Below, one piece after another: positions 1 to 64,000 of a stretch of 64,000 nt of DNA. Source of the stretch: Arctopsyche grandis (Eukaryota; Arthropoda; Insecta; Trichoptera; Hydropsychidae); assembly GCF_051622035.1 (NCBI RefSeq), contig NC_135356.1, positions 3,930,577-3,994,576 of the forward strand. Direction: 5' to 3'. A program made the position numbers and the translations under genes. Within the stretch, counting starts at the first letter, position 1. Each line of letters begins with the position of its first letter. Under the pieces are notes generated by a model, which was not told where the DNA came from, ran no database searches, and saw nothing but the letters and a program-made list of their open reading frames with translations.

Positions 1-1082
1 TTTTTTTAGAGCTATAGGTATTTGAAATCGGGTGATTAGTTTTGGCCCACCCCGTGCGACTTTGAAAGGTCGCCATTAGAAACACATCCGTGTTTAGAAC
101 GAGCCTTGAATTACAAAAAAATACGACCGAGAGAGCCCTAAATTTGTGTCAGCTATTGAATGAGATAGGGCTGCGGAGTCAGTAAAAAAATTAACTTCAA
201 TTCCGATCAATAATTAATACAAACATATGTACGTTTATTTTTATTCGTACTTTCGGATGTACGTCTGTTTACTGGGAAGATAAACTGAAAAATTCAACAG
301 TTCAATTCGAATAGAAATTCTATTATATTATCAGGGCCGCATCATGAGGGGGGGGGGGGGGGGGGAGTGACAGAGGGGAAGAGTTTTCCAACCCTGTTTA
401 TCTCCGTAATTTTCCAACCCTGCTAACTAGTAGTTTCGGGGAAATTTCTTTAATAGTTTTTTTTTGGTTACGCCCAAAGGGCAAGACCAAGCATATGGTA
501 TGTTTGATATTATTTTTTTACTAGCTTTATTCAAGTTTAAAATTTTAACTATTCGAAAAAACAAAAAGAATACTGTATATATGTATGTATGTATGTATGT
601 ACATATGTACATATAAACAGCTGTTCTAATGATGGAGAACACATTCAAATTTCGTTAATTCCATTGAAGACTTACAAATGTTTTAAAATACCACACTACA
701 AATAAAAATATATATTTATTTAATATTATTATTAAAATATTTACTATTTGGCTTTTATATTATATTTATAATGGGAAAACCATCGTCGTTTCTGGGAAAT
801 ATTTTTCAACATCGTTCAATATTATATTATATTATTATTATACGTATTGTTTACTGTTGACAGTTTGATTGACATAATAAACTAATATATCGCAAATATA
901 AGAATGTGATACAAAATTTTCAAAGTCAAATTTTGTAAACGTATGGATTACTGATACCATAATATTGATACCACTGACTGATTGTTCGTCACCAGGCCAA
1001 TTAAGTGTTATTGTTAGAAAAAGCCATTCTTGGTCTATTCAATGGTACAAGTACACATATTATGTATATATATTTTTTTTAC
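1..1082. other. Gene-free AT-rich stretch
   Basis: I see no gene here. The stretch holds a G homopolymer of about 18-19 bases near 348-366, a TATG/TACA microsatellite near 580-620, and AT-rich filler. The short open frames are AT-rich or microsatellite-derived and show no protein character. Confidence 0.5.
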
Positions 1083-1509
1083 ATATATACCAGGAAGGCC
1101 TTACAGGTAACCCCAATGCGCCTTCCTGGCCAATTACAAACATTGCAGCATTTTTTTATTATGCAAGTCGCTGAATTACGAGACACTGAAAGACTCGCAA
1201 ATTAACGAGACATCTATGAATAGTACATCAATTTTATTGTTCATTAATCAATCTCAAATAGTGGTGACATAGTAGGTAGGAAGGATATTTAGCCAATTTT
1301 ATCGGGAACCGTTTCAACAATGACATCAGAGAAAATTGGCAAACTCTGATAGGAAACGATCGACCTGGAGTCACAGATATCCAGGTCTGACCAGCAGCGC
1401 TACAGATATACTCGGAAAATTTCTTTTCAATCGAGGTCAGCTCATGGGATCGAACCCGGCGCCTCTCGACGCTAAGCAGAAGCTTAACGACTGAGCTATG
1501 CTGCTGGCT
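1083..1509 (-). repeat. tRNA-derived SINE, full copy
   Basis: Read on the minus strand, this starts with a tRNA-like head near 1509. It has an A-box-like TAGCTCAGTCGTTA and a B box GGGTTCGATCCC (complement of 1446-1457). A body follows with the words GAGTTTGCCAATTTTCTCTG and ATGTCTCGTTAATTTGCGAG. The 3' tail contains TAAGGCCTTCCTGG followed by TATATA repeats. The same body and tail recur at 29691, 30131, 55235 and 60669, so this is a dispersed family rather than a tRNA gene. The cloverleaf is degenerate. Confidence 0.8.
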
Positions 1510-2114
1510 ATATGATAGCTATGTAAAAGATAGTCTTGGATTTACAGCGAAATATATTTTCGAGTCTATATACACACGAGAACTATGCGATGTTTAAAAA
1601 TAAACTCTTGATTGGCGTTTGATAAAGAACACAAGTAATTTTTAAATAAATTTGAAATACGAACTTAAATAGTCATTTTCACAATGTACTTTTCACGTGT
1701 GAAATTTGTTTTGTGTCTAAATGTCGGGTTACCGAATAGGCTTATTTGATGAAAGTACAATTTCACATTAGAAAGCGATGTTTTCAAATACGGTCGGACT
1801 TAAATGAAAATTATATGTCACTTCCGCTTGACAGATCTTAATCAAATAATTACAAATATGAAGTTTAATTTTGAAACATTGAATGGTTTCGTAGAAAAGT
1901 GGCGATTAAAAGAACAACTACATGTATATGTATGTACTGCCGGTTAAAGAAAAAAAATAAAAATAAACACCATTGCTGAAGTTTTCAAAAGCAATTATAA
2001 GTTCAAAAGTTTCAGCTCAAGCCATTGAGTGAAACCAATGAAAAATTTAAAAGAAAAACTACGAGGGATTGTATTTCATTAACCGACACAAAGTCTCAGT
2101 ATTTCAGAATACAC
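1510..2114. other. Gene-free stretch
   Basis: AT-rich sequence with no supported gene or recognisable element between the SINE head and the Helitron-like repeats. Confidence 0.4.
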
Positions 2115-2431
2115 ATCTGTATATATATAAATCAATGTTTGTCTGTCTGTCTGTCTCGAATAGGCTCCTAAACCACTGAACGGATTACGATGGAACTTTC
2201 AGGATTTGTTGTATGCATGTCCGAGAAGATTACTGTGAAAAAAAACCTCTTAATAATAATATTCGTAATTACGATTTTATCGACGCGATAGTATGAAGCG
2301 CCAGAGTGTAGTTAAGGAAATTTACGTTGGTGACCAACTTGCGCGAACGCATTGCCAACGTACAAATACATTTACGTACCACTCATACCAACCTGACATT
2401 ACGTACCACTCATAACAATCCTACATACATA
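2115..2431 (+). mobile_element. Helitron-like element, 5' part
   Basis: It begins with TC preceded by A. The 5' sequence TATATAAATCAATGTTTGTC and the following TCTG repeats are the same as in the complete copy that starts at 2432. No 3' CTAG end is seen before the next copy starts, so this is a truncated copy head-to-tail with its neighbour. The body has phrases (such as ACTGAACGGATTACGATGGA) common in insect non-autonomous Helitron-like families; that comparison is from memory. Confidence 0.5.
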
Positions 2432-2790
2432 TCTATATAAATCAATGTTTGTCTGTCTGCCACGTATGCGTTCGTATACTTTACTATAATTTAATTTGAT
2501 TATTAAGTATTAATTTGAAACTGAAAAATTCACTTATCGAATTGCATGCGTTATTGTACGATGGAACTTTCAGGATTTATTGTATGCATATCCAGGAAGC
2601 TTACTGTGAAAAAAATCGGCCAAAAACAGGAACGGAAACGGCAAAAACGGGAATGAGTGGCATTGCAACGCAATAATTTCAAATGTTTTTAGGGAAAAAT
2701 AAATGCGTTTTTCCGACAAATGGGAACGGGAACTTGAACGGGAATTGCATGCGTTATTGTGGCATTGCAATGCATGCCGGGTACAGCTAG
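2432..2790 (+). mobile_element. Non-autonomous Helitron-like element
   Basis: The element starts TCTATATAAATC directly after an A and ends GGGTACAGCTAG directly before a T. That is the Helitron pattern of 5'-TC, 3'-CTRR and insertion between A and T, with no TSD. A short hairpin (GGCAT...ATGCC) lies about 10 bases before the CTAG end, as expected. It is 359 bp with no coding capacity for Rep/helicase, so it would depend on a helper. Confidence 0.65.
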
Positions 2791-3006
2791 TACTTGTATA
2801 AAAAGAAAATGTGTAAAAATAAAGACTCATATGTATGTAGTTATGCAGATAAAGTAAAAAGGTGAAAAAGATTCCACAGCCCTGGGTAGACACTACCTAC
2901 ATACATGGAAGTGTTTTGATTATACTTATGACGATTTTTGCACTTGAAATCTTACGTTTGGCATTCGAATGCTTTCGAACGACCTTTCAAAACAGATCCG
3001 TACAAT

Positions 3007-3306
3007 ATGCACGCTCACGTCGATAATGAAAATGAGAGTTTTATCGACGAGAACGAGATAGGCCAGGCCAGGCCATGTGTGAAGTGTAGTGACCGTAATG
3101 TAGATACGGGGAAGTTTTGTTGTGGCAAGTTGACGGACATACGCGAATATGGGTCAAGGTGGGCGAGTTTGATGCACAACCGTGAATTGCTCTCCTTTCG
3201 TTGCTTTATCGATTCAGACCACGACGACCATGAGACCATGGTGCACCACAATGGCTCACATCGGTCGGTACGTCTTCGGATAAATAGGAAGCTATGGAAA
3301 ATCTGA
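3007..3306 (+). CDS. Hypothetical 99-residue open frame
   Basis: The first ATG of an open frame that is open from about 2938 lies at 3007 and the stop is at 3304-3306. Base composition here is richer in GC than the surroundings and the predicted peptide is not low-complexity. It contains a cluster CVKCSDRNVDTGKFCCG near residues 22-38. I recognise no family. The opposite strand is also partly open, the Kozak context is weak and no splice-linked neighbour is evident. It may be an exon, an old repeat fragment or chance. Confidence 0.2.
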   Translation: MHAHVDNENESFIDENEIGQARPCVKCSDRNVDTGKFCCGKLTDIREYGSRWASLMHNRELLSFRCFIDSDHDDHETMVHHNGSHRSVRLRINRKLWKI

Positions 3307-3563
3307 GATTATGGCGTCCTGCTTCAAGCTTAACCCTGACTGTGTTTATACGTATATTTACATATGTACATATGTATGTATGTATACTATTGTGTTTATT
3401 ATTTATATGTGTACACGCGTTTCATTTATAAGAAATGTATGTATATTAATAAGAAATGCAAATTCTGAATTTCCCACGATGCACACTGATTGAAATTGAT
3501 AATGGTAGATGGAGGATCCAAGTAAAAGACCAAAGTCATTTCACAGCATTTATTGGTGATTAA

Positions 3564-3880
3564 CCTTTCCACCGCGTACGACTACTATACATGTCCTAGC
3601 GAACATGCCCTCAGCGCGTGAGACACGCATAGACGTCTTGGAAGTTCCAACCTGTATAAGAGCCGTCTATTGTGTTAAAATTTTATAACTTGGTTGAAAA
3701 TATTACTAAATGTATACTTTACCAAATTCAATAGATGGCAGTAGTCAAAAAAAAATCAATATAGGCTAAAATAATTTATAAAATATTACAACCTATATTT
3801 ATAAAACGCGATAACAAAATCCGCAAAAAAGCAGCCGCGTACAGGGCATGTTCGCTAAATTTGGTGACGCGGGCAAAGGG
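3564..3880. mobile_element. piggyBac-type MITE
   Basis: The 317-bp element is flanked on both sides by TTAA (3560-3563 and 3881-3884), the obligate piggyBac target. Its ends are inverted and begin CC(C)TTT: left CCTTTCCACCGCGT, right complement CCCTTTGCCCGCGTC. A second inverted word, AGCGAACATGCCCT, lies about 30-40 bp in from each end. There is no coding capacity, so this is a non-autonomous copy. Confidence 0.8.
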
Positions 3881-3884
3881 TTAA

Positions 3885-4228
3885 GGAGATACACGCATTG
3901 GCCGTGCTCCGTCTAGAATGTCTAGATATCTATAAGTACAGGTCGCTCCCTGCATCTTCGACGTCCGGTTACTTCCCCTTTGTTTAGCCACGTACCCGGA
4001 TATGCAGTCCCACGCTTTCGCGTTGTCAGTTCTAAGAATTCTAGTGGGAAGTGGCTGGGTGCCGTTACCGACCGCTAAGTCCATCCATTATTTAGCCCAC
4101 TTGCACTTAGCCTGGAGATACTCCTCGAAACCAATGATTATAACGGTTGCAGGAACGCGATGTCTCACGCTCGTCCAGATTCTGGGAAATAGCGATTCTA
4201 CTCGCGGCGGCGTACGTTACAATAATCT
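3885..4228. other. Unassigned GC-richer sequence
   Basis: Base composition is higher in GC than the flanks. A 67-codon frame is open on the minus strand (3881-4084), but I recognise no domain. It could be a fragment of an old repeat. The palindromic element at 4229 inserted at its right edge. Confidence 0.3.
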
Positions 4229-4621
4229 CGGTCTCCATGACGAGCCAGAATGTTAAATTACAGAAAACACAAATATCGGAAGGCAAAGATCGAAAATCGA
4301 AAGATTGAAAGTCGAAAGATCAAAAAATAAAGGGGTGCATGGTAAACGGTACATACTCACTTAATTTGCGCGAGCAGGATGCAACAGGAACAAGAGGAAC
4401 AGGCTTTTCCTCCCGTATTAATGTGCGCGCGCAGAATACGGGAGGAAAAGCCTGTTCCTCTTGTTCCTGTTGTACCCTGCTCGCGCAAATTAAGTGAGAT
4501 GTACCGTTTACCATGCACCCTTTTTTTTGATCTTTCGACTTAAGATCTTTCGATTTTCGATCTTTGCCTTCCGATATTTGTGTTTTCTGTAATTTAACAT
4601 TCTGGCTCGTCACGTAGACCC
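4229..4621. mobile_element. 393-bp palindromic foldback element with 9-bp TSD
   Basis: The two halves are near-perfect reverse complements, with arms of about 190 bp meeting near 4427 in an alternating TGCGCGCGCA core. The direct repeat CAATAATCT lies immediately outside both ends (4220-4228 and 4622-4630). A 9-bp TSD and very long inverted repeats suggest a Mutator-like (MULE) foldback MITE; that class is inferred. Minus-strand frames inside it come from the palindrome and are not genes. Confidence 0.75.
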
Positions 4622-4630
4622 CAATAATCT

Positions 4631-5095
4631 ATGTGTGCAAAAGTCCAAAACGAAGTAGATGTCAATCCCAATATTTGTTGCATTTCTCAGTATAGAATAA
4701 ACAAGTGGTTCATGAGAAAGCATAATTTTTATGTCTGCTCAATAAATAAAATACATATCGCTCACAAAAAAAGTTTTTGTAACGGCAATATTTGGCACCT
4801 GAACTAGTTTCGTTTTAAACGTTAAAGTGAACGCACTGTTTTCAAAGTTCTTAAGTTATTTGAAAAGCACCGATCCAACTCCGATTTCTAATTATAACTT
4901 GAAAGTTTCAAACGAATAGTCGTTATCAAAGTCTGTTATCAAAATTTATACTATTCGCTAATTATTATTCTTAATGTATGTACTTAAATTTCATGTCTAT
5001 TTTTGACCGGTGGTCGATCTTAAGTAGTGTTTGATAAATAATTAGAAAAAAAACAGGCGAGACGCGCCCAAGGCGTTACTACGGCACCGATACAT
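4631..5095. other. Gene-free AT-rich stretch
   Basis: Nothing recognisable. AT-rich sequence between the foldback element and the first hAT terminus. Confidence 0.4.
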
Positions 5096-5302
5096 CAGTG
5101 GCTTCCAAACTTATTTCTAATAGGCTTCCCTTTTGAAAAAAATATAATCTTGGTGCCTCACCCCCTCCCCCATCTACTTATTTCATAAAAAACACATTTT
5201 AAATGTTAAAAATGTATTAATTAATACAAAACAAATACAAATATAATTTACATAATAATAAAATTCTTCTTCCAACAGTAATATCAGCAAGCGGTATTTC
5301 GC

Positions 5303-6770
<1,468 letters not shown>

Positions 6771-6929
6771 TTTATTTTCTACAGCAATAATGCGTGAAGA
6801 AGACATTGTAAAATATCCTTCACGCTTAATTTGTCGTGGTTCGTTTTTATTACATTTTTCTAACATACATATTAACCCACAAATAACTAAAATAAACTAA
6901 TAACAATGAAATAAAGTCGGAACAAAAAA

Positions 6930-9532
6930 GGACTAATGGTATCTTATGAAATAGCACAAATTATTGGAAATGTGGTGCACCACATACATATGGAGAAAAA
7001 TTAATACTACCAGCTATACGTTTATTCATTAATCATATGATCGGACAAAACTAGCAAGAGATTCTTTCTTCAGTCCCATTGAGCAATGGCACGGTTTCAA
7101 AAAGAATTGATGAGATGGCAAATGAAGACTTCGTTTGAAAAACAGCATATGTCCATTTTTTTCGAAATCGATTTTATTGTTGCAAACGATAGTCCTGATC
7201 ACGGACTACATGCTCACTTTTTATTGGATGTGGAAAAAATCTCTTAGTCACTAAAAATGAGCGTCAAAAAATAGCCACTTTTGGAAAAACAACACTTGTC
7301 CAAGCATTTTGTTAGAAAAACAACATATGTCCAGGGACATATGTTGTTCTTCCTACAAGATCGGCCTCAAATGATGCATGTATGTACGTCATATGTTTTA
7401 TAACATCTTCTAATGGTATAATATTATTTTTTTAAACTATTGAATGGCACAATTTCATATTTTAAAAAATCGTTTTTTCATATTATTACATATTTTTTTC
7501 ACATTTCATACGTATATATGTATGTATATGTACATACATATAGGTATGATTGTGATTGTATGCATATTTACCTCTTATTTCATAATTTCCACATGTTTCT
7601 TTACGAATATATAATAACGAAGATTGGAATTAGTGGGTAATAAAAAATGATGATTTGTATGGACATAAATGTCACCCTTAGCTTATCCCACTTTTGTAGA
7701 AAGGATACCGCGTTATACGCTCGACTGCTACACCGTTTGGATTGCTTGCAGTCCCCTTTATTATCGGAACACATTGATTATTTGTTTAATATTTCTAGAA
7801 CAGTGATGAAGAACTTTTTCCTAGCTAAGAGCCAAACCAAGGAAAAAGTTGCAAAATTGAAAAGTTTGGGAGCCGCAACATAATAGTTTTGGATTGTATA
7901 TTAAAATTTAATATAGATCCTACTCATTTATGAGCTGAAAATTGTGGAGATGTATGAAAATCAATTTTTGAAATTTATGTTTCATACACCCTTATCGGAA
8001 TACGTATTTATATAATTTCACGTAAACTTTGGTAGACAATAAGAGCCGCGAGTTTTGATGCAAAGAGCCTCATGCGGCTCCGGAGCCACAGGTTACCGAC
8101 GACCACTGTTCTAGAAAGATCAAGTGGCGGAACTTATTAAGTTTGAATATTGTATTTTTAAATATTAAATGTATTAAATAAAGTATTTTTCAATAATTGC
8201 GCAATTTATGGATAAACGAATTATTGGTTATTTTATTTATTATTATTTTTTACGTGTATTTTTTAACTTTTATTTTTAAACTATTCTTATTATATATTGT
8301 ATTTTTAAATATAAAATGTATTAAATAGAGTATTTTTCAATAATTGCGAAATTTGTGGAAAAACGACCTATGTCCCACCTGGTTTTTATTTTTTATTATT
8401 TTTTACGTGTATTTTGCAACTTTTTTAAACTATTCTTACTGTATATTTTATTTTTAAATATAAAATGTATTAAATAAAGTATTTTTCAATAATTATGGAA
8501 GATAAATAGTTTTTTTACTCTCCTGCACAATTCGTATTTTGTGACATGTGCTGTTTTTCAAACAAAGTCTTCAAATGTTCTAACAATTCACATTTAGTTG
8601 CAAAGAAGCTTAATGGAAGACTTCACAAATCGCTGAGTATCGTTATAGTTGTCATCAATAAAATAAAGTCCCATCCCTTGAATGATAGATTATTCCGTCA
8701 ACTGTGTAAAGAAAATGATGAAGAATTCGAACGACTTATCTTACATACAGAAGTAAGATGGCTCTCGAAAGGAAATTGTTTAAAAAGATTTTATTCACTA
8801 TTTGATACAATTGTGGAGTTTTTGGATGTAAACAATGAAAGCATATGCATTGAATTAAAACTACAACGAAATGATGTGGCTTATCTTTCGGATATATTCG
8901 GAAAGATAAATGAAAATCTCCTGAAGCTTCAAGGAAGCAATATCAGTCTTATTAAAGACAAAGGCATTATACTGAGCTTTATCAACAAACTCAAATTATT
9001 TAAAAATAATCTTCGTCGGCGAGAACTTCATCAGTTTCCTTCTTTACAACAATTAAAAGAAGATATGCTCAAAGATTCTGATTAAGAAACATACTGTAGC
9101 CACATTGACGCCCTTATCGAAGATATGATAATACCATTCAAGGACTTGTATGAACTTTTAATACCAGATTGGATAATTAATCCATTTTTATCAGATGTAG
9201 AAAGTGTCAGTCAAAATTTAAAAGAGCAGTTTATTGAGCTACAAAATGACTGTGAAGCTAAAATAGTATTCAATCAATGTGATTATGATGTTTTTTGGGT
9301 CCGTTTTCGCCATCGATACCCTCTTCTGTGGAAAGAGGTAAAATTGCCCATCTTAGCATTTCCTTCATCATATTTAGTAGAAAAGGGTTTTAGCGCAGTA
9401 ACGCATATATTAAAAAAATCCCGAAATCGATTACAGATAAGCCAAAGAGGAGATTTGAGACTGTATTTAACTAAACTTGAACCTAATTTTACTCAAGGCT
9501 CAAGGATCTCATTCATTTTTTTTAATTTTTAA
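6930..9532 (+). pseudogene. hAT transposase (ZBED5-like), broken
   Basis: An N-terminal relic lies at 6930-7135, including the word LSNGTVSKRIDEMA. After about 1.4 kb of unrelated sequence, the central region is open at 8546-9085 with LHTEVRWLSKGNCLKRF, the conserved hAT motif around the catalytic core. After a stop it resumes at 9125-9532, ending in the C-terminal dimerisation domain: FWVRFRHRYPLLW, then LAFPSSYLVEKGFSAV and SRNRLQ. Family order matches ZBED5/SCAND3-like hAT transposases. Stops and insertions make it non-functional. Confidence 0.8.
7801..8108. mobile_element. Non-autonomous hAT MITE with perfect 8-bp TSD
   Basis: TTCTAGAA occurs immediately outside both ends (7793-7800 and 8109-8116). 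The element starts CAGTGATGAAG and ends ACGACCACTG, matching hAT CAGTG/CACTG termini. The right subterminal region has GCGGCTCCGGAGCC, a short palindrome. It interrupts a small frame that runs from 7647 and holds no coding sequence of its own. Confidence 0.8.
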
Positions 9533-9796
9533 TAAAAAATTCACATTTCCATTGAATTATTTACTTTTAAATTGAAATAACATTATAATGTATGTAATGT
9601 TAATATGACAAAAATGGCAATTAATACATAATGTTTATAAAAATAATCGTGTTTTTTATTTGTTTTTCTTATAATTTTTTATTTGTAAAGAAAATCATTG
9701 CATGAAATACATACGTAGAAAATAGAGTAATTTTTTGTGGGGGTGGGGGGGGGGGGGGCGATTCTTTCAATATGGTTAAGAAGCACTGATCTAAAC

Positions 9797-11582
9797 CATC
9801 TACATACATATGTATAATAGCACTTTTGAATAGGATGAATCTTATTTTCTTATCTTCTTTTATATTTCTACTTCGTTGCTCCGCTATATCCTTACTATCT
9901 TCAATTCTATTACGATTTTCTATTACTATCTTTAGGTTTTAATATTTTGAAAGTTTATTAAGTATATATTATTTTATTTTATTATATGTATTGTATTATA
10001 AACATAGGCCGGCGGGGCCCTGTGCACCATTGTTCATTTGTATGGTGAACCTTTTTTTTTTGGTCTCTAGCTTTGTAGTTTGCCCTGTTTCCTGGAAAAT
10101 AGCCCCAAAACGCCCTCTTTCCTAGAACTTTTCGCCCCCCCCCCCCTTTGTACTAGTCAACGCTTCCCAGTTTGGAAATCGCTGCTGTACATACATACAT
10201 AAATATCTGGGAGACATACATATATGTCAATTATTGAAAATTGGTTTAATATGCCTCAAAAGTTTACTAGGATGCCGTTTGAAAATAACTGTTTAAACTT
10301 TAGAATCTAAAATAGAGGTTCTTAACCTATGGGTCACGACCCATATTTGAGCCCCGACACATTTTTGTTGTTGACCCAGATTTAAAGTTGTTATCTGTAC
10401 AAGAAACATATTTTTGTTTTTTGAAAAATTATTTAAATCTCCTTTTTTATTTTATTTATCTTTTCTTGGGTCGCGAAACCAAGGAAATTTGACCTACGAC
10501 CCCTAAATTAGTAAACAATCGCTTAAACAGTGAACTATGCAGCTATGTAAGACAATCTCAATAAAGGTAATAAACTCATAGCTAGCTGAAAATAGCTACG
10601 CAAAATGAATCTTTATAATAAATACCATGTAATATAAAAGTGCTTTTTCACGATGATTATTAGCAAAGGTGAATATAAATTATCCGAGTCAAATAACATT
10701 CAAATCACATCACAAACATGTAATATAAAATAAAAGGCAGATAAGACCTACAGACACACATATGTATGTACAATAAAAAAAAATCATATCGTATATACCT
10801 ATGTTTATACATATACATACATATGCTTTTTTGGCCGTTATTGATAAATTGTATAAACACAATTAAATGCAATACATTCATATTCATCGTTTCATTGGAG
10901 CTCATTTCAATGTTGTAACATTAAACTAGAAGAGCAAAATTTCATCGCAATGATTGGATTTCGCAAAGTTTGTGGCTTTTGAAAAATAAAATAAAAATGT
11001 ATAAGAAAAAAATCGGAGTGTTAACCGATAACTTTTGCTATATGTACATGTATTAGCAATAAAAATATGCAATATGCAAAAGATGCAATAAAAAGTAAAA
11101 TAATTTAATTTTTATATAATCAAATATACAGAAGTTATATTTTTACTATCAATCACGTTTACTAACAATTCCTTTTCAAAAACTACTAATTGAAAAGTAC
11201 AAATCACTAGTAGAAAATGAAGACAAAACGAAAATACAATTACAATAATTCCGCCTCCCCTGATTTATTTACTTATTTATTTATTTATTTATGTATTTAT
11301 TTATGTATTTATTTATTTATTTATGTAACCAAAGTTAACAAAGTTAACAAACATAGCATTTCATCAAACTTACATATATAATTACGTCATCTTCCACATT
11401 TTATTTAATTTAAAACGCTGCTATAAACAATTACATAGGTTCTGATAATCGAGGGTCTAAACTTACATTCAAATACATAGATATGTCAATCACTCCTATT
11501 ATGAATACTTTAGAATTCAATAATGCGTTAGGTATTATGATTTATGAATAGAGGTTATGAGTATCGCATTACGACAACTATA
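9797..11582. other. Gene-free stretch with hAT-like scraps
   Basis: No gene is seen. A C homopolymer lies near 10134-10147 and a hAT-like scrap near 10146-10186 (TTCCCAGTTTGGAAATCGCTG). A further scrap near 10314-10520 has the words GGTTCTTAACCTATGGGTC and GGGTCGCGAAACC. A (TTTA)n-type tract spans about 11265-11330. The remainder is AT-rich filler. Confidence 0.4.
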
Positions 11583-11745
11583 AGAAGTACCAACTTATAG
11601 TTGAACTGTATTTTCATTTGTAATATACATATTTCGACTAGTTGGAATGTAATTCGCCATATGGTACAACTTACGTTGGTTAGACGGAACATATTCCAAC
11701 TAGTCAAAATATATTACAACTGGAAGATACACTTCAACTAACATA
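11583..11745. repeat. Small imperfect inverted-repeat MITE
   Basis: Two arms of about 60 bp are imperfect reverse complements. The left contains TTCGACTAGTTGGAATGT and the right ACATATTCCAACTAGTC. They are separated by a short centre near 11650-11690. No clear target duplication was found. It is probably a palindromic MITE. Confidence 0.5.
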
Positions 11746-14477
11746 TACATACAATGACCCTAATTTTCAGCGAATCCTGAAAAAAGCTTATAGAACTCAT
11801 GAACTCATCCAGATTTCTAATCTGCACGAGTGCATTCAGTGAACCGCATCCGGCCTGCAAGCCGCAGTTTGGGGACTCTTAATATTATCGAATTGTACAT
11901 ACATATGTATGGGTGTACAACCTTTCGAGTTAGATGAATTCACTTACTTTGGATAGTCTCTGGAAGTCCGCTGTAGCAGTTGCCGAACGGGATGCAGAAA
12001 ATCAGAAGAGCGTCCTTCCTGAAAGATATCCACAGCAAAAGTGGTTACACAAACAAATTTGCAAATAAGTTGAAATCGAGCATAATTTGTGTTTATACAA
12101 TTTATTTAATACTTCGAGTGTATGTAACTACATGAATCCCGTCGATTTAATTCACCACTTTCATTTAAGTCATTATCATTATGGTCGCATTGCATTACTC
12201 GATACTATTTTACAAGGTTTTTCTTAGTTTCTCGAATGTAAAGAATGATATATTTTAGGAAAATTTTATTGTTTACGTTTTTTAAATCCCGAAGAAAACT
12301 CAGTCTTCTTTTTAATTTAACGGTAATACATCGCATTTTTTTTTACTAATTGGTGGTTTTGACTAATTGGTGCTTTCGGTTTCATTTCGGTTTTTGAAAA
12401 TTGCATTTTTGTAAATAAATATCATATTGTGACTGCGAATTATGCTATTAAACATGAAGAGAAGTGGGAATATTAGATTAAATTAAATGGACTTGCTCTT
12501 AACATATTAATAAACTATTTCGCTGAATCTCATGTCAGGTATCTTTATTTGATTTTTTTAAGTATGTACATAATTGGTATATTTATTACACACCAACCCC
12601 GGCCCTAAGGGTATATATGTATGTACATACATATATAGGTAGTATGGTTTCCAACAGGTCTCTTTCCAAGAGAACATTTTCCTATTTGATAATTTTTTTT
12701 TGTTCTCTCCCTTTAATCAAATTTACTCAAAATGTTAACTTTTTTGATTTAGCTGACTTTTGAATATTACATATGCAATGATGAAATAAGCATTTAGTTT
12801 AATTTAATTTGTAGGATTATTGAAAATTATTGGGAATGTTATTTAAATATCTATTAAGGGTATCATAAGAAATTAAAAAAAAATTAAATCTGATCTAACC
12901 AATATTTATTTTTATTGGGTGCTAACTATGTTTATATATAATACAGCGTATTATTTTCTAACCAGATTTTTTGTAAATTAGAGTTTGTATTAAATTAAAC
13001 TGGCGCTTATTTTTTTAATACCTTAATTTTCAAATTTTTAAACCGTTTCGAGGTTCAAATGGCTGGCGACATCTGTTCTGTGATTTTTTTAAATTCAATT
13101 GATTATTTAAAAAAGAATATGCCCTTATTTTTCATTTCCCTATTGGCAACCCTAGTACATACATATATTGCTTCCCTAGGTCAGTTTTGTTTTCAGTCTC
13201 TTCCTACAGTGGACCTAGCACATATATTAACTCAACTCAAGTAATTCTAATTCATTCTACATATACTATAAGTAAAATTGATTGCGAGTAAAATGGTAAT
13301 GATAATAGTTGAAATGATTGTTGAAATGGTCCACGTAACTTAATAAATTACATTCTAAAGGATTTGAACAACTAATAATAATATATCTATATATAATAAA
13401 TGTCTTTCAAGATTGTGATTAATTAAATGAAATTATCTATTTAAAAATGGAAAGCTCACCTCGTGTAAATTTCTTAATGGATTTTTGCTAATATCGAAAA
13501 CAGTTCGACACATCGATGAATATTTTCTGAACAAAACTTTCATTTTTAAATGAAACTATTTAAAAATTACACCTTATCGGGAAATATTCTGTGTCGTGTG
13601 TGAACCTTTACCGAAATCCGGAATGATACTGAATAATGAAATATAAAAATTATTTTCTTTGTTTCAAATGTGATATGAATTGAAATAAAAAAATAAGATT
13701 TATCAAATATTGTATATTAATTGTAAACATAGTAAATGTGCAAAGGTCGCGTGTTGCCATGTTGAAAAATTCGGAGTGACCAACTCATGACTTTATCTAT
13801 TATGTATTCGGGGAATATAAGACGTGTAAAAAACAGAATGCTATATTGAAGCATACATATGTACATACCGACTATGAAAACGTTCTCGTTCGAGCGCTAA
13901 TGTAGGGAATCACACATTTTGGATTTTCAGTAAGACTAATTTCTACTTCGGGTAGTTGGATTTTGCACAAAATTTGACTATAAATATTATAAGTATAAAA
14001 TATCTAGAAGATTTAAAAGTAATTAGCCCTAAATTACTATATACATAAATAATACAAATATAAATTTTCAGCACGAAGCGTCAGTAGTCACAACATTTTT
14101 GATTTTTCTAAGGGGAAAAACCTCACTTGCAGTTTATCAAATTTGTGTTTTTTTTTCTTTATTAACAGGAAATTTATATAAGAATAATATTGGATTTATA
14201 AATTATATATTAGATTAGATTATTTGGTTGCACATTTATTACATGTAACAGTTTCAGTCGGGCGGGTTAGGAGATAATTAAAATCAAAAATTTAGAAAAA
14301 GTGACCGATAAGGGTAGGTACCACTTCAGGCCAAACTTAAAATTTTAGTATTAAATATCTAATCTTTATATTGCGTGATGGCATTCATCAAACTAAATCC
14401 ACGTACACAATCAACAGTTAGAAAGGTTCCACATAAAATGTAAGGAACTAATAGGTCTTTTAATTCGTCCTTTAGGG
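11746..14477. other. Gene-free AT-rich stretch
   Basis: No gene supported. A fragment near 14055-14330 shares words with 48480-48850 (AATACAAATATAAATTTTC, then GGGAAAAACCTCACTT versus GGAAAAAATCCCACTT), so it is probably a shared dispersed repeat. The rest is AT-rich sequence and short microsatellites. Confidence 0.4.
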
Positions 14478-14629
14478 CACTGCTTCCCAAATTGGGGGTC
14501 GCGATCCCCTGGGGGGCCGTAGGATTTCTCGCGGGGGCCGCAAAAATATTCAATAGAAAGTACAAATATTCATTTATGAATATTTTTCCACATTACATAT
14601 TTAGGGAATGTATATATTTAAGGCAATAT

Positions 14630-14821
14630 TTCCCAAACTTGAATGAGGATGAAAGGAACAATTGGATAAAACACCATTTGCCAAGTCCTTAAAATTTGAT
14701 CATATTACGTGGACAGCCTAAGAAGAGTTGATCGATATCAGATCAAATAATTTGTTTGAAGTGGAATTAAATAAAAAAAAGTATTTCAAAATTTTGGTAA
14801 AGGCGACAACAAGAATACCCT
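14630..14821 (+). pseudogene. hAT-2 transposase fragment, left of LINE
   Basis: Codons for FPNLNEDERNNWIKH near 14633-14677, followed by stop-ridden sequence up to the LINE target site, resemble the N-terminal region of a hAT transposase of the type whose C-terminus lies at 18672. It is disrupted by stops. Confidence 0.45.
14808..14821. repeat. Left target-site duplication of the R1-clade LINE
   Basis: AACAAGAATACCCT is repeated exactly at 18658-18671. A 14-bp duplication flanking a minus-strand element with a T-rich left edge (its poly-A tail) is the signature of target-primed reverse transcription. Fourteen bases is also the length known for R1 at its 28S site. Confidence 0.85.
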
Positions 14822-15032
14822 TTTTTTCCGTGAGAGGGGAAAACCTTGCATAGGCCCCCCCGGCCCGAATTCCAGGGGGAGTGTGAGATTCTTACTCACT
14901 AAAAACCCCTCTCTCTTTCAGCTGCTGCCGGACCCGCATTTAAGCATTACCAGGCAGCAGCTGGCCTTGCGCAATGCACTCACACAGGAGACGGCAGAGA
15001 CCCACCTCAGGTCGCGGTGCTCTTATCGAGTC

Positions 15033-17260
15033 CTACGACTTAGAAGCAGGCTCCTGGCGTCTCCTTTCCCTTTCGGACTGCAACTTCTCCCCGATCACGG
15101 AGGCAGCAAAGGCCTCCCAAGCCGACCAGCTCCCTCTGTCGCGGAGCATGGAATCCATCACCATCCCCATCCATAGCGTTTCCTCCCCGATCGTGGCTTT
15201 GAGGGCCTCTCTCGGGGCATCCCACGCAGGACAGTGACAGTCATTGCCGCAGATCTCCATCGTCATCGACATCATCAGCAAAAGCAACGGTACTGGCACC
15301 CTCCGGGAGCTCCACCCTCAGTAACCCGTCATACACAGGACTGGTCCGAGGACAGAGCCCTGCGGGACGCCCGACGAGAGTCGCCGCGAGGAGAGATCAC
15401 CGGTAGTGCCGCACCGGTACTCCAGCAGTCGGTCTTTAAAGTAACTCTCCAGCAGTCTCGTCAGGTAGCGGGGCACCCGATAGTCCTCCCCGACGGCTCT
15501 TAGGATATTATCCCATCAAGCCGAGATGAAGGCGTTTCGGATGTCCAGTGCCACCAGAGCGACATGCTTGCTCCGCTTCACAGATCCTTCCCATGCCGAT
15601 CGTACTGTTCCGACGACATGGTTGACGGCGTCGATCGTTGATCGGCCCCGCCTGAATCCGTATTGAAGCGGGGAGAGTCCCGTGGCGTCATCTTCGAGGA
15701 ACGGCTGAAGTCTCTGGAGAGTCAGTCTCTCCAGGAGCTTCCCGAATCCATCGAGCATACACAGCGGCCTGTAAGAGGACGGTCCCACCGCAAGGCTCTT
15801 CTTAGGTATTAGCACGAGCTTTTGCCTCTTCCAAGCCCCGCCGAAGGTCCCCTTCCACAGGCACGCATTGTAGCACGAGTAGGACATCGGGGAAGGCCCT
15901 CCCTACCGCCGAGACTATTTCGTTCGGGACTCCATCCGGGCCCGGAGCTTTGTTTATTTATTTATTTATTTATATATATTTTAGCTATCAAGCTAATTTA
16001 AATTAATTTGTGGGCCTTAAAGCCCTTCAGGGCCCGCTCCAGTTCGCCCTTTTGGAACAGCGGGCATTCCTCACCATCAGTTGGGACGTCGAGCGCTCGC
16101 GCTCGCTCCGGGTGTTCCGGAAAGAGCCCATCGACCACAGTTTTCAGATTCTCCGGGTCGTCGAGATAGGGATCGGCCGACCGACCGCGCAGCTTCTGTC
16201 GCACTATTTTGTACGGGAGTCCCCACGGATCGGTGTCGACCATCTCACACAGCTCCCGCCAGCACTTCTTTTTGCTGTCCTTGATGGCACCCTTGAGTGC
16301 CTTCCGCGCATTTCGGTACAGTTCATCCGCCTCCAGGGTTTGCCCTACTCTCTGCGCAAGCCTTCTGAGGGCGAGGAAACTCTTACGGAGCCCAGCTATG
16401 GTGTCGTTCCACCAATACACCGGCCTCCTCATAGTACCCCTCCCCCTTCGAGTCATTGCAGAGTCACACGCGCGTTTGGTTAGCACGCCGAGCGCCTCTA
16501 CCATTGCTTCGGCCCCGGGAGCAGAGTAAACTGTGCCACCGCCAGCAGAAAACGTCTCTTCGAGTGCCAAGACATCGAGACTGCGGATGCACCAGCCAAT
16601 CTCGTTGGCGATTGGGCCCTCGCGACCAGCCGGAGCACCCACGATCTCATACCAGATGTACTGGTGGTCGCTGTGTGAGTAGTCATCCAAGACCTTCCAG
16701 TTGTTGATTCTGCCAGCAATGCCGTCGTCAGCGAAGGTGACGTCAACGACGGAGCCGCTGGCTCCCCTGCGACACGTGAGCTCATTGCCCACGTTTGCTG
16801 GGGTCAACTGGGGGCTAGCGGCCAACTCGCTGAGGAGGATTCCCCTTCGATCCGTGATCGAAGACCCCCAACTTGCCGACTTGGCGTTGAAATCTCCGGA
16901 CACTACGATAGAGGTTCCTCTCTTGACTCCTCTGAGATCAAATTCAAGACGACCCAAATCGTCTTCAAACTGCGGTAGGTCCGAGTTCGGGGAGAAGTAG
17001 CAGCTCTAGATCCGCAGACCCGCCAACTCAACCCAGACAAACCCACTCACAGCTGGATCAGATGAGCCGATTACTCGATGCTGGGTCGAGGGAACGTAAA
17101 TCGCTGCCGTGGCCGAAGCATCAGAGTACCAGGAACTAGTTCTGTTCCTCCACTGCTCCGACACAACAACAATTTCCGCCGCCAACTCGACCGACTTCTG
17201 CAGCAGAAGATCCTGAGCAGCACGGTCCCAATTTTATTTGGAAGACTCTAGCCATTTTTG
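15033..17260 (-). pseudogene. R1-clade ORF2: endonuclease and reverse transcriptase, broken
   Basis: The endonuclease region is largely open at 15998-16957 and includes VSGDFNAKSASWGS and SHSDHQYI, the GDFNAK and SDH motifs of AP-like endonucleases. The reverse transcriptase follows at 15516-15960, with APGPDGVPNE, QYGFRRGRSTIDAV and the first catalytic block LDIRNAF. A FADD motif survives near 15275-15290. Disruptions include a stop near 17008 and an insertion of about 50 bp (15957-16010, TTTA repeats plus TAGCTATCAAGCTA) between endonuclease and RT. The sequence between palm motifs and the C-terminus is frameshifted and shortened. Confidence 0.8.
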
Positions 17261-17267
17261 TGCAAAC

Positions 17268-18347
17268 TTACCCTCTTTTTAGTTGTAACACCTGCCTAAA
17301 TGCCTCACACCGTGCGCTTCCGAGACGATGGGTAGCACTTTGGCCCATCTTTGCGCATAGAGCACAGTGTGGTGAGTCGCTGCACTCCACCGCTTTGTGC
17401 CCCGTTTTGCCGCAGTAGTTGCAGAGCGAAGACCTATCTTCACCCATGCAGCCAGCAGCAATGTGTCCAAAGGCTCGACAGCGGTAGCACTGCTGCAGGT
17501 CAACTTTTTCTCTTACCCTGCACCTAACAAGTCCGACTCGTACGCGACCCTCCTTGAGCAGCGCGTCGGTCTCGGTGGTGCAGGGCAAGGTCACCGTGCA
17601 GGTGAGCGTACCTCCGGAGGCTGGGCGCAGCCTCTGCACTCGCACCTGCTCACGAAAATTGGTGCCAAAGGCCCGTACGAGGGCATCCTCCACGTCGCGA
17701 GATTCAAGACCCTCATAGAGATCCCTGATGAAACACTGGCGGGTGGGGAGCGACCGTCGGACATCCGCCGCCATTCCTGCAGCCTTCCGAATGACGTCCT
17801 CCAGGGCGCCGCCGCGGCTCTCTCTTCATGTCAAGCGCAGGATGAGGGTGCCCTTCGTGCCTCTTCGAATGGAGCGGATCTCCGGGGGCTTCTCTTCGCC
17901 TTTCCCCCATTCCGTTTCATTCACGGCCTTGAGTATGGCCGCGTAAGAGAACGGAGTGGCAGTGGCACTCGAACCAGAACCCTGCGCGTCAGCACATTTC
18001 ACGGGCGTGATGATGAGTGCCTCCGTCTTCTCCCGCGGCTTAATCTTAATCTTGGGGTTTTTTGTTTTAGTTTTAGGCGGCAGTGGGGTCGCATTCTTCA
18101 TCTTTTTTTCCGCTTTTTTCTTCGGGACAGCAGTACTACTCGTCCTCTTGCCGTCCGTCTTCTTTTACGGGGAGGTTTGGCAATTCTTAATTTTTTCCAT
18201 GTGGGCATCGATAGACGCCACCATTTCCTTAATCTCTCCATGCACGTTTTTATGCTCTGTAAAAAACTTGCACAATGCTTTAATTTCTTTTCTCACTTCC
18301 TCAATTACTTCCTTTATTTGAATTATTTTAGTCGTGATTGATCCCAC
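17268..18347 (-). pseudogene. R1-clade ORF1 (Gag-like), frameshifted
   Basis: Three consecutive pieces lie on the minus strand. The N-terminal piece (18347-18165) is coiled-coil-like and charged. A Lys-rich/Pro piece follows (18101-17826). The C-terminal piece (17774-17268) has an RNA-binding-like fold region and three zinc knuckles: CYRCRAFGHIAAGC, CNYCGKTGHKAVEC and a variant beginning CALCAKMGQ. Three knuckles in ORF1 are typical of the R1 clade. Frameshifts separate the pieces. Long frames on the opposite strand (such as 17397-18341) are shadows of this GC-rich coding region. Confidence 0.8.
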
Positions 18348-18671
18348 GAGTAGCTAGGGAACAGCTGTCCAGCCGACCAGAGCCCCGCTTGGCCGGCTAA
18401 GCCTAAATACACTCAGGGGGTCGGCATGCCCACTGAGGCCTCGTTAACGACCTGTTATTTAACGTATTCAGGCCATGCATCCCTCAGCACGATTACATAC
18501 ACCTTGGATTAAAGACGTGGTTCGCTTTGGTTTAGTCCGCCGACGCCTATCCTACATCCCACCCGGATACGCACCTATCTAGCATCTCCCCCCACTAGAT
18601 GTTACGGCGGACTGTAAGCCCCCTAGCCACGACAAGGCCCGAACCGTGTAGGAGGAACAAGAATACCCTGC

Positions 18672-18865
18672 TATTGGAAAAGAAGCCCTGGTAACTCTTA
18701 TTCCTTTCGCGACTACGTACCTATACGATACTGCATTTTCGTCATTACTTATATTAAAAAATAAGCAAAGGTCATGCCTTTCCACGGAGACTTTGGAAGA
18801 TTTTGACATTGAACCCGATATCGATTTATTATGTAAAAACATGCGACCTCATCTATCGCATTAAA
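18672..18865 (+). pseudogene. hAT-2 transposase C-terminus
   Basis: Just right of the LINE, codons for LGKEALVTLIPFATTYL, AFSSLLILKNKQR and LLCKNMRPHLSH are readable, ending at a stop near 18862. This is the C-terminal dimerisation region of a hAT transposase; the family usually has a Cys-Glu-Ser-type stretch where TYLYDTAFSS stands. Only the end of the protein survives. Confidence 0.6.
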
Positions 18866-19085
18866 TTGTTTCATGTGTGTATAGTTTTTATTTAAAAAAA
18901 ATGTTTTTAAGCAAGTTCCTATAATTTTGTGCTGAATATAAATATATGTATTATAATTGTAATAATCACTGCCAAATAAACCTTTAAACTAGAAAAAAAA
19001 ATTTTTTAGGGGCCGGGAATTAACTCTTTCAGATTTAGGGGGTCGTGAAATGAAAGTAATTGGGAAGCACTGCTTTCGGGCATAA

Positions 19086-19331
19086 GTAACGGTACATGGA
19101 TTATTTCGCACATTGCGATCGCTCATAGGACAATAGTTGCTCCGAAAATTGCGAATACGAAATATCTGACACCCGAGTTCTCGCTAATTCGATAGTTGGC
19201 GTGGATTCGCTCGGTTGAATTTTCGGGTGTTAGATGTTCCGTGATCGAGATTTCAATGACTTGCGCGAGATCACTTTGTGCGGAATAATCACTGAACCAT
19301 AAGTAACTACATATGTAATTATTCATAGGTA
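19086..19331. repeat. Palindromic MITE, copy 1
   Basis: An imperfect foldback. The left arm contains GGATTATTTCGCACATTG and ATATCTGACACCCGAG; the right arm contains GGGTGTTAGATGTTCCGTG and TGTGCGGAATAATCAC. The right-arm phrase TGTTCCGTGATCGAGATTT recurs at about 20028-20047 and, with one change, 32487-32505, so this is a small dispersed family. Confidence 0.55.
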
Positions 19332-19695
19332 ACTGCCAGAAAGCTTTACATCAAAAATCCTTGTTTTGAGGAAATCATATTTTTTTGAAAATCAAGAATT
19401 TTAGAGCTCTCTATTTTGTGATTTAAATTATTATTTATTTTTTGACTTCAAAAAATCAAATTTAATAACATCCAATTTTTTACTTGACGTTTTCTGCCAG
19501 TTTAACCACAAAATGTACAAAAATATGTATGTACATATACATACATATATGTGTATCATTAAATATTTAAGCACAACAAGTTTTATATTTTTCATTCATA
19601 AAAAACTTAAAATCAGTATATTTTTCCAATATTTTGTTTGCAACATTATTTCTTATAAAATGTTGATATTTTACACTTGTAGGTGTAAATATTCT

Positions 19696-19788
19696 AAGTT
19701 ATATTCATTACACAGTTATTGATCCAAATTTGTGCGTTCTATTTTTAAGTTATATTCATTACACAGTTATTGATCCAAATTTGTGCGC
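19696..19788. repeat. 51-bp local direct duplication
   Basis: The phrase starting AAGTTATATTCATTACACAG at 19696 is repeated exactly at 19747, with a period of 51 bp and about 41 identical bases. It looks like a recent tandem duplication. Confidence 0.85.
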
Positions 19789-20100
19789 TGGTTCTACCAA
19801 CTTGCAATATCAAGACACTCATTTTCACAACTTTTCGTCTGTTTAATTTGTATATTGTACACAAAAATGTTTTTTTGTATACATGTACTATCTTTAATGG
19901 TTTGGTGATTATTTCACAAAAAGCTATCTTGCGCAAGTCAATAAAATCTCGAAAACAAAACATCTGGCACCCACAAACTCCATTAATCGAAAGCGAAATA
20001 TTGTACTAACAAGAACTCGAGTGCCAGATGTTCCGTGATCGAGATTTTAATGACTTGCGCAATATCGATTTTTGTGGAATAATCCGTTTACTATAAGTAC
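19770..20100. repeat. Palindromic MITE, copy 2 (approximate)
   Basis: This shares the right-arm words TGTTCCGTGATCGAGATTT and GGAATAATCC with the element at 19086. The left arm includes AAACATCTGGCACCCAC. Boundaries are uncertain. Confidence 0.4.
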
Positions 20101-20387
20101 TAGTTGAATAAATCTTAGAATTTCCAATGTACATTATGTATTATTAATATTCTGAATCTCAGAATTCCAGGTAACTACGTCATCTAAATACTGTGTTCTT
20201 TTTTATTTTTATTTTAGCCCTTGCAAATTTGTGTCTGCTTAGATATAAAATTTGTCTTTTACCAATTTTTGTTTTACACCGGTTACTTATCGAAACACCA
20301 TCAAGGTTTGGAAGCGAGGCTCGGTCGACCCACTCCTTCCTGTGATTGGCTACTCTTTGCGATGCCAATAGTATTGCCATGCCCTGA

Positions 20388-20753
20388 ATTAATTCGACTT
20401 TACCTGATGAAATACTCCTACATATACTACCTGGTTCGCATATAATTTCGAACGGTTGGACAGCGTACGGAAATATTCCGAATTCCGGTAAAAGTGGTTA
20501 TAATTTCGTGTATCCAAATGATAGTAAAATACATACGCAAAATGTGGAAAATATGTTGATGCGTGTGAAAAGAAAGATGAAGCGTCAATTTGTCAGAACG
20601 CGTGCCGTTTTGCCGCGAGCACGAACGAATGCGTGTATATGGGTTTGGTGCAAACAATCGAAAAGCGCCAGACAGATTGAACCACAGATTAACTGGATGG
20701 CTGCTTTAAACGCAATTCTCGACTTCACGAATGAAAAATTGCGCATCAGATGA
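20388..20753 (+). pseudogene. Merlin transposase fragment
   Basis: An open frame of about 120 codons reads LPDEILLHILPGSHIISNGW, then AYGNIP, and further on FVYPNDSKIHTQNVEN and MRVKRKMKRQF. This matches the IS1016/Merlin DDE core: a second catalytic block of the ISDGWxAY type and a third block HTQxxE. The Asp of ISDGW is Asn here (20451-20453), so the enzyme would be inactive. There is no N-terminal part and a stop at 20385 blocks the upstream frame. A complement of part of its end lies at 20925-20993, next to the tandem array. Confidence 0.7.
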
Positions 20754-20997
20754 CGAGTAACCTTTCGATGTGCACAGTTTTTTTAGAGTTTTTAAAAATT
20801 TAATAATGAAAAATTCAGAACTAAAGTATCAGAAGCACAGAACATATACAGGGTAGGTATGTCGGGACTTCGGGTAGATTTCGCTTAGTGTAAGTGCGAG
20901 CAGTGCGCACGCATAAGTTACACACGTGTCGTTAATCTGTGGTTCAGACTGTCTGGCACTTTTCGATCGTTTGCACCGCATCGGTGTATATTTTATG

Positions 20998-23209
20998 GGG
21001 GATGAACGAATGAGACGACTGGCATGTTAATGCACGTGTTTATTATATGACAGCTAAAGGCAGAGTGAGTAGTGGCTCTCCGAACCCAGCCGAGTTGGTT
21101 CCCACTCGCAGGAAGGCAACCAAACTCGACCATGTCGTATAAGCGAGCCGCCACAATTTCATTCGCAATATGTGGAATATTTCCATACGCTGCCCAACCG
21201 TCCGAAATTATATGCGAACCAGACAGTATATGTCGCAGTATTTCATCGGGTAAAAGTCGAGTTAATTTAGGGCACGGCAATACTATTGGCATCGCAAAGA
21301 GTAGCCAATCACAGGGGATGAACGAATGAGACGACTGGCATGTTAATGCACGTGTTTATTATATGACAGCTAAAGGCAGAGTGAGTAGTGGCTCTCCGAA
21401 CCCAGCCGAGTTGGTTCCCACTCGCAGGAAGGCAACCAAACTCGACCATGTCGTATAAGCGAGCCGCCACAATATCATTCGCAATATGTGAAATATTTCC
21501 ATACGCTGCCCAACCGTCCGAAATTATATGCGAACCAGACAGTATATGTCGCAGTATTTCATCGGGTAAAAGTCGAGTTAATTTAGGACACGGTAATACT
21601 ATCGGCATCGCAAAGAGTAGCCAATCACAGGGGATGAACGAATGAGACGACTGGCATGTTAATGCACGTGTTTATTATATGACAGCTAAAGGCAGAGTGA
21701 GTAGTGGCTCTCCGAACCCAGCCGAGTTGGTTCCCACTCGCAGGAAGGCAACCAAACTCGACCATGTCGTATAAGCGAGCCGCCACAATTTCATTCGCAA
21801 TATGTGGAATATTTCCATACGCTGCCCAACCGTCCGAAATTATATGCAAACCAGACAGTATATGTCGCAGTATTTCATCGGGTAAAAGTCGAGTTAATTT
21901 AGGGCACGGCAATACTATTGGCATCGCAAAGAGTAGCCAATCACAGGGGATGAACGAATGAGACGACTGGCATGTTAATGCACGTGTTTATTATATGACA
22001 GCTAAAGGCAGAGTGAGTAGTGGCTCTCCGAACCCAGCCGAGTTGGTTCCCACTCGCAGGAAGGCAACCAAACTCGACCATGTCGTATAAGCGAGCCGCC
22101 ACAATATCATTCGCAATATGTGAAATATTTCCATACGCTGCCCAACCGTCCGAAATTATATGCGAACCAGACAGTATATGTCGCAGTATTTCATCGGGTA
22201 AAAGTCGAGTTAATTTAGGACACGGTAATACTATCGGCATCGCAAAGAGTAGCCAATCACAGGGGATGAACGAATGAGACGACTGGCATGTTAATGCACG
22301 TGTTTATTATATGACAGCTAAAGGCAGAGTGAGTAGTGGCTCTCCGAACCCAGCCGAGTTGGTTCCCACTCGCAGGAAGGCAACCAAACTCGACCATGTC
22401 GTATAAGCGAGCCGCCACAATTTCATTCGCAATATGTGGAATATTTCCATACGCTGCCCAACCGTCCGAAATTATATGCAAACCAGACAGTATATGTCGC
22501 AGTATTTCATCGGGTAAAAGTCGAGTTAATTTAGGGCACGGCAATACTATTGGCATCGCAAAGAGTAGCCAATCACAGGGGATGAACGAATGAGACGACT
22601 GGCATGTTAATGCACGTGTTTATTATATGACAGCTAAAGGCAGAGTGAGTAGTGGCTCTCCGAACCCAGCCGAGTTGGTTCCCACTCGCAGGAAGGCAAC
22701 CAAACTCGACCATGTCGTATAAGCGAGCCACCACAATATCATTCGCAATATGTGAAATATTTCCATACGCTGCCCAACCGTCCGAAATTATATGCGAACC
22801 AGACAGTATATGTCGCAGTATTTCATCGGGTAAAAGTCGAGTTAATTTAGGGCACGGCAATACTATTGGCATCGCAAAGAGTAGCCAATCACAGGGGATG
22901 AACGAATGAGACGACTGGCATGTTAATGCACGTGTTTATTATATGACAGCTAAAGGCAGAGTGAGTAGTGGCTCTCCGAACCCAGCCGAGTTGGTTCCCA
23001 CTCGCAGGAAGGCAACCAAACTCGACCATGTCGTATAAGCGAGCCGCCACAATTTCATTCGCAATATGTGGAATATTTCCATACGCTGCCCAACCGTCCG
23101 AAATTATATGCGAACCAGACAGTATATGTCGCAGTATTTCATCGGGTAAAAGTCGAGTTAATTTAGGGCACGGCAATACTATTGGCATCGCAAAGAGTGG
23201 CCAATCACA
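20998..23209. repeat. Seven-unit 316-bp tandem array derived from Merlin
   Basis: Seven consecutive units of exactly 316 bp, nearly identical. On the minus strand each unit encodes part of a Merlin transposase (LLPDEILRHILSGSHIISDG with GWAAYGNI) fused to unrelated sequence. Two unit types alternate: type 1 has TTTCATTCGCAATATGTGGA and GGGCACGGCAATACTATTGG, type 2 has TATCATTCGCAATATGTGAA and GGACACGGTAATACTATCGG. Units 3 and 5 share a private change (ATGCAAACC). The pattern is a 632-bp dimeric higher-order repeat. Frames on either strand repeat because the DNA repeats; I do not treat them as genes. Confidence 0.9.
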
Positions 23210-23586
23210 GGAAGAAGCGGGTCGACCGAGCCTCGCTTCCATGCCTAGAGGGTCCGCACTGTCGAGAATTCAGACTTTTACCAAGATATTTGATATTTTC
23301 ACAGAATTAATAGTGAGTAGTGAGAAGTTAAATTTCACCTTGGCGAATAAATAGTTGCGTTTTGAGTTTGATTTAATCACTCGTTCTCTGGTTATGATTT
23401 GAAAAAATAGCCAAATCAAAAAAAAAATAGCATTTTGCTATTTTATCAAAGTACTGCCTGCGCACGGCACTGGCCGAATAATGTCGTGCTACGGTTTTAG
23501 TCTCACTCACTCCCCCACTACCTTACCTAATTCAATTGACACTTTTGACAGCTGGCTTTAATCCAGCTTTGTGCGTTGACCAGGTC
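23210..23586. other. Array edge and upstream region of the IMPase gene
   Basis: The first part (to about 23280) continues the Merlin-derived sequence beyond the last unit, with GGGTCGACCGAGCCTCGCTT as also seen near 20305 (complement) and 33231. The rest has no repeat I recognise and forms the 5' flank of the gene starting near 23587. Confidence 0.4.
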
Positions 23587-23618
23587 AGTACTATCAACAA
23601 CCACAACTCGAACCGACG
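23585..23618 (+). promoter_or_regulatory. Candidate core promoter of the IMPase gene
   Basis: TCAGTAC at 23585-23591 fits the arthropod initiator (TCAGT), with A+1 at 23587. At +28 the sequence is CGACG, close to the downstream promoter element consensus but with C in the first place. No TATA box is seen at -30. The resulting leader would be about 93 bases to the ATG at 23680. Confidence 0.4.
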
Positions 23619-23679
23619 AAGTATTGAAGAGTTCGTCGAAATCAACCCAAATCTAAAAGCTCCCATCTTCAGCATCAAA

Positions 23680-26600
23680 ATGTCGCAGCAAGGTCAGTAC
23701 TACATATTATTATAAATAATACCATTAATTATTATAAGAGCGCTTAGCCCTTCGATACCAATAGTGCACAGGTCGTTATAGTGATGTTAGCAGTGGCGAA
23801 TCGTCCATATGGGATGTGCGCCTGAAAACCTTCCAGTATATTCTAACATATGCGCGCTATTTTTTTCGTCCATATGGACTGCCAATCCTTCCAGTATGGT
23901 GAATATGTATGCTGTTTTTGTTGTTTGTATTAGATCGCCGGTACGGCACTACCTAGGACTAGTATTTTCCCCATGGTTTCTAATTCTTAACAGACAATGT
24001 GCGCATAGAATTTCATAATACGCCTTGAGCAAATCTCAAAGTCTTTGTTTGATGCGCAGCTCTTAAAATACGATTTTTGGTCCACAATACCCTCAATAGT
24101 CTCCTCCAGTACTAAGTTTCGAAGCAGTCAAATATTTTCTTCCAGCGACTATGTCTTCACATTATAAATAAATGATGAGAATACTGGTGAAGAATTTTTG
24201 TTTTTTTTCTTGAGATGTATGAATAGAACATGGCTGGTCTAGCTATTTAGTTTCTTCTTTTAACATATCTGGCATCAATGGCAGAAATCAAATACATCAT
24301 TTTCTTTTTCCATATCCATGAGGTTTGTTGTGTCTTTAAGCACTATCAATAACCATATTTTTTTTATCACCTGCGTTCATACAAACATCACCCACTGTAT
24401 AATGTATATATATTCAATATACATATGTAGATAGTACTTCGTATTGAATAAAAGCAGCGTATTCTTCTTATTATTGAAAACAACATTTTCATATTACAAT
24501 AGATATTATACAGGTCATTCCGAAAAGTCGCAGTATTTGCATTTAAAAGTATTCATATTTCCATTGAAAAATACTCAAAAGACTCCACGTCATTCTCTTC
24601 CGGCAGTGACCTCTTTTCAGCTTGAAGCTGAGGTCAAACGTGTCCTGACCTGAACATGTCCAAAAGTATCTAACGTGCTAATTTACATATGTATATTCGG
24701 GGAACACGAGGCTATTGTGCTTGCTATTTTTTTTTTTTTTTAGGTTGTGGCTATTTGGTGGTATTATATTTGCGACGCGCGCAAAGAAATCTGCGCATGT
24801 GCGTGATCTTATAATCCGATTATAATTTCATACATTTAATGTGTGCTACACTTGTGTAATCAATCGTTCATTATACATGAGGCAAATAAATCTCGCACGT
24901 TATTATAATAGATTTATATCATTTAGCTAGTTCGCGGCTTGTACTTGTATGTACATAGGTATTAAGGTCTGTTCATACTTAAAAGCACTGCACAGCTTCA
25001 GCACTGCACGACTCCTTTTCAAATATGTCATTTTATTACATTTCTATTCATATCTACCTACACGTCGCGGTCACGTCACGTTTACAGCAATTTGGTCGAG
25101 TGCAAGGCAAAATCGGCTTACTTATACATTAGAGGCCATGACGATACGGCGCAATATTGCTTACGTCGTATTGTCGAGTACTTGCAATATGAATGCATAC
25201 ACGTGCATCGTAGGTACGCGTCAGAAAAAATTTTTCGACGTTTATCGAACGAAAAATTATGTATAATCGCGCTGTTGTTGGAAGAAGAAGCTCAAGAAGG
25301 TAATAAAAAAGCACGGAGGCGTTTTGATGTGCATCCCATGTTAAAAAATAGAAAATATATAAGGAGCCTATGGATGATGGACAAATTTTTTTTAAATATT
25401 TCCGTAAAAGATTTAAAATTTTTTTAAATATTTGCGCCAAAACCATGTCGAAAGATTGAACAGCTGTCAACTGTCACTATCGATAATTGGTCCCGAACAG
25501 CAAAGCGGCACGTAATTCGCGTGTATATTTCCACGATGGCCAAAAAAACGGATACGATACGTTGACGGATGTTGCTGTAAGGTATGAACAGGAAATGTCG
25601 GGTACTGCTGAAAGCCTGCCGTGGCGTAAACGTGACGGTTGGTATGAATATACCCATACAAAATGTACCAAAGAATACTTTTCGTACGGCCGGATACCTG
25701 CTGAAGTCGGTACGTGCTGACTAGGTATGGACAGACCTTGTCAGAAGTTGTATATGATAATAATTTTCTAACAATTAATAATATTAACTAATTTGGATTA
25801 TATTTTTTACTCTACGTCACTTTACGAGTGCGAACTAAATTTTAAGAGGCTTAAAACAAAATTTTAACAGTAAACACGATGACAGTGACAGTTCACGCGC
25901 ATGCGCAGAAGGCTTTGCGCCTGTCGCAGATATAGTACCTGCAAATAGCCACAACCTTTTTTTTATTACGAAATATGGTCATCCGAATTCAGATTGACCC
26001 CATCTCCCATCAGAGTTTTCCAGTCTTTATCTGTCGGTAATATTGTTGAGTGGGTTTCATATTTTTTTCGCTATAAACATGGCAATAAATTGTTATTACT
26101 GCAAATAATGAAATAAATTTGATCATATTGACGATTTCAGACGATGCCACCAAAGAGTCAGCAATTCTGGATGAGTATTACGACTATGTGTTCAGCATAG
26201 TTCAACGATGTGGTGAGGTAAATTGTCAAGTAATAAGCGTTTTGCAAACTATAAAATAAAATAAAATTTCATATATGTGTATAATGTATTACGATGAATA
26301 GTATCGTATTCTCACTTACTTACTACCCTCACTGTATTCCTTTCCAAACCAACCCATTGAATGTTAATGTATTGCATACATGATACATACATACATATTT
26401 ATCTGACGCCTGTTTTTTCAGCCAAATTCGCGTTTTCCAGCAAATATGTACTTATAGTTTTAGAATTATATGAATTTTACAAAAATATTTTATTATTTAA
26501 GACTTTGTTTTACCTGAAAATTGCATTGTGCGTTGTTTTATTATAATGATTATGTTGAAAAGTTTATTATAATAGCTTTAAAATATGTATGTATAATCAT

Positions 26601-28260
26601 AAAATGACTCTAAATGTTTGATTTATGTTCTCGTATAAGTATTTACATATGTACACTTATTGCACATTTTCAGATCTCAAAATCAACCAATTTGGAAGAC
26701 ATGGACGTTGAATTTAAATCTTGTGATGTGGATCTAGTGACGGCAGTCGACCAACTCGTTGAGAAAACTTTGATTACGGAAATCACCAAAAAATATCCTG
26801 AACACAAGTATGTATTTTCATATTTGATTTAGCACCGATTTTTTGCCAGTGGTTCAAATCAAATTTGATTATTTATCAATTTAGATTTATCGGTGAAGAG
26901 ACTGTTTCTGGTGGCGGAGAGTGTGTATTAACAGATGAGCCGACGTGGATTATCGATCCTATTGATGGCACAATGAATTTTGTCCATGGTTTTCCTCATT
27001 ATGGTATTTCTGTTGCACTGTTCATGAATAAGGTTTGAGATTTTCATAATATGTATACGTATATATTTCATAAACATCATCAGGATGTGTTCTGAGTAAC
27101 ACTCGTCCTTTATTTTCTTCCTTCTGTTATCTCGCTTGTGTCCTTTTAAATTCTCTTGGGTACCATTCTAGTAAGTATACACTTGTCCTTTGGTTTAAAA
27201 GCTTTTGTTTTGTGTAATATTAACCATCCTAAAAGTTTTGTATCCAAACTTATTAGCAAAACATTTTTTTCTTAGAGTATATGAATATTTATTTGTCTGC
27301 AAAATAAAGTTTCTATCCTATTTACATATGTATTATGTATTTTGATAGTAATGACGTATGGATACAAAACTTGAGTAAAAAATAATGCATAAAGTCATCG
27401 CAATGCATTTTAGAAAGTTAAAAGAAGATAAAGGAATTGAAACAAATGGATGGAAGGTATGAATAGAATAGCAGACATGGTGGATCGAGTAGTTAAATGG
27501 TACTCAAGAGACACGAGAAGATTAAATAAGTTGATGTGAATGTGTTCAAAACAAACAAGAATGAAAGTATTCATGTCGGAGAGGTCTTCATCTAGCAGTG
27601 AATGTTGATGATGTTTTATTTGTTATCAGGAACCCAAGATTGCATTTGTTTACAATCCAAGATTGGGACAAATGTTCACCGCCCGTAAAGGAAAAGGAGC
27701 GTTTTTGAACGAACAGCAAATATTTGTATCCAAGGAAACGAGCATGTCCAAAGCATTGGTGATGAGTGAAGCCGGCACTAGTAGGGATCCTGATAAATTG
27801 AAGGTCGTGTTTGAGAATTTGATAAACCTAATTCCGAAAATTCACGGGTTCGTTTTTTCGTTTAATTCAGTCAAAAATATTTTTTTATTATTCAAATATA
27901 ACCAATGTATAATATGCTTGTTTTCAGACTCCGTACTCTGGGATGCGCTGCTCTGAATATGTGCATGGTTGCATTGGGGGGTGCAGATGTTAACTATGAG
28001 TTTGGTATTCACGCTTGGGATATCGCTGCCGGGCAACTTTTGGTCCAAGAAGCCGGTGGAGTTTGCATCGATCCAAGCGGTAAAAATTTTGTTCCGATGT
28101 CTTTTTTTTATGCTGCACACAAATTGACGCATACTATTAACGAATCATTTCAGGTGGATCATTCGATGTGTTGTCCAGAAGAGTTTTATGCGCCAGCACA
28201 ATGACCTTGGCCCTTGAGATCGCTTCCAATCTATCTCAATATTACCCGCCGAGGGACTAA
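23680..28260 (+). CDS. Inositol monophosphatase, seven coding exons
   Basis: Hydrolyses inositol monophosphates to myo-inositol in the cytosol, a Mg-dependent step of the phosphoinositide cycle. Coding exons: 23680-23692, 26141-26217, 26674-26807, 26885-27032, 27630-27847, 27928-28079 and 28154-28260. All introns are GT/AG and phases agree, giving 282 residues against 277 in human IMPA1. Residues 75-81 read KFIGEET, with E79 as metal ligand. [12 protein letters not shown] at 96-107 carries D99 and D102. [10 protein letters not shown] at 223-232 carries D228. These match human E70, D90, D93 and D220. The 74-base last intron is open in frame; removing it restores the family's [11 protein letters not shown] segment. 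Intron 1 (2.4 kb) holds a transposon. Insect paralogues are common, so I give no symbol. Confidence 0.93.
24743..25956. mobile_element. TIR transposon in IMPase intron 1
   Basis: The left end GGTTGTGGCTATTTGG and the right end GCAAATAGCCACAACC are inverted. Similarity continues inward: GACGCGCGCAAAGAAATCTG faces GCAGAAGGCTTTGCGCCTGT. Both ends abut T-rich runs, so no target duplication can be read with confidence. A second, nested TIR pair lies inside (24965-25733). Length is about 1.2 kb. Confidence 0.6.
24965..25733 (+). mobile_element. Nested Harbinger-like element with transposase remnant
   Basis: The ends are AAGGTCTGTTCATAC and GTATGGACAGACCTT, inverted with one mismatch. The same AGGTCTG start occurs in the TAA-flanked element at 43506. 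Inside, a frame near 25270-25440 reads [18 protein letters not shown] and then, after a shift, [13 protein letters not shown]. This resembles the N-terminal region of PIF/Harbinger transposases (RRRxxxVHP ... FFxYFRM). No complete catalytic domain is present. Confidence 0.5.
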
Positions 28261-29112
28261 CTAAACATGTATGCTCTGTGGAAAATATAAACAGAACTAG
28301 CATGCATGTATTTTAAGTTCCCATATGAATATTAATGTTATAAGTGCATATTAAATTCCCACTTATTAGACTAGTTAGTTTGGCCATCCTTGAGGATAGC
28401 TTTTCTGTGTTATAAATTTAAGTTATTAATGGATTGGATTGGAATGGATTTACAACAATTTTATTCTCACTGCTCAGTCAATGTCTGAAAGAATTAGAAT
28501 GTCTATTTCACGATTAAACCCCACATCCATGAATCGGAAAGCTCTCATACACATCTGAAATATAGCACATTTACTGACAATTTAATCTTAGATACAAAAT
28601 TAGTGTCAATGAAAGAAAGATTCGAACAGTTGAACGAATATTCAGAATAAACTATGTATTTACTGGAAAGTGCTGATCTTCAAATTAAGCTTACTGCGAA
28701 TTAAAAATCTGATATTATTAGTACTGAACTTTGCGATGAACCTATTAATTTAAAAGACTTTCTTTCAAATAAAGTTCAAGGTTAAATTAATCCACTCATT
28801 GTATTGAATTTTATAAAACAACATAATTTAACAGTTTTGCAACTCCATCTACTGAAAATGATATCGCTGAAAACCTTGATTTTTCAGCTTTAATTAAAGA
28901 TTTTGCTGAAAGAAAGGTCGGGAAGTTCACTTCTGAAATATTATTCTCTTTAATTATTTTTAAAACCACCTGGGCTTGGAAAACCTTGTTAACCACTTTG
29001 CTGCCGGTCCCAAGCCTGGAAAAAGGAGGATGGTAACCCATTTTTTTAAAAAAACTTAGGGGCGCTTTCAAAAAATTGCCCGAGGGCGCCATAGGATATA
29101 AGGCCGGCACTG
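28261..29112 (+). mobile_element. hAT-3 relic with right terminus
   Basis: After the IMPase 3' region, 28440-28960 contains stop-broken codons with hAT character (such as MKERFEQLNEYSE). The block ends with GGGCGCCATAGGATATAAGG then CCGGCACTG at 29112, a typical hAT right end. No left terminus was found, so the element is truncated. The IMPase polyadenylation site must lie near 28280-28340 or further on; I see only variant signals (AATATA) there. Confidence 0.45.
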
Positions 29113-29690
29113 GAGAAGTTTAATATTATATATGTGTGTTTAAATTTAAGAACTTGACATAAGTATAGTACGTATTCATTGGTAGTCATCTACCATTTAT
29201 GTTAGGCTAATTGAGGTTTGCTCAAACTTTTGAGCTTGTCCTGTTATTAAAAAGCTGTTGTCTCAATTATCTATGTATGTTTATTGAATACCAAATATCA
29301 TATATTTTAATGTAGAATACATGTGATTAAAAATCTTAATAAAAAGTACTATTTTACTGAATACTGTCCATTCATTTTATTATACCTTTCTTGTATAATT
29401 TTAGTCAGATTCGCACCATTAAGTTTATACATACTCATGTATAACACTTATTTTCGATTAGCATGGTATATAATGTTTTTTATCAAAAAAGAGTATATGT
29501 CATGCGATGGAAATAATTATTTTTAGGTGTGAGTGCAATTGATTGGTGTAATTCAATATATGTAATTCTGGGATGTTTTGATGCTTAATCGGTATCTTGG
29601 AGGAACTTACTTTATTTGATAATGGGTCATACACTAATTCGACTTCTTTTGTCAAAAGCAATCATAAGATTACTATAAATTTAATATATA
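29113..29690. other. Gene-free AT-rich stretch
   Basis: Nothing recognised. AT-rich sequence between the hAT relic and the SINE. Confidence 0.4.
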
Positions 29691-29836
29691 GCCAGCAGCA
29701 TAGCTCGGTCGTTAAGCTTCTGCTTAGCGTTGAGAGGCGCCGGGTTCGATCCCATGAGCTGACCTCGATTGAAAATAATTTTTCAGAGTATATCTGTAGT
29801 GCTGCTGGTCAGACCTGGATATTTGTGACTAGGTCG
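29691..29836 (+). repeat. tRNA-derived SINE, head and partial body
   Basis: The A box TAGCTCGGTCGTTA at 29701 and the B box GGGTTCGATCCC at 29742-29753 have pol III spacing. The body follows to TCAGACCTGGATATTTGTGA. The 3' body and tail of the full copy at 1083 are missing, so the copy is truncated near 29836. Confidence 0.75.
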
Positions 29837-30130
29837 AGTTTTTCTCAAATATTGCTCAAAGCTGCTCAAATATTACTCAAAACATTACATTTGCTGAGCA
29901 ATATTTGGGCAGTTTTCTGTACGACAATTTTTCTGTGCGACAGGATACCGCGCGAGCGATTTTCGTAGTGGCGGTTATCCTGGTAGCGATTCACATTTGG
30001 GATGTAACCCGTTTACCGTGTTGGAGATATTTTTGTGAAATTCGGGTACACAAACAAATCCCAAGACGTACGAGTCGTTTCGACTGACATAAATTTATTT
30101 AAAATTTGTAGTATTATATGTACATATTTA

Positions 30131-30415
30131 GCCAGCAGCATAGCTCGGTCGTTAAGCTTCTGCTTAACGGTTCGGTTCGGTTCGGTTCCCGGTAAAATTG
30201 GCTAAATATCCTTCCTACCTATTTGAGATTGATTAATGTTCAATAAAATTTATGTACAATTCATAGATGTCTCGTTAATTTGCGAGTTTTTCAGTGTCTC
30301 GTAATTCAGCGACTTGTATAATAATAATAAAAAATGCTGCAATGTTTGTAATTGGCCAGGAAGGCGCATTGGGTTTACCTGTAAGGCCTTCCTGGTATAT
30401 ATGTAAAAAATAAAT
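30131..30415 (+). repeat. tRNA-derived SINE with collapsed B box
   Basis: The head GCCAGCAGCATAGCTCGGTC is identical to the copy at 29691. The B-box region is replaced by four GGTTC repeats and most of the 5' body is deleted. The 3' body (ATAGATGTCTCGTTAATTTG) and tail (ACCTGTAAGGCCTTCCTGG plus TATATATG) are complete. Confidence 0.75.
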
Positions 30416-30966
30416 AAATAAAATAAATTAATAAAAGAAAAATTAAGCTGTAATAAAAAAAAGAAATGTCGACAAAAGGTGATGAAAGATGAAACCATTA
30501 TTTAATAATTTTAAGCAACCCTGATGGAACTGCTACGTACTTTTTATTGTTGGTCATCTTTGATGTGAACGATTTAGGCGCTATTTTATTTTTTTATCAA
30601 TTGCTATCAACACATGCGGAAATCATAAAAAATAATTGGTTAAGCAGGAAGGGGTCCAAGAGCTTAATTATTAAGTTTCTTTTTTATTAATTTCACTTGC
30701 AGTGCAACTTATTAATTACTAGTGATTTTACCCGGCTTCGATCGGTATTTGTAATATAAACCGCTTAAACATGACTAATCTTATACTACTAAACGTACTA
30801 GTGTTGGTCCCGTTGATTTCAACGGGTGGTTTCGAAAAGGAATTGAAATTCGAATAAAAATAAAGTTAAAGATATTGAATCGACTGGTTTCAGAAAGAAA
30901 TTGATGCACGAATTACGTATTGTGCATCGCCGACGCCCCGACGCCTTTGCCCCCAGCGCCCCAGAT

Positions 30967-31316
<350 letters not shown>

Positions 31317-31369
31317 CAAATTAAGTGCATATTCATATGATGTGTATTTACAACACTTATCCTGGGCGA

Positions 31370-31460
31370 GGATATGGCGTACGGCACGGGCTCGTGGGCG
31401 CATCGCGTTTGGAATCGGAGGGTCCTAGGTTCGATTCCCGGCGCCCACGGTGAATGAAAT
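31370..31460 (+). repeat. tRNA-like SINE head
   Basis: GTGGGCGC and GCGCCCAC pair as an acceptor-like stem around a B box GGTTCGATTCC at 31428-31438. The sequence differs from the 29691 family head. The remainder of the cloverleaf does not fold well, so I read it as a SINE promoter rather than a functional tRNA. Confidence 0.5.
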
Positions 31461-31641
31461 CAATTTTTTCTCGAATATCGTCAAAATATAAATATAAATA
31501 ATTTCAATTTCAATTTAATTAAAAATAAATATATAAAAAAATGGTTCAAAACCTCGCTAAATAAAATAATTTTATTACGTATTATTATATGGCGATAGCG
31601 AAAATTTTCAATTAATGTTTAAAAAAAAGGAGAATTTCAAA

Positions 31642-31845
31642 TTGAACCGTGGCGTAATTGGTTAACTCCCAACCTTGAATACACCTATAAGAGGGTATTT
31701 GAGTGAGGGGTGATCGGTTCGAGTCACGACAAAGTCGTCTCGCCGAAAAATGAATTTATCGATTCGTTCATTATGTTCGGCGAGCGTTAGGACACACACA
31801 CACACATACACACACACACACACACACCCACACACACACACAGAT
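31642..31845 (+). repeat. Second tRNA-like SINE head with CA-repeat tail
   Basis: The A-box-like TGGCGTAATTGGTTAAC at 31650 and the B box GGTTCGAGTC at 31716-31725 are about 65 bases apart. The body contains CGTCTCGCCGAAAAATG. It is followed by a CA-rich microsatellite (31794-31842), a common SINE tail. No true cloverleaf is evident. Confidence 0.5.
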
Positions 31846-32394
31846 TACCGTCTTTATATATATGATAAATTTCTTTGAATATTCGTTTGTTTATTTTTTA
31901 ATAAATTGACTCACGAACAAACAAACATATATACTAAGTCTCTTTCGAAATTATATGTATACCAAAATCCGGCGCCTGCACCCCCGGAGCCTTCGATGCC
32001 CCCCGGAGCCGGGGGTCGAATTTATTTGAATCGAAAAGAAAATATATCGTCATAGAAACTTACCTGTTAAAAAGTTACGAATGTAAAATACATACATACA
32101 TACATATATATGTATATACAAAGTCTCTTTCGAAATTATATATTAGATGCAATGCAACTTATTATTGGGATATTAAGTTGATTACGACGTATAAAAAAAA
32201 TAGCACTAAACTTATATTTATTCATTTTATGTAAAACATCAGTCTGTGACAAGTTATGACTCACGATTTTTTATTTTGTTCCATTCACATCGGCTCAGGG
32301 ACCCTAATGAGTATAGCACTTCTGATTTAACTGTTAAAAATGTATAGTTGCGGTTTTTAATTTGGTTGCAACCGCCGTATACTTACTTTCAATG

Positions 32395-32575
32395 GTATGA
32401 AATATTAGTAAACGGATTATTGTTAAACGAAAAATCGGTAATACGGAATAACTTGCACTCCACCCTTCGATTGATGGAGTTTTTGGGTGCCAGATATTCC
32501 GTGATCGAGATTTTTGCTACGTGCGCGAATTCGCTTTTTGCGGAATAATCACCGAACCGAAATATTTGCGAAACA
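32395..32575. repeat. Palindromic MITE, copy 3
   Basis: It contains GGGTGCCAGATATTCCGTGA and TTGCGGAATAATCACCGAAC, close matches to the right arm of the element at 19086. The left arm (GGATTATTGTTAAACG, ATACGGAATAAC) is more diverged. No TSD was resolved. Confidence 0.45.
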
Positions 32576-33061
32576 CTCGAGCTCAACTCCCCACTTTTAC
32601 TATCCACCCATGTTTGAAATGATTGAAAATGAAAATTAAATTGAAAAAAAAAACATAATATATACATATGTAGTTTATCAATGAGACTTTTGGGTGTTGT
32701 TTTTTTTTTTTATTTTAATAAAAACGTTATTTTAACGAAAGTAAATATTATTCTAATGTTCATCAGGTCATATTAATATTATAACTTTGTATGAGATTGG
32801 GATACTAATTTTTCTTATGACTCCTGAATGTTATCTTTTAATAGTGTTTTTTGATTTGTTGATGTAAACTTCACTTTCAAAAAAAAAAGCAAAAAGTGTC
32901 GAGTCGTATGATATTGAATTTCATACGCATTGCTACTTATTTTCGCTCGTGTTGTTTTTGACTTGAACATTATTAATTTTTGCAGTTTTTTAATTTCCCT
33001 GATTCGTTTTGATTCATATTTAGATGAATTTGCATTGAACCACAAACGAATGCGTGTATAT
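32576..33061. other. Gene-free stretch with Merlin-like tail
   Basis: AT-rich sequence. On the minus strand, the part nearest 33061 continues the Merlin frame (GIYTHSFVV) before stops. No other feature was recognised. Confidence 0.35.
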
Positions 33062-33295
33062 TCCATTCGCAATATGTGGAATATTTTCGTACGCTGCCCA
33101 ACCGTTCGAAATTATATGCGAACCAGGCAGTATACATATGTTGGAGTATTTCATCAGGTAAAAGTCGAGTTAATTCAGGGCACGGCAATACTAAAGTACT
33201 CGCAAAGAGCAACCAATGACAGGAAGGAGCGGGTCGATCGAGCCTCGCTTCCGAGCCTAGAGGGTCCGCCCTGTCGAGAATTCCAACTTTTACCT
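33062..33295 (-). pseudogene. Merlin transposase fragment, second locus
   Basis: This is similar to one part of the 316-bp array unit. On the minus strand it reads GSHIISNGWAAYENIPHIAN followed by GIYTHSFVV. As at 20451, Asn replaces the catalytic Asp of the ISDGW block. The sequence continues with CGAGCCTCGCTT at 33240-33251, as at the right edge of the array. This shows the array unit came from a dispersed element. Confidence 0.6.
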
Positions 33296-33526
33296 ACATA
33301 TGTATATGTTACAGTGAAAGCATATTTCAAGTGAAAATATATTTTCACCAATTGAAGCAGTGAAAATGTATCAAAAAATGAATTTACATCGTTTAACTCT
33401 ATAAATTTAACCCTAACAACCCAATCTTAAATGAATAAGGCCAACCCTTACTTAACCTAACCTTTAAATAAAAGCAACCCTAACAATCTAATCTTAAATG
33501 AATAAAACCAACCCTAATAAACTATG

Positions 33527-33690
33527 GGGGATGAACAAATGAGACGACTGGCATGTTAATGCACGTGTTTTATGTATGACAGCTGAAGGCAGAGTGAGTA
33601 GCTAACTTCGAACACAATCGAGTTGGTCCCCACTCGCAGGAAGGTGACCAAACTCGACCATGTCGTATAGCGAGCCGCCACAAAACTAAT
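33527..33690 (-). repeat. Merlin-array unit fragment
   Basis: GGGGATGAACAAATGAGACG to GAGCCGCCACAA matches the first half of the 316-bp unit of the array at 20998, with several differences and one frameshift. It is a dispersed relative rather than part of the array. Confidence 0.75.
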
Positions 33691-33694
33691 CTTA

Positions 33695-34639
33695 TGGTGC
33701 GTACGCACCAAGCCAACGAATGGCCCACAGGCCAACTTTTAAAACCAGTAGCGTACAAAATATCGAAATAAAAATTAAATTTAAAAATTGAAATTAAATA
33801 TCAAAATTAAGACTATTATTATTATATTAAAATTAAATTCAAGTATCAAAATAAAATTATAATCATTATATTAAAATTAAAATTAAATATTGAAAGTTAA
33901 AACAGAACATGCACAATTTAAATAAATTTTCGAGATTGACCTAAAATTAGATCATCAACAATCACATACAGGTAATTCTCGACTTTTGTTTGTCGAAGAT
34001 GTTTTGACTTACGAAGATACGCACTAAGATCGAAAAAAAATCAAAGAATTATTATTTTTACTTCCCCGTAATGCGCAGTTACTGAGAATATATCATGTAT
34101 TAGTATGGGTGATCCAACGATTTTTGCTAACCCGGGGTGTTGTCGGTCACATCAAAAGGATTTTTTTATTCTTCAATTGTTTCTCTCGTCGAAACAAATC
34201 AAGTAATTAAATCATTTCAGAGGTAAAATTTATCGGATAATGTGTGATTATTAATTTTATTTCGACGAAATAAAAAAAACCCTTTGTCAAATCACCGACA
34301 TCCGACACCGCGTTTTTTTATGAATTGTTTTTTTTTTTATCGATCATCCACGTGGAAATACAGTAACATCTCGTGACGACTTCAACAATATTTTTTTTCG
34401 CTCGTATGCAGAGAAATTATAATATTTCTCTGGTTTTAAATGCGGTATCGTCCTAAATCAAAACATTGTTGTAATTCAAAACATCAACGATGATCTAATT
34501 TTAGCTCAATCTCGCTCTTTAGCTTGATTTTGATATTTAATTTCAATTTTAAAATTTAATTTTTATTTCGATATTTTGTACGCTACTGCTGGTTAAAAAG
34601 TTGGCCCAAAATCGTCGTTGGTTTAGTCCGTAAGCACCA
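33695..34639. mobile_element. Harbinger-type TIR element with TTA TSD
   Basis: The left end TGGTGCGTACGCACCAAGCC pairs with the complement of the right end, TGGTGCTTACGGACTAAACC. Inverted similarity extends over 100 bp (GTAGCGTACAAAATATCGAA on both arms). TTA lies outside each end (33692-33694, 34640-34642), as in PIF/Harbinger. The uninterrupted target sequence CTAATCTTAAATG is present close by at 33496. A second, inner palindrome (GGTGTTGTCGG facing CCGACACCGCG) fills the centre. No transposase is seen. Confidence 0.7.
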
Positions 34640-34742
34640 TTAAATGGATAAAACCAACCCTGAAAATGTAACTGGTTAAGATTTCACTGAAATGTCAGTG
34701 AAAATATATTTTAACTTGAAATATAATTTCACTGTGACATAC

Positions 34743-35215
34743 ATATATACGTAATTTGAAATTTACTTACATACATACTTCGAAACATTCGGATTAAATA
34801 AAAATAAATACGATAAGATTTTTCACAGCCCTGATTGAATGTATACAAAAAAAAAGTCAAACAGGAAAGACGTAACGTTTCAATCCGCAAGTTATTTTAC
34901 AACATTGGAATAATTGCACAAATAACGTTTGCACACCCTGAACAAAACACTTTGACCGCAGGTGCGCACGCGACTCCGTTCAAACGGCGCACGCGATTAC
35001 CGCCCTTGAGCGGTTCGATATAAGGCTCAACATCGCTCGGCGCCAAAGTTAACTTTACGATCCGCCGGTTTTGTCAAAGTTGGCCTTTTCGTATTGCACT
35101 TTGCACCCATTAGACGAGCTGAAACGTGGCCCAGCGTGCTCCTCCAAGTCAGGAGTTCATCGGAAGATCATCAAACATGACTTGGAGGCCCTCGCAGACC
35201 ACCAAGGACGCGTCA
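34743..35215. other. Upstream flank of the candidate promoter
   Basis: The part from about 34960 is GC-rich and CpG-rich, in contrast to the AT-rich repeats to the left. A TATA-like GATATAAGG lies at 35016 but has no initiator at the right distance. No gene is seen. Confidence 0.35.
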
Positions 35216-35305
35216 TTGCGCGCTCAGTAGTCAGTGCAGTGTGTGGCTTGGTGGACGCGCCTCTCCATATCTATCACACGACACACATTTCAACGCCACT
35301 ATCTA
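35216..35305 (+). promoter_or_regulatory. Inr+DPE promoter and candidate non-coding first exon
   Basis: TCAGTAG at 35224-35230 is an arthropod initiator with A+1 at 35226. At exactly +28 to +32 the sequence is GGACG, a DPE match, and no TATA box stands at -30. The GC-rich transcript would run about 80 bases to a splice donor A|GTAAGC at 35306. The acceptor at 39086 before the long coding exon could pair with it, giving a 3.8-kb intron. The link between the two is inferred. Confidence 0.45.
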
Positions 35306-35306
35306 G

Positions 35307-36003
35307 TAAGCAATCTAGTAATATAAACCCCTGTTATAATTCCAACTAACTTCCGTACTTTTTGCACAATTTTTTGTTACTTTTTTTGTAGTTTTTTTTT
35401 GTTATTAGCAAGTTTGAAATGCGACCTGTCGTGCGGATTGGCCGCGGACGCTACGCAAACCGGCGTAACTTTTAAACGTCAATTTCAAATATGTAATATT
35501 CAAATAAGAAATAATACGATTCGATTGTTTTGAAACTTTTTGCGCCTGAGAGTTATATGGGGCAACATGGCTACATGGCTACTTGTTTACTTTTTCTGTA
35601 AACTGCATATGTGCATACTGAGAAACGATTTAATAATTGTTGTCAACCGAGCGTGGTGTATGCTTCAGTGGTCAATCAACTGTGGTTCGCGAGCTCTAAT
35701 CGAAACTTTTTACATTCTCTGCATTTTTATTCTGAACCTTTTCGTCATTCAAAGTAAGCAATCTTATCGTCTGAAATTGTTTAATTAGTAGTGTTGTGCC
35801 CGATGGAATATCATCGCATGTAGGGCTGCCAAGTGTCACGGAAAAAAAAAAACAACATTCAAAAAAAAAATTATTTTTACAAATTTCTTTATAATTGTGC
35901 TGGTTATTATTAAAGTGAAATAAGTCATTTAAGGTAATACCATTATTTTACAAGTTTATCGTAAAATTCCCTCAGTACAGGAAAGATTATATATACATAT
36001 AAG
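35307..36003. other. Gene-free stretch, candidate intron
   Basis: No coding region recognised. If the promoter at 35226 serves the gene at 39408, this is the start of its first intron. The AT content rises quickly after 35900. Confidence 0.35.
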
Positions 36004-36654
36004 CAGTGGTGTAGTGCTAAATAAAAAAGAACCAGGGCGGTATTTAATTTCTATGACCTCCCCCCTCTCTTTTTATCACTTAAAAATATGTATCCTAATA
36101 TTGGTAGTTCAAATATTTATAAAAAAAATCATTATGCTAATTAACAAATATTATTGTTGAAATTGTAATTTTTTTTTATATTTTCTAAGTATAATAATAA
36201 AAATAACTAATAGAAAAAAATATATAGAAAAGATTTTGGAAAAGAAGAATTACAAAAATCTTCAAGTTTAAAAAAAGACTTCCAGCTTGTTTTTAAAAAT
36301 ATTATGGTTTTCGGAATTTACTACATTTTTGAGAAGATTATTTCAAACTTTAACCCCCTGTTTGAAAAGAAAGAATCTCTTATCAATTTATTCGATTTTT
36401 CTTTTTAGAGTCTGAGAGTGTGACCTCTAAGATGAGTGTTTTCACTGAACGTAATAAATTTGGACATAATACGATTACAATGATGATTATTTATTATTTT
36501 AAAGACTTCGATTAAGTGGCTTCTTATTCTTCTCATCTCAAGTGTTATTAATATTAGCCAAAGTATTTTTTTAATTTTACTCATAAAACAATTTTCATAT
36601 CAATCAAAGTGCCAGGGCGGTGACCTGCCCCACCTGGCCCGACTACACCACTGC
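36004..36654 (-). mobile_element. hAT-like element carrying a LINE fragment, short copy
   Basis: The ends CAGTGGTGTAGTGC and CGACTACACCACTG are inverted. The 8-mer CATATAAG lies directly outside both (35996-36003 and 36655-36662), a perfect hAT-type TSD. On the minus strand the interior encodes the extreme C-terminus of a LINE reverse transcriptase (LEMRRIRSHLIEVFKI) and its 3' region. The same ends and junctions occur in the 1.57-kb copy at 58260, in opposite orientation. Confidence 0.85.
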
Positions 36655-36662
36655 ATATAAGG

Positions 36663-37489
36663 CTAAGAATCATTTTTATGTAGTATCAAAATAATTTTTA
36701 AAATAAATTTATGCAAAAGTCCAACTATCTCAAAAGAAATATTGTATGACTTGTTCCACTTTCATAATAACCGGCACATACATACATGAAACATGAAAGG
36801 TGCGCTTAAAAATTAATTGTTGAATTTAATCATCTTCATTCTTATCATATCTGTTGCTATATTTATCTACACTGATAATTTGGTGCAAACGTTTCTTATT
36901 TTCTTTTATTTCCTTATAAAATATAAAATTCTAAAGATGAAATATTTTTGTAATTATGTACAATGCTTAAAATACCCTGGACAGTGGAAATTTTCATTCT
37001 TTAGTCCACTGTCCGCTGATCATGGAAAATATTCTTTCTACATTGGAATTTTGGCCAGATATTGCAAAAGCCTCTCCACTCGCGTCATATTTTGTGAGAG
37101 AAAATATAGCACTTCAAATTATTGTCAAAATTGAAAAAGAGGACATTTTGGATATCATATAAAAAAGATAAAGAACAAAGTAATTGTATTAAAAAAAATA
37201 ACACGTACTCTTAAAAAGAGACCTGTTGGCAACCCTAATCGCATGGGCTATGGCACTTGGTCGTATTTTTATTTCAAATAACTTTTAAATATATATAATT
37301 TAATATTTATACTTAATGGTTTAGTATGAAAAAAAAATGGTGAAAACTACCCATTTAATATTTAATTATATTTAGTTTTAATTTAGCCTAAGGTAGTGAT
37401 TCATTACATCTTTGTCTGTTAAGAGGAGTCTATATTAGATTTCACTAATAAATTACAATATGAAATAGAATAAAAATCCGTATCGGTCT
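36663..37489. other. Gene-free AT-rich stretch
   Basis: An open frame at 36817-37134 is AT-rich and shows no family character. I see no gene or clear repeat. Confidence 0.35.
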
Positions 37490-38030
37490 TCAGCGGCTTG
37501 GTACAGGTCTTTGGCGCTCATATCGGTCCACATGCGCAAAGACAACTTCTTCTTGCCAATCCATTTTCTACCTTATATTTTTCCCACGGTTATTAAATAG
37601 AGAAATTCGTATTTTGGACCCGTATCATGTGTCCGAGGTACTCCACCTTTCTCCGCTTGATGACAGAAACAAGTTCCCTGTCTCTCCCTATCATGCTGAG
37701 GACAGCTTCATTTGTGACTTTTTGATACATGAGATCTCCAGCATACGCCTGTAGACCCACATCTCAAAAGTTCCAATGCGGCTGATCATCCTGGTCTCCA
37801 GGGTCCACGTTTCGCATCCGTATACGCATCGCAATCGCGCATGAAGATTGAGATGCTTGTTTGTAAGCGCCACCTTAAGTTTGACGAGCGCTGTTCTAAC
37901 CATCTCGATGTGGTATCTCAAGTCTTCATCTGGGTTCATTTCTATTTTGAATGTATTCAAGTCAATATGATAATATAATACTATCATGTTTAAAATCTCC
38001 AATTCTATCGAATGTATTATAAATAAGTAC
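37490..38030 (-). pseudogene. RTE-type LINE reverse transcriptase, C-terminal fragment
   Basis: On the minus strand, codons for RYHIEMVRTALVKLK, then VYGCETWTLETRMISRIGTF and YRRMLEIS, belong to the post-catalytic region of RTE-like LINE reverse transcriptases (compare YGCETWTL at 56695 and 50774). Further on, with frameshifts, GRDRELVSVIKRRKVEYLGH is readable. A deletion near 37825 removes a short segment before YGCETW. No catalytic core remains. Confidence 0.7.
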
Positions 38031-38149
38031 ATGCTAATATATGTAATTCAAATCCACTGTCTGATCATCTATCTTTTAACATGTATGTTTAATTCATATT
38101 TTGTTTGTTTGGAAAATACTCGATGGATGTAAAAATATGTAAAATTTAC

Positions 38150-38482
38150 GGGTCACTCCGGTTCACCGACTCGATATTTTTCGAGATTCGTTTTCTCGAT
38201 TTTTTCGTCGAGTTTGCATACATAAATACATACGAAAATGTTTTAAATGTTGAAATACTCATTTTAAATTAACTATTTCTCATTTTAATTTAAATAAACA
38301 TTAACTATTAAAAAAATATAGTAAGAATTGATTTTTAAACGTTTTTTTTTTAAATTTTAAAGGTGTGTTAATAACTCAATAATCTCTGAATGATCACAAT
38401 ATGAATGTCTCATATATTTAAGATATTACATACATGTATACAAAAGTCGAGAAAACGAGTGTCGAGAAGTGGGTAGAACCTA
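38150..38482. repeat. Inverted-repeat MITE
   Basis: GGTTCACCGACTCGATATTT at the left faces GTGTCGAGAAGTGGGTAGAA at the right, and both contain CGAGAAAACGA-type words in opposite sense. Arms are about 50-60 bp and imperfect, with an AT-rich centre. TSD not resolved. Confidence 0.45.
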
Positions 38483-39086
38483 TAATATACAGATGAATGT
38501 TTCAATTTATGTAGAACTATCAAATTTAATTTGATATCTAACAGTACCTACATACATATGTTTGTATGTAGATTGCTAGAATTCCATAAAAAAATAATTA
38601 GTTATATTAGTTGTATGCATGTATGTATGTATATGTAGTACTGATTATACCGGTGTTGGGTCTCGGAGAAGTGTATTAGTTTTTTTGTTAAATGGGCTAC
38701 TATTATTCATATGGGAAAGTGATACAAACCCTGATTGAGATTTCTTCATGATGGATAAGTCGGTGATTACAAATATCTAATGTGAATTTCGTTTGTTAGG
38801 ACTATGATCCTCTTGGACAAGCAATGTTTTATTGGAAATATAATTGAAACCAATGTGACTGTTGAGTGTTTATTGAATTGCAGTGAATAGCCGTATGTAT
38901 TGTACATATGCATGTATTGTACATATGTAGATGTCAAACTGGAACGTACAATTGGCCTTGTGTGCAAACTCCAAGCCATTAAATTACATACATATCTTAT
39001 ATTGCTTGTATAATATTTGACACACTACCGAGTTTAATTTTATTTTTTACCATTTGTGTCTAATAATTATTTTCTTACTTTTTCAG
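38483..39086. other. Gene-free stretch ending in a splice acceptor
   Basis: Microsatellite and AT-rich sequence. It ends with TTTTCTTACTTTTTCAG at 39070-39086, a strong pyrimidine tract and acceptor just before the next exon. Confidence 0.4.
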
Positions 39087-39407
39087 ATTCGAGTTGAAAT
39101 TGTGTGAACAATCTTATCAAGAACGTTCATTGGAAAAATCCGCATCACTACATACATATGTACATATTCATAATTGGAGTAAAGATAAAGGTGCTATTTA
39201 GTCTTAATCGACCGAGTAGGAATACGTACGGTATCATAAAAAAATAAAATTAGAGAAACTGTGTTATGAACCGAGACTATCTCCTCACAATGTTGATATT
39301 TTCGAGATAACAGTTTTGATTGCATATGAATGATATATTTTGTGAAAAAATGCCTGTTTTCTTGAATAAAAGAAATATTTGTCGTCTTTTATGATACGTT
39401 TACAATC

Positions 39408-41592
39408 ATGAATAACAAGTCGAATAAATTTAATAACCTGAAAAAATTATTCCCTACGCTTTTATCCCAGAGTAAATCCAAAAGAAAAATTGCCGAAAGT
39501 GAGGAAGCAGCCGGTAGGGATGCACAGGAATATGATTCTGACGGAAACAGATGTATATATTCCGGGGGCTATGACGATGCGAAAGGAAGCCTCGATAAGC
39601 AATTCAATTTAAAAAGGATAGTAAACATCAAGTCGAACAAACCGGACAGCTCTAGACTCAAGTCTAATCTTCAAAGTGGGATTAATTTTGATTCATTGCA
39701 TGCTAGGGACCTTGTAACGGAGACAAATTTTGATATATGTAAGAACTTGTCTGATGGCAATTTTTCAGAGAAAAACAATCCCGAAAAAAGCACTAGTTCT
39801 TCGAGTAGCACGTTAGTATCGGAAACGGACCAGGATAAAAACTTCAAGAGAAAAAATGATACACCGAGCAAATTTGTCAGGAAAGGCTCTTTCAATGAAA
39901 CTTCCCTACGGAGTGGTCCATCGTCCCTGCCGACTGAAAAGCTGAACGTGTATCATGGCGACTCAACCTTCAAAAGCGGAAGAATGTCTGCTCCAATCAT
40001 CTATCAAAGGAAGGAACTCGAGGTCAAGGAGCATGTATCTCCCGTCAACTATCGTAGAAAGAAACTATTGTCACCGAAAGCCATACGACCACTCCAATCT
40101 AGCAATGAGGGTGGTTTTATTGAAAATATCAAGACCCAAAAAGAGGTAACATACAAAGAAAGCAGTAACACATTTGTACCCGTCAGTTCCGTGGAAATAA
40201 CGGTAGCTTTGAGTCCCCAACCGACACACTTTAAGAAGAAAGTCAACAACCAATCGCCGCTATCGAATGTCACCACAATTCATTATCCGATCGTGTTAAA
40301 TCCCATATCTTCAAAATACAAAGAAAATTTACCCCCGAATATAATCGATAACGTCCAGAGCTCGCCTATTTACGACAACATGAGTCAACTATCCGTCGCA
40401 TGCTTGGAAGACGATTCCGTCAATAAATCCAAAGAAATCCCCAATGTGAAGATTCGAGCCACGTCCACTCCCATATCCTCGAACGCGAGCAGAAGCAAAG
40501 CCGAATGGCAAACTCCGGTCACATTGGCCGGCAATCGGAATAGCAACTTTGGCACACTGCAGAAACTGCGCAACCTTCAAAACGTAGAAGCCTTCTACTG
40601 GCAGCAAATCAAAAAGATCAAACAGAAACAAGACAACGAACTGCTGAAGCAAACCATGTCAGCCAACAATCTTGCCCAGATGGAATTGAAAAACTTACCG
40701 ACTTTACCGAACCGCTCACAGCCCAGGTTCGATCAGCTCCGATGCAGAAGCGTAAGCCCTGCTTTCGCCCGAGCCTCGGAATATAACGTCGTCTCATCAC
40801 AACAACTGACTCCGACAAACATCAACATATACAGAACCAACCGGTCAGTGAACAAATACGTATTACAACCCAGCAATCCTAACTTCGTCCGAGGTTCACA
40901 ATACAGAAACACCATCGGTTCCACCGACACGATATCGTTGAACAGGAACTCCAAACAGGAATATTCAGCGAATAGCGAAACCAAGTTTGGCACACTTGGA
41001 ATGAAAACAGGCACTCAATACCAAAATGCGAGACTCGTTGATCCAATCAGGTCGAAGAATTGCGAACGTCCACCGATCTTCAAACGGGGAAGTTTATCGG
41101 GTGACGGAATTTTAAACGCTTCGTTGAAAGAGAAGAGGGTTAGCTTTTCGAAACTGGACAAGGTCGAACCGGAGGCAGAGTGTCCCGTTGACATGGAAAT
41201 GTTTTTCCCGAGCTCGTTGATGGAGGAGCCTCAGATCGTCAGCAGACCACAACAGCAGCAGCCGCCAGAAAATGTGTACGGTGAGATACGGAAACCGTTC
41301 AATCCGTATGGTTACATTCAGACTGGGTTACCGAGGAGTGATCCGTCAAAATGTGTCGTGCAGCCCAACAGAAGCCTGAACGTCGGTGGCAAGATACCGA
41401 TGCATCGTTACGGCTATCCGACGGCCAGTGCAGCTCGGGTCAGGACTTCCGTCAGGCCCTACGGGCTCCAGACAAGTGAGGATGCAAACGTCGGCAGGTC
41501 TGGAGTGGGATCCGAGTCGGAGAGTGGATCGGAGGCTGGAGAGGTGCGCCGGATAATGCTCGGCAGCAGTGCTGACTCCAATCGAATGTCTA
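39408..41592 (+). CDS. Large coding exon of an unrecognised disordered protein
   Basis: The exon probably runs 39087-41592. An in-frame TGA at 39363 precedes the ATG at 39408, supporting this start, though short upstream ATGs exist. It encodes 728 residues plus one base; a donor A|GTAAGTG at 41593 comes just before the in-frame stop at 41598, so translation probably continues in a later exon. The protein is basic, Ser/Asn/Lys-rich and largely disordered. One likely helix spans about residues 383-425, with VEAFYWQQIKKIKQKQDNEL. A Gln/Pro run lies near 613-620, YGEIRKPFNPYGYIQTG follows, and an acidic SESESGSEAGE segment lies near 704-714. No signal peptide or membrane segment is seen. I do not recognise the family; a cytoskeletal or scaffold role is possible but unsupported. 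Confidence 0.85.
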
Positions 41593-41600
41593 GTAAGTGA

Positions 41601-43502
41601 TATACATATGTAGTATTTGCAATTTATTTATTTTTGTATTATATTAAGTGGAGTTTGGATAGCAATCACATTACGTATGAGCCGTTATATTTGAAAGTGG
41701 CAAAAGTCCACTCTTCTTCATTTCGAGAAATATTTCACAAAACATTCAATATTTTAAAATACTGGTCATATCGAAATAAATTAAGTCAAACAGAAATAGT
41801 GTTTTTAAAACTGAAAATAGGACTAAGGCAACTTTCAAATATGTACGTGCCGCAGGAAATTTATTTGGTTAGTCTGATTTCTTGCAGACACCATTTTTAA
41901 GGGTCCTTTTCGATCTCTACTTATTAAATATGTATGTATGTATGTTTTTAGGGTGTATTCATACAATTCAGAGGACATATTAGCATATAATATTACATAC
42001 AATATGTATTATACAACTTAGTTACATATTATACATTTCAATAAGCCAGCTTTCGAAGATTTTCTTTTGTTTTTAGGGAAAATTAGATAAATCATCACTA
42101 TTTAATCTTTTATGGGAGTTAGAAATTTATTTTTCTGATCATTCCAAATATATTATTGTGGATTTATTTAGTTTGACATTTGTGTCACCTCCGCCGAACT
42201 AATATTGTATGTACTTGAAAACTTGGATTTCCAATGATTATTAAAGTTTGAATTTATTATGATATTATAATAATAAATAAATCGTATTTAACAATACATA
42301 TCTCATCACTAAGTTATCCTTGAAATTTTAATTTATTTGAATGATAATTTAAAATGACAAACACTATCTAGCTTTTTTTCGTTTTATAAAATTGTACATT
42401 TTTTACATGGAACCGAATCTGGCTGAGTTAAAACCACAAATATGAATAGATGTAGTGAAATGGTTCTTTTTTTATGTATGTAGGTTCCAATCTGGTTTGC
42501 GTCTTTGCTAACATCGAGTCTGATTGGATTCGAAATAGATTTTATTATGAATATATATTACATTTCAACCTTTTCTTTTTTTTAAATATATTTCACTTCT
42601 GGAACATGATTACATACACATGTATAATTTGCCTTTGAAATAAACAAGACATCTATGTGTACTTATATAAATAAAATAAAAATTACGGAAATCAAAACAA
42701 GACATCTTAAGATGGAAATCGAAATATTTTCGATTACATGTACATAATTTGTAGACTTCGGCCACCAGCTCACCAGGTTATCCATCGTCAGGAATGCGTT
42801 CTCTTTATTTTCATTTTGCAATTTCAAATATGCACAATACATTATTTTTATTCTGATTTTCTGATTTATTACTGTAATCTTGAGAATTTCATATGATGTA
42901 TGTATGTACATATGTATGCATGTACATGCATACATATGTAGGTATGTATGTTCATAGATCACTTTAATATTATCTTATCGTAAGTATGGGTAGATAGACA
43001 TGTACATATAGTATTATACTACTTTGTAATATCTATTCGTTTTGAACGCGAATTGACATAGTCGACCTCTATGCGAAAATAGACCAACCTCGATGAATTG
43101 CATTAGTTTATAGAAGTTTCGACTGAATAAATTCCATTTTGAATCTATTATGTAAATTCCTAAGGAGATGAGAGACAATGTACATATTAAACGATTGCCT
43201 TTTTAACATATTCAATTGCTTATCTGCTAATGCACATGTAATATATGTATGCACATACATACATACATATGTGTGATCAATTATCTTCAGAAGTGGGAAG
43301 TTATTTCTTATTTTTCGTTTGTAGTCTCAGCCCGCATTTTTTTACTTGATTGGAGGGGTGCGAGAGGGGTGGCTCTAGTCTCCCTCGCCGCTTAGAACTG
43401 GTTTATAACCATTCAGATTTTTGTAATGTAATAGCTGGAAATAGATAGAAAATAACTATGTATATAATATTATTACAATATATTTCAATTTAATAATTAC
43501 TG
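41601..43502. other. Gene-free stretch downstream of the large exon
   Basis: Probably intronic or intergenic. No further coding exon of the 39408 gene could be recognised. TATG/TACA microsatellites lie at 41930-41945 and 42896-42950. The rest is AT-rich. Confidence 0.4.
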
Positions 43503-43654
43503 TAAAGGTCTGACCGCACTTTGCGTCTGCGACACGAACGGTAGCGTGCGCCCAAATATTGTTTGTATGAAATTGTATGATATACTAGCTGTATTACCCG
43601 GCTTCGCTCAGTGTTTATAATATAAACCGCTTAAACATGACTAAGCTAATTTAA

Positions 43655-43806
43655 TTAAAAAAAAAAAAAAATTAAAAAAAAATTTAAAAATTAAAAAAAA
43701 AAATAAAAAAAAAATAAAAAAAAAAAAATTAAAAAAAAAATAAAAAAAAAATAAAAAAAAAATTAAAAAAAAAATTTTTAAAAAATCAAAAAAAAAAAAA
43801 TCAAAA
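43655..43806. repeat. A-rich simple repeat inside Helitron A
   Basis: About 150 bases of A runs punctuated by T. The counterpart in element B is the T-rich stretch at 46963-47040. Confidence 0.9.
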
Positions 43807-43815
43807 TTTTTTTTT

Positions 43816-44650
43816 GCCTTCTAGGGCTTCGCCCTCGGCGCCCCCCTGAGCCTTTGCCTTCTAGGGCTTCGCCCCTCCACGCCCCATGAGCAATTGCCGT
43901 TTAGGGCTTCGCCCCCCTTAGTTAATGCCTTTTAGGGCTTCGCCCCTCCGCACCCCCATGATTAAATGCCGTCTAGGGCTTCGCCCCCCTTAGTTAATGC
44001 CTTTTAGGGCTTCGCCCCCCGCGCCCCCAAGATTAATTGCCGTTTAGGGCTTCGCCCCCCTTAGTTAATGCCTTTTAGGGCTTCGCCCCTCCGCGCCCCC
44101 ATGATTAAATGCCGTCTAAGGCTTCGCTCCCATGATCAGTTGCCTTTTAGGGCTTCGCCCCCCACGCCCCCAAGATTAATTGCCGTTTAGGGCTTCGCCC
44201 CCCTTAGTTAATGCCTTTTAGGGCTTCGCCCCTCCGCGCCCCCATGATTAAATGCCGTCTAAGGCTTCGCCCCCATGATCAGTTGCCTTTTAGGGCTTCG
44301 CCCCCCGCGCCCCCAAGATTAATTGCCGTTTAGGGCTTCGCCCCCCTTAGTTAATGCCTTTTAGGGCTTCGCCCCTCCGCGCCCCCATGATTAAATGCCG
44401 TCTAAGGCTTCGCCCCCATGATCAGTTGCCTTTTAGGGCTTCGCCCCCCGCGCCCCCAAGATTAATTGCCGTTTAGGGCTTCGCCCCCCTTAGTTAATGC
44501 CTTTTAGGGCTTCGCCCCTCCGCGCCCCCATGATTAAATGCCGTCTAAGGCTTCGCCCCCATGATCAGTTGCCTTTTAGGGCTTCGCCCCTCCGCGCCCC
44601 CATGATTAATTGCCGTCTAGGGCTTCGCCCCCCTTAGTTAATGCCTATTA
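43816..44650. repeat. 143-bp higher-order hairpin array
   Basis: The basic motif is GGGCTTCGCCC, a short self-complementary hairpin, preceded by TGCC(G/T)TTTA or TGCCGTCTA. Motifs come in sets: TGCCGTCT occurs at 44110, 44253, 44396 and 44539, exactly 143 bp apart, and within each set the spacers (TTAGTTAA, CATGATTAAA, CATGATCAG, AAGATTAAT) keep order. It is a tandem higher-order repeat, not coding. Confidence 0.9.
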
Positions 44651-45040
44651 GGGCTTGCGCCCCATGAGGCTGGGCCCCCCGGGCCCCCTTCGGGGCCCCA
44701 CGGGGCTGCGCCCCTTGTGGCGCCCCCTTTTGAGCCCCATGGGGCTGCGCCCCATGAGGCTGGGCCCCCCGGGCCCCCTTCGGGGCCCCACGGGGCTGCG
44801 CCCCTTGTGGCGCCCCCTTTTGAGCCCCATGGGGCTGCGCCCCATGAGGCTGGGCCCCCCGCGCCCCCTTCGGGGCTTCACGGGGCTGCGCCCCTTGTGG
44901 CACCCCCTTTTGAGCCCCATGGGGCTGCGCCCCATGAGGCTGGGCCCCCCGGGCCCCCTTCGGGGCCCCACGGGGCTGCGCCCCTTGTGGCGCCCCCTTT
45001 TGAGCCCCACGGGGCTGCGCCCCTTGTGGCGCCCCTGGCG
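44651..45040. repeat. 90-bp GC-rich tandem repeat
   Basis: About four units of 90 bp, each with CATGAGGCTGGGCCCCCCG, TTCGGGGCCCCACGGGGC and CTTGTGGCGCCCCC. Composition is very GC-rich in an AT-rich region. Period 90 is a multiple of three, so all frames stay open; these frames are artefacts. Confidence 0.9.
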
Positions 45041-45282
45041 GGGCCCCATGAAACTACTCGCTTTGCGCCCCCGCGGGGGTGAATCCATTGAAACGAAAAA
45101 AACAAATCGGCGCCCATGGATCGAAAAAAAAAAAATCGAATCACGTGTTCGATGACGTCACCGATCTACGGACGACGACGACGACGACGACGAAAACGAC
45201 GAAAACGACGAAAACGACGAAAACGACGAAGACCAAGGATATTTACATACATACAAAGTCTCTTTCCAAATTATAGATTAGA

Positions 45283-45452
45283 TAATGCACTACGCGTCAC
45301 GCGACAGAGTTGCCTTTTGTATCAACTTTGCCGTGTTGTGTCGTGCTGCAGCAGTCGACGGCCGTATAGTGCGGTCAGACCTTAAGTTTTGCTGTCCATA
45401 ACATGACGTTGACAATTACTTTTATCGTCTAAAACATATAAATTTCCATTAA
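45283..45452. other. Spacer between the two Helitron-like elements
   Basis: The 170 bp include the right part of the Harbinger-type MITE (to 45382), its TAA duplication, and 67 bp of AT-rich host sequence. It forms the loop of the inverted Helitron pair. Confidence 0.7.
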
Positions 45453-45639
45453 TCTAATATATAATTTGGAAAGAGACTTTGTATGTATGTATGTATGTAT
45501 GTAAATATGTATCCGTCGTCGTCCGTAGATCGGTGACGTTATCGAACACGTGATTCGATTTTTTTTTTTTCGATCCATAGGCGCCGATTTGTTTTTTTCG
45601 ATTCAATGGATTCCCCCCGCGGGGTCGCAAGGCGAGTAG

Positions 45640-46400
45640 TTTCATGGGGCCCCGCTAGGGGCGCCACAAGGGCCGCAGCCTTATGGGGCCCCGAAGGGGA
45701 CGCAGGGGGGTGCAGCCTCATGGGGCGCAGATTTATGGGGCGCAGCCTTATCGGGCGCAGCCTTATGGGGCGCAGCCTTATGGGGTGCAGCCTTATGGGG
45801 CGCTGCCTTATGGGGCGCAGCCTTATGGGAAGCCGCCTTATGGGGCGCCGCCTTATGGAGCTCAGCCGCATGGGGCCCCGAAGGGGGCGCAAGGGGGCGC
45901 AGCCTCATGGGGCGCAGCCTTATGGGGCGCAGTCTTATGGGGCGCAGCCTTATGGGGCGCTGCCTTATGGGGCGCAGCCTTATGGCGCGCCGCCTTATGG
46001 GGCGCCGCCTGATGGAGCTCAGCCGCATGGGGCCCCGCAGGGGGCGCAGGGGGGCGCAGCCTTATCGGGCGCAGTCTTACGGGGCCCCGAAGGGGGCGCA
46101 AGGGGGCGCAACCTCATGGGGCGCAGGGGGGCGCAGCTTTATGGGGCGCAGCCTTATGGGGCGCAGCCTTATGGGGCGCTGCCTTATGGGGCGCTGCCTT
46201 ATGGGGCGCAGCCTTATGGGGAGCCGCCTTATGGAGCTCAGCCGCATGGGCCCCCAAGGGGGCAAAGGGGGGCGCAGCTTTATGGGGCGCGGCTTTATGG
46301 GGCGCAGCCTTATCGGGCGCAGTCTTATGGGGCGCAGCCTCATGGGGCGCAGCCCCATGGGGCCCCGAAGGGGGCGCAAGGGGGCGCAGCCTTATGGGGC
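45640..46400. repeat. 15-bp GC-rich tandem repeats in Helitron B
   Basis: Dozens of copies of GGGGCGCAGCCTTAT with variants, interrupted by GGGGCCCCGAAGGGGGCGCA. The period is a multiple of three, so several frames on both strands stay open (PYGAQPYGAQ-type or RPIRLRPIRL-type peptides); these are not genes. Confidence 0.9.
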
Positions 46401-46960
46401 GAAGCCCTACACGGCAACTGATCATGGGGGCGAAGCCCTAGACGGCATTTAATCATGGGGGCGCGGAGGGGCGAAGCCCTAAAAGGCATTAACTTAGGGG
46501 GGCGAAGCCCTAGACGGCAATTTATCATGGGAGCGCGGAGGGGCGAAGCCCTAAAAGGCATTAACTAAGGGGGGCGTAGCCCTAGACGGCAATTAATCAT
46601 GGGGACGCGGAGGGGCGAAGCCCTAAAAGGCAACTGATCATGGGGGCGAAGCCCTAGACGGCATTTAATCATCGGGGCGCGGAGGGGCGAAGCCCTAAAA
46701 GGCATTAATTAAGGGGGGCGAAGCCCTAGACGGCATTTGATCATGGGGCCGCGGAGGGGCGAAGCCCTAAAAGGCAACTGATCATGGGGGCGAAGCCCTA
46801 GATGGCATTTAATCATGAGGGCGTGGAGGGGCGAAGCCCTAAAAGGCATCAGCTAAGGGGGGCGAAGCCCTAAACGGCAATAGCTCATGGGGGCGTGGAG
46901 GGGCGAAGCCCTAATAGGCAAATGCTGAGGGGGGCGCCGAGGGCGAAGCCCTAGAAGGCA
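46400..46960. repeat. GGCGAAGCCCTA array in Helitron B
   Basis: Complement of the array type at 43816: units such as GGGGCGAAGCCCTAAAAGGC and GGCGAAGCCCTAGACGGCA, separated by TTAACTAAGG, TTTAATCATGG and AACTGATCATGG. Its order is less regular than in element A, which suggests separate expansion. Confidence 0.85.
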
Positions 46961-47122
46961 AAAAAAAAAGATTTTTTTTTTTGATTTTTTTTATTATTTT
47001 TTTTTTATTTTTTTTGATTTTCTTATTTATTTATTTTTTTTAATTAAATGTTAACTATTAGCTTAGTCATGTTTAAGCGGTTTATTTTATAAATACTGAG
47101 CGAAGCCGGGTAATACAGCTAG

Positions 47123-48092
47123 TATAAAATATATACGTATTCCATAAATAAATTAATAATATTACATATGTACGTGTTTTATATTAAAATTTTATTTAAG
47201 TAAATATTTCAAAACACGAAACACGAACTTAAAACTAACAAAAAATAAAAGTCAAATTATACGCACGAACAATGTTGTATTTTTTGACCAAAATGCAATG
47301 CGAAAGTGAAACGAAATGTAATTAACCATCGCGAGTTGAGTGGGGGGTGAATGTATGTACATTTTACGTAAGTAAAAAATACATATGTACATATGTAGAT
47401 TCGGAGGCAATTAAAACGGAATTGAAAAACTCTAATCTCGAATAATTATTTTCAAATTTATTAATCGCATTAAGAATAATATTGACTCAAGTTGTCAAGG
47501 GAGAGAGAAACAATTTATTAAGAACTACATATCTACGATCGTGAGTCGAGAAAAATTGAAAGGCTTGGCAATAGTTTCAATAAAACAATGAAATTGCCCA
47601 ATCTTTTTGCGGACGAATTGTGCTAAAATAGAAACCGGACTTGCCTCTACGTATGTACTATCTGGAACTGGATTGGTTCGTTCATCTATGATTATCTTAG
47701 ACGACAATTATCCCGTTTTCATTTAGAATCTCGGAATGGATCAATTATTATGGTAAAGAGTTCGTTTGTAACGAATACTGCTTTTTAGGAGATTATATGG
47801 TTATTGTTCATTTGATTTTGATTTTTTTTTTAAATGCTTTTTATTATTACTAAATTATGTTCACAATACATCTTATAACTATTTTAATAGCTACTGCCCT
47901 ACTGACCATTTTCTATTTCACAAATTTTAATTTAATTTTGTTAGTAATCATAGTATTATATTATTCCAATGTTAATGTTCAGCATTATAGGAAAAAGAGC
48001 TCAAAAACGTATTAACAATTCTTGGTTATTGTTCATGAACCAGTTCAACTGTATGAACAAGTATATTTCTCAATAACTACATATGTATCTTC
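47123..48092. other. Gene-free AT-rich stretch
   Basis: No gene or clear repeat is supported. AT-rich with short TACATATG microsatellites. Confidence 0.4.
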
Positions 48093-48240
48093 TCTAATAT
48101 ATAATTTGGAAAGAGACTTTGTATGTATCCTTGGTTCGTTCTTTGGTTCGTCGTCCGTAGATCGATGACGTCATCGAACAAATGATCCGATTTTTTTTCG
48201 ATTCATAGACTCATAGTGTAACGATTTATTTTTCCGAAAG
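48093..48240 (+). mobile_element. Helitron-like element, 5' fragment
   Basis: TCTAATATATAATTTGGAAA, GAGACTTTGTATGTA and CGTCGTCCGTAGATCGATGA match the 5' part of element B. No CTAG end with GAAGCCGGGT is seen before the mariner at 49035, so only the 5' end is identifiable. Confidence 0.6.
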
Positions 48241-49034
48241 TTCGTATATTTTTTGTTTTCAAGAAAGGTTTTAAATTAATATTTTACTGAATCGGTTCAA
48301 TCACAAATGGTTTTATTTCTCGTATTTTTATTTTATTTGCAGACGTCCATTCTCTCACCAAACAACGAATGAGATGGATTTAAACTTCATGTGTAACAAA
48401 TTTGGTCCAAAAAAAGTTTTAGTTATTTAATAAAATTGCCTTCTGAACAAAACCTTATTAAATTAAGTACATAAAGAATACAAATATAAATTTTCAGCTT
48501 GATACGTTCAGGGGTGTGGTAAAATTTTTTTTTCCTTTTTTGAGAGGAAAAAATCCCACTTCTGGTTAATTAAATTTAATGATTTTTTTTATTATATTTT
48601 CATCACATTGATACAAGGAATTATACATAAAATCGTGAAGAGCAGACATATGTATTGAAAGGGTCGATTAAAATAGTGGAAGAAAAATCCGTAAACTGTC
48701 ACTTTCGGTTAACGGGTGTTCATGAAATTTTATATCTAACTTGGCATTAGGTTTATAATTATAGATATGAAATGTCAGTTCAATACGTCGAAAAGTTTCC
48801 GAGAAAAAAATAAAAATACCTCGATCTTATAGGGTAAAAGTACTACTTCCGGTTGAGATAAAAATAATTTTATATATACATATATAATACATATATAAAA
48901 TAATAAAAAGACACTCAGACACACAGAGCCACACACATTTTTCTATATTATGTAAATGTGATCAGTGATCGATTCTGAGTTCGAATTTTTGCATGATCAC
49001 AAAACTTTATGTATTGTTATTACGTACATATGTA
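48241..49034. other. Gene-free stretch with a dispersed repeat
   Basis: The part 48480-48850 shares phrases with 14055-14330 (AATACAAATATAAATTTTC; cream of A/T-rich words around GGGAAAAACCTC). It is probably a dispersed repeat of unknown class. No gene. Confidence 0.35.
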
Positions 49035-50285
49035 ACAGTTGGGCTGAAAAGTTCGTAGGCTAGCATAGAATTTTTTTTTGTTAGAATTTGATTTTATTAT
49101 TCAATATAGTTGCCTTCGAGGGCGATACAACGATTATAGCGGTCATACAATTTTTCGATACCATTTTTATAGTACGATTTGTCTTTAGCCTCAAAATAGG
49201 CTTCAGTTTCGGCGATTACCTCTTCATCGGCGCAAAGTTTCTGTCCAGCGAGCATCCTCTGAGAACAGGAAAAAGTCGCTGGGGGCCAGATCTGGAGAAT
49301 ACGGTGGATGCAGAAGCAATTCGAAGCCCAATTCATGCAATTTTGCCATCGTTTTCATTGATTTGTGACACGGTGCATTGTCTTGATGAAACAGCACTTT
49401 CTTCTTCTTCAAATGGGGCCGTTTTTCCGCGATTTCGTCCTTCAAACGCTCCAATAACGCTACGTAATAGTCGCTGTTTATGGTTTTTCCCTTTTTAAGA
49501 TAGTCTATGAATATTATAGTATGCGCATCCAAAAATACTGATGCCATAACCTTGCCAGCCGACTTTTGCGTCTTTCCACGCTTTGGAGTCACTTCATCAC
49601 GTGCAGTCCACTCGGCTGACTGTCGATTGGACTCCGGTGTGAAATGATGGAGCCATGTTTCATCAATTGTCACATATCGACGCAAAAATTCGGGTTTATT
49701 ACAATTGAACAGCTCAAAATCATCAATTCGTTGTTGTTTTTGGTCGATTGTGAACTCGCGCGGCACCCACTTTGAACAGAGCTTTCGCATACCCAAATAT
49801 TCATTCACGATATGTCCAGCACGTTCCTTTGATATCTTTAGGGTCTCAGCTATCTCAACCAACTTCACTTTACGGTTATCCAAAATTATTTTGTGGAATT
49901 TTTTGATGTTTTCGTCGGTAACAGCCTCTTTGGGGCGTCCACTTCGTGCATCGTCCTCGGTTCTCATTTCGCCTCGCTTAAACTTAGCAAACCACTTCTC
50001 AACGGTTGATTTTCCTGGTGCAAGGTCCGAATAATGTTTATCAAGCCAAGCCTTGGCTTCAATAGTATTTTTTTTCGCCAAAAAGCGATGCTTTATTAAC
50101 ACACGAAATTCCTTTTTATCCATTTTTTCAAACTAATAAAAGTTGCTTCACTCAAAATGCTATAACTCACAAACTAATAGTACGACAGCTGTCAAATTTA
50201 TACACGTGTATTTTGAAGGTTAGGGCTAACTAAAAATCATATGGATTTAATACTAGTAGTCAGCCTACGAACTTTTCAGCCCACC
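49035..50285 (-). mobile_element. mariner transposon, almost complete
   Basis: A perfect 22-bp inverted repeat TGGGCTGAAAAGTTCGTAGG-CT occurs at 49040-49061 and, as complement, at 50262-50283. TA dinucleotides flank at 49033-49034 and 50286-50287. A transposase gene fills the minus strand. At about 1.25 kb the size is typical of mariner. It is the youngest-looking DNA transposon in the window. Confidence 0.9.
49097..50123 (-). pseudogene. mariner transposase, one small deletion
   Basis: The ATG is at 50123. The first 290 or so codons are open and include a helix-turn-helix N-terminus, the linker WVPREF (family WVPHxL), and the catalytic D,D34D triad. The triad is D154 in TIDETW, D248 in FHQDNAP and D283 in LAPSDFF, with 34 residues between the last two. 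Near 49256-49262 about 10-11 bases are missing relative to the family, shifting the frame just after DFFLFS. The remaining C-terminus (RMLAGQKLCADEEV to EGNYIE, ending at 49097) is intact in the other frame. One indel therefore separates it from a full reading frame. Confidence 0.9.
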
Positions 50286-50435
50286 TAATACATACATAAA
50301 TAAAGTGAAAAGAAAGTCGGTAGAAATTAAGTTAATTGATAGTTGTTCGGTGACTCAGTTTGATGGTCGATTTTTGCTGACCATGTGAAGATTTGTGGAA
50401 AAAAATTTTCGCCTGCGGCGCTTTTTTACTTAGCT

Positions 50436-51590
<1,155 letters not shown>

Positions 51591-51599
51591 ACGGTATTT

Positions 51600-52845
51600 C
51601 TCAATAAGGTTTTATAATTATTCGAATTTTCTTGAATAAGTTTGATGGGACTTTTTGTATGGAAAATGTATGATAGGAAAATTTAATATGTCATGGGTAG
51701 AGGTAGGATAGTCACAGTGCTATCCATTGTTCGGCAAACCTTTAACAATGCATTTACAACCTTTGAACAATACACGGCCCCCTCAGGCTCCGGTGACAAG
51801 TCATGGGGAATGTTGCACGTGCTATAGAGGCATTACCGTGCAACCTTATGGTTAATCAGAACCGCGGTTTCTCAATAGAAACAGAAAAGTGAATTTGCCC
51901 CTTGTAAATATGTATGTAGTATGTACATACATACATAGTATTTAATCGTGTCTTGAAATCAACGATAGTTTCGTTTGTTACGGTCGTTTACACCGGCTGC
52001 AAGTCATCAGGCCGACAATTACAAAGCGTCATTCTTGCCGCATTTAACGACAGATAATCTCGGATCTATTTACATACATATAGTACGGCATCACGAACGG
52101 ACGGATGTATGTAATTCTACGTCAACGATCCGATCTTTCAGCTTGGCGAAAACAGTAGTCGTTTGTTTGCTGAGCTGATCGCAGCATCTGAACAGCTCCG
52201 GCGCAGGCGCCCTCGCCACCATCACAGAGGAGGGGGCGCGATCGATCACTGGAGTTCCCCCCCCCCACCCTTCCTCGCCCATCGGTGCCCCACGGGGGGC
52301 AGAGGCACCTCCCCCTCTCCCCTACCCACTGGCACGCTCTAGAGGCCCGCGAGACGCCCTCGTGAAAAGGGTCCCGCATTTCGCTGACTGTTTCGCAGAC
52401 GAATTCGCAAACTAATACTGAAACCGCACACACACACACATACACATACACACACACACAGTCGTCATTAGCGGTCCGATGTCTCCGCTCTTCCGGTTTC
52501 AGGCTGCCTCCACCCACTTAACCCTTGCACCTCTTGTGTGCTCCAACCTTACAGGGTTGCCTGAAAGCCTTCCGTTCTCTCTCCCCGTGTATCCCAGTAG
52601 ATTTACCCTCGCCCACGTACTTTTGTACCTCGATGGGAGATTTTTATTTCGACGATCCCCTTTGGAAATTTATCTATCTGCAGGTGTGTAGGTAGGTACG
52701 TACGGATGTGGGTTTATAAATTGAACGTGAACCAACCCACAAAGAAAGAGAACATTTTTAGGTACAATATTAGGCCACTTGGAAAATAGCTGCGGTTAGT
52801 TGAAGTTTAAACTTTTTGTCGGATGTGAAACGAAACACTTAACGG
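51600..52845. other. Gene-free stretch with a GC-rich, CpG-rich patch
   Basis: Between about 52090 and 52620 the sequence is GC- and CpG-rich, with CACGGGGGGCAGAGGCACCT and a CA repeat at 52430-52460. The contrast with the AT-rich flanks suggests a promoter, untranslated exon or old repeat. I find no convincing coding frame; frames on the minus strand are Cys/Val repeats from the CA tract. Confidence 0.35.
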
Positions 52846-53098
52846 GGGCTACAGACGCTCCGGAATTCCGGAGACGTCTCCCTTGAGGCGACCCATGTTG
52901 ACGCAGACAGCAACGTGTGTAGGAAGATTCGTCTTGAGGTCGAAGCGCATACAGGTTGAGGCGACCTCAAGGTGAATCGACCTCAAGACGAATCTTCCTA
53001 CACACGTTGCTGTCTGTCTGATGCAGCAGCTGCCAAAATTTTCCTAAAATTGTACCCTCCCCCCCCCCCCCCTCTTTACTTTACACGTCTGTAGTCGA
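52846..53098. repeat. Foldback MITE with perfect 40-bp arms
   Basis: Bases 52904-52943 (CAGACAGCAACGTGTGTAGG onward) and 52977-53016 are perfect complements, separated by 33 bp that itself contains GACCTCAAG words. Outer ends GGCTACAGACG and CGTCTGTAG are also inverted. No TSD was resolved, partly because of a C homopolymer at 53058. Confidence 0.6.
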
Positions 53099-53669
53099 TT
53101 TTTATTGTAAATAAGCAACGTTAATCGATTCTAAATAGGAGTAACAAATGAGGAAAAACATCATCAGAAAATGTTGTTATTACATTCATATCGCCAATCT
53201 ACATTGTAAATGAGGCAGTGGTTTTTAAAAATGCTCTTAATTTATATTTTAAATATGAAATTTTACTTTATTCATTGAATGTTTCACCTTTTTCCATTTC
53301 GTGTCATATTCGGAGTAAACGAATATCTATGTATGTATATGTGAAAACTGTCTCATGCAACGTTTGGCAAAAGAAAACTTTTGGAAAAGTTCCACAACTC
53401 ACCTCTGTCGATGCGAATAAATATATTTTTTTATTTTTTTTGGCTTTTTATATTACTCGAGTTATATGTACATATATGTATATGTACGTGTATGTAGTTA
53501 CAAATCAATCCGCTCAGTTACAACGTTCAAAACATTAATTGTATATGTAAAACCGAAACGGCGGATGTAATTCGTTTGTGATTGGCTTTCGTCAAAGTCG
53601 TTTCTGATTGGCTAGATTGGTGAAAGACGTTTGTGATTTTAATAAAAAAAAAATGAAGATTTTTTTCAT
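53099..53669. other. Gene-free AT-rich stretch
   Basis: An open frame at 53218-53538 lacks an internal family signature and is AT-rich; I do not support it as a gene. Confidence 0.35.
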
Positions 53670-53719
53670 GGTTTTCATTTAATTTCCATTTACCGAGCGA
53701 AGCCGGGTATCACCACTAA
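53670..53719 (+). mobile_element. Helitron-like 3' end
   Basis: TTTACCGAGCGAAGCCGGGT followed by ATCACCACTAA ends in CTAA directly before the TC of the next copy. It matches the 3' subterminal of the other copies. The 5' part was not located. Confidence 0.5.
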
Positions 53720-53928
53720 TCTAATATATAATTTCGAAAGTGAAGTATGTAAATATATAATTTTGGTTCGTAACATCGAAAACAAATCGGCTTCTATGAC
53801 GATTCGATATACATTCTTTTTCGATTCAAATAAATTTAATAAAAAACAAATGAATATTTACTATTAGACTCGCCATGTTTAAGCTGTTTATATTACAAAT
53901 ACTGAGCGAAGCCGGGTAAAACAACTAT
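53720..53928 (+). mobile_element. Helitron-like element, 209-bp deletion copy
   Basis: It starts TCTAATATATAATTTCGAAA and keeps ACAAATCGGCTTCTATGACG and the 3' CATGTTTAAGCTGTTTATAT and GAGCGAAGCCGGGTA. The interior arrays are absent. The last bases (CAACTAT) deviate from CTAG, probably by mutation. Confidence 0.65.
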
Positions 53929-54055
53929 TTTTGTATACATAAAAACGCGTTGAATTTTTTTACGTTTGCAACTCAACTCAAGTCAACATTGTATGTATCT
54001 ATCGTTTTGTGGTCGGTTCTCATACCGCAGAAACACACCTTTAGGAAACAACCCA

Positions 54056-54489
54056 AGGGCGAAATCACACAGCACGGTATGTGGGACTTTTTTTTAGATA
54101 GTTTTAAACATACGATGTACATACACGGGGAACATAGAAAAAATATGATGTACGCGGGGTCACATACGCGGGATCGTGTGGTATATATAATACATGGTAT
54201 TATATACACCACATACTTATTATACATACATATTATATGTATATACCGAAAATGGTCCAAAAGGGTATATGTATATACCGAAAACCGAAAGGGTCGTTTT
54301 GGTATATATCACTGTCAAGCAAGGATAAACATTGCTATTGAATTTCAACGAAACCGCTCCAATGAAAATATGGTACCATGTATATACCACACGATCCCGC
54401 GTATGTGACCCGCGTACACCATATGTTTTCTGTATGTTTAAAACTATCTACAAAAACGTCCCACATTCCGCGCTGTGTGATTTCGCCCT
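54056..54489. repeat. TIR MITE of the GGGCG(T/A)...TCACACAG family, copy 1
   Basis: The left end AGGGCGAAATCACACAGC and the right end GCTGTGTGATTTCGCCCT are inverted. Inverted similarity continues (GTGGGACTTTTTTTTAGATA versus TATCTACAAAAACGTCCCAC). TATA-rich centre. The relative at 59072 has the same layout. TSD not resolved here. Confidence 0.75.
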
Positions 54490-55234
54490 AAGTGTTGCCA
54501 GTGTGGTGACAAAGGTAGACAAGCGCGCGTACGAGATGCAGGTAGAGTCAGTTTAGGCATATTTCAAACTGTTCCATACAGCAATATGGGAATTTCGGTT
54601 CGTTTCCGTTTCGTTATTACATAGAGAGTAATCCGGGGCGACCGCTCGCGCAAGTATGATTTAAGACTCGGCCGTTAAGCTTCGCACCGACTCACGGCCA
54701 GGAGTAATTTAACGTCTTTAACGACACCGTTTTAATCATTTTAAGTCCATCCATTAAGAAATTATTCCGAGCGGCGTCAACTCACTACCCCCCCCCCTTA
54801 TCATTAACCCCCTCACCGTCGTCGTCCTCCGTTTCTTGCCCCCGTCACGCCAACCTTTTTGACAGTTCTAATCTGTTTAAGCCATTCGGGAAACGGTCAA
54901 TCTTTACACCGGTCTTGTATTCTGTAATACATACGTATGATGGTGAAGACCGCGTTCAAATCCGTTCAGCCGTTCTCCACTTGATAGTTTTCGTCAACTG
55001 AGGGCTGAACTAACAGTCGTTAGCTTAAAAGTTTATGTTGTTTTAGTTGCTGAAGTTACAAGGAATAAATCTGAATAAATAGAGCTATGTTTGAAGGTGG
55101 GGGAGTACCCACTACAAGAAATAAACTGGTTAGCCAATTACGCGATCGTTGGTGGTGAAGCTATTAATCTTTTTTTTTTTAATTGGTTCTTTTTGATATA
55201 CATATATATATATATATTTTTTTTTAATTTATAC
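54490..55234. other. Gene-free stretch, partly GC-rich
   Basis: The part 54620-54960 is GC-richer (ATCCGGGGCGACCGCTCGCG, then C-rich runs). It could be regulatory or an untranslated exon. No coding frame is convincing. Confidence 0.35.
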
Positions 55235-55585
55235 CAATATACCTTCCTGGCTAGAAAAATCGTACATTTAATATGTAAGTATTATACAAAGTAAATACAT
55301 ATCAATTAACATCTACAGAGACATCTATGGTTAAATTCGTAAATTTGCAGCATTTTATACAATTCAGCGAAATTTGAGAATGCTGAAAACTCGAGGTTTG
55401 CGAGATAATGGGTAAGGTTACCAATTTGTTGGAACTGTTTCAATGCAAATCAGATAAATTGGCAAACTCTGACAGGAAACGGTTGACCTGGAGTCACAAA
55501 TCCAAGGTCTGGCCGGCGGAAACCAGTGGACTCATGACCACTTTGTTCAAAGCATTATATAATAACCACTAGTCTTTTCTGCTGG
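55235..55585 (-). repeat. tRNA-derived SINE
   Basis: On the minus strand the head has ACTAGTGGTTATTATATAAT, the first part matching the head at 60675. The body matches closely: CAGAGTTTGCCAATTTATCT and GAGTTTTCAGCAT. The tail has CCAGGAAGGTATATTGG. The B box is diverged. Confidence 0.7.
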
Positions 55586-56229
55586 TTTCTATGTCTCAAA
55601 TTCATTATTTTGAAAGATTTTATGTTGTTTTTTCAACTTTGGTTTGCTTATAATCATTCAGTATATCAAGGGCTAGCTCTGCTTGAGTAGACTGCACGCG
55701 TTTCTATCTGATTGATTGAATTTCAAAATTAGTGAACATCCATGTAATGATTGACTTGACTTGTCGTCACTCTCACCGAATAGACTGTCTGAAAAAATCA
55801 TACGATGTATAACTTGACAGATTATTAGAAGTATATTATACAGGGGAGGGGGAGGAGGGGCACTGGGGGAAAATCACCGCGGGCGTAGGATTGAGGGGGG
55901 CGCCAAAACGCGGTTGGTAATATTCCATACTATGTAAAATAATATACTTGATTTTATTTTGGGAGAAATGTTCTTTGAAATATTCGCATGCCTCATATTC
56001 TCGGAAAAAGTAAGTACACATACCCCGTGCCTGTTAAATGGAAAAACGGTAATTTTGATATTTTACTTAATGGGCGTACATATTCGAAAATTGTAAAAAA
56101 AACATAATAGGAGGGGAGAGGGAGGAGGGGGGGGGGGGATGTTTGCCCCGAGCACATTTAGCGCACCCTAGCTTCGGCTCTGATCATATACATTTGTGCA
56201 TATGTATGTACATATCTGTGGTGCTTCTC
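55586..56229. other. Gene-free stretch
   Basis: Two G-rich patches near 55842-55862 and 56110-56140 and AT-rich sequence. The first reads GGGGAGGGGGAGGAGGGG and could form a G-quadruplex. No gene. Confidence 0.4.
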
Positions 56230-58190
56230 ATGCTGGGCAGATTTGGATAATTTTGATTTGATTACCAAATTGGCCACCTATTACTGGCCTATTTGTCTGG
56301 TGAATCCGTATTCAGACGTAGGCGATTACCATGGGCAGACATCGTTTATGGCCCGTGCGAATTCTTCCCTATCATGGGCAAGCCGAAATAGCTTTTCGAG
56401 ACCGAGTCCCATCCATGACCTGATGTTCCGGAGCCAAGAGAGCTTCTTTCTCCCAAGCCACCGTTTGCCTTCTATTTTCCCTTCTATGATTGTTTGTAGA
56501 AGGCGATATTTAATGTGGCCAAAGTATTCCATCTTACGGCGCTTCACCGTGTCAAGAAGCTCTCTCTTTTTATGAAGACGCTGGAGGACTGTTTCGTTTC
56601 TTACATGCTCCTTCCACGAGATCTTTAGCATCCTCCGGTAGCACCACATTTCAAAGGACTCTATCCTGTTCATGGATGCCACTAACAGTGTCCACGTTTC
56701 GCATCCGTACAGCAACACCGACCAAACATAGGAGTGCAGGACTCTTAAACGCAATTTCATAGACAACCTTCGACAACATAAAACATTTTTCATGCTGCCG
56801 AAGGCATTTCTTGCTATTTCGATCCTTCTTCTTATCTCCATTTCGGAACTGACTTCCGTATTGATCATTGCTCCTAGGTATTTGTATTGTTCGACCTGTT
56901 CAATCATTTGTCCGCGCACACTCAGGTTTCATGGATCCGTCTTTTCTTTACATATTACCATTGATTTTGTCTTGTTGATATTAATAGACGGACCCCATTT
57001 TTTAAATGAATGATCAATTGCGATCAATAACGATTGTAGGTCTTCGGCACTCTCAGTCAATATTGCCGTATCATCAGCGAAACGGATATTATTTATAATT
57101 TCGCCACCTATTTTTACTCCTATTCGACTATCGACTGCCTGGTTGAACACCATTTCCGAATACAGATTGAAGAGCATGGGCGAAAATACACATCCCTGCC
57201 GTACCCCTCGACTAATTTCTACTTTTTCGGTTTCCAAGTCTTCAACCTTCACGACAGCAGATTGGTTCCAATATAGGTTCTTCAAAAGGGCGATATCCTT
57301 TGCATCTATACCGGTTTGGTTTAGTGCATGGATTAATTTATCATGTTCCACTCTATCAAATGCTTTTTCAAAGTCTATGAATCAGACGTATATCCTTTTT
57401 TTGAAATCCCTACACTTTTGTAGGAGTACGTTCATGCAGAACAACGCTTCCCTTGTTCCCAATCCTCCTCTGAATCCAAATTGCGAATCGCTTATCATAC
57501 TTTCGCACTTACGCCTTATTCTCTCTTGGATGATTTTGAGAAGTATTTAAAGGGTGTGGCTCATTAAACTTATCAATCTATAGTCATTGCAGCCGGTTGG
57601 CTTATTTTTTTTTGGTAAGGGAATAAACGTTAACTGCAACCATTCTTGAGGGATTTTACCAGTTTCATATATAATATTTAATTGAAAAGTTTCGTCAGTA
57701 TTAATTTTAATAATTCTACAGGAATAGAATCCTTTCCAGGAGCTTTTTTATTTTTGGCCTTTTAGATTGCATTTTTAACCTCAGATTGTAATATACTCAG
57801 ACTTGATATTTGAAATCCTTCCCTTATTTCTGGTTCAGTACGTTGTGTTTGAAAATTTTCTTCTATATATTCCTTCCATATTCCATATTTTCTTCTATAT
57901 ATTCTTTCCATTTTTCAGCCGTATTGCTTGCAAGTCCTTCTCTTTCGCTTCTTTTATCTTTTTGCGAATCAAACGGTGGATATCTTTATATCGAGCGTTG
58001 TCTGTATTTTTAAATGTTCTTCGGTGGTCCATTACGTCTAGAATTTCTTTCGTCATCCATTCATGTTTTTTTGTTAAATTGGTATCTTTGACCAATATTT
58101 CCTTACTAGGTTCATCGATGGCCTTTTTAATTTTATACCAATTGTCATCTACTGTGTCTTATGTTATCACTTACCACTATTGAATATAAT
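56230..58190 (-). pseudogene. RTE-type LINE reverse transcriptase, 5'-truncated
   Basis: On the minus strand the order is a linker (58095-57895, KKHEWMTKEILDVMDHRRTF), then RT fingers GFRGGLGTREALF and FIDFEKAFDR, then GVRQGCVFSPMLFN and the catalytic NNIRFADDTAIL. The C-terminal YGCETWTLLVASMNRIESFE, IKYRLLQTIIEGKIEGKRW and AHDREEFARAINDV complete it. Two TGA codons (near 57379 and at 56931) lie in the otherwise continuous frame from FIDFEKAF to the terminal W, and further stops lie upstream. The endonuclease is missing. It was probably once an autonomous LINE. Confidence 0.85.
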
Positions 58191-58417
58191 TTTTAATTTA
58201 TACATACTTATATTATGTTCAAGTATAGCCATAGGTGACGCTTTGGGGTCACCTGTAATCAGTGTTGTAGTCGGGGCAGGTCGCCGCGCTGGCATTTTGA
58301 TATGAAAATTGTTTTATGAGTAAAATTAAAAAATATTTTGGCTAATATTAATAACACTTGAGACGAGAAGAATAAGAGGTGACTTAATCGAAGTCTTTAA
58401 AATAATAAATAATAATC

Positions 58418-58978
58418 ATGTGGTTAAAAACTTGGCTTCTAACTTTAAATGTTAAGAAATGCTCTGTACTACACCTAGGCAAAAATAACCCAAGTCTTTC
58501 CTACAAAATAAACAATCATTTCATCAATTGCGTCCAACATCAATTAGACCTAGGTATCATCACCACTTGCGACCTAAAATGGTCCTCTCATATTAACCAT
58601 ATTGTGAACAAATGTTACTCAATTTTTTATGTAATAAAACGTGTGTTAAATATTTTGAGCTTAACTATGTTATCAAAAATATACAAAACTTTTATCAGAC
58701 CCAAACTAGATTACGCTTTTAGCACATGGAATCCTCATTTTAAAAAACATGTTATATGTATCGAAAGGGTAAAAAGGAGAATTACAAAGATTCCTTCTGA
58801 ACTTAATTCACTTTCTTATAACGAAAGATTGAAAAGAATGAATCTCACTACACTGGAGACGAGAAGAATAAGAGGCGAAGTCTTTAAAATACTAAATAAT
58901 CATTATAAATGTCATATGTCCAATCGTATTACATTCAACGAAAACACTCACCTCAGAGGTCACTCGTTTACACTCTAA
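58418..58978 (+). CDS. LINE reverse-transcriptase C-terminal domain inside the hAT-like element
   Basis: 186 open codons. WLKTWLLTLNVKKCSVLHLG is the segment that directly follows the FADD catalytic motif in CR1/Jockey-like LINEs; the FADD itself is absent. Then come LGIITTCDLKWSSHI, YKTFIRPKLDYAFSTWNPHF, RRITKIPSEL and YNERLKRMNLTTLETRRIRG, all standard RT thumb and C-terminal words. The fragment cannot polymerise. Its openness over 561 bases may mean recent capture. A short duplicate of its end (GAGACGAGAAGAATAAGAGG) lies upstream at 58360 as well as at 58856. Confidence 0.7.
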   Translation: MWLKTWLLTLNVKKCSVLHLGKNNPSLSYKINNHFINCVQHQLDLGIITTCDLKWSSHINHIVNKCYSIFYVIKRVLNILSLTMLSKIYKTFIRPKLDYAFSTWNPHFKKHVICIERVKRRITKIPSELNSLSYNERLKRMNLTTLETRRIRGEVFKILNNHYKCHMSNRITFNENTHLRGHSFTL

Positions 58979-59071
58979 AAAGAAAAAAATAGAATAAATT
59001 GATCAGAGATTTCTTCTTTGGAATAATCTTCCCAACAATGTAGTAAATTCTGAAAACCATAATATTTTTAG

Positions 59072-59504
59072 GGCGTGATCACACAGCGAGGGAGCGGTAT
59101 GCTGTACGCGGGATATTTTTTTAGATAGTTTGCTGTACGGCGTATCATACGCTTATACCGCGTATGATACGCCGTATCTTGCGGGATTGGAGCGGTCTCG
59201 TTGAAATTATACTAACTTGACGGTGATATATACCAATTCGTCGACCCTCGGACGGAGCATGACAGTGATCGATAACGGTGTATCCCATATTTGCAAAAAA
59301 ATATAGCAGAACTGTCATGCTCCGTCCGAAGGTCGACGAATTGGTATATATCACCGTCAAGTTAGTATAAACAATTCTATAGAATTTCAACGAGACCGCT
59401 CCAATCCCGCAAGATATAAGCGTGTTTTTTTTTTGTATGTTTAAAACTATCTAAAAAAAATATCCCGCGTACAGAATACCACTCCCTCGCTGTGTGATCA
59501 CGCC
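59072..59504. repeat. Palindromic MITE of the GGCGTGATCACACAG family, copy 2
   Basis: GGCGTGATCACACAGCGAGG at the left and its complement at the right, ending CACGCC. Long inverted arms include GCGGGATATTTTTTTAGATA and ACCAATTCGTCGACC. The 36004 copy of the host element shows the uninterrupted sequence ATATTTTTAAAAACAAG; comparing them gives a 4-bp target duplication TTTA. Confidence 0.85.
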
Positions 59505-59835
59505 TTTAAAAACAAGCTAGAAGTCTTTCTTAAACTTGTAGATTTTTGTAATTCTTCTTTTCCAATATCTTTTCTATATTTTTGTTTTCTTTTAGTTATT
59601 TTGAAACTTATTATTATGAAGTTTTTAAAGGATATATGTACATATAAAACATCATAATTTCAACAAGAATATTTGTTTATCAGCATTTGATTTTTTTTAG
59701 ACATATTTGAACTACCAATATTAGGTTACACATTTTTTAAGTGATGAAAAAAGAGAGAGGGGGGGGGGGGTCATAAAAGTTAAACACCGCCCTGGTTCTT
59801 TTTTATTTAGCAAAACACACACCACTGCCTGTAAT

Positions 59836-60668
59836 GACACGCACCATGGTAAAATATATTTTTTTGAAATGAAAAATGGAAAAAAAAATACTCGACGTAC
59901 GTACATATATACATACGAATGTAAGTACATATGTACATTGTATGTATTATGTTTGACTTTACAGGTCCACTCGCGCGACACGAACTTTATTCATTGCCCG
60001 GGTTTCATTGTAAATTGTGCAAATTTTCCGAGCGCGCCGTCTCAATCGTTAACTTTCGCAATTTCACATAGGTCCATAATTCACACAAACGTAATGAAAT
60101 CGTTTTCGATGCGATCTCATTCTTATTTGAAACGAGCTCAGCCTCTGTTTCCCACCACCCACCCCCCAACCCCCCCCTAGTTTCGTCGCTTTGGGACTCC
60201 TTTCTCATATGTTCTCGTAGGCGACATTTGCGGCTTTCAGATTTACGAGGACCCAGAAGTGTGCTTCAGTGGAATATGAAAGGTTATTATTATTTTACAC
60301 ATACTAGAAGTCTTTGTTGGCGAATTTTAAATTTGCAATGCCTCAATCGTCTTACATTTAGACAGAGTTCGCTTCTCAACTGAAAGGTTCAAGGTGAGGT
60401 CTCGGATCCAGGTAGGTGTTCGATTATTCATGCGTCGTTGGCAAGTCAAATTTTACGTTTGCATTTGATTTCGTCGTCGATGGAAGTGTAATGTTAATCC
60501 TTAGATTTGAAATGGTAGTTCTTATTTAAATATTATCAGTAATGGATTGTCTTTACAAACGGAAAAATAATTGGGCTCTTGAAATAAACGAATCATCATA
60601 CAAGGCACATTTTTGGTCGAAGGTTTTCGATTGTAGCGAAAATAATTGCAAATATGTATGTATATAAA
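59836..60668. other. Gene-free stretch, partly GC-rich
   Basis: CpG-richer sequence at 59960-60260. A possible short exon at about 60239-60280 has an acceptor CTTTCAG and a donor AAG|GTTATT; its frame (FTRTQKCASVEYER) is open but too short to judge. Nothing else recognised. Confidence 0.3.
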
Positions 60669-61128
60669 CCGGTAGCGTAGACTAGTGGTTAGTATACATA
60701 TGTTTGTATATGCTTTCGAACATAGTGGCTACGGGTTCAAGTCTCACTGGCTACACCTTGGTATATGACTCCAGCTCGATCTTTTCCTATCAGAGTTTGC
60801 CAATTTATCTGTTTTTCATTGAAACGGTTCCAAAAATTGGCAACCTTTACCCATTTCTTGTAATTTTTGAGTTTTCAGCATCTCGAATTTCGTTGATTCG
60901 TATAAAAAATGACACAAATTTGTCCATAAATGTCATTTGTCCATAAAAAGAGTTTTTCAGCATGTCGAAATTTGACGATTTATATAAAAAAAAATTCTCC
61001 GAAAATGTAAGTTTATCAAATTATTTATCACCTCCATAGATGTATCTATTATGCTTTGCTAAAATTATTCTAAAAATTGTATATCGATCGCGATGGGAGT
61101 TTACCTGTTAGGCCTTTTTGGTATATAT
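60669..61128 (+). repeat. tRNA-derived SINE, full copy
   Basis: Head TAGCGTAGACTAGTGGTTAG (A box at 60673) and GGGTTCAAGTC (B box, 60733-60743). Body CAGAGTTTGCCAATTTATCT and tail TTTACCTGTTAGGCCTTTTT ending in TATATAT match the SINE at 1083/30131, but the head is different. A foldback element begins at the very end of its tail. Confidence 0.8.
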
Positions 61129-61735
61129 GTTACACCGAATCCATGAAATTGTCTATTACACGCATTCGGCAAGAGAATTGCCGAATGAGTGAAAAATGCA
61201 AGCACGTTGCCCAGTTCACGGATTCCGTAAATTCTTTGCCGAATGCGTGAACTGGACAGCGTGTTATATTATAACCAAGTGTCAAAGTGACAGCTAAATA
61301 AGGATGTTTAATTTAGTTTAATTTACATATTATTATGTATAATATGACTACATATGTACATATGTTTCACTGTTAAAATATTGATCAAAATGTATAAAAA
61401 TGACATTAATTTATGTATAAGTCATATGAGATGATCGAAACAAATGTATGTAGTCATATTATACATAATAATATGTAAATTAAACTAAATTAAACATCCT
61501 CATTTAGCTGTCACTTTGACACTTGTCCACGCTGTCCAGTTCTAAAAAACAACACCGGAGCGCTGCTGTCTATTTGCCGACTCCATGCTTTGAGCAGACA
61601 AATTCTTGCCGAATACACGCATTCGCCAAAAATTTGCCAAATCTGTGAACTGGGCAACATGCTTACATTTTTCACGCATTCGGCAATTCTCTTGCCGAAT
61701 GCGTGTAATAGACAATTTCACGGATTCGGTGTAAC
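61129..61735. mobile_element. 607-bp foldback element with ~200-bp arms
   Basis: Left GTTACACCGAATCCATGAAA and right complement GTTACACCGAATCCGTGAAA. Arms continue with CACGCATTCGGCAAGAGAAT and an inner block AGTGTCAAAGTGACAGCTAA facing its complement. The right arm has an extra segment (61540-61620). Flanks are TATAT/ATATA, so a TSD of ATAT is possible but ambiguous in the SINE tail repeat. No coding. Confidence 0.75.
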
Positions 61736-62643
61736 ATATACATATGTGTGCAAAAATAAAAGTGTCAAATCTATTTTATCATAAAATAGCAAATATGCCA
61801 AAAAAGGCGTTTACAAAATAAAAGCTTTCGAGCAATAGTAATAAAATAAAAAAAATGTATTCGGGCACCACGACAAAGCCGCGCAGGACAAAAATAAATA
61901 CCTTATATCCAATAAGAATTAAAACATACTAATAATTTAGAGTGTCAAGTAATTTTTAGTGACAGTTGTCAACAAATGACTAAAAATTTAAAAACAATAT
62001 TTAACCCTTCCCAGCCTTAATTTATTTCAATTCTAGGTATTGCCAGCTCAGAATTACTTTTTTCGTTTTCGCGAAAATTTATAGTGCATATACATATGTA
62101 CATATGGTGTTTTATTTATATTTTTGAAATAACTTTGAATCGAATTGTTTAGTAATTATTTTGTAAGAAATATAAAGTAATAAGCCAGTTCGGGTCTTGC
62201 AGATATGACCCTGCTACAACAGGAATCCGATCTATTTTTATTAGTTTTTGGATCTACGTACATACATATGTACATATGTATGATGGAATGAAATTAGCCA
62301 AGTGCGAAGTCGAAGCACATTTTGCACGTAATGTTCGGTGAATTTGTAATACATTTTACGTGATATGTTTGTCATAAATATGTGACAAGGGTCTCGCTGC
62401 TTTTCTCCCTATCCTCACCAGGGCCGTAGAAATAATTCACAGCCATGAATTTATTAGTAAAACATACATACACGTATGTATGCACGTATACATATGTACA
62501 TACATACATACATACGTATGTACATAGCTTTCGCGCTTCAGAATTGCCAGATATGCATAGTGCGAAATTAATATTATACATGGCATATTTAGTTACGACT
62601 AGTTTTGATCCACACGTTATTTCAACATGTATGTATTTCTCAG
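61736..62643. other. Gene-free stretch
   Basis: AT-rich with TACATATG microsatellites at 62255-62280 and 62461-62525. No gene recognised. Confidence 0.4.
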
Positions 62644-62730
62644 GGCAATTGCATGCGTCTGAAGCTGGCCACTAACGAAGAGATTTGTCTCGAAAACTGC
62701 TACTCACCCAGCGATAAGTTGCGCGTTTAG
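62644..62730 (+). CDS. Possible terminal exon
   Basis: An acceptor TATGTATTTCTCAG ends at 62643. The following frame GGC AAT TGC ATG... is open for 28 codons with balanced, GC-richer codon use (NCMRLKLATNEEICLENC, then YSPSDKLRV) and ends with TAG. It could be the last exon of a gene whose other exons lie elsewhere. Its phase (0) does not fit the donor at 41593 (one spare base), so it is not the next exon of that gene as drawn. Confidence 0.25.
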   Translation, partial: GNCMRLKLATNEEICLENCYSPSDKLRV

Positions 62731-63228
62731 TTGCTTGCTATGCTCATTTTCGTAACTGGCGATGCTACGAGGGAACCCCAAAGGAGAAATTTATCGATCG
62801 TTCGGCTAATGCAATTTTTGGATCATTCAGATAAAAAATTTCGATTGCTATGAAAATGAAACTGCGACTTTTCGGTTGACAAATCTTTCTGCCAGCAATC
62901 GGTTTAATCGTATTGTGCTCGTATATATTCCAATTAATTTATTGTTGGAATATTATTGACGTGTGATTTAAAATAAATATTGAAGTCGTTGAAAAAGCGA
63001 ATTATTTTAAATTTTTTCTGTAGCGTGTTATTTGACGATTTGTGAAAGAATAAAAAAAAATTATTTTTGTTTTAAAAATTTGATCGTTTTTAAATATTTT
63101 TCTCTTTTTCGAAAATTGCATTATATGTACATATGTATATACATACATACATATGTATGTATGTATGTTATAATGATGAATTGCGCTTAGTTTTATTCAT
63201 AGCTTTCACAAAACACCTACACATGTAG
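62731..63228. other. Gene-free AT-rich stretch
   Basis: AT-rich, with a TATG/TACA microsatellite near 63122-63170. No gene. Confidence 0.4.
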
Positions 63229-64000
63229 GGGAGAGTGGTGTACCTATGGACGAGAATGTACCTGTGGACAATGACTTTATTTCGGTCGGGGAAAATATTT
63301 TTGCTACACAATGTTTTAGGGAATTATGAACATTGAATATTGTAAACATTCAATCCACCTTTTGGTGCCGCGCGCTGCCAGATTCGAGTTTTTTCGAGAA
63401 TTTCGTTATTTGGGACCCAAAAGTAAATATTTACCAACGAACTGTTTGTTTTTCCATATTTATTACAATAACTATTCATACAAGATATTCATTTAGTTTT
63501 GTATAGTGGTTACGACGGTATTGGTAACGACGATATCTGTGTTAAAACGTGCCCACAAAGAAGTGTATTTTAATATTAGTTGAATATTTCGTTTTGTTGT
63601 ACCTTTGTACATTTATTTGGTTGTACCTCTGGACACGTCCAGAGGTTAAGGTTAGAGGTTCTTGTGAAATTAACAACCAAAAAGACTTTCAAGTATTATG
63701 TTGCTGAAGTTATGAATAATCCAATCGAAAATGATATTGAAATTATTACGAGAAAATATCGACAAACAGATTTCTTGTGGTCGATGACAAAATTTATAAT
63801 ATTTGTCAAGACGAAATTTCTGGGAAATTGCCTCCTCCTCGAGTGGTAGGCCAGTCTGGGAGACTCAAATCACAGTTGGAATTTAATTTAGACCTTGAGA
63901 ATTTCAACATTGGATGAAATAGTTTACTTTGTATAAATGATCATATCTGTCCAAAGGTACAACATACATAGTGTTGAACCTTTGGACAATTTTTTTGTCT
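63229..64000 (+). mobile_element. pogo-like transposon, runs off the window
   Basis: GGGGAGAGTGGTGTACCTATGGAC at its left (63229) begins a series of GTACCT(A/G/C)TGGAC words. The complement, GTCCAAAGGTACAAC, recurs at 63950. Between them, near 63650-63920, two frames joined by a shift read TTKKTFKYYVAEVMNNPIE then ISGKLPPPRVVGQSG. This resembles the C-terminal region of insect pogo/Tigger-like DDE proteins. The right end is not certain because another TGGACA word occurs at 63990, close to the window edge. Confidence 0.45.

Follow-up and report, generated by a model that had tools for sequence, protein, structure and literature searches.

The window, the whole 64,000-nucleotide stretch analysed here, contains two copies of a hAT-type DNA transposon family that carries part of a LINE. 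With high confidence, the full history can be read as a parent hAT element that received a LINE insertion, was shortened by deletions, spread, recombined with a LINE and acquired a nested insertion, with the reverse transcriptase (RT) fragment as a passenger.

In this history, a nonautonomous hAT family of about 0.7 kb with CAGTGGTGTAG../..CTACACCACTG ends and an 8-bp target site duplication (TSD) would have come first. A 5′-truncated LINE would have entered one of its copies by target-primed reverse transcription, duplicating TAATATT, as shown by empty and filled sites. Internal deletions, shown by intermediates, would have stripped out the LINE 3′ end together with some of the hAT interior, and the 687-bp product would have been moved in trans by a putative hAT transposase to at least dozens of loci, a movement marked by TSDs. 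One 687-bp copy would then have recombined with a genomic LINE copy; the recombination is shown below, and its probable route is LINE synthesis upstream of the shared slice and microhomology joining, most simply during excision-gap repair. The resulting long form would have moved at least once, and a PIF/Harbinger-like element would have landed later in the window copy.

Structure of the two window copies

The long copy starts with CAGTG at 58260, ends with CACTG at 59827 and is 1568 bp long. It is flanked by the exact 8-bp TSD CCTGTAAT (58252-58259 and 59828-59835), which confirmed by sequence the DNA transposon proposed at this position from the sequence alone. Its parts are as follows.

58252-58259, no strand: left TSD, CCTGTAAT, from the sequence
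58260-58353, plus strand: hAT left end (CAGTGTTGTAGTC..), including the LINE target TAATATT (58343-58349) and four extra bases; placed by alignment with the chimaera consensus and with LINE-free parent copies
58354-58419, plus strand: LINE piece A, the 5′-truncated start of the original insertion (ACACTTGAG..)
58420-58980, plus strand: extra LINE stretch attributed to a second event, from diagnostic columns, split trees and junction search
58418-58978, plus strand: open frame of 186 codons, about residues 440-635 of the LINE frame, with no functional evidence
58981-59070, plus strand: the original chimaera's LINE C-terminal coding slice as far as the nested element; its left limit is approximate
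59071-59505, no strand: nested inverted-repeat element with TSD TTA, outside the hAT-LINE family; site empty in the short copy and in locus L002
59506-59603, plus strand: remaining LINE slice (C-terminus and start of the 3′ UTR); LINE 3′ end absent
59604-59617, no strand: approximate scar of the internal deletion that took out the LINE 3′ end and some hAT interior; placed by the discontinuity between consensus positions 483 and 494 relative to L052 and L053
59618-59827, plus strand: hAT right end, ..CACACACCACTG
59828-59835, no strand: right TSD, CCTGTAAT, from the sequence

The short copy lies in the opposite orientation and is composed as follows.

35996-36003, no strand: TSD CATATAAG, exact
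36004-36653, minus strand: short copy, 650 bp
about 36004-36203: hAT right end
about 36204-36545: LINE slice
about 36546-36653: hAT left end
36654-36661, no strand: TSD CATATAAG, exact

The separate TSD previously assigned to the short copy was exact on both sides. The two copies had also been said to share their hAT/LINE junctions. This held for the outer junctions but not for the inside, where, compared with the short copy, approximately 560 bp of the long copy (58420 to about 58980) reads as LINE and not as chimaera.

The nested element is 435 bp long, which accounts for the 1568-bp length of the long copy. Its matching terminal inverted repeats, GGGCGTGATCACACAGC and the reverse complement of AGGCGTGATCACACAGC, are bordered on both sides by TTA, in agreement with the 3-bp TWA duplication of PIF/Harbinger elements, to which it presumably belongs. 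The short copy and L002, the only other long copy found, have an empty site here, and the element inserted later into the window copy.

Several other features were observed elsewhere in the window. A mariner-type transposase frame of 299 aa (HTH_48, Transposase_1, DDE_3) lies at 49224-50123 (minus strand). Non-LTR retrotransposon remnants are present on the minus strand at 15516-17774, with endonuclease, CCHC and RVT_1 pieces, and at 56326-57351, with RVT_1. At 20998-23289 a 316-bp unit is repeated seven times head to tail, its copies being 98-100% alike across 300 bases, and diverged pieces of the unit recur at about 33060-33669. Tandem repeat blocks of 71-72 bp, 90 bp and 15 bp, partly inverted, leave long open frames at 43839-47008. 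A 730-aa open frame at 39408-41600 (plus strand), with no Pfam match at E 0.001, is possibly a host gene exon.

The chimaeric family and its transposase

The searched assembly comprises 475.7 Mb, and the window covers positions 3930577-3994576 of its contig C2. With the short copy as query, 47 matches were obtained among the best 40 of 2502 first-look candidates; all 40 matched, query included, and the main matches other than the query were 83-90% identical. The first 30, which span at least 550 of 650 bases, were examined as loci L019-L048, L019 being the window short copy. Both termini were found by the match rule in 18 of these 30. An exact 8-bp TSD was present in 13 of the 18 two-ended loci, and 15 had a TSD with at most one mismatch; one further locus, L041, has an exact TSD and stands outside this count, its right end having failed the match rule. 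Control flanks mispaired across copies gave no exact pair in 306 and nine pairs that differ at no more than one base; the TSDs are not a product of chance.

The chimaera consensus is 687 bp long, and its 20 member copies, among them the rule failures L036 and L041, are 2.8-8.7% divergent. Its terminal inverted repeats, CAGTGGTGTAG and CTACACCACTG, are short and begin with CAGTG; the long window copy has one mismatch at the left terminal end. An 8-bp TSD, as expected of hAT elements, was found at family loci and at both window copies, and the foreign sequence between the terminal inverted repeats moves with the element, as in Pack-hATs. In a search with the right end only (best 40 of 1131 candidates scored), 19 of the 40 were present neither in the short-copy table nor among the long copies. 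All 19 were fetched, and part of the LINE slice was matched in 18, L050 being the sole exception. All copy numbers are lower bounds, the best 40 candidates having been scored per DNA search.

These results support the sequence-only reading in its central claim of a hAT-type transposon carrying a LINE fragment. Mobility after the chimaera formed, which had been claimed for at least one event, was borne out by an amplified family with exact TSDs, far more than once. The reading was to be given up if LINEs had CAGTG ends as their own sequence. None was seen among the best 40 candidates of the long-element search, in which matches start at or beyond query position 149 except for the element itself and L002; since none of their scored matches starts before this position, these LINE copies are without hAT ends. 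A LINE-free family with the same ends does exist. The chimaeric hAT family is real and well documented, and it was formed by ordinary events.

The family was very likely mobilised in trans by a hAT transposase. Such transposases are abundant in the genome, with 150 scored matches to PF05699. L098 encodes an intact 873-residue hAT transposase (DUF4371 and Dimer_Tnp_hAT) within a 3.4-kb element that has CAGTGGCGTA ends, related but not identical to those of the chimaera family, and matching GGTGGGTG flanks (an exact TSD). A right end of the CAGTGGCGTA type follows 6 of 18 sampled transposase flanks, the L098 locus included, and the family's exact right end follows none of the 18 stretches examined. 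Family-type ends were likewise not found around the transposase-like remnant at 8546-9532, and no autonomous element with exactly the chimaera family's ends was found in the 18 flanks or at this window remnant.

Further hAT-related sequences were observed. Another hAT-type MITE occupies 7801-8108 with the exact TSD TTCTAGAA (7793-7800 and 8109-8116); the hAT transposase remnants at 8546-9532, in which Dimer_Tnp_hAT falls below the cut-off, lie near it. Fourteen hAT transposase frames of 628 aa with nearly equal scores lie at 30.8-34.4 Mb on contig C2, which suggests a recent burst or local spread.

Two gains of LINE sequence and the open frame

A LINE-free parent family that shares the chimaeras' ends and interior was reached through L050 (best 40 of 1102 candidates scored). 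The LINE insertion point corresponds to query position 45 of the L050 search, and on reading the match table a single match crossed it in 38 of the 40 scored candidates, L050 included. The two non-spanning candidates were L100, which has lost its left part, and L099, which carries a different inverted-repeat insert nearby with no LINE match and was rejected as another filled site. All ten fetched parent loci (L070-L079) had one hit across the insertion point; both ends were present in seven, with an exact TSD in three, one mismatch in three and three mismatches in one.

Three filled loci retain the end of the inserted LINE. In L052 and L053 the LINE runs on to its 3′ terminal motif and tail, after which comes hAT interior, and L054 has the tail but an internally deleted LINE. 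In seven of nine aligned LINE copies a common 3′ terminal motif is kept, with TAAA-type repeats after it. The 5′ junction reads TAATATTAATA followed by ACACT.. in L052 and L054, and the same with one substitution in L053. After the LINE tail all three continue with (T)AATATTT.., whereas the parent has a single TAATATGTCAT.. (one TAATATG), so that a TAATATT-type repeat flanks the LINE in L052-L054 and is present once in the parent. This target duplication is 7 bp long, with a substitution in L053, and is not perfectly clean: the 3′ flank differs from the parent by one base and by a small deletion or length difference. L052-L054 therefore combine 5′ truncation, a tailed 3′ end, a target duplication and an empty site in relatives, as expected of target-primed LINE insertions.

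Because L052-L054 keep the LINE 3′ end and the repeated target, the passenger entered by ordinary target-primed reverse transcription of a 5′-truncated LINE. The need for an unusual capture, as implied by the sequence-only reading, was not supported: the LINE brought a target duplication of its own. Neither the common 687-bp form nor either window copy has the LINE 3′ end. In the 687-bp form the LINE 3′ UTR meets the hAT interior at about consensus positions 483 and 494, and this form is for that reason a later internal-deletion derivative.

Two other inserts in the parent family were observed. At about 1347-1595 of L071 (contig C8, 32153400-32155000), a same-family LINE closely follows a truncated parent hAT at a different position, possibly a second, independent LINE insertion into the parent family. 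L099 (contig C4, 611250-612700, minus strand) is a parent-type hAT with the exact TSD CACATACA, and its insert, an inverted repeat of roughly 390 bp, lies close to the LINE entry point of the other lineage.

The long form is known at two insertions, the window copy and L002/L009, about 100 kb apart on the same contig. In both, LINE piece A gives way at a later breakpoint, about 58419 in the window copy, to LINE sequence from further upstream; in the window copy CAT may be a microhomology at this point. The last LINE-like diagnostic base lies at about 58968, and the sequence is clearly chimaera-like again from 58992 and 59026. The switch falls at the same place in L002; both long copies have one contrary, chimaera-like column within the LINE-like run and one LINE-like column after the switch. 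In the first part of the slice the two long copies are 94.1 and 92.9% identical to older LINEs versus 82.9 and 82.1% to chimaeras; in the second part they are 92.8 and 89.4% identical to chimaeras versus 82.1 and 77.9% to LINEs. Split trees (FastTree, short alignments, without support values) grouped both within the LINE clade over the first half and within that of the chimaeras over the second. When the new junction was used as a query, 2 of 40 scored places spanned it, with the other matches stopping at query positions 89-90 (chimaeras) or starting at 79-100 (LINEs). At the level of sequence, the long form is thereby shown to be a recombinant of a chimaera with a genomic LINE copy.

No flank homology was found between the window copies and L002, which is without a left terminus and TSD. 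A segmental duplication of the two long copies was rejected, as their 1-kb flanks share only matches of 12-18 bases. Because the flanks are unrelated and the window copy has an exact TSD, the long form appears to have moved at least once, and this second movement is supported by those flanks and that one TSD. One breakpoint is homologous and the other microhomologous, which suggests synthesis-dependent repair of an excision gap; we infer that the LINE served as template. A 9-bp deletion common to the long copy and LINE L013 was rejected as proof of the donor and is probably a recurrent deletion between CGA repeats.

The structure of the common form would also be expected if, from the start, a hAT element had copied an internal LINE slice into itself through gap filling or template switching and no LINE insertion had taken place, as in Pack-TIRs: the 687-bp form and both window copies are without the LINE 3′ end, as an internal slice would be, and Pack-hATs are known in animals (PMC8277862). 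Yet the LINE 3′ end and the repeated target are still present in L052, L053 and L054, and the second tree partition sets L052 and L053 apart from the main chimaera clade, although in the first they lie among the other chimaeras. Direct capture is thus largely refuted for the first LINE piece and improbable as an account of the family; for the second piece (58420 to about 58980), an explanation of this type is preferred. Still less probable is a long ancestral form that gave rise to the short form by deletion between direct repeats A and A′. The homology of A (58354-58419) with A′ makes such a deletion mechanically possible, but the long junction was spanned at those 2 of the 40 scored places, against numerous short-type copies, L052 and L053 combine a LINE 3′ end with the short-type 5′ structure, and the extra stretch groups with LINEs and not with the chimaera slice. 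LINE insertion followed by deletion and later recombination remains the preferred reading.

A third alternative is that selection maintains the RT-derived peptide, which would then serve the element in some way, for instance by acting in trans on LINE RNA. The 186-codon frame at 58418-58978 (plus strand) was confirmed, and the region aligns with residues 440-635 of the 682-residue frame of LINE L017, which has an RVT_1 reverse transcriptase domain at residues 248-460. A FADD stretch, which we take to be the RT catalytic motif, lies at about residue 414 of that frame and thus outside the fragment. The element's body had been described as the C-terminal half of an RT; its LINE derivation stands, but it represents the part after the catalytic core and not a catalytic half. 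The peptide alone gave no Pfam match at the gathering cut-off. Against the consensus of related older copies, the long copy differs by 14 synonymous changes (142.3 sites) and 32 nonsynonymous changes (556.7 sites), two of the latter being stops, in a compared region that extends past the open frame. The resulting selection ratio of 0.58, a crude count and not a maximum-likelihood test, might together with the open frame favour a selected peptide, but seven related copies, the sister long form L009 included, gave 0.47-2.06 and a young LINE lineage gave 0.29. In addition, a 10-bp frame-shifting deletion breaks the frame in L002, and the two stops and the missing catalytic motif argue in the same direction. 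The check for purifying selection proposed with the original reading therefore gave no constraint beyond that of degenerate LINE copies. A peptide function was rejected on this codon comparison and has a negligible probability; as far as the sequence can tell, the RT fragment is a passenger, and no role need be attributed to the peptide.

Of the whole history, the second gain of LINE sequence, anchored by homology, deserves further attention. It is conceivable, although we consider it unlikely, that a carried LINE fragment acts as a homology seed through which gap repair copies more LINE sequence from genomic copies into the transposon. If so, class I coding sequence could accumulate stepwise in class II elements, as by a ratchet, and the long form, with two insertions of one recombinant structure, would be one turn of the ratchet. 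Should homology-seeded capture prove common, it would provide a simple growth route for chimaeric transposons.

Comparison with known systems

The passenger is presumably derived from a CR1/Jockey-type non-LTR retrotransposon. Its slice resembles such LINEs in consisting of the LINE C-terminus and the start of the 3′ UTR, but unlike them it moves as a hAT passenger and not by reverse transcription. Among the matches listed from open PMC papers, there was no report of a LINE-carrying hAT MITE family, a result that says little.

In a screen of 100 animals, 208 of 370 Pack-TIRs were in hATs, with multicopy cases having distinct TSDs (PMC8277862). The present family resembles these Pack-hATs in its hAT termini, TSDs, foreign interior and amplification with distinct TSDs, as described there for Pack-hAT-N8_XT (PMC8277862). 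The origin proposed for Pack-TIRs in the same text, gap filling or template switching, is that inferred here for the second LINE piece, which fits DNA-level copying; the first passenger, unlike those of Pack-TIRs, entered by LINE insertion and does not fit such copying (PMC8277862). The screen demanded a unique best parental hit (PMC8277862), and because of this demand repeat-derived passengers would presumably drop out of it.

The silkworm Pegasus-like hAT MITEs BmMITE-14/15/16 have an 8-bp TSD and CAGTGGCG.. ends, close to the CAGTGGTG/CAGTGGCG of the chimaera family (PMC2997013). The consulted portion of that report mentions no LINE passenger for them (PMC2997013), and the comparison covers the ends and TSD.

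In maize, filler DNA and nested retrotransposons occur within Ds elements (PMC3260210). Like the present family they are nonautonomous hATs, with variable filler and, in some, inserted retrotransposons; they differ in being plant elements with, in the text cited, mostly LTR retrotransposons (PMC3260210). In contrast to what is described for Ds, the LINE nested here has spread with its host element to many loci, and a parent family with the empty site survives. Each step has precedents, and it is the record of all steps in one family that is notable: the empty parent, filled intermediate, deletion derivative and recombinant, all in one genome, document how a DNA transposon spreads retrotransposon coding sequence.
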